Source of the DNA: Verrucomicrobiia bacterium
GTDB taxonomy: Bacteria; Verrucomicrobiota; Verrucomicrobiia; Limisphaerales; DSYF01
Assembly: GCA_035765895.1 (NCBI GenBank)
Contig: DASTWL010000087.1
Location: 1-49,006, forward strand
Direction: 5' to 3'
DNA length: 49,006 bases
A program made the translations under genes and the position numbers. The notes under the pieces were generated by a model. That model was not told the DNA's origin and made no database searches. It was given only the letters and a program-made list of their open reading frames with translations. Below are positions 1-49,006 of the stretch, one piece after another. Numbering within the stretch: position 1 is the stretch's first letter; every line of letters starts with the position of its first letter.

Positions 1-107
1 AACAACACCCGGTCCGCATCCTCCAGGAAGATGGCCTCACGACGATCCCCACGATTCATCACATGGTAAATCGCCCCCGCGTATTCGATGCGCAACTTGC
101 GCGGCAC
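1..107 (-). CDS. IS200-like / REP-associated tyrosine transposase, N-terminal fragment cut by window edge
   Basis: The reverse strand reads, from a GTG at 107, a start typical of the Y1 (Transposase_17) family: PRKLRIEYAGAIYHVMNRGD, followed by a stretch like RREAIFLED. Members nick single-stranded DNA through one catalytic tyrosine and mobilise IS200/IS605 or REP elements. Only about 35 codons are inside the window, so the HUH motif and catalytic Tyr cannot be seen. I chose the GTG because the conserved N-terminus begins exactly there; no strong ribosome site precedes it. Just upstream of its start (234-275) are two copies of a GGGGTCAGGTC motif, as often found beside such transposases. The family call is firm; whether the element is intact is unknown. 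Confidence 0.75.
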   Translation of the reverse strand, partial: MPRKLRIEYAGAIYHVMNRGDRREAIFLEDADRVL

Positions 108-233
108 CCCGCAACCGTCTCACACCAACCAAAACACGTCACTAGTCATCTCTGACCCCTTTACGGCGGCCATTCTGGAACAATGTGTCACCAACATTTA
201 TCCGAATGGCAGAACTCTACTTTTGATGTGTCC

Positions 234-275
234 AGCCTTTGGGGTCAGGTCATCCAGCCTTCGGGGTCAGGTCAC
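234..275. repeat. Two tandem copies of a GGGGTCAGGTC-containing motif beside the transposase
   Basis: Two near-identical units (CCAGCCTTTGGGGTCAGGTC and CCAGCCTTCGGGGTCAGGTC) follow each other directly. They lie upstream of the transposase start. They may be the short repeat recognised by a REP-associated transposase or part of the element end; this is inference from position. Confidence 0.5.
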
Positions 276-279
276 CGGC

Positions 280-780
280 TTAATGATGCTTAGAAAGAGC
301 TACAGTAACTTCGTTTGTATTCGAGTATTCGCCATCCGCAGAATACCAAACTTTCACCTTAAGGTCCGCTATCCCATTCGCTCTTCTTCTATTTAAAAAT
401 CCCCAGTTCGGCATTCGAAACGAGACTTTGCTCCAAGATTTTCCCACCACTGCAACCTGTCCGTTTGGTGGGGAGACTGTCATGTTAATCACAACGGGAA
501 CCGCGACAATATCAGGGCCAATTGGCTCGGCGATTAGCGCTAAGGGCCTGTCATAAATTATGATTTCCCGGCTCAAATTCGATCGAAAGGCCACGTCTAG
601 ATTCAGATCGATCAAGCCTCTTTGTTCATCGTAAACACCTGCAGCTCGAGAACAGACTAATTCAATCGATGGTTGGCTTTCTACCGAACCTCTTGGGACA
701 TTCCTGTTTCCAGTTGAGCAAGCACATCCCCCAACCAAACAGGCAGCAAAAACAGTAAAAGTGTTGAGTGCGCGGTTCAT
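280..780 (-). CDS. Small lipoprotein, function unknown, downstream of RHS gene
   Basis: This 166-residue protein begins with a short basic stretch and a hydrophobic segment ending in a lipobox (LVGGC, Cys at about residue 19). It should therefore be exported and lipid-anchored. The rest has no recognised motif; it looks beta-rich. It starts 8 bp after the stop of the RHS-type gene on the same strand, so the two are probably co-transcribed. Small genes behind RHS tips are often immunity genes, but an exported lipoprotein is only one of several options and no toxin has been identified. A second lipoprotein beside an RHS remnant occurs at 14133-14606. Confidence 0.6.
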   Translation of the reverse strand: MNRALNTFTVFAACLVGGCACSTGNRNVPRGSVESQPSIELVCSRAAGVYDEQRGLIDLNLDVAFRSNLSREIIIYDRPLALIAEPIGPDIVAVPVVINMTVSPPNGQVAVVGKSWSKVSFRMPNWGFLNRRRANGIADLKVKVWYSADGEYSNTNEVTVALSKHH

Positions 781-788
781 AGCCTATT

Positions 789-2546
789 CTAGGGGGTTTT
801 CTTTAGTTGGTTCGGGAGTGTTCCACTTATTGTTATATCCAGTTGGTTCGACGTTTTGACAACTGGGCATCCCGGTTTACACTTATCGACGATTTCTACC
901 TTAATACTCATACTGTAATTTATTCTCCAGCCGTTCCACTGTGGCGATGGTGATGGAATTCCAGGAAAATCCGTAGCACGATCATAACTATCGCCGCTTG
1001 GTGTTGACTTGCATCTGTCATCTCCACCGCCGTTTTTGGGGTAATTTGCAGTATCAATATGCCACCGGCCATCTAACGGAACTCCTTGGCTCGTTGATGG
1101 GTATGGAATAAAGTCTCCGTTTGGACCAGATAGCGTTAGATGTCCAGCCATCCACTGAATGAGCTTGCAGCACTTGGCAGAATCTGGCTTTTTCATATCG
1201 TATGTCACAGCAATATGAAACTCGAAGTAGTTTCCAGCACTGTTAGCTCCGTCCTGTGCGACCCATCCGACTGGAATAATTGCTAGGGATAGAGGCTCAC
1301 ACGCACAGGTTCCAAGTTGGTCAATCCGCGTAATGGGGCAATTGCCAACAAATTCATTTAAATTCATCCCGCCTTGTTCTTCGATGGGATCCCTGTTTGG
1401 CCACCTGCCGGTGCTGGGGTTGTAGTAGCGATAGCCGTAGTAGAGCAGGTCGGATTCATCATCCTGATACTTGGTGGAGAACCGGAAGGGATTGGCCTTG
1501 GCCATGGGGCCAGTAGCCCGCAGCACTTCACCGAAGGGGCCATACTCGTATTGCGCACTCACGATTCCATCGCTCGCCTTCACCAATGCCACCACGTTCC
1601 CATTTCCGTCATAGGCGGCAAAGTGCGTCGAACCGTTTGCAGCATCGTTCATCCATAAAAGCCCCCCCACGCCTCCCGCACCTTGCATTGTCCCGCTCAA
1701 GTCCTCTCCCCACGCAAACGAGGCCAGCAGCGAGGATTGTGGATCAAGGGTGGCCAGCAGATTCCAGCCATCATAGACAAAGCGATTGGTGTATTCGCCC
1801 ACGTAGCCCGTGCCGTCGTTGGTCGAGACAATCTTCTGTATCCGCCGCCCTTGCACGTCGTAGGCAAAATCCAGCCGGAACTTGGAGGCTGTCGGCGCCG
1901 CCGCGTCGCTCTCCATTGAAACCAGCCGGTTTTCCGCATCCCAGGTGTAAGTCCAGCGCCCGTCCTGGGTCAGATTGCCATCCGCATCGTGACTGAACAC
2001 CTCGGGTGTTTGTGGCACGAACACGTTCCCGGTCACGTTGCTGCCACCCGAGGAAACAGTCACTGCTTCCCAGACTGGCGCACTGGTATTTGCCACCCCG
2101 AGTTCCTTCCGGAAATACTCGCCCCGGCGATAGGGCGTCTGGCTATTGACCGTCACTGAATTGGTCACGAGCGCCACGCCCATTACATCCACGACCCCGG
2201 CCACAGTCCGGTTGGTGTATTGATTGAGCAGGGTCACGGTGTAGTTGTTCGTTTGCAGATTCTGGCCGTTTTGGTCGCCACCCGTTCTAGTCTGCTTCCG
2301 GTTCCCGATGTCGTCAAAGCTGTATTCAAACTGCTGCCCCGCCACCGGTGTGCCGTCGCTCCAGTATTTCTTGCCGGAGGTCACCTGCCCCAGGCTGTCA
2401 TACTCGTAGAGCCAGTAGGAGCCGTCCGCTTCCGTCCCGCGCTCGCGTTGATTGAGCGCATCGAGCTGATGGGCCGCACTGGCCACCACCGCTACGCCAA
2501 CGGGGGCTTCGACGTCGTTCCGGCGGTTCAAGGAGTTAACGGGCAT
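789..2546 (-). CDS. RHS-repeat protein, 5'-truncated, with variable C-terminal tip
   Basis: The 585-residue product carries YD/RHS repeat motifs (YEYDSLGQV, YDADGNL-type HDADGNL, WDAENRL, YDVQGRR, YEYGPFGEV) and the hallmark end of an RHS core, YYGYRYYNPSTGRWPNRDP, at about residues 370-390. RHS cores form beta-cocoon shells around a C-terminal toxin or variable domain. Here the tip after the core (about residues 412-585) is Cys-rich, has no motif I recognise, and is the presumed effector part. Intact verrucomicrobial RHS proteins usually exceed 1000 residues and carry a signal peptide; this one starts abruptly without a signal. It is most likely a 3' fragment left by recombination, although it stays open to its stop. 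Confidence 0.7.
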   Translation of the reverse strand: MPVNSLNRRNDVEAPVGVAVVASAAHQLDALNQRERGTEADGSYWLYEYDSLGQVTSGKKYWSDGTPVAGQQFEYSFDDIGNRKQTRTGGDQNGQNLQTNNYTVTLLNQYTNRTVAGVVDVMGVALVTNSVTVNSQTPYRRGEYFRKELGVANTSAPVWEAVTVSSGGSNVTGNVFVPQTPEVFSHDADGNLTQDGRWTYTWDAENRLVSMESDAAAPTASKFRLDFAYDVQGRRIQKIVSTNDGTGYVGEYTNRFVYDGWNLLATLDPQSSLLASFAWGEDLSGTMQGAGGVGGLLWMNDAANGSTHFAAYDGNGNVVALVKASDGIVSAQYEYGPFGEVLRATGPMAKANPFRFSTKYQDDESDLLYYGYRYYNPSTGRWPNRDPIEEQGGMNLNEFVGNCPITRIDQLGTCACEPLSLAIIPVGWVAQDGANSAGNYFEFHIAVTYDMKKPDSAKCCKLIQWMAGHLTLSGPNGDFIPYPSTSQGVPLDGRWHIDTANYPKNGGGDDRCKSTPSGDSYDRATDFPGIPSPSPQWNGWRINYSMSIKVEIVDKCKPGCPVVKTSNQLDITISGTLPNQLKKTP

Positions 2547-2588
2547 TTCCGTCCGGACGCAACCCGAAGTTGCGAGGGTGCGGTGGAC

Positions 2589-2612
2589 TCGTGCTCGCCA
2601 ATCAGATGTTCA
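2589..2612. other. Inverted repeat between RHS fragment and glycosyltransferase gene
   Basis: CCAATC and GATTGG arms flank an 11-base centre. Further on, near 2661-2680, GTGAA and TTCAC arms flank TAACAT. The divergent gap 2547-2735 holds nothing else that I can identify. Either inverted repeat could be an operator for the downstream gene, but this is weak. Confidence 0.25.
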
Positions 2613-2735
2613 CAGATTGGTGGATGTGCCGGCTTGGAGCCGCTGCGGCTGCGCGTGCGTAATGTGAATAACATTTCACCCGTCCGACACCGGACTGTAA
2701 CCCGGCCGGGTCAGGTTGACGGCGGAAGGCCAGCC

Positions 2736-4742
2736 ATGAAACGCATTCTCATCCTGACCGCGGGGTTTGGCGACGGCCACAATGCCGCGGCCCGCAACCT
2801 GCGTGAAGCCCTCGAACTCACGGCCGATGACGTGAAGGTCGAAGTGCTCGACCTCTTCGAGTCGTCCTACGGGGCGTTGAACGCCCTCGCCAAGCGCGCC
2901 TATCTCGGCATTGTGCAATACGCTCCGACCGTCTGGGCCGGCGTGTTTCAAGTGTTCGACAATCCCACCCTGTTCCGCCAGCAGGTCAATGGCATGGGCC
3001 GGCTGCGCGAACGACTCGCCGCCGTGCTCCACGACACGGAGCCCGATTGCGTGGTCTCGACGTATCCGGTTTACGCGCATCTCATCGAGGACATTTACAA
3101 GGACCACGCGGAACGTCCGTTCCGTTTCATCACGGTCGTGACGGATTCCATCTCGGTGTGTTCGGCGTGGTATCGCGCCCACAGCGATCTGTTCATTGTC
3201 GCCAACGAGCCCACGGCCCGGGTCGTCGTTGCCGGCGGGATCGAGCCGGCGCGTGTCCTGCCGCTTGGGTTTCCCGTCAGTCCGCAGTTCGCGCTGGACC
3301 GGCCGGCGGCGCCGGTGCCGCCCGGTAAAGGGGAGCGCCGCAAAGTGCTTTACCTCATCAACACGGGGAAAAAGAAGTGCGGGCGCGTGGTGGATGAATT
3401 GTTGGAGCTGGAGCATCTCGACCTGACCATCACCGTGGGGCGCGATGCCGCCCTGAAGGCCAGACTGACCGAGCGCACCCGCGCGCACGGCGACCGCGTG
3501 AAGGTGATCGGGTGGACCAACCAGATGCCGCGCCTGCTTATGACGCATCATCTGCTCATCGGCAAGGCCGGCGGCGCGATCGTGCAGGAGGCGCTCGCCG
3601 CCCGGTGTCCGATGATCGTGAACCAAGTCATCCCCGGCCAGGAGGAGGGCAACGCCACGCTGATCGAATCCCTGGGCGTCGGCATGATTGCAGTCAAGCG
3701 CAAGGCGGTGGTGGCGTGCGTGGCGGAGGCATTTGCAAAGCAGGGCGGGCTTTGGCAGGAATGGCGGAACAAACTCCAACGCGTCAGCCGGCCGGATGCG
3801 GCGCTGCGTATTGCCGAACTCGTCCTGAATGAGTGCGAGCGGGGATCGGACGCGCCGCGGAAGATCAAATTGTTTGAGACGGCGAAGCCGCCGGGAGTTC
3901 CGCCCGCGCCCGCGCCGGCCATTGTGGGCGGCGGCGCGGCGGGCGCGTTGCTCTGCGACTTTCACATTCACACGAACTATTCCGACGGCAAGCTCGCCCT
4001 GCCCGAAGTGATCGATTTCTACGGCAAACGTGGTTTCGATTGCATCTGCATCACGGACCACATCGCCGATCCGCGCCGGTTGATTGGCAAATTCAGCGAG
4101 CTGACCAACCTGACGCTCGCGTGGAACCAGTTGGACGAGTATTTCGACGTCATTGAGCGCGAGTGGCGCCGGGCCTGGCGGAAATATGACCTGCTCGTGA
4201 TGGCGGGGCTGGAGTTCAACAAGGAAGGCTGGACGCGGAAAACGTCCGGTCATCTGTTGGGCATCGATTTGAAGGCGCCGATTGATCCGGCCTTGGACTT
4301 CGTGGAGATCATTGCGCAGACGCACAGTCAGGGCGGCCTGTCCGTCGCGGCGCACCCGCACGTGATGAAAAGCGAGTGGGGCAAGAACACGCTCTACCTG
4401 TGGGAAAACCAGGAAGTCTTCGCACCCATCATCGACGCGTGGGAAATCGCCAATCGGAACAACATTTTCACGCCCATCGGACTCAAGCGGCTGGCGTTCA
4501 TCGCCAACAGCGATTTCCACAAGCCCAAGCACATTTACTCCTGGAAAACCGTGCTGCATTGCGAGAAGGATCCGGAAGCCATCAAGCAGTGCGTCCGCAC
4601 CAACGAGCACATCGCCATCACGCTGTATCGCGATGGTTTGAGCGGCGCCGATCTGCGGCGCCCGGCGGTTGAAGCGGTTGGCCATTCGGCGGCCGAAGGG
4701 CTGGTGAACTTCCCGCTGACCGCAGCGCAGGTGGCGCGCTGA
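2736..4742 (+). CDS. Glycosyltransferase family 28 (MGDG-synthase-like) fused to a C-terminal PHP metal-dependent phosphoesterase
   Basis: The 668-residue protein has two parts. Residues 1 to about 385 match the MGDG-synthase/MurG fold: an N-terminal TAGFGDGHNAAARNL loop and a C-terminal sugar-nucleotide site with GKAGGAIVQEALAARCP. Such enzymes move a sugar from UDP-sugar to diacylglycerol or another lipid at the membrane. Residues about 405-640 form a PHP domain with all usual metal motifs: HIHTNYSDG (His410, His412), CITDH, AGLEF, AHPH and NSDFH. PHP domains hydrolyse phosphate esters or nucleotides. The reading frame is open further upstream, but the ATG with GGCGGAAGG in front of it begins the conserved domain. 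A fusion of the two families is unusual. The real substrate is unknown. Confidence 0.85.
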   Translation: MKRILILTAGFGDGHNAAARNLREALELTADDVKVEVLDLFESSYGALNALAKRAYLGIVQYAPTVWAGVFQVFDNPTLFRQQVNGMGRLRERLAAVLHDTEPDCVVSTYPVYAHLIEDIYKDHAERPFRFITVVTDSISVCSAWYRAHSDLFIVANEPTARVVVAGGIEPARVLPLGFPVSPQFALDRPAAPVPPGKGERRKVLYLINTGKKKCGRVVDELLELEHLDLTITVGRDAALKARLTERTRAHGDRVKVIGWTNQMPRLLMTHHLLIGKAGGAIVQEALAARCPMIVNQVIPGQEEGNATLIESLGVGMIAVKRKAVVACVAEAFAKQGGLWQEWRNKLQRVSRPDAALRIAELVLNECERGSDAPRKIKLFETAKPPGVPPAPAPAIVGGGAAGALLCDFHIHTNYSDGKLALPEVIDFYGKRGFDCICITDHIADPRRLIGKFSELTNLTLAWNQLDEYFDVIEREWRRAWRKYDLLVMAGLEFNKEGWTRKTSGHLLGIDLKAPIDPALDFVEIIAQTHSQGGLSVAAHPHVMKSEWGKNTLYLWENQEVFAPIIDAWEIANRNNIFTPIGLKRLAFIANSDFHKPKHIYSWKTVLHCEKDPEAIKQCVRTNEHIAITLYRDGLSGADLRRPAVEAVGHSAAEGLVNFPLTAAQVAR

Positions 4743-4762
4743 GCCGAAAGCTGCCGGGAGTG

Positions 4763-4802
4763 TTGTCACTAAATTGTCACTTAGCCGTCGCTTGACCGTC
4801 AT
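4763..4802 (+). promoter_or_regulatory. Array of four Pho-box-like heptamers at 11-bp spacing, upstream of phoB
   Basis: Four heptamers follow each other with exact 11-bp periodicity: TTGTCAC (4763), TTGTCAC (4774), CCGTCGC (4785), CCGTCAT (4796), separated by 4-bp spacers TAAA, TTAG and TTGA. The PhoB consensus is two CTGTCAT heptamers 11 bp apart, so this reads as two adjacent Pho boxes. A TGCTATCCA extended -10-like element follows at about 4822-4830. It suggests phosphate-dependent autoregulation of phoBR. Confidence 0.65.
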
Positions 4803-4838
4803 TGAGTGTCCTTTGGTTGCATGCTATCCAGAAGGCGC

Positions 4839-5522
4839 GTGAAACAGAAAATTCTCGTCGTCGATGATGAGCCGGAGGCGGTTGAGCTGGTGGAGTTCAA
4901 TCTGAAGGGTGCCGGCTATGAGGTCGCCACGGCGGGCGATGGCGCGGAGGCGCTGAACAAGGCCCGGCGCATCCAGCCCAATCTCGTCATCCTCGACGTG
5001 ATGATGCCGGAGATTGACGGCATGGAAGTGTGCAAGCTGCTGCGACGTGATCCGGCCACCAGCAGCATTCCCATCATCATGCTCACCGCCAAGGCGTCGG
5101 AAGTGGACCGTGTGCTCGGGCTTGAACTGGGCGCGGATGATTATGTTGTGAAGCCGTTCAGCCCGCGCGAACTCGTGCTGCGCGTCAAGAAGCTCCTGGA
5201 GCGCGGCAAAAAGGCCGAGGTCGTGAAGGAAAAAATTGTGTGCGGTGACCTGACCATCGACATCCCGCGCCACGCAGTGTTGTGGAAGGGCAAGGAAATC
5301 GATCTGACGGCGACCGAGTTCAAACTCCTGAGCACGCTGGCCCAACGCCGGGGACGCGTGCAGTCGCGCGACACCCTGCTGCGGGATGTCTGGGGCTATG
5401 AGAGTCTGATCGACACGCGCACGGTGGATACCCACATGCGCCGGTTGCGGGAGAAGATCGGCCCCGCCGCCAAATACCTCGACACCATCCGCGGGGTCGG
5501 CTATCGGTTCATTGAAGAATGA
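4839..5522 (+). CDS. phoB: PhoB-family DNA-binding response regulator
   Basis: The 227-residue protein has a receiver domain (KILVVDDEPE start, phospho-acceptor Asp53 in LVILDVMMPEIDG, LTAK switch Thr, and Lys in GADDYVVKPFSPREL) and an OmpR/PhoB winged helix at about 130-227 (LTATEFKLL, DVWGYE, RTVDTHMRRLREKIG, GVGYRF). It controls the phosphate-starvation regulon after phosphorylation by the kinase encoded next. I chose the GTG at 4839, which starts exactly at the receiver and has GAAGG close in front. An ATG at 4821 and a GTG at 4806 are in frame and possible. Its TGA overlaps the kinase ATG by 4 bp. The Pho-box-like array upstream supports the PhoB assignment over other OmpR-family members. 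Confidence 0.85.
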   Translation: MKQKILVVDDEPEAVELVEFNLKGAGYEVATAGDGAEALNKARRIQPNLVILDVMMPEIDGMEVCKLLRRDPATSSIPIIMLTAKASEVDRVLGLELGADDYVVKPFSPRELVLRVKKLLERGKKAEVVKEKIVCGDLTIDIPRHAVLWKGKEIDLTATEFKLLSTLAQRRGRVQSRDTLLRDVWGYESLIDTRTVDTHMRRLREKIGPAAKYLDTIRGVGYRFIEE

Positions 5523-6784
5523 GTCTGGCACATGCGCGCGGCGCACCTGGCTGCCGCGCCGGCCCAGGCAGCTCATTTAATGGATTTAACCCCTGCATCG
5601 CTTTACCCGCCGTGTGGCCCGCCCTCATCATCGCCCTGGCAGCCATCGCCGTTCTGATCGGGCTGAATTTGTTTTGGCGCCGGCAGGCGCACGAGGTGCA
5701 GCTGCAACTGCGCACCGAGGTGGAATCCCAGCGTGTCCATCTGCGTGAGGCGGAACACAAGGCGCAGGCCCAGCAGGCCGCCGTCTTCAACAGCATGGTG
5801 GAGGGCGTCGTGCTGCTGGATGACGAGGGGCGCATCCAACTTGCCAACCGGCAGTTCGGCCGGTTGTTCGGCTCGGCGGACAGTTTGAAAGGCAAAACCC
5901 TGATCGAAGCCACGCGCATGCACGATGTGGCGGGGCTGGTCGAGGGGCTGAGCGCCGGACAGCCGGCGCAGGGCCGGGAACTGCGCCTTGCCGGCCTGCA
6001 GGAACGCTGGCTGGAGGTGAACGCGGCGGCGGTGTTTGACGAACACGGCCGGGCGCAGGGAACCGTGGTGGTCTTTCATGATCTGACGCGTCTCAAAAAG
6101 CTCGAGCGCAACCGCGAGGAGTTCGTGGCCAACGTCAGTCACGAGTTGCGCACGCCGCTCTCCCTCATCAAGGGTTACACCGAAACCCTGCTCGACGGCG
6201 CGAAGGATAATCCCGAGGTGGCCGTGAAATTCCTGCAAACGATCGACCGCAACGCCGAGCGGCTGAAGCTGTTGATCGAGGATTTGCTGACCATTTCCGA
6301 ACTCGAATCCGGCCGGATTCGGCTGCAGGTGAAGGCGGTGCCGCTGCTGCCGTTGGTGGGCAAACTGTGCGAGGACTTCAAACCGCGGGCCTCGGCGCGG
6401 GGCGTGACGCTGGTCAACGAAGTGCCCGAACTCACGGCGCAGGCGGACCCGGACCGATTGCAGCAGGTGCTCAGCAATCTGGTGGACAATGCCATCAAAT
6501 ACGGACGTTCCGCCGGTGTGGTCGCGATCAAAGCCCGCGTGGCGGAGGCGGGGCGCCTTGAAGTGTGCGTGGCCGACGACGGACCGGGGATTCCGGAGGA
6601 CGCCCGGGAGCGCATTTTTGAGCGGTTTTACCGCCTGGACAAGGCGCGTTCGCGGGAACAGGGCGGCACCGGCCTCGGGCTTTCGATTGTGAAGCACATC
6701 ATCCAAAGCCACGGCGGCAAGGTGTGGGTCGAGAGCGAGCCGGGCCGCGGCAGCCGGTTTTATTTTTCCCTGCCGCAATCCTGA
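5519..6784 (+). CDS. phoR: PhoR-like sensor histidine kinase
   Basis: The 421-residue kinase has one membrane segment near residues 30-53 (PALIIALAAIAVLIGLNLFW), a coiled linker, a PAS domain (about 85-190, NSMVEGVVLLDDEGRI), an HisKA box with the phospho-accepting His208 (NVSHELRTPLSLIKGY), and an HATPase_c domain with N box LVDNAIKYG, DDGPGIP and GGTGLGLSIVKHI. It lacks a large periplasmic sensor, as PhoR does, which is regulated through the Pst/PhoU transporter complex. Its start overlaps the phoB stop (ATGA). No pst or phoU gene is in the window. Confidence 0.85.
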   Translation: MSLAHARGAPGCRAGPGSSFNGFNPCIALPAVWPALIIALAAIAVLIGLNLFWRRQAHEVQLQLRTEVESQRVHLREAEHKAQAQQAAVFNSMVEGVVLLDDEGRIQLANRQFGRLFGSADSLKGKTLIEATRMHDVAGLVEGLSAGQPAQGRELRLAGLQERWLEVNAAAVFDEHGRAQGTVVVFHDLTRLKKLERNREEFVANVSHELRTPLSLIKGYTETLLDGAKDNPEVAVKFLQTIDRNAERLKLLIEDLLTISELESGRIRLQVKAVPLLPLVGKLCEDFKPRASARGVTLVNEVPELTAQADPDRLQQVLSNLVDNAIKYGRSAGVVAIKARVAEAGRLEVCVADDGPGIPEDARERIFERFYRLDKARSREQGGTGLGLSIVKHIIQSHGGKVWVESEPGRGSRFYFSLPQS

Positions 6785-6845
6785 ACGCCGCCGCGGGGTC
6801 TGTGAAAACCTTGAATCCGGCGCGGGCATTCCGTTAACTCTCCGC

Positions 6846-7664
6846 GTGCCGACCAAAGTCATTGCCGTGGCCAACCAGAAGGGTGGGGTGGGGAAGACCA
6901 CCACCGCCGTGAATCTGGCGGCCTGTCTCGCCGCGGCGGGCAAGCGCATCCTGCTCTTCGACCTCGATCCCCAGGCCAACGCCACGAGCGGAGTCGGGCT
7001 GGAAAAATCCGAGGGCGGCAGCGCCTACCGGCCTTTGCTGGGGGAGGGCACGTTGCTCGACAAGATCAAACCCACCGCGTATGAACGGTTGGAGGTGATT
7101 CCGAGCGAACTTGATTTGTGCGGGGCGGATTTGGAGCTGGCCCGGGCGGAAAACCACCTGTTGCGCGTGGCCACGGCGCTGCAACCGGTGCTGACGGCGG
7201 ATCGCTTCGACCTGGTGATCATGGATTGTCCGCCTTCGCTCGGCATGCTGACGTTGAATGCGTTTGCCGCGGCGGACAGCCTGATCGTGCCCCTGCAATG
7301 CGAGTATTATTCGCTGGAGGGCATTTCGATGCTGCACCGGCTCATCAACCAGTTGCACGAGGCGGGGGTGAATCCACGGCTGGAAATTTTTGGCGTGCTG
7401 ATGACGATGTATGACGGCCGCACCAAGCTGGCCCAGCAGGTCGTCGGCGAGGTGCGGCAGCATTTCGGGGACAAGGTTTTCGAGACGCAGATCCCGCGCA
7501 GCACGCGGCTGGCCGAGGCGCCCAGCTTTGGCAAGCCGATCATTCATTACGACAAATACAGCGCCAGCGCCGCGGCTTACGAGGTGCTGGCCCAGGAAGT
7601 GTTGGCCCGGCTGACCGGCGCGCCCGTGCCGGATGCGGTCGTCGAGCCCGCCCCGGTTACTTAA
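6846..7664 (+). CDS. parA: ParA/Soj-family chromosome-partitioning ATPase
   Basis: The 272-residue protein carries the deviant Walker A motif KGGVGKTTT at residues 12-20, Walker A' FDLDPQANATSG and Walker B LVIMDCPPSLGMLTLNA, all standard for ParA/Soj. It should bind DNA as an ATP dimer and position the origin with ParB, but no parB gene is in this window. The start is a GTG directly before the conserved VIAVANQKGG strand. It is followed after 5 bp by a reductase gene, so the two are probably in one transcript. Confidence 0.85.
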   Translation: MPTKVIAVANQKGGVGKTTTAVNLAACLAAAGKRILLFDLDPQANATSGVGLEKSEGGSAYRPLLGEGTLLDKIKPTAYERLEVIPSELDLCGADLELARAENHLLRVATALQPVLTADRFDLVIMDCPPSLGMLTLNAFAAADSLIVPLQCEYYSLEGISMLHRLINQLHEAGVNPRLEIFGVLMTMYDGRTKLAQQVVGEVRQHFGDKVFETQIPRSTRLAEAPSFGKPIIHYDKYSASAAAYEVLAQEVLARLTGAPVPDAVVEPAPVT

Positions 7665-7669
7665 CCACC

Positions 7670-8386
7670 ATGCCGCGACAAGCCGTCGAAATGCTGGTCG
7701 AAGACGCCTTCATGGAACTGGAGGACGTGAAGGTGTTGCGTTTGAAATGGCCGGACAACTTCGCGCCCGACTTCAAGACCGGGCAGTTCATCACCCTGTT
7801 CTGGCCGGACGCGCCGTCGTATCGCCGGGCTTACTCGGTTTGCTCCTGCGCGCTGAACCGGGGCTATTACGAAATCGCCGTCAAGCGCGAGGGCAAGATG
7901 GGCACCCGCATCGTGGATTGGGCCAAAATCGGTGACCGCTTCGGCGTGCTGGAGCCGGCGGGCAAGTTTCTGCCCGTGTTCGAGCCGGGCAAACGGCTGG
8001 TGTGCATTGCCGGCGGTTCGGGCGTCACGCCGTTTCGCGGGTTCGCGCGCGAAGCCACGTGGCGGAAACTGGAAACGCCCATCACGATTCTTTACAGCGT
8101 GCGCACGCCGGCGGACATCATTTTCAAGAACGAATTCCTCCAGCTCGAGGATGCCAATCCGCACGTGAAATTCACCGTCACCTGCACCCGGCTGGCGCCG
8201 GAAGATCCGTGGCCCGGCCGGCGCGGGCGGGTCGATGCCGCGTGGATCAAGGAGCAAGTGGCCGATTTGCCCAACACCGTGTTTTACGCGTGCGGCCCGA
8301 CGGTCATGGTGGAGTCGGTGGAAAAGATTATCCTGACCGAACTCGGCGCCGCCAAGGAACAGATGAAGACGGAGAAATGGGGCTAG
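7670..8386 (+). CDS. FNR-type FAD/NAD(P)-binding oxidoreductase
   Basis: The 238-residue protein has a ferredoxin-reductase fold: an FAD-binding beta-barrel with RAYSVCS (the RxYS motif), the NAD(P) pyrophosphate loop AGGSGVTPFRG near residue 115, and the C-terminal FYACGPTVMVESV motif of the family. It lacks a 2Fe-2S ferredoxin extension, so it probably transfers electrons between NAD(P)H and a separate carrier. The gene follows parA by 5 bp. Substrate and partner cannot be told from sequence. Phenol hydroxylase-type or ferredoxin-NADP reductase-type assignments are both possible. Confidence 0.75.
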   Translation: MPRQAVEMLVEDAFMELEDVKVLRLKWPDNFAPDFKTGQFITLFWPDAPSYRRAYSVCSCALNRGYYEIAVKREGKMGTRIVDWAKIGDRFGVLEPAGKFLPVFEPGKRLVCIAGGSGVTPFRGFAREATWRKLETPITILYSVRTPADIIFKNEFLQLEDANPHVKFTVTCTRLAPEDPWPGRRGRVDAAWIKEQVADLPNTVFYACGPTVMVESVEKIILTELGAAKEQMKTEKWG

Positions 8387-8477
8387 CCGTCCGCTGATGG
8401 CAAATGCGGGCCTTGGCAATTATACCCCCCGATTTCGGTATTTGTTCGCGGCGCAGAATGCTTATTGTTGACGGGCC

Positions 8478-9584
8478 ATGTTGAAACGCACACCACTATT
8501 TGCAGCGCACCAGCAGTTGGGCGGCCGGCTGGTTGAATTCGGCGGATGGGAAATGCCCGTCCAATACACGAGCATCGTGGAGGAACATCAAGCGGTGCGC
8601 CAGGCGGCCGGCTTGTTTGATATTTCCCACATGGGCGAGGTGTTCGTCCGCGGCGCGGCGGCGGAAGCCTTCCTGAACGCCACCCTGACCAACGACGTGC
8701 GCAAACTGACGCCGGGCACGGGTCAATACACCTTGATGTGCAACGAACGCGGCGGCGTGGTGGACGACCTGTATTGCTACCGGCTCGCGCCGGCCGAGTT
8801 TCTCCTCATCATCAATGCCGCCCGCATTCCCGACGACGTGGCGTGGCTCGAACAACGGCTGGCCGCGTTTCCGCAAAAGGACGCGGTGACGCTGCTCAAT
8901 GCCTCCGACGAAATGGCCGCCGTCGCCTTGCAGGGCCCGCGCGCGCGCGGGCTGATCGATCCCTGCTTTGCCGGCGGGCAGCCGAGCACGTTGAAGAAAA
9001 ACCAGATTGGCTCGTTCCGGTTCAACGGCACCAGTGTCTGGGTCGGATGCACCGGCTACACGGGCGAGGACGGTTTTGAAATCATCGCACCGGCCGCGCA
9101 GATCACGGCCATCTGGAACGCCCTGCTGGCGGCGGGCGCCAAGCCGTGCGGGCTGGGCGCACGCGACACCCTGCGCACCGAAGTTTGCTACCCGCTTTAC
9201 GGTCACGAATTGAACGAGGACACCACGCCGATTGAAGCCGGACTCGGCTTTTTCGTGGCGCTCGACAAAGGCGAATTCACGGGCCGTTCCGTGCTCGCCG
9301 GGCAAAAGGCCAACGGCGTCACGAAGCGCTGCGTCGCCTTCAAAATGACCGGCAAATCCGCGCCGCCGCGGCCGCACTACGCGATTTTCAGTGCCGGACC
9401 GGATGCGGCCAAAGTCGGTGAAGTCGTCAGCGGCACGCAAAGCCCTTCGCTCGGGATCGGCATTGGCCTGGGCTACGTGCCGCCCGCCCTGGCCCGGCCG
9501 GAAACGCCCCTTCAGATTGAAATCCGCGGCCAGTGTTTTCCCGCGATGGTGGTGCCCAAACCGATTTACCGAAAAGCTGTTTGA
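8478..9584 (+). CDS. gcvT: Glycine cleavage system T protein (aminomethyltransferase)
   Basis: The 368-residue protein matches GcvT throughout: N-terminal LKRTPLFAAHQQLGGRLVEF, the GWEMPVQY segment, FDISHMGE, the tetrahydrofolate-site NDVRKL and TGYTGEDGFE, and LGARDTLRTEVCYPLYGHEL. It releases ammonia from the aminomethyl-lipoyl group of GcvH and passes the one-carbon unit to tetrahydrofolate. gcvH follows after 36 bp. The gcvP genes are not in the window. The 91-bp gap upstream is too short for a classical tandem glycine riboswitch and I see none. Confidence 0.95.
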   Translation: MLKRTPLFAAHQQLGGRLVEFGGWEMPVQYTSIVEEHQAVRQAAGLFDISHMGEVFVRGAAAEAFLNATLTNDVRKLTPGTGQYTLMCNERGGVVDDLYCYRLAPAEFLLIINAARIPDDVAWLEQRLAAFPQKDAVTLLNASDEMAAVALQGPRARGLIDPCFAGGQPSTLKKNQIGSFRFNGTSVWVGCTGYTGEDGFEIIAPAAQITAIWNALLAAGAKPCGLGARDTLRTEVCYPLYGHELNEDTTPIEAGLGFFVALDKGEFTGRSVLAGQKANGVTKRCVAFKMTGKSAPPRPHYAIFSAGPDAAKVGEVVSGTQSPSLGIGIGLGYVPPALARPETPLQIEIRGQCFPAMVVPKPIYRKAV

Positions 9585-9620
9585 CCTCGAACCTCTGCCA
9601 CCCCTGAATGGAGCCCTGTT

Positions 9621-10007
9621 ATGTCGAATGTTCCTGCTGACTTGAAATACACGAAATCGCACGAATGGGTGCGGGTTGCCGGCGACGTGGCCACGGTGGG
9701 CATCACCGACCACGCGCAACAAGAATTGACGGACATCGTCTTCTGCGAAGTGCCGACCGTGGGCAAAACGCTCAAGGCCGGCGAACCGGCGGCCGTCGTC
9801 GAATCCGTGAAGACGGCGAGCGACATTTACACCCCGGTTTCCGGCGAAGTCATCGAAGCCAACACCGCACTGGCGGACAATCCGGCGCTGGTGAATCAGG
9901 CGCCGTTCGGCGAAGGCTGGTTCTTCAAGGTCAGGCTGTCGGCCCCGGCGGAAGTGGCGGGCCTGATGACGCCCGAAGAATACTCAACCCAGATCAGCGG
10001 CCATTGA
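9621..10007 (+). CDS. gcvH: Glycine cleavage system H protein
   Basis: The 128-residue protein is of usual GcvH length. It has the start KYTKSHEWV, GITDHAQQELTDIV, and the lipoylated lysine Lys64 in VVESVKTASD, followed by the YTPVSGEV turn. It shuttles the aminomethyl group between GcvP, GcvT and GcvL on its lipoyl arm. A GGAG ribosome site lies about 10 bp before the ATG. lipA, whose product makes the lipoyl group, lies a few hundred bases downstream, so substrate and modifying enzyme are encoded together. Confidence 0.95.
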   Translation: MSNVPADLKYTKSHEWVRVAGDVATVGITDHAQQELTDIVFCEVPTVGKTLKAGEPAAVVESVKTASDIYTPVSGEVIEANTALADNPALVNQAPFGEGWFFKVRLSAPAEVAGLMTPEEYSTQISGH

Positions 10008-10031
10008 ATGGACGCGGCGGTCATTTCATCG

Positions 10032-10047
10032 GCCCGGCCGGCCGGGC
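10032..10047 (+). terminator. GC-rich palindrome after gcvH, possible weak terminator or attenuator
   Basis: GCCCGGCCGGCCGGGC is a perfect 16-base palindrome, able to fold as a 6-bp stem with a 4-base loop, followed by GGGTTTGCTTTTC. It sits 25 bp after the gcvH stop and before the glutaredoxin GTG at 10086. It favours the GTG over the ATG at 10008 as the next gene's start. Confidence 0.35.
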
Positions 10048-10085
10048 GGGTTTGCTTTTCACCTGCCGGTGCGCCACTGTTTGAC

Positions 10086-10349
10086 GTGAAACCCAAGCGC
10101 GTCAGATTGTTTATCAAGCCCTATTGCGGCTGGTGTCACAAGGCCATGCGCTGGCTCAACGAGCACCAGGCGGACTACACCGCCATTGACGTGACCACGG
10201 ACGAAATCGCGATGGCGGAAATGGTCCGGTTGAGCGGCGGGGAAATCGTTCCGGTGATCGAAGTTGACGGTCGCGTTCTGGCGGATTTCGGTCCGGAGCA
10301 ACTGGCTGAATTTTGGGAGCGTTTGGAGCAAGAGAATGGCCGCAACTAG
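10086..10349 (+). CDS. Glutaredoxin
   Basis: The 87-residue protein has a thioredoxin fold with the redox motif YCGWC near residues 13-17 and the cis-proline segment GGEIVPVIEVDGRV. It should reduce disulfides or glutathionylated proteins, or carry Fe-S clusters. I chose the GTG at 10086, which starts at the fold (KPKRVRLFIKPYCGWC). An in-frame ATG at 10008, directly after the gcvH stop, would add 26 residues that cover a terminator-like palindrome and have no family counterpart. Its last 14 bases overlap the lipA start. Sitting between gcvH and lipA suggests a supply role for the Fe-S enzyme LipA, which is inference. Confidence 0.75.
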   Translation: MKPKRVRLFIKPYCGWCHKAMRWLNEHQADYTAIDVTTDEIAMAEMVRLSGGEIVPVIEVDGRVLADFGPEQLAEFWERLEQENGRN

Positions 10350-11265
10350 TCCTGTCACCCCGTCGAAACCACGTCCGCGCCTGCCGGAATGGCTGCGCCT
10401 CAAACTGCCGGCCTCCTCGGCCTTCGAGCAAACCCGGGCGCTGCTGTCGGAATTTCGCCTGCACACCGTTTGCGAAAGCGCCAAGTGCCCGAACCACTGG
10501 GAGTGCTGGAGCAAAAAAACCGCCACGTTCATGATTGCCGGTGACCGCTGCACGCGCGCCTGCAGCTTCTGCTCCATCGCCGCCGCCAAGCCGCTCGACC
10601 TCGATCCCGAGGAGCCGTTGCGGGTGGCCGAAGCCACCCGACGCCTCGGCCTGCGGCATGTCGTTGTCACGGCGGTGGCGCGGGATGATCTGGCCGACGG
10701 CGGCGCCGCCCATTTTCGTCAGACCATTGAAGCCATCCGGGCGCGGAATCCCGGCATCGTCATCGAAATCCTGACGCCCGATTTTCAAGACAGCGACGCG
10801 GCGATTGACAATGTGCTCGCCGCGCCGCCGGACATCTTCAATCATAATCTGGAAACCGTCCGCCGATTGACGCCCTCGGTGCGCCATCGCGCGACGTATG
10901 ACCGCTCCTTGAGCGTGCTGCGCAAAGTGAAGGAGCAGGCGGGCGGGCGTCTGCACACGAAATCCGGCATGATGCTCGGCTTGGGTGAAACCGAAGCCGA
11001 AGTGCTCACGGCCATGCGCGACCTGAGGGACGTCGGCTGCGACATTCTCACGCTCGGCCAGTATTTGCAGCCGACGCTGGAGCAGCGGCCCGTCGTCGAG
11101 TTCGTTCCGCCGGCGCAATTCGACAAGCTGGGCGAGCAGGCGCGGGCGCTGGGGTTTCTGCACGTGGCAAGCGGGCCGATGGTCCGCAGCTCCTACCACG
11201 CGGATGAATTCTCCGCTGCGTCAGCGTCCGGGTTGCGGGAAGTTGTGGCGCAGGGCGTAGATTGA
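10336..11265 (+). CDS. lipA: Lipoyl synthase
   Basis: The 309-residue radical-SAM enzyme carries both LipA cluster motifs: the auxiliary CESAKCPNHWEC (Cx4Cx5C) and the SAM-cluster CTRACSFC (Cx3Cx2C), plus the C-terminal RSSYHADE. It inserts two sulfurs into octanoyl groups on GcvH and other E2/H proteins. The ATG at 10336 has GGAG 7 bp upstream and starts within the last codons of the glutaredoxin gene, implying translational coupling. Its 3' end overlaps the convergent GNAT-like gene by 45 bp. Confidence 0.93.
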   Translation: MAATSPVTPSKPRPRLPEWLRLKLPASSAFEQTRALLSEFRLHTVCESAKCPNHWECWSKKTATFMIAGDRCTRACSFCSIAAAKPLDLDPEEPLRVAEATRRLGLRHVVVTAVARDDLADGGAAHFRQTIEAIRARNPGIVIEILTPDFQDSDAAIDNVLAAPPDIFNHNLETVRRLTPSVRHRATYDRSLSVLRKVKEQAGGRLHTKSGMMLGLGETEAEVLTAMRDLRDVGCDILTLGQYLQPTLEQRPVVEFVPPAQFDKLGEQARALGFLHVASGPMVRSSYHADEFSAASASGLREVVAQGVD

Positions 11266-11844
11266 GCCCGCCAGCACCACGATGGCCAGGATGACGGCCA
11301 CAATGGTGGCGATGGTTTTCAGCACGCGGGCCTGTTGCAACGTGGAGCGCGAACGTTCCCGTTCCGTCTCGGCGAACAGCGCAAATTCCTTGTCGAGCGA
11401 CAGCACCTCCTCCACGTCCTCGCGCAGCTTGATGCAAAACCACTCGCCGGCGGATTCGGCCCAGACGGGCGGCAGCTTGGTCAACGTCTCCGCCGCGGCG
11501 CGGGTGAAAATGTTCTGCTTCCAGAACGGCGCGCTTTCCCGGGTCCAGACGCGGACGGTTCCGTGATTGGCCGCCACCGTTTGCAGTCGTTCCCAGAGCA
11601 GCGGACGCACGACATCGGCGACGCCGAAATCGGTGAAGCCCTCGCTGTGCAGCAACGCCTGCTTGCCGGCCACTTGAAACCCAACGGCGCCCACCAGCTT
11701 GCCCGCCGCATCCACGGCCACCTGGAATTCAGTCAGGCGCCGGTCCAGCCCGTTGATCGGGAGGTTCATGGATTGCCACAGCGTCGTCAGCGCGGGCAAA
11801 TCTTCCACGGTGGCCCGGCGCACGGTGAACTCGGAGGCGTTCAT
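11221..11844 (-). CDS. GNAT-like acetyltransferase domain protein with C-terminal membrane anchor
   Basis: The 207-residue protein starts FTVRRATVEDLPALTTLWQ, a typical GNAT N-terminal strand-helix, and continues with a GNAT-like core (LVGAVGFQVAGKQALLHSEG). After a charged, coiled stretch (about 150-178), a single hydrophobic segment (IATIVAVILAIVVLAGSIYAL) lies near the C-terminus, followed by a short basic tail. This is the layout of a tail-anchored cytosolic enzyme. The acetyl-CoA loop is not convincing, so it may be inactive or use another substrate. It starts 6 bp after the KDPG aldolase gene on the same strand. Confidence 0.6.
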   Translation of the reverse strand: MNASEFTVRRATVEDLPALTTLWQSMNLPINGLDRRLTEFQVAVDAAGKLVGAVGFQVAGKQALLHSEGFTDFGVADVVRPLLWERLQTVAANHGTVRVWTRESAPFWKQNIFTRAAAETLTKLPPVWAESAGEWFCIKLREDVEEVLSLDKEFALFAETERERSRSTLQQARVLKTIATIVAVILAIVVLAGSIYALRHNFPQPGR

Positions 11845-11849
11845 GTGAT

Positions 11850-12530
11850 TTAGTTTGCCGGCGCTTGGGTTCGCATTGGCTGGGCAGAGCGGGCTTGGTT
11901 CGCCGCGGCCACAAATTGCACGGCGAGGCGGGTCAGGCCTGACCAGTCTTCGGCTTGGAGCAGCTTGGAAGAGACGAGCGATCCGCCCACGCCCACGGCC
12001 GGACATCCGGCCTGGAAAAAGCCGCCAATCGTGTTCAGGTCCACACCACCGGTGGGCACGATTTTCAGATGCGGCAGCGGCGCCCGCAGGGCTTTGATGT
12101 AACCGGGCCCGAGGTTGTCGGCCGGGAAAATCTTGATCAGGTCGGCGCCGGCTTCATGCGCCAGTTGGGCTTCCGTGGGCGTGTAGGCGCCCAGCATGAT
12201 CGGCCGGCCGGCATGATGCGTGAGCGCGACCAGTTCCGTCCGGCAGATGGGTGTGACCACAAACTGCGCGCCCGCATCGAGCGCCGCCTGACAATCGGCC
12301 GGCTTGAGAATCGTGCCCACGCCGATCAGGGCGCGTTCGCCGAGTTTTGCGGCGGCGGTGCGGATGGCCGCGATGGCATTCGGGGTGGTCATGGTGATCT
12401 CGATGGCATTGACGCCGCCGGCCAGCAGGGCTTCGGACAAAGGCAGCACGAGTTCCGCCTTGGGTGCGCGCACTACGGCAATGACTCCCGGATGGGTCAG
12501 TTCCTCGAGAATTTGGGCTTTGCTTCGCAT
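11850..12530 (-). CDS. eda: 2-dehydro-3-deoxyphosphogluconate (KDPG/KHG) aldolase
   Basis: The 226-residue protein matches the KDPG/KHG aldolase family: GVIAVVRA, the general-base Glu in NAIEITMTTPN, GVGTI, the Arg of VTPICRTE, and the Schiff-base Lys in DLIKIFPADNLGP, then IVPTGGV. It splits KDPG to pyruvate and glyceraldehyde-3-phosphate in the Entner-Doudoroff or uronate pathways. It is divergent from the aldehyde dehydrogenase gene across a 165-bp gap, which may hold both promoters. Other sugar-acid aldolase substrates are possible. Confidence 0.88.
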   Translation of the reverse strand: MRSKAQILEELTHPGVIAVVRAPKAELVLPLSEALLAGGVNAIEITMTTPNAIAAIRTAAAKLGERALIGVGTILKPADCQAALDAGAQFVVTPICRTELVALTHHAGRPIMLGAYTPTEAQLAHEAGADLIKIFPADNLGPGYIKALRAPLPHLKIVPTGGVDLNTIGGFFQAGCPAVGVGGSLVSSKLLQAEDWSGLTRLAVQFVAAANQARSAQPMRTQAPAN

Positions 12531-12695
12531 GATGATGAGCCGGCTGCACTGCGGCAGACCGCTTGTTTTGACGCGCCGCCAGCAAAGAGAGGGCGGCGGT
12601 TCAGCGCAAGCCTATTTGCGCGGTGGCCGGCCGATTTCACCGACCTTTTGCGTGAATTCATCGCCGGGCCTGTTATGTTGAGCCGGCCAGCACCC

Positions 12696-14117
12696 ATGAA
12701 AACCTGTCCCGTTTATTTGAACGGCGATTTCGTTTGCACGGAGGAGACGTTTCCGGTTTGCAATCCCGCGAACGGGGAGCCGCTCGCTCGCATGTCGCTG
12801 CTCACTCGCGAGCGCGTGGCCCAAGCCCTGGCCGATGCCGAGGAGGCCTTCGCCGTCTGGCGCACGGTCACTGCCAGGAGCCGGAGCGAGCTGCTGCGCC
12901 GGATTGCCGCGGAACTCGAACGCCGCCGGACGGAGCTGGCGCGCGTGATCACCCTGGAAAGCGGCAAACCGCTCACGCAAAGCCTCGGTGAAGTGGCCAT
13001 GGCGCTGGCGCATTTGCACTGGTTTGCCGAGGAAGCGCCCCGCGCCTACGGCCGGTTCCTGCCGGCCATGCTCGATGGCAAACGGCACCTGGTGATCAAA
13101 TCACCCGTCGGGGTGGTGGGCGCGGTGACGCCCTGGAACTTCCCGCTCATGCTGCCCGTCCGCAAAATCGCGGCCGCCCTGGCGGCGGGTTGTCCGGTGG
13201 TTTTGAAGCCGTCCGAACTCACGCCCATGACGGCCGTGTTGCTCGCCGAATGCATCGATGCGGCCAAACCCGTCCCGTCGGTCTTTCAACTGGTCATGGC
13301 CCCGGCGGAAGACGTGGCCCGGGAATTTGCGGAAAACCCGCGCTGCCGGAAGATCACGTTCACCGGCTCCACGAACGTGGGGCGGCAGTTGATTGCCTGG
13401 GCCGCACCCACGGTGAAACCGCTGCTCCTGGAACTCGGCGGCCAGGCCCCGGTGCTGGTGTTCGACGATGCCGATCTTTACCAGGCCGTGGATGGCGTGG
13501 TGCTGGCCAAGTTCCGGAACTCGGGCCAGTCGTGCATCGCCGCCAACCGCATTTATGTGCAGCGCGGCCTCTACGAGGCCTTTGTGCAAACCCTGGTGGA
13601 ACGGGTGCTTGCCATGAAAACGGGCAACGGACTCGACCCAAACGTGGACGTTGGCCCGCTGATCAATCAGGTCGCGGTGGCGCGCGCGGCTGAACAGGTG
13701 GAAGACGCACTGCGCGGCGGGGCAACGGTGCGCTGTGGCGGCTATGCGCAGGAAGGGCCGGGAAACTTTTTTGCGCCCACGGTGCTGGCGGAAGTTCCCC
13801 GCGGCAGCCTGTGCATGCTCGAAGAAACGTTCGCGCCCATCGCACCCGTCTGTGTGTTCGACCACGAGGAGGAGGGCATCCGGCTGGCGAATCACAACCC
13901 GGCCGGCCTGGCGGCGTATGTGTTTACCCGCGACCTCGCACGGTCGTTTCGCCTCATGGAGGCGCTCGAAGCCGGCATCATTGCCATCAACGACGGACTG
14001 CCCACCACCAGCCACGCGCCGTTTGGCGGCCTGAAGCAGAGCGGCTGGGGCCGCGAACTCGGCAGCGAGGGGCTCGACGCGTTTCTGGAAACGAAACACA
14101 TTTCCATCGGGCTCTGA
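12696..14117 (+). CDS. NAD(P)-dependent aldehyde dehydrogenase, succinate-semialdehyde-dehydrogenase-like
   Basis: The 473-residue enzyme has the full ALDH motif set: VTPWNFPL, the coenzyme-binding VLKPSELTP, FTGSTNVGR, the general base in LLLELGG, the catalytic Cys in NSGQSCIA, and ETFAPIAPV. The sequence is closest in style to GabD/SSADH and 2-oxoglutarate-semialdehyde dehydrogenases. Lying divergently next to a KDPG-type aldolase, it may act in sugar-acid breakdown; this is inference. The ATG at 12696 is preferred; an ATG at 12675 is in frame and would add 7 residues. Confidence 0.85.
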   Translation: MKTCPVYLNGDFVCTEETFPVCNPANGEPLARMSLLTRERVAQALADAEEAFAVWRTVTARSRSELLRRIAAELERRRTELARVITLESGKPLTQSLGEVAMALAHLHWFAEEAPRAYGRFLPAMLDGKRHLVIKSPVGVVGAVTPWNFPLMLPVRKIAAALAAGCPVVLKPSELTPMTAVLLAECIDAAKPVPSVFQLVMAPAEDVAREFAENPRCRKITFTGSTNVGRQLIAWAAPTVKPLLLELGGQAPVLVFDDADLYQAVDGVVLAKFRNSGQSCIAANRIYVQRGLYEAFVQTLVERVLAMKTGNGLDPNVDVGPLINQVAVARAAEQVEDALRGGATVRCGGYAQEGPGNFFAPTVLAEVPRGSLCMLEETFAPIAPVCVFDHEEEGIRLANHNPAGLAAYVFTRDLARSFRLMEALEAGIIAINDGLPTTSHAPFGGLKQSGWGRELGSEGLDAFLETKHISIGL

Positions 14118-14132
14118 GCCTGGTTTTCCCTG

Positions 14133-14606
14133 CTACTGGTTCTTTTCACTCAGATACACTGCACCACCGAGATGCTCTACTCCTTCGCTCTTTCCAGGCG
14201 GGACATCTGCGGGATCGAACGGCACATGTGCGGGATCGAAGATCCATACGTATTCATAGTGGGCGTGTGAACCGAAGCGAATCACGACATGGGCCGGAAG
14301 ATTCGGAAGATACTCGTAGTCCTTAACAACCCAAGGATAGTGCCCGTCAGGAGATAGCAGGGAATGCAGCTTTGTGATCGCAGGGCTGTTGGTTTGCCAA
14401 TCTGATCCCGCTTGAAAATTACCGAGGATGAAATTCGCTTCTTTGCCTAAAGCATCCGTTCCCCCGACATCTCTGATTGCCGTTTCAGCTTGTAGTCTCA
14501 TATCGCTACTCGCGCGCGAGCCCTTTTCAGAACAGCCCACAAGGAACTGCAAGGTGATCCAAGCAACCATTGCTATGATAAATGGGGCGGTTCTTGATAT
14601 TGGCAT
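14133..14606 (-). CDS. Lipoprotein of unknown function
   Basis: The 157-residue protein starts with a hydrophobic signal segment ending in the lipobox FLVGC (Cys at about residue 25), so it is lipid-anchored outside the inner membrane. The mature part has a conserved-looking stretch around YPWVVKDYEYLPNLPAHV and HAHYEYVWIFDP but no domain that I recognise. It follows an RHS remnant on the same strand, repeating the RHS-then-lipoprotein layout of 280-2546. It ends 15 bp from the convergent dehydrogenase gene. Confidence 0.6.
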   Translation of the reverse strand: MPISRTAPFIIAMVAWITLQFLVGCSEKGSRASSDMRLQAETAIRDVGGTDALGKEANFILGNFQAGSDWQTNSPAITKLHSLLSPDGHYPWVVKDYEYLPNLPAHVVIRFGSHAHYEYVWIFDPAHVPFDPADVPPGKSEGVEHLGGAVYLSEKNQ

Positions 14607-14654
14607 ATTATTTCCCACGTGCCTTTCGCTCCTGATTCGGCAGATGATGCAAAG

Positions 14655-14830
14655 GGGCGGGGGCCCATTTGCAACCGCTTCGCGATCCATTTCACTGTCG
14701 CCACGTTCGTCGCTTCACCCAGCACGTTCACCTGCCCCGGCACCTTCCGGCTGCTGTATGGGTTGAGCAGATTCAAACTCAGGGCAGCAGTGAAATGACT
14801 GCGCCAGTCCAGCGTAGAATTCCCTTCAAA
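14655..14830 (-). pseudogene. RHS-repeat protein remnant
   Basis: The minus strand reads an open stretch including LDWRSHFTAALSLNLLNP then YSSRKVPGQVNVLGEATNV. It lines up with residues in the RHS gene at 789-2546 (TVTLLNQYTNRTVAGVVDV). No start, no repeat core and no continuation are present. This is a short relic of a second RHS gene. Confidence 0.5.
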
Positions 14831-15088
14831 TCAAGAGCTCAAACGGCACGGGCGAGGATTTGTTCTGCTGGTGTCCGGGGCGAATCGTCGGTGTGCGGCA
14901 GGCGCCCGGAAAGCAGCGTGGCCGTTTGGGGCAGGTCATGGTCGGCTTCGATTTCGATCCGATTGTTCGGCCATGCGCGTCAGCCCGCGCTGACACCCAA
15001 ACGCCCTTTCTGCCCGGCTCCGCGTTTCCCTGCTGTTGCTCCCTGTTTTCCTCACGACAGCGCCCTGCGGAGCCGGGCAGCCCCAAAT
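14831..15088. other. Stretch with no recognisable gene
   Basis: Between the RHS remnant and the next gene no frame shows a ribosome site, a conserved motif or a domain. I see no repeat or strong hairpin here. Confidence 0.5.
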
Positions 15089-15685
15089 TCACGGATGGTC
15101 GGCCTGCAACGCGGGCTTCACGTTCGCCCGGTTCGGTGCGTCGATCAGCGCCGCCAGTTCACGGCCAAACGCGGATAGCATGTGCCGCACCGGCGGCGAG
15201 GGTTCACGCCATTCCGGGGCGCCCGCACAGAAGAACTCACGGCGGGTGCGGGTGGCTGCCTGCTGCAATTGCGCGGCGCCGCTTTCATCCGGTTGGGCCG
15301 CGCCGGCCACCGGACCGAACACCGCCACCAAGGCGCCCGGTCCGGCTTGACGCGCGCCGGCCCATTCTGCCAGCCAGGTTGCCAGACCCGGCACCAGCGC
15401 TGCGCGAGTGTGGGCCGCAACGATGACAATGTCCGCATGAGCGGCTTGCCGCGCCGCGGTCCTGGCCAGCGCAGGAAACTCGAACAAATCCGTTCGCCAC
15501 ATCGCGACCGTGAGGGCGGCCTCGCCGGCCATCTTTTCCGCGATCCATTCGCACATCTGCCGGCCCCGCAGTCCGGCCGCAAAATTCTCATACGCCAGGA
15601 GGACGCGGCACGCCGGCCCGGTCGCAACCGCTGGCGGCTTCCGCCGTATGACCCGCACTTGGACGCGTTGGGCGGCTTCTGACAT
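15089..15685 (-). CDS. Hypothetical protein downstream of the V-ATPase genes
   Basis: The 198-residue protein has a central alternating strand/helix region (CRVLLAYENFAAGLRGRQM, then IVIVAAHTRAALVPGLATW and ALVAVFGPVAG) that could be a small Rossmann- or flavodoxin-like fold; I do not recognise a family. The ATG at 15685 starts the compositionally uniform part; longer in-frame starts up to 15775 would run into the 3' end of the ATPase D gene. It lies 86 bp after that gene on the same strand and may be co-transcribed. Confidence 0.5.
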   Translation of the reverse strand: MSEAAQRVQVRVIRRKPPAVATGPACRVLLAYENFAAGLRGRQMCEWIAEKMAGEAALTVAMWRTDLFEFPALARTAARQAAHADIVIVAAHTRAALVPGLATWLAEWAGARQAGPGALVAVFGPVAGAAQPDESGAAQLQQAATRTRREFFCAGAPEWREPSPPVRHMLSAFGRELAALIDAPNRANVKPALQADHP

Positions 15686-15771
15686 GGTGGCATCCTGACG
15701 CAGCCCCGCCGGGTTGTGAATCATGTGAACCATGGTTGCCCCATCGCAAAGAACACGATGTGGTGTGAGGC

Positions 15772-16464
15772 TCACGAATGGCGTGGATTCGGTTCCGAAA
15801 TGTCGGTGGCTGCGACCGATGGAGTTTTCGCAGGAGCCATCCGGGCCGTGGCGAGGCGGGCGCGAATCAGTTTCATGACGACGAAAGATTCCCGTTCCCG
15901 TTCTTCCAACGTGTCGAGGATGCGGGCAATCGTTTCGCGGTAGTCCGGGATGAAGAGCTTGGCCAGCGCGTTGCAGCGACGCTGTGTTTTGCGCAGCTCA
16001 CGGGCCAGCCGGCGCACGGCATTTTCCAGTTCCGCCAGCTCGGCCAACGGGGGCAGCAGGGCGGAAAATTGCCGCCACGCCTCCGCCGTGCTGGCGGACG
16101 TGCCGCCGACCCCGAAGGGAATGGCCGCTTCGGTCAGGGGCCAGGTCACGTGTGGGATGCGCAGTCCCATCAGGTGTTGCTCCGTAATGGCGGGTCCTTC
16201 GCGTTCCGGCACGCCCAATGCCGCGCGGTCGAGCGCGACCGAGCCAAGGTCCAGCTCGGCTTCGCGCAACGCCGCGTGCGCGGCGCGCAGGGCGTCCGTC
16301 ACCTGCGCTTCGATTTGCCGGGCGCGGGCCAGCCGGTGCATCAATTCAAACACGAGAATGCGGCGCTTCTGCTCAAGCAGGTCGTAGCCTTCCTCGGCGA
16401 ACGCGAGCTGGCGTTGCAGGACCAGCAGGTTCGATTTTGTAGGGGCGATGTTGAGTCTGGCCAT
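15772..16464 (-). CDS. atpD: V-type ATP synthase subunit D
   Basis: The 230-residue protein begins IAPTKSNLLVLQRQLAFAEEGYDLLEQKR, matching subunit D of V/A-type ATPases, whose N- and C-terminal helices form the central rotor stalk in the A3B3 head. The C-terminal helix (RRCNALAKLFIPDYRETI, then ILDTLEERERESFVVMKLI) is also typical. It is the last structural gene of the ATPase operon, 15 bp after subunit B. Confidence 0.88.
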   Translation of the reverse strand: MARLNIAPTKSNLLVLQRQLAFAEEGYDLLEQKRRILVFELMHRLARARQIEAQVTDALRAAHAALREAELDLGSVALDRAALGVPEREGPAITEQHLMGLRIPHVTWPLTEAAIPFGVGGTSASTAEAWRQFSALLPPLAELAELENAVRRLARELRKTQRRCNALAKLFIPDYRETIARILDTLEERERESFVVMKLIRARLATARMAPAKTPSVAATDISEPNPRHS

Positions 16465-16479
16465 GTGACAATATTTTGC

Positions 16480-17901
16480 TCACGCGGCGGCCGCGGGCGG
16501 GGCGGGGTGGTAATGCTGTTGCAGCAACGCATCACTCAAACGATGCAGCTCGTCGCGCGGCAGCAGCGCCAGCACCTCCCAGCCCAGGGCAAGCGTCGTG
16601 CCGATGGGGCGGTTTTCGTATTCTCCCTGGTTCAGGAAGCGCATTTCAAAGGCCTCGCCGAATTTCAAGTATTGCTTGTCCAGCGGGCTCAGTTCCTCTT
16701 CGCCAATGACGTCCGCCAGTCCGCGCACGCGTTTCACGTAGGCGTAACAGGCGAACAACTGGCTCGCGAGCGCCGGATGATCCTCGCGTGTGTAGCCGCG
16801 GCCCACGCCGTCCTTCATCAGGCGCGACAAGCTGGGCAGGCCGGCGATCGGCGGATACACGCCGCGCTGGAACAGGTCGCGGTCGAGCACGATCTGGCCT
16901 TCGGTGATGTAACCCGTCAGGTCCGGAACAGGATGGCTGATGTCGTCGGCCGGCATCGTCAGTATGGCCATTTGGGTGATCGACCCGGGCGAGCCTTCGA
17001 TGCGTCCGGCCCGTTCGTAAAGGCTCGCCAGATCGGAGTAGAGATAGCCGGGATACCCCTTGCGGCCGGGAATCTCCGCGCGCGCCGTGCCGACTTCGCG
17101 CAGGCTTTCGCAATAGTTCGTCATGTCGGTCAGCAGGACGAGCACGTGCTGCCCGCAGTCGAAGGCCAGATGCTCGGCCAGCGTCAGGGCCACGCGCGGC
17201 GTGAGGAGCCGTTCCACGCTGGGGGCGTCCGCGAGCGAGAAAAACATGGCCGCACGGGCCAGCGCGCCCGATTCCCGCAGGTTGCGGATGAAGAATTCGG
17301 CAACGTCGTGTTTCACGCCCATGGCCGCAAAGACGATGGAAAAATCGACGCGCTCCTCGAGCAGCCGGGCCTGCCGCACAATTTGCGCGGAGACGCGGTC
17401 GTGGGGCAGGCCGTTGCCGGAGAAGATGGGCAGTTTCTGGCCGCGCACCATGGCGTTCATCCCGTCAATGGCTGACAGCCCCGTTTGGATGAATTCGCGC
17501 GGATAACGGCGGGCGTAAGGATTGATCGGAAGGCCGTTCACATCCCGGCGGTCCACGGAGAGCGATGCCGGCCCGCCGTCGGCCGGACGCCCGAGCCCAT
17601 CGAACACCCGCCCCAGCATCTGCCGCGACACCGGCAGGCGGAAGCTCTCGCCCAAGAAATGCGTGCGCAATGAATCGTGGGCGAGTCCAGTCGTGCCTTC
17701 CAAAACCTGCACGACGGCCTGTTCGCTCGAAATGTCCAGCACACGCCCGAGCCGCGACTGGCCGGCGGAGTCACGAATTTCCACCATTTCGTCGTAGCCC
17801 ACGTCGCGCACCCGCTCGATCACGACGAGCGGCCCTTCGATGCGCGCGGCGCCCCGGTATTCCAAACCATGGTCATGCACGTTGAGTGTGAGCGGGTTCA
17901 T
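16480..17901 (-). CDS. atpB: V-type ATP synthase subunit B (non-catalytic)
   Basis: The 473-residue protein matches the B subunit: an N-terminal beta-barrel, [21 protein letters not shown] in the nucleotide-site region without a Walker A lysine loop, [37 protein letters not shown] and [16 protein letters not shown] subunits alternate with A in the soluble head and do not hydrolyse ATP. The ATG at 17901 lies 1 base beyond the subunit A stop, so translation is coupled. Confidence 0.93.
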
Positions 17902-17902
17902 G

Positions 17903-19690
17903 TTACGTCTGGCTTGTGGCCGGGCTTTGGCCAAGGGTTTCCAGTTCGGCTTCGACTTGCCGTTCCAAGGCGGCCAGCCCGGCCAGGTTGGTGTTGCCGA
18001 GCGCCGACTTCGCCCGGAGCACGAGCGGCACGCAATTGAGCGCCCGCAATTTTGCCAGCGGCACGCCGGCTTGGACCAAATCGCGCCCCTTGCGATACAG
18101 GCTCAGGATGAGACGCAGCAGCGCCAGCTGCCGTTCCGGAGTGCAAAAGGCGTCCTCGGTGTCAAACGCGCTTTGAGCGAGAAAGCCGTCCTTCAGGATT
18201 TCCGCGATGAACAGAATGAGCCGTTGGGCTTCCGGCAAAACGTCCGGTCCGACGAGCTTGACGATTTGTTGTAAACGCTCCTCCCGCTGCAACAGCGTCA
18301 GGGCTTCCGTGCGCAGTTCGCTCCAGTCCGGCGACTGTCGCGCCCACCATGCGCTGACTTCCTCCACGTATTCGGAATACGACCGCAACCAGTGGATCGA
18401 GGGATAATGCCGTGCGTTGGCCAGTTCGGTGTCGAGCGCCCAGAAGCAGCGGATGAACCGCCGCGTGTGCTGCGTGACCGGTTCGGAAAAATCACCGCCG
18501 GGTGGACTCACGGCGCCCACAATGCTGACGGAAGCCCGCGCGCCGCCCAGCGTGGTGACGGCGCCGCCGCGTTCGTAAAACTGCGCCAGCCGCGCCGGCA
18601 GCGTGGCGGGAAAGCCTTCCTCGGCGGGCATTTCCTCGAGGCGTGCCGCCAGTTCGCGCAAAGCCTCGGCCCAGCGGCTTGTCGAGTCCGCGAACACCGC
18701 CACGTTCAGGCCCATGTCCCGATAATACTCGGCCAGCGTGATGCCGGTGTAGATGGACACTTCGCGCGCGGCGACCGGCATGTTCGAGGTGTTGGCGATG
18801 AGTATGGTGCGCTCCATCAACGGCCGGCCGGAACGCGGATCCTTCAACTCGGGAAACTCCCGGAGCACTTCGGTCATTTCGTTGCCGCGTTCGCCGCAGC
18901 CGATGAACACAATGATTTCGGCGTCCGACCACTTGGCGAGCTGGTGTTGCGTGATGGTTTTGCCGGTGCCAAAGCCGCCCGGAATCGCCGCCGCACCGCC
19001 TTTGCCCAGCGGGAAAAACGTGTCGATGACGCGCTGGCCGGTGATCAACGGCTCGGTCACACGCAGGCGCTCGCGAATGGGTCGCGGCTGCCGCACGGGC
19101 CAGGATTGCACGAGGGTGATGTGCTGCCGGCCTGCCGGGGTCCCGATGACGGCCACGGTGTCGCGCAACGTGTAATCGCCCCGCGCCGCCAGCCTGTGAA
19201 GCCGCCCGGCAATCTGCGGCGGCACGAGCACGCGATGCCGGACGAGCGGGGTTTCCGCGATTTCGCCCAACGCCTGCCCGGCCGCAACGGGGTCGCCTTC
19301 CCGCGCGAGCGGCGTAAACGACCAGCGTTTCGCGGTGTCCAGCGGTTCCACCTGTTCGCCGCGGCGAATCCACGCGCCGCTACGCGCCGCGATGCCCGGC
19401 AACGGACGTTGAATGCCGTCGTAGATGTTGCCGATGAGGCCGGGGCCGAGCCAGACGGAGAGCGGGGCACCGGTTTGTTGCACCGGAGCGCCCGGCCGCA
19501 ACATGGTGGTGTCCTCATAAACTTGAATCGTGGCGTGATCTCCGATCAGCCTAACAATTTCACCCACGAGCCCCAGTTCGCCGACGTGCACCACTTCATA
19601 CATCTGCGCGTTCCGCAGTCCCACGGCGGTCACGGTGGGACCGCTGATGCGCGTGACAACCGCAGTTTGGTTTGGAGCGATGACACTCAT
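17903..19690 (-). CDS. atpA: V-type ATP synthase subunit A (catalytic)
   Basis: The 595-residue catalytic subunit has the P-loop GGFGTGKT (Lys244), the bulge domain before it, [34 protein letters not shown] and [12 protein letters not shown], all diagnostic of A-type catalytic chains and absent from F-type beta. It couples ATP synthesis or hydrolysis to ion transport. The first codons overlap the subunit E stop by 4 bp (ATGA). Confidence 0.95.
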
Positions 19691-20343
19691 GTGGGTTCTC
19701 CCGGTGAAGCGGGTGCCAAGGACCAGCCCAGTTGCGCGGCGAGCTGGCGGCGCAGTTCCGGCCAGAGCCGTTCCAGTCGTGCGGTGAAGCGATTGTCGCA
19801 GATTTGGCGGCCGGTCGCGTCTTGAACCATGACGCCGCCATCGTCAAGGGAAGCCTCCGGAGCCAAGGTGAGTTGCAGATGCGGCCGGCCGACGCGTGGT
19901 GGCAGGTTGGCCAAAAGGGAGTCGCCAAAATCGGTGGCATCGGCCGGTGAGAGTTTCAGCACAAAATGGTCGCCGGCCATTTCGGCGAGCGCCGCGGCGG
20001 TCAGGGTGGCGAGCGCGACGCCGTAATCAAAGGTGTCGCGCGCGGCCAGGTGGGCGCGGGCTTCATCGCGGATGGAATGCAACGCCGCTTCAATTTGTTC
20101 GGCGCGGTGGCGGGCGACCTCCAGCGGCACGGTCGCGAGCAGCAATTCCGTGCGACGTTCGGCTTCGGCGCGCGCCGTGGTCAGCCGTTGGTTGTGCGCG
20201 GCAGCATCCGCAGCCTGATGCGCCGCGCGCAGGCTGGTGGCTTCCGCTCGGGCACGTGCGATGATTGCATCCGCCTCACGCCGTGCTTCGGCGAGAATCT
20301 CCGCCTGCAACAAGGCGGGCGCGCGTTCGTTGGCGGTGGTCAC
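19687..20343 (-). CDS. atpE: V-type ATP synthase subunit E (peripheral stalk)
   Basis: The 218-residue protein has a long N-terminal Ala/Glu/Arg-rich helix ([21 protein letters not shown]) and a globular C-terminal half with [25 protein letters not shown], the conserved subunit E end. It pairs with the small G/H-like subunit to form the stator. It starts 12 bp after subunit F and overlaps subunit A by 4 bp. Confidence 0.85.
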
Positions 20344-20355
20344 AACCGGCCTTTC

Positions 20356-20676
20356 TCAGGTTCCGACATGAAGTCCCACGGCTTCCTGAACAAGCTGGCG
20401 CAAGCTCCTTCGCCCGGGCAACGGGCCGGCGGGGCCGGGAATCTCCACGATCAACGGCCGGCTGCGCGTCCAACGCAGCTCATCCACGATGTCGCGCAGG
20501 CTGGCCGCCACGGACTCCGTGAGCAGGAGCACGCCGGCGTCCGGTCGTGTCGCCTCGCGGGCGAGAACGGCCGCGGCTTCCGCAGGGGTGGCCACGCTTT
20601 CTCCGGCCACGCCGGCGAGCCGGAAGCCGCGCACGGTGTCTTCATCGGCAAGGCAAAAGACCCTCATACGCCGCAT
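20356..20676 (-). CDS. atpF: V-type ATP synthase subunit F
   Basis: The 106-residue protein has the small CheY-like fold of subunit F: VFCLADEDTVRGFRLAGV at the start, and GVLLLTESVA and PLIVEIPGP. Subunit F binds D in the rotor and regulates hydrolysis. Two ATGs are possible, 20676 (TAATG overlap with subunit K stop) and 20667; I use the coupled one. Confidence 0.82.
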   Translation of the reverse strand: MRRMRVFCLADEDTVRGFRLAGVAGESVATPAEAAAVLAREATRPDAGVLLLTESVAASLRDIVDELRWTRSRPLIVEIPGPAGPLPGRRSLRQLVQEAVGLHVGT

Positions 20677-21008
20677 TAAATTTTTTGCACCAGCATCATC
20701 GCAATGGCGAACCCGAGCACGGCGAGACCTTCCGCCAGCGCTACGAACAAGATGCTGCGGGTGAGCAATTCGGGCTTCTCCGCGGCGGCCCCCAGCGCGG
20801 CGGAACCGATGCGGCCCACGGCGTAGCTGGCGCCGATGACGCACAGCGCAATCGTAAAGGCCGCGGCGCCGCCGAGGCCAACCGCCTTGTAAACCGATGA
20901 CGCGTCGGCCGCGGTGTCCGCCGGCGCGGCCTCGTCCGCCACACCGGAAGCAGCCAGCAACAACAGGCCGGCGAAGAGCACACCGGCCATCCATCGAATC
21001 CATTTCAT
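20676..21008 (-). CDS. atpK: V-type ATP synthase subunit K (membrane rotor, short form)
   Basis: The 110-residue proteolipid has a cleavable-looking N-terminal hydrophobic segment (about 7-24), an acidic linker, and two membrane helices (about 42-65 and 85-106). The ion-binding acid is Glu93 in FVALAEGLAVLGF. Many V-type K subunits have four helices and about 160 residues; this one keeps one hairpin behind a signal-like segment, as in some archaeal and bacterial A/V-type enzymes. No Gln in helix one and no Ser/Thr right after Glu93 argues against the usual Na+ site, so protons are the likelier ion; this is inference. Confidence 0.85.
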   Translation of the reverse strand: MKWIRWMAGVLFAGLLLLAASGVADEAAPADTAADASSVYKAVGLGGAAAFTIALCVIGASYAVGRIGSAALGAAAEKPELLTRSILFVALAEGLAVLGFAIAMMLVQKI

Positions 21009-21031
21009 GAGGCACCTCCGGGTTTGTTGTT

Positions 21032-22984
21032 TCAGGCGACCAGCCGAAACGGCTGGAATGGCCGGCCCTCGCCGGTCAGGAATTTCCCGAAAAATTCGTA
21101 ATACTCGAGGCGCAGCGCCTGCACGGCCGCAATGACGCCCTCCAACACCAGCGCGCCGGCGTTGCCCAGAATCACCACCAGCGCGGCCAGCGCGGGGCCG
21201 CCCAATGGCAGTTGCCGGGCCTGGTCGGCGAGCGCGAGCGCGGCGGCCAGCGATGCGGCATGACTCATCGCGTAAGCCGCCAGCCGCACAAAGCTGATGG
21301 TGTTGGCCAGGTAGCTCAGCAGCGCTTCAAAGGCGCTGACGAGGGAAATCAAGCCGGCGACGCACCATCCTTCGCCAGGTTCGGGGCGGCGCCCGTGGCG
21401 ACGGTCCACGAGACGGGCGAGCGGTTCCTTGAGCGCCCAGCCCGCGAGCGGCATTCCCACGAAGGCGGCCAGCGCCGGCAGCATCAAGCCGTGCGCCTTG
21501 AGGAAATTGCCCCCGAGCAGCAACGTCAGCGTTCCCCAGTAGAACAACAGGCCGGCCAGTCCGAACCGGCCGAAGCAGCCGCCAACGTAGTTCCCGCACC
21601 GGAGCCGGTTGGTGACGTTCAGGACGAGCCCCACGCTGATGACGACGACGCCGATGGCGATGGCCAGTTGCATCAGGCTGGCGGGGTCGCCGGCGAGCGG
21701 ATCCCGCCACAGCGCGAATGATTTGAAGTATTCCAGCCCAAAACAACTGCCGTAGGCGCAGCCGAACCCAACGCTCGCCAGGCCCGCAATCACGAGCAAC
21801 CGGCCGACGTCCTGCAACCTCTGGCGGCGCGCCCGGCGGCACATCAACCCGCCTGCCACGGCCAGCACGCTGCCGTGTCCCACATCACCGAACATCAGCC
21901 CGAACATCAGCGGATAACTCAACGCCACGAACAGGGTTGGCTCCAACTCGTGATAGTCCGGCAGACCATAAGCGGTGACGAGCCGGGCGAAGGGCCGCAG
22001 CCAGCGCGGCGGTTGCAACAGCACGGGAACCGCGGCGTCCGCCGCGCCGGCCGGTGCGGTCTCCAGTTGCATGCAACCGTGCGAGAGTTCGCGCGTGCGA
22101 CGTTCAATTTCTGTCACGGCCGGCTCAGGTGCCCAGCCCGCCAGCAGCACGGTGGCCTCGGTGCGGGAACACTGTTGCTCGGCTGCCAGCAATTGCCGTT
22201 CGCGCATCGCCAGCTGTTCCAACTGGCCCAAAGGCGCGGCGTATTCGACGGCCAGCGTGCGGGCCTCCGTTTGTGCCCGGTTCAACTCCCGGACCGCCGC
22301 CTGCTGTTCCCGGCGGCGTTCCGCGGCCAGCGAATCGCAGGTCGCATTGGCGCTCACCGGCAGGGGGTCGCTCTGAAATCCCGCGTCCCGCAGCGCACTT
22401 GCGAGCGCCGGCCAACGGGCGGGCGTGGTCAACACGAGCAACGGTTGGCGGCCACGTTCCACCGCCAGCGGCAGCACGGCAGCGTGCGGGTCAAGCTGCG
22501 CGGAAAGTGCCTGCCAGTTTTCGGCCGGCAAACTCCCGGTTGCGAAATGCAGGTGAGCGAATGCCTGCGGGCCGTCCAGCGGCAGATCCAAGCCGCAGTA
22601 ACGGGACAACAATTCGCAATCTGCATCGAGTTCGCGGACTTGATCGGTGCATTGTTGCCGTCGCGACATGACTTCATCCGCGCGGGCTTCCCATAAACGC
22701 AACGTGGCGTCGGCGTCGGCCCATGTCAGTTGGGTTGCCGGTGGGGTGAGGGACGCCGGCGGAATTTTCAGCATCCGGCGCAGTTCCGTGACGCGCTGGA
22801 GCACATCGTGGCAGCGTGCCAACTCGACGTTGCAGTCACGGGCCGGCAGCGGCGCCGTGTCCGGGCCGGGCGCGGTTTGCTCCAATTGCACGGCACCCAA
22901 CCCGCCCCAGCTCTCCAAGACCACGCGGGCGTCCTGCCGCAGGACCAGGGCGCGCAATCGGCACATGGGCACGGGACTAAACAT
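21032..22984 (-). CDS. atpI: V-type ATP synthase subunit I (a-type membrane stator)
   Basis: The 650-residue protein has a soluble N-terminal half of coiled helices and a membrane half with about seven helices. Conserved pieces include LSYPLMFGLMFGDVGHG, the ion-path Arg in ISFVRLAAYAMSHA, and LEGVIAAVQALRLEYYEFFGKF at the end, the signature close of subunit I/a. It forms the ion half-channels against the K ring. It starts within the last codons of subunit C (8-bp overlap). Confidence 0.93.
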   Translation of the reverse strand: MFSPVPMCRLRALVLRQDARVVLESWGGLGAVQLEQTAPGPDTAPLPARDCNVELARCHDVLQRVTELRRMLKIPPASLTPPATQLTWADADATLRLWEARADEVMSRRQQCTDQVRELDADCELLSRYCGLDLPLDGPQAFAHLHFATGSLPAENWQALSAQLDPHAAVLPLAVERGRQPLLVLTTPARWPALASALRDAGFQSDPLPVSANATCDSLAAERRREQQAAVRELNRAQTEARTLAVEYAAPLGQLEQLAMRERQLLAAEQQCSRTEATVLLAGWAPEPAVTEIERRTRELSHGCMQLETAPAGAADAAVPVLLQPPRWLRPFARLVTAYGLPDYHELEPTLFVALSYPLMFGLMFGDVGHGSVLAVAGGLMCRRARRQRLQDVGRLLVIAGLASVGFGCAYGSCFGLEYFKSFALWRDPLAGDPASLMQLAIAIGVVVISVGLVLNVTNRLRCGNYVGGCFGRFGLAGLLFYWGTLTLLLGGNFLKAHGLMLPALAAFVGMPLAGWALKEPLARLVDRRHGRRPEPGEGWCVAGLISLVSAFEALLSYLANTISFVRLAAYAMSHAASLAAALALADQARQLPLGGPALAALVVILGNAGALVLEGVIAAVQALRLEYYEFFGKFLTGEGRPFQPFRLVA

Positions 22985-24035
22985 GCGTTGCCTCCACTTT
23001 CTGGCTGGTCGTGAGCCGGGCGCGAAGGCCTTCGCCCGGCACGGCCAGGCGAATGCCTTCCGAGATGGTGGTTAAATCAGCTGCTTCGATACGGCGCAAC
23101 ACCGCGTAGCCAACGATGGCGCCCAGGCCGGTGAAGCCGCCGCGACAGGCGCGGTGGGCGAGGCGCATCAGGCGCCGCCTGGTCGCAGCCTCCAGCGCCG
23201 TCGCAAAGCTGGCCGCCGCCGGTTCGCCTTCGGGTGTCGTCGGCACGGCGTCCAAGGCCGGACCGACGGCACGGCGCAGGGCCGTCCGCAAATCCGTGTC
23301 CGTGAGCATGGCGTTGAGGCGAATCCGGGAAATGCCGGCCCCGGCAACATGCAAACGGTTTAAGAGTTCCACAGGCAGGCCGTGAACAAATTTGCCGCGC
23401 GCCACCAACATCAGGTGAAACGTATCCGCCTCTTGTTGCGCCGCCGCGTGGATGCAGTCGTGATCCTCGCCCGCAAGTTGTGACGTGAGGCGCAACAGTT
23501 CCTCGAAATACGTGCGATCCAGTGCGGCCTCGGTGAGGAACGGAGACGCGGCCGCCGGCGCGCGGGCGGGCAGCCGTTCGAGGCACTCACGGAACACGCC
23601 TTCGGGGAGCCGTCGGGCGAGATGCGACAACGAAGTCACGTCGGCCGGGATGTCTGCGTCCAGCCTCAGTTCCGGCGGCAGCAAAATAAGCTGCGGACGC
23701 ACCGTGGCAGTGGAAACACGAGCCCGCCAGGCGCGCAACAGGGCTTTCAAATTTTCCAGTTGGAAACGGACCAGCAGCCAGTGCAGCAGGCGGGCGGCGG
23801 GACCCTTCAGGTTTTTCTGCCAGTAGATGAGTTCGCGGACGAGGGCCTGCGTCAGCTGATGTTGCCAGGCCGTGGCAGTTTCCGTTTTGAATTCCGGGTG
23901 ACGCGCCGCCGCCAGTTCGGGGATGGAGCGCAGGCGGCAGAACGTGTCCAGGCATTGCGCGTCGGCCAGCCGGCTGCGCCGGGCGTGGGCGCGGGCCGCG
24001 AGGTAATCCAGATTGTTGGTGACGGCTTGAGTCAT
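22977..24035 (-). CDS. atpC: V-type ATP synthase subunit C
   Basis: The 352-residue, mostly helical protein matches subunit C (archaeal d-like), the funnel that links the central stalk to the K ring: NNLDYLAARAHARRSRL start, LENLKALLRAW, TYFEELLRLT and a C-terminal region with GAIVGYAVLRRIEAADLTTI. The ATG at 24035 overlaps the preceding gene's stop by 4 bp. Divergence is high, as usual for this subunit, but gene order settles the call. Confidence 0.82.
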   Translation of the reverse strand: MTQAVTNNLDYLAARAHARRSRLADAQCLDTFCRLRSIPELAAARHPEFKTETATAWQHQLTQALVRELIYWQKNLKGPAARLLHWLLVRFQLENLKALLRAWRARVSTATVRPQLILLPPELRLDADIPADVTSLSHLARRLPEGVFRECLERLPARAPAAASPFLTEAALDRTYFEELLRLTSQLAGEDHDCIHAAAQQEADTFHLMLVARGKFVHGLPVELLNRLHVAGAGISRIRLNAMLTDTDLRTALRRAVGPALDAVPTTPEGEPAAASFATALEAATRRRLMRLAHRACRGGFTGLGAIVGYAVLRRIEAADLTTISEGIRLAVPGEGLRARLTTSQKVEATHV

Positions 24036-24367
24036 GAGCTTGTTCCGGCTGCCGCGTTGCCGCCGGCGACACACCGAACGACCTCGGCGACGGCCTGTTG
24101 ATGCAGTGCGGGAGCGATCTGGATTTGCTGCGCGATGTCAGCCAGCGCGCGGGTCAGTTCGTGATCTTTCCGGCGTTGGGCTGCCGCTGCGGTGTCGGTG
24201 AGCCATTGTGCGATTTCGTCGTCCGTCCGTGTTTTGGACAGCGCGCTCGCGGCTTCGGCCTCGCGTTGAGCCGTCGCCAGCAGGCGCGCGGCCTCCGCCC
24301 GGGCGGTTGCGACGATCTGCTTCGCTTCCGCCTCCGTCGCGAGGATGCTTTGAATTACGTCGCGCAT
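24032..24367 (-). CDS. V-type ATP synthase G/H-like stalk subunit
   Basis: The 111-residue protein is a single long helix (VIQSILATEAEAKQIVATAR, AARLLATAQREAEA) with the heptad and hendecad pattern of the G/H peripheral-stalk chain that pairs with subunit E. The ATG at 24367 starts this helix; the frame is open further upstream into the kinase gene. It overlaps subunit C by 4 bp. Confidence 0.7.
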   Translation of the reverse strand: MRDVIQSILATEAEAKQIVATARAEAARLLATAQREAEAASALSKTRTDDEIAQWLTDTAAAAQRRKDHELTRALADIAQQIQIAPALHQQAVAEVVRCVAGGNAAAGTSS

Positions 24368-24398
24368 GGCGAGAATGCGGGCCGTTGCCGGCCTCGGC

Positions 24399-25124
24399 TC
24401 AGGCGGCGGCCGCAACGACCCGTTTGCCCAGGTGAAACTCGTGAATGACGGCGTCGCCAATCAGGCGCGCGGCTTCATCGTAAGGCACACGGTCGGTGTT
24501 GAGGACGAGGTCGTAGAGCAGCGGGTCATCGATGTCCTTCCCGTAATGTTCCTTCAAGTAGCGCCGTCGCCCCTTGTCCTCAGTCTTGATGAATTCCTCC
24601 GCTGCAGCGTGCATGAGCCGATAGACTTCCTCGACGCGCCGGGTCCGGTGCTCGAGCGATCCCACGAGGCGCACGTGAAAGGCCGTGGCCAGCCGGCCGG
24701 TCACCACGTTCGCTCCCCGGCCCACAAGGATCACATTGCCCATCGAGGCCAGGTGCCAGATGGTTTCCGCGGTGTGCTTGACCAGGTTCCAGGACGAAGG
24801 GTGCAGTCCGAGGATTTCCTCCAGCGTGTCATGAATGAACGGCTTGTGATTTTCGGGTTCATACTTGGCCACCCGTTGCGAGATGTGGTGGTCCTCGAGC
24901 ACCCGTTCCATCAAGTTCTTGTCAAAGACCGTCCAGCCGCAATCCACCGGAGCGTGTTGCTGCAAATACTCCGCCAGCTTGGCGGCCACCGTTCGTCCGC
25001 CCGCGCCGGTCAGGCGCGAGATCGTGATGGCCGGCTTGATTGCCGGCTCGGCGACGCGGCGGGCCGGGTTCAACTGACAGTTGATGAAGGACAGGCATTG
25101 TTCGTAACTGACATTTTTCCACAT
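24399..25124 (-). CDS. Cytidylate-kinase-like family protein, first gene of the V-ATPase operon
   Basis: The 241-residue protein matches the cytidylate-kinase-like P-loop family: a glycine-rich loop ISRLTGAGGRTVAAKLAEYL in place of a classical Walker A, FDKNLMERVLED, the VGRGANVV nucleotide-site loop, FHVRLVGSLEHR and a lid-like KEHYGKDIDDPLLYDLVLNTD. Family members resemble nucleotide or small-molecule kinases, mostly of unproven substrate. The ATG at 25124 is used; an ATG 33 bp upstream is possible. It lies 31 bp upstream of the ATPase genes, so it is likely in the operon; its link to the ATPase is unknown. Confidence 0.75.
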   Translation of the reverse strand: MWKNVSYEQCLSFINCQLNPARRVAEPAIKPAITISRLTGAGGRTVAAKLAEYLQQHAPVDCGWTVFDKNLMERVLEDHHISQRVAKYEPENHKPFIHDTLEEILGLHPSSWNLVKHTAETIWHLASMGNVILVGRGANVVTGRLATAFHVRLVGSLEHRTRRVEEVYRLMHAAAEEFIKTEDKGRRRYLKEHYGKDIDDPLLYDLVLNTDRVPYDEAARLIGDAVIHEFHLGKRVVAAAA

Positions 25125-25274
25125 GGCCCCTCCATTTCTCCGGCGCTCCTGATTCACCTCCCCGCAAACCCGGCAGCGGCGGGGCGACGACGGCGGGGGG
25201 ATTCGCGTTGAACGATTCGCCCGCCCGGGTCGGGCGCCGGATGGCGCCGCCCGCCGGATTCGCGGTTGCCACGG

Positions 25275-25697
25275 TTACAAGGCTTCCAAAATGCGCAGGG
25301 CTTTGCGCGCCTCGGCGGTGCTGTCCAGCGCGAGGTGGGCGACAAATTTACGCCCCAGTGCCGCCGCGGAAAATCCGCGCAGGTTCAATCCTTGCGCGGC
25401 GAGCGCCTGTGCGATGCGCTGCCCCTGACCGGGACGGTTGGGGCCTTCCACGCGCACGGCGTGCAGACTGGCTGTGGGGGTGAATCCGGCCTGTCGCGCA
25501 GCGCGCGCCGCCGCCATGCCCTTGATGGGCGTCACGAACAAAACTCCTTTGCCCGGTGATTCGGGCGAACGGCGGGCAATCATGAACTCCAGATTGACTC
25601 CGGCATTGGCCAGGACGCCCAGCTTGTCAGCCAGCCCGCCGGGACGGTCCTCCAAGGTCGCCGCCCACGTATCCACCCGACCTGTTTTGAATGCCAT
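25275..25697 (-). CDS. ACT-domain protein (two ACT repeats)
   Basis: The 140-residue protein is made of two ACT-like regulatory folds: WAATLEDRPGGLADKLGVLANAGVNLEF (about 10-38), then GPNRPGQGQRIAQALAAQGLNLRGF (about 84-108). No catalytic domain is attached. Such stand-alone proteins sense amino acids or act as small regulators. A GAAAGGAGCGC ribosome site and a good sigma-70-type promoter lie upstream. The V-ATPase operon begins 150 bp downstream on the same strand. Confidence 0.72.
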   Translation of the reverse strand: MAFKTGRVDTWAATLEDRPGGLADKLGVLANAGVNLEFMIARRSPESPGKGVLFVTPIKGMAAARAARQAGFTPTASLHAVRVEGPNRPGQGQRIAQALAAQGLNLRGFSAAALGRKFVAHLALDSTAEARKALRILEAL

Positions 25698-25750
25698 AAA
25701 GTGCGCTCCTTTCGTTTTGCATGGTTTACGTCGGCTTCTCCGGTGTTATT

Positions 25751-25778
25751 AGCATAGTCCCGTAATCAGTTGCGTCAA
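25751..25778 (-). promoter_or_regulatory. Sigma-70-type promoter for the ACT-domain gene
   Basis: On the minus strand TTGACG (25778-25773) is followed after 16 bp by TATGCT (25756-25751), in an AT-richer stretch 54 bp before the ATG at 25697. Both hexamers are close to consensus. Transcription may continue into the V-ATPase operon. Confidence 0.55.
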
Positions 25779-25992
25779 TTTGCCTCCGCTAATTCGCGCT
25801 TCGACCTGGTTGCGGCCGCCCCGGCTCCGGGCCGTTCGCCAATTTCGTCGATTGGAACTATGTTTGCCCCATGGATTCCCTAGGTGGCACCTGCGGCGGT
25901 GAGGCTCGTCGGAAACGGCAGACGGAGGCGTCGCGGAGCGATGGGACAAGGGTTTTGCGGGCCGGCGTTGAACCGCAAACGAAAGGAACGTT

Positions 25993-26277
25993 ATGATCCC
26001 CAAATACACGATCGAATACACGGCCCAACTCGGGAAGCATCGCCAGTTGAGCCAGTATCACACGGATGATCCCGTGGCGTGCGAGGAATTCGTCGAGGAG
26101 TTGATGGAGGCGGAATATCCGATCCGCTCCATCCGGCACGACGGCATGGAGCTGTCCAAGCGCGAGTTTGACCGCGTCATCAAAACGGCGGCCGGCATGC
26201 TGGCGTCGAAGCACATCTGCGCTTCGCTCGGCATCAAACCCGAGGAAGAGCGGTTTCGCTTCGGTTTCACGGCGTGA
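25993..26277 (+). CDS. Hypothetical protein, first gene of the stress cluster
   Basis: The 94-residue soluble protein has no signal or membrane segment and no family that I recognise. It is rich in charged residues with HTDDPVACEEFVEELMEAEY and a C-terminal LGIKPEEERFRFGF. An AAAGGAACGTT ribosome site precedes the ATG. It opens a plus-strand run with an adenosine-specific-kinase family protein, Hsp20 and Lon, so a stress role is plausible but unproven. The 150-bp upstream region shows no clear CIRCE or sigma-32 site. Confidence 0.65.
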   Translation: MIPKYTIEYTAQLGKHRQLSQYHTDDPVACEEFVEELMEAEYPIRSIRHDGMELSKREFDRVIKTAAGMLASKHICASLGIKPEEERFRFGFTA

Positions 26278-26372
26278 CGGAAACGGGCGCAGTGCCGGTG
26301 CGGAGATAGCGCGGCGGCGACCGAAAGGTGCAGGGACGGCTGCTGCGTTGCCGCCCGCCGAAGGAGGTGTGA

Positions 26373-26864
26373 ATGAACCTGAAACTTTCGGTTGTGGCCA
26401 TCCAGAAACCGGCGGCCGTGAACTTCATTCTCGGGCAGACGCATTTCATCAAGAGCGTTGAAGATTTGCATGAGGCGCTCGTGAATGCCGTGCCGGGCAT
26501 CAAGTTCGGCCTGGCCTTGTGCGAGGCTTCGGGCAAATGCCTCGTGCGCACCAGCGGCACCGACGCCGGCCTGATCGAGCTCGCGCGGCAGAACGCCCAC
26601 GCCCTCGGCGCCGGCCATGGCTTCATCATCTTTCTGGGCGACGGCTTCTACCCGTTGAACGTGCTGAACGCGGTCAAGGCCGTGCCCGAGGTGTGCGGCA
26701 TTTTTTGCGCGACCGCGAATCCCACGCAGGTCGTCGTGGCGGAAACGGAGCAGGGCCGCGGCATTCTGGGCGTGGTGGATGGCTTCGCGCCGCAAGGAAT
26801 GGAAACTGATGCCGACGTGGCTTGGCGCAAAGATTTCCTGCGCCAGATTGGCTACAAGCTTTAA
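26373..26864 (+). CDS. Adenosine-specific kinase family protein (COG1839)
   Basis: The 163-residue protein matches the COG1839/Adenosine_kin family along its whole length: NFILGQTHFIKSVEDLHEAL, VPGIKFGLALCEASGKCLVR, LNVLNAVKAVPEVCGIFCAT and the glycine-rich VAETEQGRGILGVVDGF. The family was described from archaea; structures show a compact fold and reported adenosine phosphorylation, with the physiological role open. A perfect AAGGAGGTG ribosome site lies 5 bp before the ATG. Confidence 0.88.
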   Translation: MNLKLSVVAIQKPAAVNFILGQTHFIKSVEDLHEALVNAVPGIKFGLALCEASGKCLVRTSGTDAGLIELARQNAHALGAGHGFIIFLGDGFYPLNVLNAVKAVPEVCGIFCATANPTQVVVAETEQGRGILGVVDGFAPQGMETDADVAWRKDFLRQIGYKL

Positions 26865-26875
26865 GCGAGGCGAGC

Positions 26876-27310
26876 ATGGAGGATCCGACCAGCATTGAGT
26901 TGCGACGGCTGCAAAAGCGGCTGAACCGGTTTTTGCAGGAATTTACCGGCACACCGCTGGTCGCGCTCGCCGCGCAGGATGTTTGGACGCCGGCCATCAA
27001 CGCCTATTGGGCAGGGGATCGCATCCTCATTTGCGTGGACCTCGCCGGGGTGGACAAGACCGCGATTGACCTGAACGTCGAATCACAGCGCCTCGTGTTG
27101 CGCGGACGCCGGGAACTGCCCGAGCCGCGGGGCGGGGGCAGGACGGTGGAACGGGTTCTGGCGCTGGAAATCAACCACGGTCCATTCGGACGCGTGGTGA
27201 CCTTGCCGGATGCGGTGGACCCCGCGCGGACCACGGCGGAATTGCGCAACGGCCTGTTGTGGGTTGTGCTGCCGCTGGCCGGGAAGGGGAATGCGCCTGA
27301 AAGGAGCTGA
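26876..27310 (+). CDS. Hsp20/alpha-crystallin small heat-shock protein (divergent)
   Basis: The 144-residue protein has an alpha-crystallin domain (about 40-135): PAINAYWAGDRILICVDLAG, IDLNVESQRLVLRGRRELP, FGRVVTLPDAVDP and the closing AELRNGLLWVVLPL. It lacks the C-terminal IXI tail of typical members. Small Hsps hold unfolding proteins for refolding. It starts 11 bp after the kinase-family gene and ends 9 bp before lon, so holdase and protease are co-transcribed. A second Hsp20 is at 30247-30759. Confidence 0.82.
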   Translation: MEDPTSIELRRLQKRLNRFLQEFTGTPLVALAAQDVWTPAINAYWAGDRILICVDLAGVDKTAIDLNVESQRLVLRGRRELPEPRGGGRTVERVLALEINHGPFGRVVTLPDAVDPARTTAELRNGLLWVVLPLAGKGNAPERS

Positions 27311-27319
27311 GCCTTCGTC

Positions 27320-29827
27320 ATGAGCGACACGGTCTCCAACAAACCACCGGTCGAGATCGACGTTGAACAACCGATGGGCGGCGCGCCCGGGCGCAGCGCC
27401 CAGTCTGGACCGGACGAGCCGCGCATACCCGCCGTGTTGCCGCTGTTGCCCTTGCGGAACACGGTCATGTTTCCCGGCATGGTCGCGCCGTTGAGCGTGG
27501 GCCGGCCGGCGTCGGTGAAAATGCTCGGCGAAGTGCTGCCGCACGGCAAAATCATCGGAGTGGTGGCCCAGCGGGACGGGGCGCAGGAAGAGCCCGGCGC
27601 GGCGGATGTTTATCCTGTCGGCACCGCCGTGACGGTGTTGAAACTGCTGCGCGAAATCGAAGGCGGTGTGGTCGTCGTGCGCGGTCTGCAACGCTTCGTC
27701 ATCCGGCGCTTCGTGCAGACGCAGCCCTGGTTGCGGGCCGAGATCGAACTGCTGCCGAGTTCCGCTCCGCCCACGAACGATCAGGAGTGGGAGGCGGCCG
27801 TGCGCAACCTCCGGGAAAGCGCGGCGAAAGCCGCCGAGCTGTCGCCGGACGTGCCCGCCGGCGTGGAGCTGGTGTTGATGAACATCGAAGATGCGGGGCA
27901 GCTGGCCGATCTGGTCGCGGGAAATCTGCCCATGGAACTGCCCGAACGGCAGGCGTTGCTGGAGCAGACCGATGTGGTCAAGCGCGTGCGCGCCGTGCAA
28001 CAGCGGGTCCACGCGCAGCTCGAAATTCTCAAGCTCCAACAGAAGCTCCAGAAGCAGGTGTCGTCGCAGTTCTCGGACATGCAACGCCGCGCGTATTTGC
28101 ATGAGCAGATCAAGGCGATCCAGCGCGAACTTGGCGAAGACGCCGAGGGAACCGAGCAGCAGGTCGAGCAGTTGCGCCAGCGGCTGGCCGAAGCCAAACC
28201 GCCGGCCCCGGTGGTCGAGCAAGCCGGGCGCGAGTTGAAACGGCTGGGCTATGTGCCGCCCGCCAGCGCGGAGTTTTCCGTCATTGTCAGCTACGTCGAA
28301 ACGCTCGTGGAACTGCCGTGGAACAAATTGACGGAGGACAATCTCGATTTGAACCGCGCACAGCAAATCCTCGACCGCGATCATCACGATCTCGAAAAGG
28401 TGAAGCGCCGGCTGATTGAATACCTCGCGGTGCGCAAGCTGAACCCGGCCGGCCGCGGCCCGATTTTGTGCTTTCTGGGTCCACCCGGCGTGGGCAAGAC
28501 GAGCCTGGGGCAATCCATTGCCGATGCGCTCGGCCGGAAATTTGCGCGCATGAGCCTCGGCGGCATGCGGGACGAGGCGGAGATCCGCGGCCACCGGCGG
28601 ACCTACATCGGCTCGATGCCTGGACAGGTGATTCAGGAGTTGCGCCGTCAGGGCACCCGCAATCCCGTGTTCATGCTGGATGAAATTGACAAGCTGGGCG
28701 CGGACTTTCATGGCGATCCGGCGAGCGCCCTGCTCGAAGTGCTCGACCCGCGGCAGAACCAGTCATTCGTGGATCATTATCTCGACGTGCCGTTCGATCT
28801 GTCGCAGGTGATGTTCATCACCACGGCGAACTACATGGACCCGGTGCCGCCGGCGTTGCGCGACCGCATGGAGGTCATCGAGATTCCCGGTTACACCGAC
28901 CGCGAGAAACTCATCATTGGGCGCGATTATCTGCTTCGGCGGCAGTTGGCGGAAAACGGACTCAAAGCGGGGCAATGCAAGTGGTCCACGGCGGCGCTGG
29001 AAAAGATCATCGAAGACTACACACGCGAAGCCGGCGTGCGTGAATTGGAGCGGCAGATCGGCGCGGTGTGCCGGGCCGTGGCGGCGCAGATTGCCCGCGG
29101 GGAGCGCGATCATGTCAACGTGGAACCGAAGCTCGTGATGACACTGTTGGGGCCGGCCCGCTACATTCGGGAAACCCGGCTGCAAACCAACCGGCCGGGC
29201 GTGGCCACGGGGCTCGCCTACACGCCGACGGGCGGTGAAGTGTTGCACATTGAAGCCACGCGGTATCCGGGCAAGGCCAATGTCACCCTCACCGGCCAGC
29301 TCGGCGACGTGATGGCTGAATCGGTCGAGGCGGCCCTGAGCCTGGTGCGCACACGTGTGCGCGAGCTGGGCATTCCCGCCGACGCCTTCAAGGACACTGA
29401 CGTGCACGTGCATGTTCCCAGCGGCGCCGTGCCCAAGGATGGTCCCTCCGCCGGCGTGGCGATGTTCACGGCCCTGGCGTCGTTGTTCACCGACACACCG
29501 GTCCGCGGCACGGTGGCGATGACCGGCGAAATCACGTTGCGCGGCCTGGTGCTGCCAGTCGGTGGCTTGAAGGAAAAATGCCTCGCCGCTCTTCGCGCCG
29601 GCATCAAACAGGTCATTCTTCCAAAGCTGAACGCGAAGGACCTGGTGGAAGTGCCGGACGAGGTGAAGGAAAAGCTCAAGTTTTCGCTGGTGGACAACGT
29701 GGACGAAGTTCTGGCGCTCGCGCTCGTGCCAAAACGGTCACTGCCGGCATCGTCGCCCCGCACGCACCGGCCCAAGGCAAAACGACGCGCGCGTCGCTTG
29801 CGTCACGTCGCGGTGTCAAACTTGTGA
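27320..29827 (+). CDS. lon: ATP-dependent Lon protease
   Basis: The 835-residue protease has the Lon N-domain (LPLLPLRNTVMFPGMVAPL onward), the AAA+ module with Walker A GPPGVGKT (387-394) and Walker B VFMLDEIDK, sensor region FITTANYMD, and the C-terminal peptidase with the Ser710-Lys753 dyad in KDGPSAG and GGLKEK. It degrades damaged and short-lived regulatory proteins in the cytosol. The C-terminus has an unusual basic tail (HRPKAKRRARRLRH) that could bind DNA or polyphosphate. It is tightly spaced behind the Hsp20 gene and is probably a second, stress-linked Lon; whether the genome has another copy cannot be told here. Confidence 0.93.
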   Translation: MSDTVSNKPPVEIDVEQPMGGAPGRSAQSGPDEPRIPAVLPLLPLRNTVMFPGMVAPLSVGRPASVKMLGEVLPHGKIIGVVAQRDGAQEEPGAADVYPVGTAVTVLKLLREIEGGVVVVRGLQRFVIRRFVQTQPWLRAEIELLPSSAPPTNDQEWEAAVRNLRESAAKAAELSPDVPAGVELVLMNIEDAGQLADLVAGNLPMELPERQALLEQTDVVKRVRAVQQRVHAQLEILKLQQKLQKQVSSQFSDMQRRAYLHEQIKAIQRELGEDAEGTEQQVEQLRQRLAEAKPPAPVVEQAGRELKRLGYVPPASAEFSVIVSYVETLVELPWNKLTEDNLDLNRAQQILDRDHHDLEKVKRRLIEYLAVRKLNPAGRGPILCFLGPPGVGKTSLGQSIADALGRKFARMSLGGMRDEAEIRGHRRTYIGSMPGQVIQELRRQGTRNPVFMLDEIDKLGADFHGDPASALLEVLDPRQNQSFVDHYLDVPFDLSQVMFITTANYMDPVPPALRDRMEVIEIPGYTDREKLIIGRDYLLRRQLAENGLKAGQCKWSTAALEKIIEDYTREAGVRELERQIGAVCRAVAAQIARGERDHVNVEPKLVMTLLGPARYIRETRLQTNRPGVATGLAYTPTGGEVLHIEATRYPGKANVTLTGQLGDVMAESVEAALSLVRTRVRELGIPADAFKDTDVHVHVPSGAVPKDGPSAGVAMFTALASLFTDTPVRGTVAMTGEITLRGLVLPVGGLKEKCLAALRAGIKQVILPKLNAKDLVEVPDEVKEKLKFSLVDNVDEVLALALVPKRSLPASSPRTHRPKAKRRARRLRHVAVSNL

Positions 29828-29837
29828 GGCAACCGGC

Positions 29838-30083
29838 ATGCAACTCCTGCCCACGGAAGTCGAGTGTTATGCCGGTCATCAAGCCGATGAAATCCCGCGG
29901 CGATTTCAATGGGGCGGGCAGTGGCTGGACGTTGCGGAGGTGCTGGACCGCTGGCAGCAACTGGAGAACCTGCCCGAATGGCCACGGGCCAATTATTTCA
30001 AGGTGCGGGCTGCCGATGGACACGATTATTTGCTCAAGCATGACCGGGAGGCGGATGCGTGGTTTCTGGTGCGGCGGTGGTGA
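29838..30083 (+). CDS. Small hypothetical protein after lon
   Basis: The 81-residue protein is soluble, beta-rich and without recognised family: LPTEVECYAGHQADEIPRRF, then YFKVRAADGHDYLLKHDREA and a DAWFLVRRW end. It starts 10 bp after the lon stop and is likely translated from the same mRNA. Similar short proteins occur beside stress genes in several bacteria, but I cannot name a function. Confidence 0.6.
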   Translation: MQLLPTEVECYAGHQADEIPRRFQWGGQWLDVAEVLDRWQQLENLPEWPRANYFKVRAADGHDYLLKHDREADAWFLVRRW

Positions 30084-30246
30084 GCCCTGGCCGCGCGTGG
30101 CCGTGCGGGGCCGGCGAGCTGTGCTAAATTGTTAAGGGGTGCGGCGGCTGTGCAGCACGGGCATCCGCCGACCCGCCGACGGGGCGGAGGTGCCAGCGGG
30201 GCTGCCCGGTCGGAGGTGGATATCGCCCGCTGGCAGGAGGTCAACC

Positions 30247-30759
30247 ATGAGTGCAATGACAAAATGGCATCCCTTCGGAACGCGGGAAAAGCTGGAGCTG
30301 TTGGCGCCCGAGCGGCGCTGGGATCCGTTCTGGGAGATGGAGCGTGACCTGGCCATGTTGTGGAACCGCATGGACCAGATGTTTGGCCAGCCGTTACTGG
30401 CAGCGCCGGCCGAAGGTCTGACCGAGACGGCGTGGTTCCCACGGGTGGACATCACCGAGGACGAAAAGGAGTATCTCGTCAAAGCGGAGCTGCCGGGCGT
30501 AAAGAAGGAGGAGATCAAGGTCACGGTGCGCGACGGCAATCTGACCATCAGCGGCGAGCGCAAGGCGGAGAAGGAGGAAAAGAGCCGCCGCTATCATCGT
30601 CTCGAACGCGCTTACGGCGGCTTTGAACGGAGTTTTACGCTGCCAGGCAATGCGGAGGCGGCCAAAATCACCTCAGAGTTCAAGGAAGGCGTGTTGAGCG
30701 TGCACCTGCCCAAAGTTCCCGGTGCCACGGCCAGGGCCATCGAGGTGAAAGTGTCATGA
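30247..30759 (+). CDS. Hsp20/alpha-crystallin small heat-shock protein
   Basis: The 170-residue protein has a standard alpha-crystallin domain at about 65-165: WFPRVDITEDEKEYLVKAEL, PGVKKEEIKVTVRDGNLTIS, GERKAEKEEKSRRYHRLER, GGFERSFTLP and GVLSVHLPK. The N-terminal part carries WDPFWEMERDLAMLWNRMDQMF, as in class A bacterial Hsp20. It is an ATP-independent holdase. A GGAGG ribosome site sits just before the ATG at 30247. A 163-bp gap after the previous gene has a TAAATT-like element and may hold its own promoter. Confidence 0.92.
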   Translation: MSAMTKWHPFGTREKLELLAPERRWDPFWEMERDLAMLWNRMDQMFGQPLLAAPAEGLTETAWFPRVDITEDEKEYLVKAELPGVKKEEIKVTVRDGNLTISGERKAEKEEKSRRYHRLERAYGGFERSFTLPGNAEAAKITSEFKEGVLSVHLPKVPGATARAIEVKVS

Positions 30760-30832
30760 GTTGCCGGACGCGTGCAGCGTTGCGTCCGGTGCGGAGTTGA
30801 AGCAGTGAACCTGCAACAAATGGAGCAGCGCC

Positions 30833-31270
30833 ATGAAATCCCATCTGGTCATGGCGGGACTGTTGATGCTGTCTCTCCTGCCGGGCTGCGACAGCGGCCT
30901 GAAATCGAGCCGGGGCTTCCGGTTGCCGGACGGTGACGCCGAAAAAGGCAAACAGGCGTTCGTCGATCTCAAATGTTATACCTGCCACAAGGTTGAGGGG
31001 GTGGCGGCGTTGCCGGCGCCGACGGCTTTCAATCTCACGCTGGGTGGCGAAACCGCCCGCGTGAAAACCTACGGCGAGCTGGTCACCTCCATCATCAACC
31101 CATCCCACGTCATCTCCGAGCCATACCGGCGTCAGTTGACGGATGCCAAACTGTCGCCGATGCCCGAGTTCAATCGCACGATGACGGTGGAACAGGTCAT
31201 TGACTTGGTGGCGTTTCTCCAGCCGCGTTACAAGCTGGTGGAGCCGACTTACGAACAGCCCTATCCGTGA
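30833..31270 (+). CDS. Monohaem cytochrome c lipoprotein
   Basis: The 145-residue protein has a lipoprotein signal (LSLLPGC, Cys at about residue 19), then a class I cytochrome c domain with the haem site CYTCH near residue 49 and the axial Met in LSPMPEFN. It should be anchored outside the cytoplasmic membrane and pass electrons in respiration. Sitting inside a stress cluster suggests a role in low-oxygen or redox stress respiration, which is inference. A GGAGCAGC ribosome site precedes the ATG. Confidence 0.82.
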   Translation: MKSHLVMAGLLMLSLLPGCDSGLKSSRGFRLPDGDAEKGKQAFVDLKCYTCHKVEGVAALPAPTAFNLTLGGETARVKTYGELVTSIINPSHVISEPYRRQLTDAKLSPMPEFNRTMTVEQVIDLVAFLQPRYKLVEPTYEQPYP

Positions 31271-31342
31271 GCCGGCAGAGCCATGTGTTGAACCCGGCGC
31301 GCCCTCCCCGGGCCGGCGGACGCGCCCCAACGGAGGATTCCC

Positions 31343-31600
31343 ATGAACAAATGTGAAGTCTGCGGCAATGAATACGACAAGCTCTTCGAGGTGCGCTTGG
31401 GCGGGCACAGTCACAGCTTCGATTGCTTTGAATGCGCGATTCAGGCCCTGGCGCCGGTCTGCCTGCACTGCGGGTGCCGCGTCATCGGCCATGGCGTCGA
31501 GGCGGGCGGCCGCACCTTTTGCTGCGCCAGTTGCGCGGCCAAAGCGGGCGTGCACGGCGTCAAGGACCGCGCGGACGGACCGCTCCTCGCGGCCGTGTGA
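31343..31600 (+). CDS. Small Cys-rich zinc-binding protein, prokaryotic-metallothionein-like
   Basis: The 85-residue protein has paired metal-binding motifs: CEVCGNEYDK, FDCFECAIQA, CLHCGCRVIGHGVEAGGRTF and CCASC. This looks like a compact double zinc site found in a family of small proteins of unknown role. A CGGAGGAT ribosome site lies before the ATG. It sits between the cytochrome and a BCAM0308-type zinc protein. Confidence 0.72.
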   Translation: MNKCEVCGNEYDKLFEVRLGGHSHSFDCFECAIQALAPVCLHCGCRVIGHGVEAGGRTFCCASCAAKAGVHGVKDRADGPLLAAV

Positions 31601-31700
31601 CGTGGCGGGCGCCGGTCCGCGTGCTGCTTTCCGTGGACGGGCGCGGGTGTGAATCAAGCCAGGACGGCTGCCGCGGGCAGTCGTCAACCAAAGGAGCGTT

Positions 31701-32198
31701 ATGAGAATGGCCGAATCCATGGCAGGCCGCCGGGATCGTTTGATCCACGAGCGGGTTCATGACCCCTACAAGAGCCGGCACAAACCGCCCGAGCCAAGCG
31801 TGTGCAAGGTCTGCCACGCCGTCTTTCGCGGCGGCCGCTGGCAGCGCGCCGAAGCGTGGCCGCTGGCGGCGCATCAGACGCTGTGCCAGGCATGCCAGCG
31901 CACGCGCGACGATTATCCGGCCGGGGTGATCACCCTCACCGGCGGCTTTGTCAGCGCACACAAGGATGAGATCCTTGGCCTGGTCCGGCATCACGAGCAG
32001 GAGGAAAACGCGGAGCATGTGCTGCATCGCATCATGCGGGTGGAGGAGGGCGCCGCCGGTCTGGTGATTCTGACGACGGACCTGCATCTGCCCCGCCGGA
32101 TTGGCGAGGCCCTGCGGCGCGCGTTCAAAGGCGAACTGCACCTGCAATACGAGGACGAAGGTTGTTTCCTGCGGGTGAACTGGCGGCGTGAGGCGTGA
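31701..32198 (+). CDS. BCAM0308-family protein
   Basis: The 165-residue protein starts RRDRLIHERVHDPYKSRHK followed by a zinc-ribbon CKVCHAVFRGGRWQRAE and CQACQR, the hallmark of the BCAM0308 family. The family is named after a gene of the Burkholderia low-oxygen-activated locus, and its biochemical role is not known. The C-terminal half resembles a small alpha-beta fold. AAAGGAGCGTT is in front of the ATG; a second ATG is two codons on. It closes the stress cluster. Confidence 0.82.
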   Translation: MRMAESMAGRRDRLIHERVHDPYKSRHKPPEPSVCKVCHAVFRGGRWQRAEAWPLAAHQTLCQACQRTRDDYPAGVITLTGGFVSAHKDEILGLVRHHEQEENAEHVLHRIMRVEEGAAGLVILTTDLHLPRRIGEALRRAFKGELHLQYEDEGCFLRVNWRREA

Positions 32199-32362
32199 AC
32201 TTCCGGCCAGCTTGGGCGTGTCATCGTGCGTGCTGCCGGTCCGTTCATGACCGCGCACCCTGAAGGCTTCCGCCGGCGCAAGGCTGAGGGCGGGGGAAGT
32301 GCCGTGCGCATCCAGCCCAATCAATGAAATAACACGGAGCGCCCGCGAAGGCGTTTAAAAGC

Positions 32363-32550
32363 GCGGGATTGGCGCTGGACGGGCGGTGTTTGGCGGAGTA
32401 GATAGGTTTGCATGGTGGCTGTTCTTGGTTCCAGTGTTGGCCGGGGCATGCGTCCCAAAACAGGCGGCCAGGCGCCGCTCCCACGGCGCGATCCACGTTT
32501 ACATGGGAGCGCAGACACCATTTCTGCCTTCAGCAAAAGCCATGACGTCT
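32363..32550 (+). repeat. Dispersed repeat element, copy A
   Basis: About 188 bases match copy C (33908-34096) along their whole length by eye. Shared blocks include GCGGGATTGGCGCTGGACGG, TTGGCGGAGTAGA, GGCGCCGCTC...CGGCGC (a hairpin), CACGTTTAC and GAGCGCAGACACC. It ends about 20 bp before the ATG of the first exported protein gene. The 370-bp gap 32199-32569 holds only this. Confidence 0.75.
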
Positions 32551-32569
32551 GCTTGTCATCGACACCCGT

Positions 32570-33088
32570 ATGAAAACTTCACGCACTTTTTGCCTTGTCA
32601 TAACAGCACTGGTCGTCGGTTTTGTTGCGGCCCGTTGGTGTTTCGCCCAGTCAACGAATCCAGCACCAAACAAGGAGTCAGCGATCGATAACAATTTCGC
32701 TCTTGAGGAATTGGAGTCCTTTGTCGCTTACCTACAGGAAACGAAGCAGACAAACGCCCTGAAGCGATTCGACGATTACAGCAATGTTTCCATTGTTTCC
32801 CGGAGTTCCGCTGATTTGGGGGTGCGTCTTTATATTCTGTATAGCCTTCGCACCGGCCACACAAACGAGGCCATCAACGTGTTGGAGGCCCGGATGACCT
32901 CAGATGTCGTCGCGTTTGCCGCCAGCTATCGCGATCTTCCCGTATCCATTCGCGAGAAGGTGAGCCTGACAGCATTTCGCAGGGCGAGGGATTATTGCCG
33001 AAAGTATCCGGTAAGAAGTGGTCACTCAGACGTTGACGAAATCGTGATGAAGGCCTTCACACTTTTGGATGAGCAGGCTGCCAAATGA
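32570..33088 (+). CDS. Exported hypothetical protein 1 of the cassette-like array
   Basis: The 172-residue protein has an N-terminal signal segment (CLVITALVVGFVAARWCFA) and a mostly helical mature part with no known domain. Its C-terminal half resembles the fourth protein of the array (34768-35166): RTGHTNEAINVLE against RAGDTNAAFDSLE, and HSDVDEIVMKAFTLLDEQAAK-like ends. The two are thus paralogues. Base composition is lower in GC than the surrounding stress and ATPase genes, which suggests another origin. Confidence 0.6.
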   Translation: MKTSRTFCLVITALVVGFVAARWCFAQSTNPAPNKESAIDNNFALEELESFVAYLQETKQTNALKRFDDYSNVSIVSRSSADLGVRLYILYSLRTGHTNEAINVLEARMTSDVVAFAASYRDLPVSIREKVSLTAFRRARDYCRKYPVRSGHSDVDEIVMKAFTLLDEQAAK

Positions 33089-33093
33089 GGTTC

Positions 33094-33120
33094 GCCGGGA
33101 GGCGATGCATTATGCCCGGC
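33094..33120 (+). other. Hairpin with GGCGATGCATTA loop after array gene 1
   Basis: GCCGGG and CCCGGC arms enclose AGGCGATGCATTATG. It starts 5 bp after the stop codon. The same loop motif recurs after the second gene in a hairpin with a different stem. Confidence 0.5.
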
Positions 33121-33136
33121 ATGAGTCCCACACCGT

Positions 33137-33213
33137 GTGGCCCGTCGCCGCTCACGCGGCGCAACCCGCGTTTTATGCCCAAGAGAGACACCCCTGCCTG
33201 CTTCAACGAAGGC
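33137..33213 (+). repeat. Dispersed repeat element, partial copy B
   Basis: About 75 bases match the 3' part of copies A and C: GGCCCGTCGCCGCTC, GCGGCGCAACCCGCGTTTTA, GAGACACC and GAAGGCC. It ends about 33 bp before the ATG of array gene 2. Confidence 0.6.
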
Positions 33214-33245
33214 CGCACTGTTCTGTTCAAACCACTTCGCGCGTC

Positions 33246-33692
33246 ATGAGACTAATCGCCGTTTTCATTCTTTCATGCATTTCGACTTTCGCTGCGGATA
33301 CCGGCGTTCACATGACTGCGAGCGCCAGCACGAATGCCGAAACCGGAGCTGTCTATTTGGAGGAGACGTTTACCCGCAATGGACAGACCAATCTGGTCCG
33401 CAGAACTAAAACAGAAGATGGCGTTGTTACGGGCAGGATTCAGAGATTCTATCACGATGGCGAATTTGTGGCTGTCCATGTCGTCGTCAGCAAGCCTTCC
33501 CACATGGCGAGAGAGTCGTTTTCCACCACTGGGTCGTCATGCTCAGTAAATGTTGATTTTTCCCCGACCAAGGAGATTGAACGAGTGATCATCACCAGAA
33601 CGAAGGGGAACGTTCTGGAAGGGTTTGCCGCGACCAATGGCGTGTTCTACCCCGTCAGCAATTCAGATTTGCGGATTAGACCGGTGAAATGA
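33246..33692 (+). CDS. Exported hypothetical protein 2 of the cassette-like array
   Basis: The 148-residue protein has a clean short signal peptide (LIAVFILSCISTFAAD) with a likely cut after the Ala pair. The mature part is beta-rich and polar (VYLEETFTRNGQTNLVRRTK, GRIQRFYHDGEFVAVHV), reminiscent of small extracellular beta-sandwich proteins; I know no family. The ATG at 33246 is the only start that keeps the signal intact. GC content is clearly below the average of the window. Confidence 0.6.
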   Translation: MRLIAVFILSCISTFAADTGVHMTASASTNAETGAVYLEETFTRNGQTNLVRRTKTEDGVVTGRIQRFYHDGEFVAVHVVVSKPSHMARESFSTTGSSCSVNVDFSPTKEIERVIITRTKGNVLEGFAATNGVFYPVSNSDLRIRPVK

Positions 33693-33721
33693 AGTTGTCG
33701 GCCAACTAGATTTGATGAGAA

Positions 33722-33763
33722 GGCAGAGGCACACCACGAGGCGATGCATTAGATTCCTCTGCC
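33722..33763 (+). other. Hairpin with GGCGATGCATTA loop after array gene 2
   Basis: GGCAGAGG (33722-33729) and CCTCTGCC (33756-33763) pair perfectly across a 26-base loop that contains GGCGATGCATTA at 33740-33751. The stem is unrelated to the one after gene 1, while the loop motif is the same. Confidence 0.5.
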
Positions 33764-33907
33764 CTGTAAAAAGTAATCCACATGCCCGTTGTTTCCCCTC
33801 GTCCGCTCTTGCTCCTGCTAGCGGTTTGATCCTCGTTTTCGATCTCGGCGACCTTTAACATCCCGTCTGTGCGCCCTCAATGTCGGGGGCGGGGCCAAGC
33901 GTGCCTG

Positions 33908-34096
33908 GCGGGATTGGCGCTGGACGGACGGGGCTTGGCGGAGTAGACAGGTCTTCATGGTGTTTGCGCTTCGTTCCTTTGTTGTCTGGGGCGTGCGTCC
34001 CACAACCGGTGGCCCGGCGCCGCTCCGGCGGCGCAACCCACGTTTACTCCGGAGCGCAGACACCGCTTTTACCTTCACCGAAAGCCATGCTGTCTG
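33908..34096 (+). repeat. Dispersed repeat element, copy C
   Basis: This is the second full copy of the roughly 190-base element. It includes a hairpin GCGCCGCTCCGGCGGCGC near 34020-34037 and ends about 25 bp before the ATG of array gene 3. Read on the minus strand, both full copies stay open and give similar peptides (CLLRQAPSVQRQSR against YLLRQTPPVQRQSR), probably a by-product of conservation. Confidence 0.75.
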
Positions 34097-34120
34097 GTCA
34101 CGACATTCACGCCATCGCTC

Positions 34121-34531
34121 ATGAAAACATTGCTTCGTTCTCTTCTGGCAGCGGGGATTCTACTTTGCGCTATTATTACGGTGGAAGCGACGGAGTATGC
34201 GCGGCCATTCCCGGTCATCGGTATTCCCAAAGGCGCATTGTCGGAGCAGCGAGCCGCCGCCGAGAAGTTGGGACGAGAGTTTGGCGGCACCGTCAGCATG
34301 CTCGACACAAATCCAGTTTGCTGTGTTTGGCTGGAGGTGCGGCCGTGGCGACCGCATCCCGGCAGGGACGGTTATGTGATCATTCATCAGGCTGGCGGCA
34401 CGCTAATCAGTGCGTCGAATCGGCAGGAGCTTGAGGCAGCTGTGGACAGGTTCATCAAGTCTTCGCGAGTGCGTGACGGCAAGCGTGAGGCTCCTGTGGG
34501 GTTGATGACGAGTTATGAAATCGTCAAATGA
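34121..34531 (+). CDS. Exported hypothetical protein 3 of the cassette-like array
   Basis: The 136-residue protein has a signal peptide (LLRSLLAAGILLCAIITVEA). The mature part ends with GYVIIHQAGGTLISASNRQE and LEAAVDRFIKSS, a pattern seen in the N-terminal alpha-beta domains that precede some glycoside hydrolases and in small sugar-related exported proteins. No catalytic domain follows, so function is unknown. Gene 3 is preceded by repeat copy C and followed by the GCGATGCAT motif at 34551. Confidence 0.6.
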   Translation: MKTLLRSLLAAGILLCAIITVEATEYARPFPVIGIPKGALSEQRAAAEKLGREFGGTVSMLDTNPVCCVWLEVRPWRPHPGRDGYVIIHQAGGTLISASNRQELEAAVDRFIKSSRVRDGKREAPVGLMTSYEIVK

Positions 34532-34633
34532 CCTGAACGGCCAACAAGGCGCGATGCATGCGAAAAGGGTCTGAGGTCGGGCAAGGAATTGGGCTTGCTG
34601 CGGGTGATAAAGGATATTTCTGCCTGGGGAAAA

Positions 34634-34690
34634 ATTCCGAAGTCCGTCGGGCATTCCGAAGTCCGTCGGGCATTCCGAAGTCCGCCGGGC
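34634..34690 (+). repeat. Tandem repeat, three 19-bp units
   Basis: Three head-to-tail copies of ATTCCGAAGTCCGTCGGGC fill 34634-34690; the third differs by one base. It lies between array genes 3 and 4, where the gap otherwise shows only the GCGATGCAT motif at 34551-34559. Confidence 0.85.
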
Positions 34691-34767
34691 TTTCGGGCCA
34701 CCGCCGCCATCAATTGCTCGAAGCGCACGAGTTTAGTGGGCACGATCATCCAGGTGGCACCAAGCGT

Positions 34768-35166
34768 ATGAAAAAATTCATTGTTCCACTCATCGTGGCG
34801 AGCGCGCTGGCGGTCGGGGCGCTGGCGGGGTTTCGTTACGCCAACCATCGCGCTGGCTGGGCGGTCACGGACACCATTGCTGCGTATGAGTTTGGTAACG
34901 CCGCGGACACCTTCACAGTGCTGCATAACTTGCGCGCGGGTGACACCAACGCCGCCTTTGATTCGTTGGAGGGGGATTTGGATTTGAGCGTTCTCGCGCT
35001 GGGCGGAATCCTTGAAGAGTATCCCGCCGTTGAGCACGCCGCGAATTACACGAATCTGCTGCGCCGGATCGCCGCGTATCGTGCGGCGCATCCCTATCAT
35101 GACGAGGTCACGAACATGGACGCGGCGGTGAAAGAGATTCTGGCCCGGGTGGGCGCAGCGAAATAA
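34768..35166 (+). CDS. Exported hypothetical protein 4 of the cassette-like array, paralogue of protein 1
   Basis: The 132-residue protein has an N-terminal hydrophobic segment (FIVPLIVASALAVGALAGF) that is either a signal peptide or an anchor. The helical remainder is similar to the C-terminal half of the protein at 32570-33088 (shared spacing of RAGDTNAAF, a YP/LP element and the AVKEILARVGAAK end). No domain is recognised. Unlike genes 1 to 3 it has no copy of the dispersed element in front but a 19-bp tandem repeat. Confidence 0.6.
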   Translation: MKKFIVPLIVASALAVGALAGFRYANHRAGWAVTDTIAAYEFGNAADTFTVLHNLRAGDTNAAFDSLEGDLDLSVLALGGILEEYPAVEHAANYTNLLRRIAAYRAAHPYHDEVTNMDAAVKEILARVGAAK

Positions 35167-35220
35167 GGCGTCTTTGGTCCTGAAGGGAACCCGTCGCCGC
35201 AGCGGCGGCGGGAAATGCAC

Positions 35221-35309
35221 TGGCGGAGAGGGGGGGATTCGAACCCCCGATACCTTTTGGGTATTCACGCTTTCCAGGCGTGCGCGTTAAACCACTCTGC
35301 CACCTCTCC
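35221..35309 (-). tRNA. tRNA-Ser(GGA)
   Basis: The minus strand folds as a class II tRNA: acceptor GGAGAGG/CCTCTCC, D arm GGCAGAGTGGTTTAACGC, anticodon stem-loop CACGCCTGGAAAGCGTG with anticodon GGA, a long variable arm ATACCCAAAAGGTAT as expected for serine, T arm with GGTTCGAATCC, discriminator G and an encoded CCA. It reads UCC and UCU codons. Confidence 0.95.
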
Positions 35310-35333
35310 ACCGAAAGCGGCGCCCACTCTGTC

Positions 35334-35361
35334 GCACCCGCTGTCGGGGTGCAACTTTTTT
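35334..35361 (+). terminator. Hairpin with T tract between tRNA-Ser and Uma2 gene
   Basis: GCACCC (35334-35339) pairs with GGGTGC (35347-35352), followed by AACTTTTTT on the plus strand. As a rho-independent terminator it would stop plus-strand transcription coming from the array genes, before it runs antisense into the uvrA operon. Confidence 0.45.
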
Positions 35362-35852
35362 CAATTCGCAGGCGGGGTTGCTCCCGCGGCAAACAAATCG
35401 CGCACGGCAATTTGAAATTCGGGCAGCAGCGGTTCGCTCAAAATTTCGCTCCCGGCCAGAATGCCTTTCAACACGAGCCCGTAGGCGGTGGCGTGGTAAA
35501 CCTCCACGTTGTCGTAACGCGGGTCCACCATCCACAACCGCGGGAGCCGGGTGTCCTCGTAGATTTGCTTCTTGAGGACGGTGTCGACGCGGTGGTCGTC
35601 CGAACTGACGATTTCCACGGCGAGCCAGAGGCGGTTGTTGGCGGTGGTGACCAGGGCGAGGTCCGGCCGGAGGGCGTGCTGCGAATTGAGTTGAATCCGC
35701 GTCCGGACGGGCAGGAGGCGGGTGCCGCCCAGGTTGGCCACGCTGGCGAGGAGAGTGGCGTGGAGGCGGGCGCAGAGGCGTTCGTGGCGTTCGCCCGGCG
35801 CCAGGCGCAGGTGGGGTTCGCCATACAACAACTCATCGTAAGGCTCGGTCAT
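35361..35852 (-). CDS. Uma2-family putative endonuclease
   Basis: The 163-residue protein matches the Uma2 (DUF820) family with a PD-(D/E)XK-like core: Asp in LRPDLALV, Glu in WLAVEIVSSDD, Lys in TVLKKQIYE, then the RLPRLWMVDPRYDNVEVYH end. Members are predicted restriction-like nucleases, abundant in cyanobacteria and verrucomicrobia, of mostly unknown role. The ATG overlaps the stop of the upstream uvrA by 4 bp, so it is translated as the fourth gene of that operon. Confidence 0.8.
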   Translation of the reverse strand: MTEPYDELLYGEPHLRLAPGERHERLCARLHATLLASVANLGGTRLLPVRTRIQLNSQHALRPDLALVTTANNRLWLAVEIVSSDDHRVDTVLKKQIYEDTRLPRLWMVDPRYDNVEVYHATAYGLVLKGILAGSEILSEPLLPEFQIAVRDLFAAGATPPAN

Positions 35853-38581
35853 GCGTGGTGCAGCACGTTACGGAGGAAGCGTCCGGTGTGCGAGCGTTTG
35901 TTCCGGGCGACGGCTTCGGGCGTGCCGGCGCAAACAATCCGGCCGCCGCCTTCGCCGCCTTCGGGACCGAGGTCAATGACCCAGTCCGCTTCGGCCACGA
36001 GATCCAGATTGTGCTCGATGACGATTACGGTGTGCCCGGCGTCCACCAGCCGTTGAATCACGTCCACCAGCCGGCGCACGTCGGCCATGTGCAGGCCGAT
36101 GGTGGGCTCTTCGAGAATGAACAGGTTGCGGGCCGGGGATTTCGCGGCCCGCAACGGCGCTTCCGCGGGACCGGGTCGCAGACCGGACAAGAGATGGGAA
36201 ACGAGTTTCACGCGCTGGGCTTCGCCGCCGCTCAACGTCGGGCTCGTCTGGCCGAGCTTGAGGTAATCCAGTCCCGTGTCGTGGAGCGCCTGCAACGCGC
36301 GATGAATCTTGCGGTGCGCCGCGAAGAAGTTCAGCGCCTCCTCGACCGAAAGATCCAGCACCTGGGCGATGTTTTTGCCGGCGTATTGGATGTCGAGCGT
36401 TTCCTGGTTGAACCGCGTGCCGTTGCAGGTTTCGCACCGCACAAAGGCCGGCGGCAGGAAGTTCATTTCAAGTTTGATGACGCCTGCGCCTTCGCATTCG
36501 GGGCATCGCCCCTGCGCGCTGTTGAACGAGAACCGGCTCCCCGTGTAACCGCGCATCCGCGCCTCCGGCACCTGGGCGAACAACTGGCGGATGTCGTCGA
36601 AGAAGCCGACGTAGGTGGCGGGAATCGAGCGCGGCGTGCGGCCGATGGGCGACTGGTCCACTTCATAGACCGCGGCGATGGATTCGCAGCCCGTCAGCCC
36701 GGGCAGGCGTTTGGTTCCGGCCGCGGCGCGCGCGGGGCCGCGGCCCTTCTGGAGCGCCGTTTGCAGCGCGGGCAACAGGCATTCGCGAATCAACGTGCTC
36801 TTGCCCGAGCCGCTGACGCCGGTGACGCAGATGAACCGGCCCAGCGGAAAACGCACGGTCAGATCACGCAGATTGTTTTTCGCGGCGTGTTGCAACGTCA
36901 GCCAGGCGGAACCGGACGGTGCGGCGTTGCGCTTCGCCTGCGGACGTTCGCTGGCTGTGACCGGCCGCCGCGCGCCGCGGGCCGGATAGCGTTTCTCCGC
37001 CTGGGCGCGCAGGCATTGGCCGGTGAGGGAATCCTGATGGCGCAGCAGCTCCGGCAACGTCCCGCTCGCCACGACCTGACCGCCGTGAACGCCGGCGCCG
37101 GGGCCCAGGTCGATGACGTAATCCGCGCGGCGCATCGTGTCTTCGTCGTGCTCCACCACGAGCACGGAATTGCCGCGCGCCCGCAGCCGTTCGAGCGTGT
37201 TGAGCAACTGTTCGTTGTCGCGGGTGTGCAGGCCGATGGTGGGCTCGTCGAGAACGTAAAGCACGCCGCTGAGATTGGAACCCAGCTGTGCCGCGAGGCG
37301 GATCCGCTGGCCTTCACCGCCCGAAAGCGTGGGCACGCCGCGTCCCAGTTGCAGGTAGCCGAGCCCGACTTCGTTCAGGAAGCGCAGCCGCTCGTGAATT
37401 TCCGGCAGGATGTCGCGGGCGATGGCGGCTGCACGCGCATCGAACTTGAGCGTGGCAAAAAACCGGGCGGCGGCTTCCACGTCCAGGGCGGACAGAACGT
37501 CAATGGTCGGAGCGGCACGGCGTGAAGTTCCCGCCAACCGCACGGCGCGGGCCACGGGATTCAAGCGCGCCCCGTGGCATTCGGGGCAAACCTCCCGCTC
37601 CTGCGCCCAGCTCCACCAGCTTTCCTCGACCGAATCGGCGTTCGCCCCGCGCTCAACCTCGGGCAGGTAGAACAATTCGCCGAAGCCGCGGCATTTGGGA
37701 CACCAGCCCGCGGGGGAGTTGTAGCTGAAATTCTTCGGGTCCAGCGGCTCAAAGGCGCGCTGGCACGACGGACAGACGCGTTCGGTGCTGTGCACGGACA
37801 CGCGGCCGCGCCGGTCCAGCGCGAGCAGGGTGCCGTTGCCCAACTTCAAGGTTTCGGCGATCAACTGAGCAGCCGATTTCTCCGCGGCGACGGGGAGACG
37901 CGAAGATTTTGGCCCGCCTTTCCTCTGCGCCGCGGCGCCGCCGGGGTTCAAAATGCCCGTCACCACCTCGACGTCGTGTTCTTTGAAACGGTCCAGACGC
38001 AACGGTTCCCGGGTTGGACGCAATTTGCCATCGGCGCGAATTTCCGCGTAACCATGCTTGGCGGCCCATTCGCCGACGTCGGTGTGGAAGCCCTTGCGCC
38101 GTTTGACCACCGGCGCCAGCAGGCGGAGCGGCCCGCGCGGCTTCAGGGCTGCGCGCAGCTGCGCTTCAACTTCGTCATGGGTTTGCGGCCGCACGGCGAC
38201 CTGGCAATCCGGACAATACTGCGTGCCGAGCCGGGCGAAGAGCAGGCGGACGAAATGATAAATCTCCGTGACGGTGGCGACGGTGCTTTTGCCGCCGCCG
38301 CGCGTGGTGCGCTGTTCGATGCTGACCGTGGGCGGCAGACCGTCGATCAGGTCCACGTCGGGACGCGCCATCTGTTCGACGAACTGGCGCGCGTAGGCGC
38401 TCATGGAGTCCAGGAACCGCCGCTGGCCCTCGGCAAAGATGAGATCGAAGGCGAGCGTGCTCTTGCCCGAGCCGCTGACGCCGGTGACGACGACGAACTT
38501 CCCGCGCGGAATGGCGAGCGAAATGTTCTTCAGGTTGTGCTCGCGGGCGCCGAGGATTTGGATGGTGTCTTCGCGGTTCAC
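35849..38581 (-). CDS. uvrA: UvrA-family excinuclease subunit, copy 2
   Basis: The 910-residue protein has the two ABC-type ATPase halves of UvrA: P-loops [12 protein letters not shown] (first) and [12 protein letters not shown] (second), signatures [12 protein letters not shown] and [12 protein letters not shown], and zinc-finger pairs (CPSCQ, CPKCRG, CPECHG and CPECEG). UvrA scans DNA for damage with UvrB. Its ATG overlaps the stop of the C39-like gene by 4 bp and its own stop overlaps the Uma2 start. It differs strongly from the upstream UvrA copy, so it is a paralogue and not a recent duplicate. Confidence 0.92.
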
Positions 38582-39372
38582 TTCACAATGAGGAAAAAGC
38601 CGGTGAATTGATAAGCCTCGTGCAGGTCGGCCGGCGACATGATTTCACGGCCTCGCATCGGGTCGCCAACAATGTAATTGGAGCCATCCCGACCGAGGAT
38701 GGGAATGAAATGTCCGGTGCCGTAGCCCGCCGTCACGCCGGCAATCGCAGGATAGGGCAGGGCTTCGCCGGTGGGGGAGCGTTCCGCGAATTCCGCGGTC
38801 AGCCCGTGTCGTCGCAGCGCGCGCGCGAGATACCAGTTTTCGGTGCCGCGCTCGGACGTAAAGCACTCGTGCGCCAGCGTGTGTTCATCCAGGTTCACTC
38901 CGGCCAGGCGGGCCAGGGTGGCGGCGCTGGCCGGGCCGCAAGTTGAGGGCGTGGATTGGCGGCAGACGCCCTGTGTCCAGCCGTTGGACGAAGCGGGCAG
39001 GTGCAGGGGGCGCAACACGGGCTTCAAGTAGGGCAGGCACAGGGCAAAGCCAAAAATCACGGGAAAACCGAAGGCGCTGGTGGCTTTTTGCAGCCGTGGC
39101 CGGCGGGTTCGGGTGCTCTGCAACATTCCGGCCAGCAGTCCCATGCCGGCGCCAGTCAGTTCGGTGCCGGGCATCGCGCGAAAGCGATACAACCAAAGCG
39201 GTTCACCGAGGAGTTTGAAGTAATACAGCGCGAAGACCAGGCCGGGCAACGCCAGCACGACGGCCGTGGCCCAAAGGAGGGCCGGTGAGCTGGACGATTT
39301 CCGGGCCAGCCAGTTTCCCAGCAGAAAAAGCAAAACGCCCAGGGCGGCGGTTGGCCAGAACAGGGGGTTCAT
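38578..39372 (-). CDS. Membrane protein with C39-like cysteine peptidase domain
   Basis: The 264-residue protein has about four hydrophobic segments in its first 125 residues ([61 protein letters not shown]). A C39-like domain follows with catalytic Cys in [20 protein letters not shown] and a His in [11 protein letters not shown], then NYIVGDP. C39 enzymes cleave leader peptides after double glycines or act as self-processing domains; here the domain is alone, without an ABC transporter. The gene overlaps a uvrA gene by 4 bp on each side, which is unexpected. Confidence 0.78.
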
Positions 39373-42300
39373 GTGCGTTTGGCCTTTCCCTGTTCGCTGG
39401 CGCGTAGTTCGCCCAGTAAAAATTTTCCGGTGTGACTGGTGGCGCAGCGGGCGATGTCGGCCGGGGTGCCCGTGGCCACGACTTTTCCCCCGTCAACTCC
39501 CGCTTCCGGCCCCAGATCAATGACCCAATCCGCCGCCCTGATGACGTCCAGATTGTGCTCGATCACGAGCACCGAATGCCCGGCCGTTACGAGCCGTTGA
39601 AAAACCGCCAGCAGCACGCGCACATCGTCGAAGTGCAGGCCGGTGGTGGGTTCGTCAAAGATGAACAAGGTGCCGTGGGTGGAACCGGCCGGTTGGACGG
39701 ACTCCCCGAGGGCGGCTTCGGCCAGGTGCGCGGCGAGCTTGAGGCGCTGGCTCTCGCCGCCGCTGAGCGTGTTGATGGGCTGGCCCAGTTGCAGGTAACC
39801 GAGCCCCACATCCTGCAACAATCGCAGCGCCGTGATCGCGCGGCGGGCGGGTTTGGAATCGGCAAAACTGCCGAAGAAACCGGCGGCTTCATCGACCGTG
39901 GCTTCCAGGGCGTCTGCAATCGACCACTCCAACGCGGTCGCGGCGACGGCAGGCGTGGAGCGGATTTTGACCTCGAGAATATGCGGGCGGTAACGCCGGC
40001 CGTTGCAGTCCGGACAGCGGATGAACACGTCGCTCAGGAACTGCATTTCAATCTTTTCAAAGCCGGCCCCGCGGCAGCGTTCACACTGGCCCACGGCCGA
40101 GTTGAAGCTGAACGCGCTGGCGTTCAGGCCGCGTTGGCGGGCCGCTTCAGATTGCGCGAACACCTCGCGAACATGCTCGAAGGCGCCCGTGTAAACGGCG
40201 GGGTTCGAGCGCGGCGTCTTGCCCAGCGCCGACTGGTCCACCAGCAGCACGCGCGCGAGCGGTTTGGCGCCGGTGAGCTGATGCGCGGCCGGCCCGGCAC
40301 TTTCAGCTTCGGGACCCTCCTCGCGTTCGGTGACATCAAGCCGGTCGGATGCCTTGGCCAGTTCCCGGTCGGCGCCCAGCGCGGCCTGCACGGCGGGAAA
40401 AAGGAGTTCGCGAACCAGCGTGGTCTTGCCGGAACCGCTCACCCCGCTGACCACGACCAGCCGGCCCAAGGGAATTTCCACCGTGACGTCATTGAGATTA
40501 TGGCGCGTGGCGTGGCTGAGCTTGAGCCGCGGGGTGCTCTTGTCCGTGGGCCGCAACTGCGACGGTTCAACGCGCTTGCGTTCGCTGAGATATTGGCCGG
40601 TCAGACTGCTCCGGCTCTTCAGAATCTCACGGAACGTCCCTTGGAAGACGAGTTCGCCGCCGGTGGCGCCGTGCCCGGGGCCAAGATCCACAATCTGGTC
40701 CGCGGCGCGCATGACGCTGGCTTCGTGTTCCACAACGACCACGGTGTTCCCGTGATCGCGAAGCTGTTCGAGCAGCCGCACCAGCCGGGCGGTATCGCGT
40801 GGATGCAAACCGACGCTGGGCTCATCCAGGACGAACAGCGTGTTGACCAGCCGCGTGCCGAGGCAGGTGGTGAGGTTGACGCGTTCCGTTTCGCCGCCGG
40901 AAAGTGTGCGCGTCGGGCGGTCCAGCGTCAGATAACCGAGGCCGACCTCGACGAGGTATTGCAGGCGGGCGCGGACTTCATCGAGCGCGACGGCGAGCGC
41001 GGATTGTGCGTTGCGCTGGGCCGCAGGTTGCGTTCGGGCGAGCGATTCGACCAGGGCCAGCGCGTCGGAAATGGGCAGCGCGTAAAAGTCGGCCAAACTC
41101 AGCGACGCAGGAGGATGAAAGCCGGAGGCTGGATTTTTATCGTCGGGGTTATCCTCCCGTTTCACCCGGCCGGCTTCACTTGGGATTCGATAGAGCAGGG
41201 CGTCGCGGTTCAAACGGCCGCCGTGACATTCCGGGCAGCGCGTGTAGGCGCGGTAACGCGACAGCAGCACGCGCACGTGCATTTTGTAGGATTTGCTCTC
41301 CAGCCAGCGGAAATATCCCTTCACGCCATACCAAGCCCGCGGCCATTCGTGGTCCCTGTCGCTGCCGTAACCGGGGTCGCCGTTGATGACCCAGTCCTGG
41401 TGCGCGGCGGACAACTGATTGAACGGGACGTTCGTCGGGACTTTGCGGAGCCTGCAGAACTTGAGCAAGTCCGCCTGGCACTCCGCGCTGAAGCCGCTCT
41501 GCCAGGGACGCACGGCGCCTTCGGTGAGCGTTTTGCGGCGGTCGGGCAGGGCGAGGTCGTAGTCAATCGAGATGATGCGCCCAAAGCCCTTGCACGCCGG
41601 ACAGGCGCCGAGCGGATGATTGAAGCTGAACAGCGCAGGCGACGGCTCGCGGTAATCGAGATCGCATGTCGCACAGTGAAAACCCTGGCTGAATAAACGC
41701 GGCCCCCGGAGCGCGGCGGGCGGAACGGATGCGTCCAACTCCCAAATCGCCAGTTTGCCCTTGCCGAAGTGATACGCCTGTTCGCAGGCCTCGACGAACC
41801 GGGCGCGGTTGGCGGCGGCGAGCCTGACGCGGTCCTGGATGATTGTGAGTGCGGCCCGCGGCGGGCGCAGCGCGGCATGGGCGGCGGCCTCGTCGAGGCG
41901 GATGATTTCTCCGTCAATCAGGAGCCGTTGAAATCCTTGTTTCGCGATCAGCGCGAGGGATTCCTCCAGCGAAAGCTTTTCCGACAAGGGCACGTCAAAG
42001 GTGATCAGCCATTCCGCATTTCGCACTCCGCACTCCGCACTCAACCGCTCCCAGATGAATTGCGGCGGCTCCTTGCGCACCGGTTGTCCGCATTGACGGC
42101 AGTGCAGCCGGGCGAAACGCGGCCACAGGAGCTTCAGATAGTCGCAGATTTCGGTCATGGTGCCGACCGTGGAGCGGGTGGTGCGGACGGCGTTGCGTTG
42201 TTCGATGGCGATGGCGGGCGGAATGCCGGTGATCTGGTCCACGCGCGGCTTGTCCATGCGGTCGAAAAACTGCCGCGCGTAGGGCGAGAAGGTTTCGATG

Positions 42301-42476
42301 TAGCGGCGCTGGCCCTCGGCGAACAAGGTGTCGAAGGCGAGCGAACTCTTGCCCGACCCGCTCAAACCGGTGACGACGATGAGCCGGTGGAGCGGCAGAT
42401 CGAGGTCGAATCCCTTGAGATTGTTGTGGCGGACACCGCGGAGATGGATGTGGCCGCCAGCCTTCGCCTGTGACAT
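39369..42476 (-). CDS. uvrA: UvrA-family excinuclease subunit, copy 1
   Basis: The 1035-residue protein has both UvrA halves: P-loops GLSGSGKSSLAFDTLFAEGQ and GVSGSGKTTLVREL, signatures LSGGETERVNL and LSGGESQRLKLA, and zinc sites (CRQCG, CATCDLDY, CPACKG, CPECHGG, CERCRG). In the first signature the usual Gln is replaced by Glu-Thr-Glu (GGETERV), which may change its ATPase. ATG at 42476 is chosen; a start 12 codons upstream is possible. It heads the four-gene overlapping operon. Confidence 0.92.
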   Translation of the reverse strand: MSQAKAGGHIHLRGVRHNNLKGFDLDLPLHRLIVVTGLSGSGKSSLAFDTLFAEGQRRYIETFSPYARQFFDRMDKPRVDQITGIPPAIAIEQRNAVRTTRSTVGTMTEICDYLKLLWPRFARLHCRQCGQPVRKEPPQFIWERLSAECGVRNAEWLITFDVPLSEKLSLEESLALIAKQGFQRLLIDGEIIRLDEAAAHAALRPPRAALTIIQDRVRLAAANRARFVEACEQAYHFGKGKLAIWELDASVPPAALRGPRLFSQGFHCATCDLDYREPSPALFSFNHPLGACPACKGFGRIISIDYDLALPDRRKTLTEGAVRPWQSGFSAECQADLLKFCRLRKVPTNVPFNQLSAAHQDWVINGDPGYGSDRDHEWPRAWYGVKGYFRWLESKSYKMHVRVLLSRYRAYTRCPECHGGRLNRDALLYRIPSEAGRVKREDNPDDKNPASGFHPPASLSLADFYALPISDALALVESLARTQPAAQRNAQSALAVALDEVRARLQYLVEVGLGYLTLDRPTRTLSGGETERVNLTTCLGTRLVNTLFVLDEPSVGLHPRDTARLVRLLEQLRDHGNTVVVVEHEASVMRAADQIVDLGPGHGATGGELVFQGTFREILKSRSSLTGQYLSERKRVEPSQLRPTDKSTPRLKLSHATRHNLNDVTVEIPLGRLVVVSGVSGSGKTTLVRELLFPAVQAALGADRELAKASDRLDVTEREEGPEAESAGPAAHQLTGAKPLARVLLVDQSALGKTPRSNPAVYTGAFEHVREVFAQSEAARQRGLNASAFSFNSAVGQCERCRGAGFEKIEMQFLSDVFIRCPDCNGRRYRPHILEVKIRSTPAVAATALEWSIADALEATVDEAAGFFGSFADSKPARRAITALRLLQDVGLGYLQLGQPINTLSGGESQRLKLAAHLAEAALGESVQPAGSTHGTLFIFDEPTTGLHFDDVRVLLAVFQRLVTAGHSVLVIEHNLDVIRAADWVIDLGPEAGVDGGKVVATGTPADIARCATSHTGKFLLGELRASEQGKAKRT

Positions 42477-42632
42477 CGCCGCGGAATGTAGCGGCGGGCG
42501 GAGGCGTGTCAAATTCCGGCGCCGTCTTTTGCATCCGGTCGGACGGAATGCGGGAGCCGCAACGAAAGCGCCGGCGTCGCCCCGGAGGATTCCGGGACAA
42601 CGCCGACGGGCGAAGTGACCACGAACAGGGGG

Positions 42633-43757
42633 TCAGCGGTTGCCGCGGTGGCCGTAATCCTCTTTCTCACGGGCCGGATAAAGACTGCCGAACAGGCCAT
42701 GAGCCTCGCCGCCGGGGCCGGCCGTGAAATAGACCGCATCTTCATCGCCCCCACGGTCGCCGTTGCCCACCAGCAACGCCCAGAGTCCCTCAATGACGAT
42801 CGGCCCCTCGTGTTCGCCTTTGAGATAGCCGCGGAATTTGCCTTCGGCGTCGAAGGTCATGATGGTGCCGCTGCCGAAATTGCCGACGAGCAATTCCCCG
42901 GCGTGTTTGCCGAATGATGCCGGTGCCAGGGCCAGCCCCCACGGCGAATTGAGTTCCTGCAACCGCCCGCCGGCGGCGGAACCGGTGGCGAATCGGTGGA
43001 ACGCACCCGTTTCCGGGTTCAAGACATCGATCAGGCCGTGGCCGCGGCCGGGCACATCATCTTCCTTGTTCGCGTCCTGCATGGCGTAGGTGACAAAGAT
43101 CAGCCCGTCGAGCGACTGGACGTTGAAGGGCGCATAGCCGGCGGGTGCGTGCGGGTCGGCGAACTGCGCGACCAGTTGCATCGTGCCATTGTAGGCATCG
43201 ATGGTTCCTTCGGCAAAATTCGCGGCCAGCAACAATGGTCCGTTGGCCGTGTCCGCCAGCGCAACGCCCTTGTAATTCGCGCCCGGGCGGGTGGCCAGCA
43301 CCTCGGCCGTCACGCCCAGGCTCGTCCGCCAGCCGGAGATGGTTCCATCTTCACTGACGAAAATGAAGGCATTCGTGTTGAAGCTGGCCGTGTTGTTGAA
43401 CAACTGTCCGGTCAGGCTGCCTTCACCGGGAATGGCCACCGTCAGGCCGAGCTTGGTCACGTGCTCCACGTTGGCCGTGTCGTTGGTAACCAGGTAAAGT
43501 GTGGAAACGCCGGTGCCGTTGTCGCTGACCCAGAACGGCGTGGTGGGCCCGGCGGAGAGCCCCCACGCGTTGACGAGTGCGTCGTCCTGGAGCTGGGCGA
43601 CCCCAGGCAGGTCCGAGACCAGGTTGACCTGGCGGAAATGCTCCTCGGCCTGGGCGGTGAGGGCGGCACACAGGAGGGCCAGCCACCACCCGCCGCCGGT
43701 TAAACGCCGGCGGGCCGGCACAGTTGGAATGGATTCAAGACGGACAATGTTTTTCAT
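42633..43757 (-). CDS. TIGR03118-family exported protein
   Basis: The 374-residue protein has a signal segment (GGWWLALLCAALTAQAEE) and the whole-length pattern of the TIGR03118 family, a beta-propeller-like fold: QVNLVSDLPGVAQLQDDALV, NAWGLSAGPTTPFWVSDNGT, FNVQSLDGLIFVTYA, LNSPWGLALAPASFGKHAGE, LLVGNFGSGTI and EGLWALLVGNG. The family has no assigned function. The ATG at 43757 fits the signal peptide; in-frame upstream codons lack one. A PEP-CTERM or other anchor is not visible at the C-terminus. Confidence 0.75.
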   Translation of the reverse strand: MKNIVRLESIPTVPARRRLTGGGWWLALLCAALTAQAEEHFRQVNLVSDLPGVAQLQDDALVNAWGLSAGPTTPFWVSDNGTGVSTLYLVTNDTANVEHVTKLGLTVAIPGEGSLTGQLFNNTASFNTNAFIFVSEDGTISGWRTSLGVTAEVLATRPGANYKGVALADTANGPLLLAANFAEGTIDAYNGTMQLVAQFADPHAPAGYAPFNVQSLDGLIFVTYAMQDANKEDDVPGRGHGLIDVLNPETGAFHRFATGSAAGGRLQELNSPWGLALAPASFGKHAGELLVGNFGSGTIMTFDAEGKFRGYLKGEHEGPIVIEGLWALLVGNGDRGGDEDAVYFTAGPGGEAHGLFGSLYPAREKEDYGHRGNR

Positions 43758-44112
43758 GCGGTGAATGTGTTGACGTTGTTTCTTGCTTGGTGCTCCTGCC
43801 ACCACCCGGACAAACTCCGTCACACCGAAGCCGTTGCGTCCATCGACGGAAACCGCTTCGCCTTCCCATCCGGAGATCAGCAGGCAATACCGCAGGGTAA
43901 GAGCGGGCGGGCGGGACTTTGTTCCCATGCACGGCAATTTGCGGTCGCCGTGTGGGGAAAGAAGCAGAATGGGGGCTGCAAGGCACGCAACGCGACGCGG
44001 TTTCTGCGTTGGCTTTGCGCCTTACCGCGTCGATTGCCAGTGGGGCAGCTTCGGTGGGTTCGCTTGTGCGATTGCTGATCCAGCGAACCGGGGATTCAGT
44101 CGCAACGGCCGC
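43758..44112. other. 355-bp stretch without a recognisable gene
   Basis: No frame on either strand has a ribosome site plus conserved sequence. It should contain the promoter of the TIGR03118 gene at its left end; I see no clear -35/-10 pair. Confidence 0.4.
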
Positions 44113-44565
44113 TCAAAAAACGGTGCTGAGATATTTCTGGTAGAGCGGGCCCACCACCGGCATCGGCTTGCGTTCGCCCTTGATGGCCGCCACGAGCCCG
44201 AGCACCCACAACACCAGCATCGCGATGAGGAAGGCAAAATAGATCACGCCCGCCAGCAGGGCGGCGAGCGGCTTGCTCACGAGCGCCACGATGAAGCCCA
44301 ACACGAGCACCACGATGAACACCGGGATCCAGCCCAGGAAGCCCGTGATGACGTAGCCGAGCACCTGGCGCAGGTGAAAGGCGCCCAGCTGCGTCTTCTT
44401 CTGCTGGTGCAGAATCAGCGCGACGATGAAACCCAGCAACGTGCAGTAGCTGAGAATCGCGACGGTCTTGTCTTCGGCGGTTTCGACCGGCGGCGTCGAG
44501 CCTTGCAGGGGAGGAGTGGCAGTTTCCATGATCGTTGTGTTTTGAGTTGGTTCGGTCGTTCCCAT
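44113..44565 (-). CDS. DUF4870-type small membrane protein
   Basis: The 150-residue protein has three or four membrane helices after a polar N-terminus: ILSYCTLLGFIVALILHQQK, FHLRQVLGYVITGFLGWIPV, LAALLAGVIYFAFLIAMLV, and the basic GERKPMPVVGPLYQKYL end. This matches the DUF4870/Tic20-like family of unknown function, found near the membrane stress genes of many bacteria. The ATG at 44565 is used; an ATG 12 codons later (44529) is an alternative. Confidence 0.75.
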   Translation of the reverse strand: MGTTEPTQNTTIMETATPPLQGSTPPVETAEDKTVAILSYCTLLGFIVALILHQQKKTQLGAFHLRQVLGYVITGFLGWIPVFIVVLVLGFIVALVSKPLAALLAGVIYFAFLIAMLVLWVLGLVAAIKGERKPMPVVGPLYQKYLSTVF

Positions 44566-44673
44566 TGTTCCGGTTGCTCTGCGGGCGCAGCACCGGACTT
44601 GTGATCTGATTAGGTGCCCGAAAAGCTAGGCCGTCAGGCCCAACCGTCAAGCGGCGAATTGGGCCAGGCGCCA

Positions 44674-44918
44674 GCGGACCGCGGCTGTCCTCAGCCGCAG
44701 CACTCCCGAATGCCAGTGCACGTCCCGCAAAATTTGGACGGTCTTTCTGTCGGCGACCCGCTGCGGCTGGGGACAGCCGCGCTCCGGCACCTGCATGGGA
44801 GCGCCGGTCGCCAGACCGGCTTTCGAGGTTCAAATTCCAGGGCGCGCCTGGTTTGTCCCTTCATCCGGCAACCCGGCCGTTCGCTCCGCCTAAGCCGACG
44901 CGGACGTCGGCGCTCCTG
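44674..44918. repeat. Dispersed mosaic repeat, long copy R1
   Basis: This stretch shares blocks with 46911-47040 and 47118-47265: GCGGACCGCGGCTGTC, CAGCCGCAGCACT, CGGTCTTTCT.TCGGCGAC, GCTGCGGCTGGGGACAGCCG, GAGCGCCGGTC.CCAGAC.GGC and GCCGACG.GGACGTCGGCGCTCC. Several blocks are inverted repeats (CCGACG...CGTCGG, GGCTGTC...GACAGCC). It fills the gap between two membrane-protein genes. Confidence 0.75.
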
Positions 44919-44925
44919 AACAAAT

Positions 44926-45567
44926 TCACCGCCGCCATCGCGCCGCATGGCGTTGCAACCGCCACGTCACGTAGCGCAGGTGCAGGACGGGATAAACATT
45001 CAGCGGCAGCTGCACCGCGACGCCCCAGACGATCAACGACCACTGCCCGTGCGCGGCCCACCACGCCAGCCACGGAACGCAACTCATCGCGGCCCACAGA
45101 TGGACCGCCTCCGCGCGATAAATGCCGCGCAACACCGTGTCGAGCTGGCGTCCGGCGTCCACCAGATAGACTGTGCCACCCAAATGGCGGAGCGGCGTGC
45201 GACGCAATAGCCCGCCAAACCCGCGCACCCCCATCCAACGAAATCGGAGGACCGCAAACTCACTGGCGTTCACGCGCAACAGCGTCGCGGGAACTGGCAG
45301 CGGCATCGCCGATTGCAGCACGGCCACCCAGGCCGTGACCAGCACCATGACCAGCACCGCATGGACGGGAGAATGTTGACCGAAGGCCCGCGTGAAGGCG
45401 AACAACGCACCGCCGAAGGCGACCGTGCCGGCCGTCAAAACGATCAGACGGCGCACCGTGCTCTCGCCCGTGCGCTGCGAACACCGGCGATGCCACATCA
45501 CCAGGGCGCCGGAGACGCCGCCCGCCAGGCTGGCTCCGAGGACATACCAATAGGCATCGGCATTCAT
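44926..45567 (-). CDS. Membrane protein resembling the CrtO-type acyltransferase family
   Basis: The 213-residue protein has about six hydrophobic segments. The second half (RVNASEFAVLRFRWMGVRGF, then YRAEAVHLWAAMSCVPWLAW and LPLNVYPVLHLRYVTWRLQR) has the layout of the glycosyl-4,4'-diaponeurosporenoate acyltransferase (CrtO) family, whose core is a Glu/His pair in a helix followed by an N-P-R-Y-type end. No carotenoid gene lies nearby, so its substrate is open. The similarity is by pattern only. Confidence 0.5.
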   Translation of the reverse strand: MNADAYWYVLGASLAGGVSGALVMWHRRCSQRTGESTVRRLIVLTAGTVAFGGALFAFTRAFGQHSPVHAVLVMVLVTAWVAVLQSAMPLPVPATLLRVNASEFAVLRFRWMGVRGFGGLLRRTPLRHLGGTVYLVDAGRQLDTVLRGIYRAEAVHLWAAMSCVPWLAWWAAHGQWSLIVWGVAVQLPLNVYPVLHLRYVTWRLQRHAARWRR

Positions 45568-45853
45568 ACGCCGGGCGGTTCGTGGGGGCGAAACGGCGTG
45601 CTCGCTCCGGGGTGATGCGGGATGGCGAACCTGATTGCGGTGGCGGAACGGCTGCGCGGCGCATCGGAACCAAAACCAATCCCCTCGAAATCTTATCTAC
45701 GCCCGGACGCCCACCGTGTCGAGCGTGTTCCTCATCCACCATTTCCAAAAACCCTGTGGCCAAGGCTCCGGGGTTTGCCCCTCACGCCGTCCGTTTTTCC
45801 CTCGGAGGGGTGGAAATTTCTCCGAACTGAACGTTGCGCCCTTTGAACTCTGG

Positions 45854-45987
45854 AACCCACCCCTGACCCCTCCCAGGAGGGGAACTGCGTTTCGCGCACG
45901 TTCTGTCCGGCGCCCCTTCCTGAAGAAGAACTGCGCTGCCAATGTATCCTGTCCCGCTCCCCTCTTGGGAGGGGTTGGGGGTGGGTT
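45854..45987. repeat. Long inverted repeat, possible non-autonomous (MITE-like) element
   Basis: A 30-base arm at 45854-45883 (AACCCACCCCTGACCCCTCC then CAGGAGGGGA) is matched by its reverse complement at 45958-45987 with about 27 of 30 identities, around a 74-base centre. Each arm also contains its own small GGGAGGGG/CCCCTCCC palindrome. Confidence 0.65.
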
Positions 45988-46013
45988 GGTTCAGGAGCAG
46001 GGTGGCCGGCGCG

Positions 46014-46045
46014 AAAAAAATGGCGCCCGGTGAAGGCCGGGCGCC
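46014..46045 (-). terminator. Rho-independent terminator of the fibronectin-like gene
   Basis: On the minus strand a perfect 9-bp stem GGCGCCCGG/CCGGGCGCC (46045-46022) with a 6-base loop is followed by A and then seven T residues (complement of the A tract at 46014-46020). It lies about 40 bp after the stop of 46088-46708. Confidence 0.85.
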
Positions 46046-46087
46046 ATGGGGGTTGGTGGTTGGGGTATCGGAGAAACGCGACTGATT

Positions 46088-46708
46088 TCACGCGGCCATC
46101 TGCGGCACGGGTTCGCTCCAACTGCTCGGGCCGGCGGCGCCGACCACGTTGACCACGGTGTTATACACCTGGCCCGGCGTCAGGCCGGTGAACGTGTAGT
46201 TCGCTGCCGTGGATTGCCCCGTCTGCAACACCACGCCCGGATTCGCGGCGGACGTGAGCTGCCAGTTGTAAACCGCCGCGCCTGCCACTGGATTCGCCTT
46301 GGCGCGCAACTCACCCGTGCGCGGACCATACGTCACGGTGAGGTTGCTGGGCGGCTGCAACACGCCCACGGGCTGCCGCTGCGGCTTCTGCGGCGGAAAC
46401 CCGCTGCTCAGCAGCACTGCCAGGTCGTCCGTGCAGTTGGCCTGCACGTAGATGGCCAGTTGCCGCACCAGTGCCACCAGCGCCGCGCGCTTCTGATTCT
46501 TGATGGCGGTCAGCGTCAGACCGCCATCCACCGCATTCGCCATCGCCGTGGCGAAGTCATCATTGGCCGTGCTCACGTCGGCCAGCGTCGGCGTGGGGGA
46601 GGGATAGCTGGCGTTGCTGGTCATGGCTGTCACGATGCCGTTTACCCGGTTGAACAGGGTGGCATCATTGTCCTTTAACAGGAACGAGACCGATGGTTTT
46701 ACGATCAT
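46088..46708 (-). CDS. Fibronectin type III-like domain protein
   Basis: The 206-residue protein has a helical N-terminal part (IVKPSVSFLLKDNDATLFNR to about residue 105) and a C-terminal Fn3-like beta-sandwich (PPSNLTVTYGPRTGELRAKA, VAGAAVYNWQL, ANYTFTGLTPGQVYNTVVNV). It has no signal peptide. Similar proteins in verrucomicrobia and bacteroidetes are of unknown role. An AGAAAGGTAAAGGT ribosome site lies before the ATG, behind a CAACAACCAACAA-rich leader. A strong terminator follows. Confidence 0.7.
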   Translation of the reverse strand: MIVKPSVSFLLKDNDATLFNRVNGIVTAMTSNASYPSPTPTLADVSTANDDFATAMANAVDGGLTLTAIKNQKRAALVALVRQLAIYVQANCTDDLAVLLSSGFPPQKPQRQPVGVLQPPSNLTVTYGPRTGELRAKANPVAGAAVYNWQLTSAANPGVVLQTGQSTAANYTFTGLTPGQVYNTVVNVVGAAGPSSWSEPVPQMAA

Positions 46709-46910
46709 ACCTTTACCTTTCTTGTTGGTTGTTGTTGGTTGTTTCCGTCATGCCGGCCATGGGGACCGGCGGGAGGGTCATTAGCAGAACGTCTGCCATC
46801 ATGGTTAAAGTTAATGACGGCGAAAACCTGTAAGGTAACGTAAAGTCAACACCGCCAGACAACCGACGCTATCAGCCACCTGCAACCGTGGGATCGGTTC
46901 AGCCGTGCTC

Positions 46911-47040
46911 CGGCCCGGGAGTGCCAGTCTCCCGACCGGCTTTGGCCGGTCAAATTTCAGTGCCCGCCCGGCTTGCGATTCCATCCAAGCAACAAGGCCG
47001 TTTGTTTGGTTAAAGCCGACGTGGACGTCGGCGCTCCGGG
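46911..47040. repeat. Dispersed mosaic repeat, copy R2 (second half of R1)
   Basis: GTGCTCCGGCCCGGGAGTGCC, then GACCGGCTTTGGCCGGTCAA and AAGCCGACGTGGACGTCGGC match the right half of the copy at 44674-44918. Strand-wise it is oriented the same way. Confidence 0.65.
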
Positions 47041-47117
47041 GGGGGGCGCGCGGCCACGCTCGCGATGCGACGGTGGGAGATTCCGCAATCCCGAGATTTG
47101 CGCCTTGCGCCTCTGAG

Positions 47118-47265
47118 CCGGCGGACCGCGGCTGTCCCAGCCGCAGCACTTCCGAATGCCGGCGCACGTCCCGGAAAATCTTGCCGGTCTTTCTATCGGC
47201 GACGCGCTGCGGCTGGGGACAGCCGTGCTCCGGCCCGGGAGCGCCGGTCACCAGACTGGCATTCC
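47118..47265. repeat. Dispersed mosaic repeat, copy R3 (first half of R1)
   Basis: GCGGACCGCGGCTGTCCCAG, CCGCAGCACTTCCGAATGCC, GCTGCGGCTGGGGACAGCCG and GGGAGCGCCGGTCACCAGAC match the left and middle parts of 44674-44918 closely. Confidence 0.7.
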
Positions 47266-47286
47266 GCAGCGCAAAAGAAACCGGCA

Positions 47287-47559
47287 AAACGACACCGGAG
47301 ACGGTCAGAATCGCTTCGGAGACTTTCTGAAGCGCTCCGGAAACTGGCGGAAGGCGTCCGCAATATTTCTGAGAGGCTTTGCAACCTTTCCGAAAGGCTC
47401 CGCAATATTTCCAGGCGGCTTTGCAAGGTTTCCAAAAGGCTTCGCAATATTTCCGACGCGCTTGGCAACCTTTCCGATTGACCTGGAAAACTTGCGGAAA
47501 GGCTTCGCCATATTTCCGGTTGGCTCCGCAAGGTTGCAAAGAGGTTCCGCAAACCTGCC
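47287..47559. repeat. Degenerate 21-bp tandem repeat, about 13 units
   Basis: Contiguous 21-base units such as GAAAGGCTCCGCAATATTTC and AAAAGGCTTCGCAATATTTC follow each other, unit starts at 47371, 47392, 47413, 47434, 47455 and onward. They alternate between CAATATTTCC and CAACCTTTCC or CAAGGTTTCC, giving a 42-bp higher order. As 21 is a multiple of three, several frames stay open and encode heptads. There are no spacers, so this is no CRISPR array. Confidence 0.8.
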
Positions 47560-47752
47560 GGGCGACAAGGCAAAACAGCGCCCGGCGGACGCAATCAGTG
47601 GGCCGAAAATATTTTTTCAGCGCCCCCGGTTTGTCGCCCATGAGTTACAAATCGCGTGACTAGCGCGAGCGGCCGTTGGGTGGAGACGTGTCAAAGCGGG
47701 ACAAGGTTGCCACGGCGGCGCCTAGAAATTGACAGCCCCTGGGAATTTGCCG

Positions 47753-47782
47753 TTGGCAGGGGGTGCCCCCATTGGCTATAAA
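47753..47782 (+). promoter_or_regulatory. Sigma-70-type promoter of cas9 with GC palindrome in the spacer
   Basis: TTGGCA (47753-47758) and TATAAA (47777-47782) are 18 bp apart, 34 bp before the cas9 ATG. Between them lies a perfect GGGGGTGCCCCC inverted repeat (47759-47770), a possible operator. An AAGGAA ribosome site is at 47805-47810, 6 bp from the ATG. Confidence 0.55.
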
Positions 47783-47816
47783 GCCGGCCATTCCAGCAAA
47801 GGACAAGGAACGGGAC

Positions 47817-49006
47817 ATGGACTACCAACTACACTCCACGGGCGGGGAACCGACCATTTGGGCATTTGACTTGGGCAAGGCATCAATCGGCGAGGCCGTG
47901 CGGCAAGGGAACCGGTTTCTTCACAAGGCCTCATTGCTTATCCCCGCTGAGTTTGCTGAAACCAAGACTGCCGCCAACCGACGACGAATGTGGCGGACCC
48001 GTCAGGCACACAAAGCACGCGAAGCCTGGCTTGATGAAGTGATGCGCAAGGCTGGTATTGAGGTTTTGCAAGGCCGACGTGTGACGTGGAATGAAAAGGA
48101 AAAGAAATGGAATGTAACGCCCGGTGACCCACGGCTGGAGCGCGAGTTTGCCGCGCCGGGTGATGACACCTGCTATACCAGTTGTCTGCTCCGCATCAAA
48201 TTGCTTCGCGGGGAAAAATTGGAGCCGTGGCAAATCTACAAGGCGCTCCACTCGGCGATTCAGCGGCGGGGATATGATTCAGATATTCCATGGAAGACGC
48301 GGGAACAACGCCGCAACGAGAAACCGGAAGATGAAGAAGGCGCAACGCTTACCCGAATGCAGGAGTTTGGAAAGCAACTCGCTGCAATGGCTGGCAGCAG
48401 AAAAGAGTATCACTGGCAATGCTACTTTGACGCTTGGCGAATGGGCCTGTGGAATCCCGCGCAGCCGGAAGAATTAAAAATGCGGCAGGACTGCCATGCA
48501 CAGTCAACGCGCGGTCAGATTGTCCCCCGTAAACTCGTCGAAGACGAAGTGCGCGCGTTAGTTGATGCGGCTGCCAAGCAATTTCCAAAGCTGGAAGGCA
48601 AGGCTGATTATCTGTTGTTTGGCCCGCCGCTCAAACCCTACGCGTCATTTGACGCGAAGCTCCGCAAGCAATTTGGTCTGCGCGAGGGAGGTGCAAACGA
48701 CTGGCAAGGTGTCGTCGGTCAGAAAATTCCACGCTTTGACAACCGCATCATTGGCAAGTGCGTGCTCATCCCACGCCTGAACGTCTGCAAGATTCGGAAG
48801 GATGGCAATGGTGACCTGCACCCGAAATCACGCATTGCTGCCGAAGTCGTCTTTTTAATGAAACTCAAAAACATGCGGCTCAAAGCGGGCAGCGCTGTTC
48901 GGGGATTGAAGGCGGAAGAAATCCGCCAGATTTTTGAAGATCCAAAGCGGACCAAACTCGGACTAACCGCAACTCAGTGGAAAAAATGGTGCGGCAAGTT
49001 TGGCGG
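47817..49006 (+). CDS. cas9: Cas9 RNA-guided endonuclease, N-terminal part, cut by window end
   Basis: The open frame runs 396 codons from the ATG to the window edge without a stop. It begins with a RuvC-I strand holding the catalytic Asp18 (IWAFDLGKASIGEAV). An Arg-rich bridge helix follows directly (NRRRMWRTRQAHKAREAW, about 54-71). At about 144-153 LHSAIQRRGY matches the conserved HIAKRRGF-type segment of Cas9. The helical REC region continues, with a QKIPRFDNRIIGKC stretch like the type II-C F/YQ...GKC motif. There is no PLMP domain and the REC region is long, so it is Cas9 and not IscB. HNH, RuvC-II/III and PAM-binding parts lie outside. Subtype II-C is the best guess. GC is lower than in neighbouring housekeeping genes. 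Confidence 0.88.
   Translation, partial: MDYQLHSTGGEPTIWAFDLGKASIGEAVRQGNRFLHKASLLIPAEFAETKTAANRRRMWRTRQAHKAREAWLDEVMRKAGIEVLQGRRVTWNEKEKKWNVTPGDPRLEREFAAPGDDTCYTSCLLRIKLLRGEKLEPWQIYKALHSAIQRRGYDSDIPWKTREQRRNEKPEDEEGATLTRMQEFGKQLAAMAGSRKEYHWQCYFDAWRMGLWNPAQPEELKMRQDCHAQSTRGQIVPRKLVEDEVRALVDAAAKQFPKLEGKADYLLFGPPLKPYASFDAKLRKQFGLREGGANDWQGVVGQKIPRFDNRIIGKCVLIPRLNVCKIRKDGNGDLHPKSRIAAEVVFLMKLKNMRLKAGSAVRGLKAEEIRQIFEDPKRTKLGLTATQWKKWCGKFG

What the first reader, a model, noticed from the sequence alone, without database searches (positions are those of the whole stretch)
47817..49006. A divergent Cas9 begins at the window edge: entry to a type II CRISPR-Cas locus
The sequence shows RuvC-I with Asp18, an immediately following Arg-rich bridge helix and the RRGY segment, so it is Cas9. 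The stretch between bridge helix and RRGY has an extra charged hairpin-like piece (VTWNEKEKKWNVT) and the region after RRGY is unusually acidic. This may mark an uncommon branch of verrucomicrobial II-C Cas9. The tracrRNA, cas1/cas2 and the array must lie beyond 49006 or be absent; none is seen within the window.
Basis: partly seen in the sequence, partly recalled or inferred. Interest (0 to 1): 0.85.

Follow-up and report, generated by a model that had tools for sequence, protein, structure and literature searches.

The report
Contig-cut Cas9 of the Cas9d family
The contig ends inside a genuine Cas9 gene that belongs to a recently curated, uncommon Cas9 family (Cas9d), whose CRISPR array lies at the end of another contig of the same genome; it is a new but otherwise ordinary member of a known bacterial immune system.

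Summary
In detail: 47817-49006 (+) is the first 396 residues of a Cas9, open to the contig end, with RuvC-I Asp18 and an Arg-rich bridge helix. NCBI's curated model CRISPR_Cas9d matches at E 9e-150 (501 bits, cut-off 375). The II-C reading is not supported: a Cas9 tree puts the protein in a clade of Cas9d-model relatives, apart from Ilyobacter-type II-C and Listeria Cas9 (AU p 0.0003 against grouping with II-C). Relatives show the missing parts: RuvC-II, HNH, RuvC-III, cas1, cas2, then on the opposite strand an ~80-nt tracrRNA with a strongly covarying hairpin, and an array of 36-nt repeats with 30-nt spacers. In the window's own genome the rest of cas9, cas1 and the tracrRNA are absent from the assembly, but the array was found at the end of contig C23, its repeat 34/36 identical to the nearest relative's. 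The locus most likely fell into an assembly gap of about 3.4 kb or more. The subtype has a caveat: these loci lack cas4, and near relatives lack the HNH zinc ribbon, both cited for published type II-D, so they could be a separate lineage. Ordinary CRISPR immunity is the best reading.

The parts
47817..49006 (+). 5' part of cas9 (Cas9d family), residues 1-396, cut by the contig end
   Evidence: open frame; NF049971.1 CRISPR_Cas9d E 9.1e-150; 80% identical to L023, 75% to L024
47853..47903 (+). RuvC-I segment TIWAFDLGKASIGEAVR; catalytic Asp18 at 47868-47870
   Evidence: direct reading; D invariant in A1, A2, A3
47973..48041 (+). Arg-rich bridge helix (ANRRRMWRTRQAHKAREAW...)
   Evidence: direct reading; R50, R53, T54, R55, A57, H58, R61, E62 (L023 numbering) invariant in A3
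48081..48119 (+). charged insert VTWNEKEKKWNVT; varies within the clade
   Evidence: alignment with relatives
48264..48275 (+). RRGY motif of the REC lobe
   Evidence: direct reading; QRRGY in most relatives
47753..47782 (+). possible promoter TTGGCA-N18-TATAAA; CTATAA is also seen 5' of cas9 in L025 and L036
   Evidence: direct reading and upstream alignment; the stricter consensus scan found none; inference only
47805..47810 (+). AAGGAA ribosome-binding site 6 nt before the ATG
   Evidence: direct reading

Best explanation
The window ends in the first third of a Cas9 gene of the family NCBI calls Cas9d, in a verrucomicrobial genome. The complete locus, by analogy with near relatives, is cas9-cas1-cas2 facing a convergent tracrRNA and CRISPR array. 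Cas1-Cas2 would add 30-nt spacers between 36-nt repeats. Each repeat ends in a -10-like TAGAAT, so crRNA precursors may start inside the array. The ~80-nt tracrRNA pairs with the repeat through its anti-repeat and carries one long terminator-like hairpin with a conserved CTGCCTAGCAC-type loop. RNase III would trim the duplex, and the loaded Cas9 would cut DNA matching the spacer with HNH and RuvC. Shown here: the Cas9 fragment and its family; an array in the same genome; the full operon and tracrRNA in relatives. Inferred: physical linkage of C87 and C23, intactness of the missing part, and all biochemistry.
For: NCBIfam Cas9d match at E 9e-150; full-length relatives in the order score 1253-1309 bits. 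Relatives carry RuvC-I D, RuvC-II E, HNH H and RuvC-III HHALDA plus HNH_4 and RuvC_III Pfam domains. cas1, cas2 and an array follow cas9 in nine family loci. Own-genome array: repeats at a 66-nt period in the last 280 bases of C23, repeat 34/36 identical to L023's and 33/36 to L024's. The own repeat pairs with the L023 tracrRNA at -50.2 kcal/mol, as well as L023's own repeat does (-50.0). tracrRNA hairpin: 13 of 17 pairs with both-side changes, 94% of cells paired, 0 of 500 shuffles as high. cas9 and cas1 trees each put the family in one supported clade.
Against: The C-terminal two thirds, cas1 and the tracrRNA are not in the assembly, so an intact gene is not shown. Linkage of C87 to C23 rests on repeat similarity, not on a joined sequence. 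Four spacers have no exact match in IMG/VR, so no target is known.
Confidence: 0.88

Rival explanations
1. It is a divergent type II-C Cas9, with the same mechanism.
For: The operon is cas9-cas1-cas2 without cas4, as in II-C; Cas1 matches the type II NMENI model over cut-off; the nearest PDB sequences by HNH/RuvC are type II Cas9s of 1082-1092 residues; repeats end in a -10-like hexamer, as known for Neisseria II-C.
Against: NCBI's Cas9d model outscores the generic Cas9 model 1309.5 to 220 on L023, while Ilyobacter II-C gives 124 to 822; the Cas9 tree separates them and the AU test rejects the grouping; the Cas1 tree also separates them.
Confidence: 0.15
2. The cas9 is a broken or orphan remnant with no working system.
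For: Only a third of the gene is in the assembly; no cas1 or tracrRNA found in the genome.
Against: The frame is open with 75-80% identity to intact relatives; the gene stops exactly at the contig end, and the array's contig also stops inside the array, the pattern of one assembly gap. The L023, L024 and L025 contigs also end inside their arrays.
Confidence: 0.08
3. An IscB-like or HEARO transposon nuclease rather than a CRISPR effector.
For: RuvC-I and bridge helix are shared by IscB.
Against: About 300 residues of recognition lobe before the break; relatives are 1036-1068 aa with cas1, cas2, array and tracrRNA; the fragment does not match the IscB model and L023 matches only Cas9 models.
Confidence: 0.01

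Closest known systems
NCBIfam NF049971.1 CRISPR_Cas9d (type II CRISPR RNA-guided endonuclease Cas9d)
   Same: The window fragment and its full-length relatives score over the curated cut-off.
   Different: Nothing found; the window is one more member.
Published type II-D Cas9d (MG34-1, MG102-2; PMC9755519, PMC11706934) and subtype II-D of PMC12669027
   Same: Cas9 on a branch separate from II-A/II-C in the tree made here; size near the upper end of the 600-1050 aa range reported; tracrRNA and array adjacent.
   Different: No cas4 at any of the family loci, and none in the window's genome or in 7 of 8 Cas9d-model genomes tested; the near relatives have no CxxC zinc ribbon in HNH, though L045 and L051/L080 do; predicted tracrRNA about 80 nt with one hairpin, against a 158-nt sgRNA for MG34-1 (PMC11706934).
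Type II-C Cas9 (Ilyobacter polytropus, Neisseria type)
   Same: cas9-cas1-cas2-array order, 36-nt repeats with 30-nt spacers and a terminal -10-like hexamer.
   Different: Different Cas9 and Cas1 clades.

Membership tests
Cas9 (type II effector) | RuvC-I Asp plus Arg-rich bridge helix | tested here: met
   D18 and helix in the window; invariant in relatives
Cas9 (type II effector) | HNH, RuvC-II and RuvC-III in the same protein | tested here: inconclusive
   beyond the contig end in the window; present in full-length relatives
Cas9 (type II effector) | CRISPR array and tracrRNA | tested here: inconclusive
   array found in the same genome on C23; tracrRNA only in relatives, not in this assembly
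NCBIfam Cas9d NF049971.1 | score over curated cut-off of 375 bits | tested here: met
   501.2 bits from the N-terminal third alone
Subtype II-D (PMC12669027) | adaptation module with cas1, cas2 and cas4 | tested here: not met
   relatives have cas1 and cas2 only; PF01930 absent from G000 and from 7 of 8 Cas9d-model genomes, and in G073 it lies on another contig
Subtype II-D (PMC12669027) | Cas1 in the II-D branch of the Cas1 tree | not testable with these tools
   no published II-D Cas1 at hand; family Cas1s form one clade apart from II-C Cas1s
Subtype II-D (PMC9755519, PMC12669027) | Cas9 groups with published Cas9d proteins in a deep branch | tested here: inconclusive
   separate from II-C and Listeria Cas9, but no published II-D sequence or IscB root could be included
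Cas9d as described in PMC9755519 | zinc-ribbon motifs in HNH and recognition domain | tested here: not met
   L023-L025 and L006 lack CxxC in HNH; only CYTSC in REC; L045 and L051 have the HNH ribbon
Type II-C | Cas9 groups with II-C Cas9s | tested here: not met
   AU p 0.000317 against the grouping
IscB | match to NF040563 over 175 bits | tested here: not met
   no match reported for the window fragment or L023

The most novel reading that the evidence does not exclude
The verrucomicrobial Cas9d-model clade is its own type II lineage, distinct from both II-C and published II-D: its own Cas9 and Cas1 clades, no cas4, and a minimal ~80-nt tracrRNA whose only hairpin doubles as its terminator.
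Probability: 0.25. Interest if true: 0.5.

Novelty: new member of a known kind. Interest (0 to 1): 0.3.

Why it matters
It corrects the subtype from II-C to the Cas9d family and links the fragment to its likely array. The relatives give a complete, testable guide RNA for Cas9s of about 1040 residues with an unusually short predicted tracrRNA, and they raise the question whether NCBI's Cas9d family and the published subtype II-D are the same thing.

Tried and rejected
AlphaFold models of the window fragment (mean pLDDT 44.6) and of L023 Cas9 (37.5) were too poor, from five close sequences, and were not searched against structures. The window fragment finds no Pfam or PDB match by itself. No overlap of the contig end with another contig was found. 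The tracrRNA model finds only an array repeat in the own genome (weak, E 0.4). Four spacers gave no exact match in IMG/VR. IscB sequences for a rooted tree were sought and none turned up. The window was scanned for a repeat or anti-repeat: none.

Full report
What is there. The frame 47817-49006 (+) starts with ATG behind AAGGAA and is open to the last base of the window. The window is the entire contig C87 of a 4.64-Mb, 96-contig genome that is 96% complete, so the gene is cut by the assembly, not by the scan. The 396 residues carry RuvC-I with Asp18, an Arg-rich bridge helix and RRGY. NCBIfam NF049971.1 CRISPR_Cas9d matches at E 9.1e-150 and 501 bits (cut-off 375); the generic Cas9 model matches at E 7.5e-17, below its cut-off for this fragment.

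Relatives. Four loci in named genome records encode it at 66-80% identity: L023 and L024 in groundwater Verrucomicrobia MAGs, L025 and L026 in two others. A fifth is in genome G025, contig C17. The full proteins have about 1036-1050 aa, with RuvC-II, HNH and RuvC-III present. cas1 and cas2 follow and an array lies behind them. In a phylum sample of 388 genomes only six, the window's own included, exceed the Cas9d cut-off, so the family is uncommon there; in the order-level set it is four of 40, again counting the window's own.

Guide RNA. Between cas2 and the array, on the strand opposite to cas9, relatives carry an anti-repeat, the invariant linker CTTAACT, and one long hairpin followed in most by a T-run. 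The hairpin is conserved by compensation: 13 of 17 pairs have changes on both sides, 94% of cells pair, no shuffle of 500 reaches this, and sliding the partner destroys it. A model built from seven of them finds the tracrRNA in two further family loci not used to build it, L078 (E 0.001) and L079 (E 0.003), and not in II-C reference loci. A TTGACC-N16-TATGAT promoter stands between last repeat and anti-repeat in L036 (direct reading). The repeat ends in TAGAAT or TACAAT; in Neisseria II-C repeats such an end acts as a -10 box (established knowledge, not tested here).

The own genome. The Cas9d model, the Cas1 family and the tracrRNA model find no further part; the only second Cas9d-model hit is a short HNH match (model positions 529-614) in a 221-residue frame on C47, of a kind found in nearly all relatives. 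But a pattern from the relatives' repeat finds four perfect copies at a 66-nt period at the end of contig C23, and a fifth is cut by the contig end. The repeat GTTTTGACTTCTCCCCCCGGAGAGGCGGCTTAGAAT is 34/36 identical to L023's and 33/36 to L024's, and pairs with L023's tracrRNA as well as L023's own repeat does. The distance from the break point to the first repeat is 3.4 kb in L024 and 4.2 kb in L023. One gap of about that size between C87 and C23 would explain both broken ends; this join is an inference.

Which subtype. In a tree of 46 Cas9s the Cas9d-model proteins form one clade with 100% SH-aLRT support that includes the window fragment, on the other side of a 99% branch from Ilyobacter-type II-C and Listeria Cas9. 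Grouping them with II-C is rejected (AU p 0.000317). Their Cas1s are also one clade (96/98). Published II-D, however, is described with a shared cas1-cas2-cas4 module and one Cas1 branch (PMC12669027), and the first Cas9d paper stresses zinc ribbons (PMC9755519). The family loci have no cas4, and the near relatives have no HNH zinc ribbon, while L045 and L051/L080 do. No published II-D sequence could be placed in the tree. So membership in NCBI's Cas9d family is shown; membership in subtype II-D as published is open.

Mechanism. From homology: spacer acquisition by Cas1-Cas2, tracrRNA-crRNA pairing, RNase III trimming, RNA-guided double-strand cleavage by HNH and RuvC. The anatomy for this is shown in relatives; in the window only the first third of the effector is shown.

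Verdict. A real Cas9, correctly recognised, wrongly subtyped, in a known family; interest moderate to low.

Noticed in passing
L045 1-8775 (IMGVR_UViG_3300037465_000360): A Cas9d-family gene (530-3811) missing about the last 65 residues lies between an RRM RNA-binding protein gene and Mu-like head genes (Phage_Mu_F, Phage_tail_S). It looks like a host cas9 cut by a transposable prophage rather than a phage-carried Cas9.
   Followed up: partly
window 47295-47565; L023 7181-7476; L024 6036-6359: Tandem arrays of 21/42-nt period lie about 0.25-2 kb upstream of cas9 in the three closest genomes but not in L036 or L077; the units are barely alike, and the window's array is unique in its genome.
   Followed up: partly
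window 44692-44788 and 47138-47234; also L035 7377-7486: Dispersed repeat of about 100 nt or more, 90% identical between the two window copies, with related stretches on C23.
   Followed up: no
L038 and L039 (genomes G037, G004): A second verrucomicrobial Cas9 group just under the Cas9d cut-off (360 and 321 bits on the whole protein), with HNH zinc ribbon and a different repeat and tracrRNA.
   Followed up: partly
L036 6407-7676: The 5'-most repeat of the array is altered at its first base (ATTTTGAC instead of GTTTTGAC), which suggests that the tracrRNA-proximal end is the young end.
   Followed up: no
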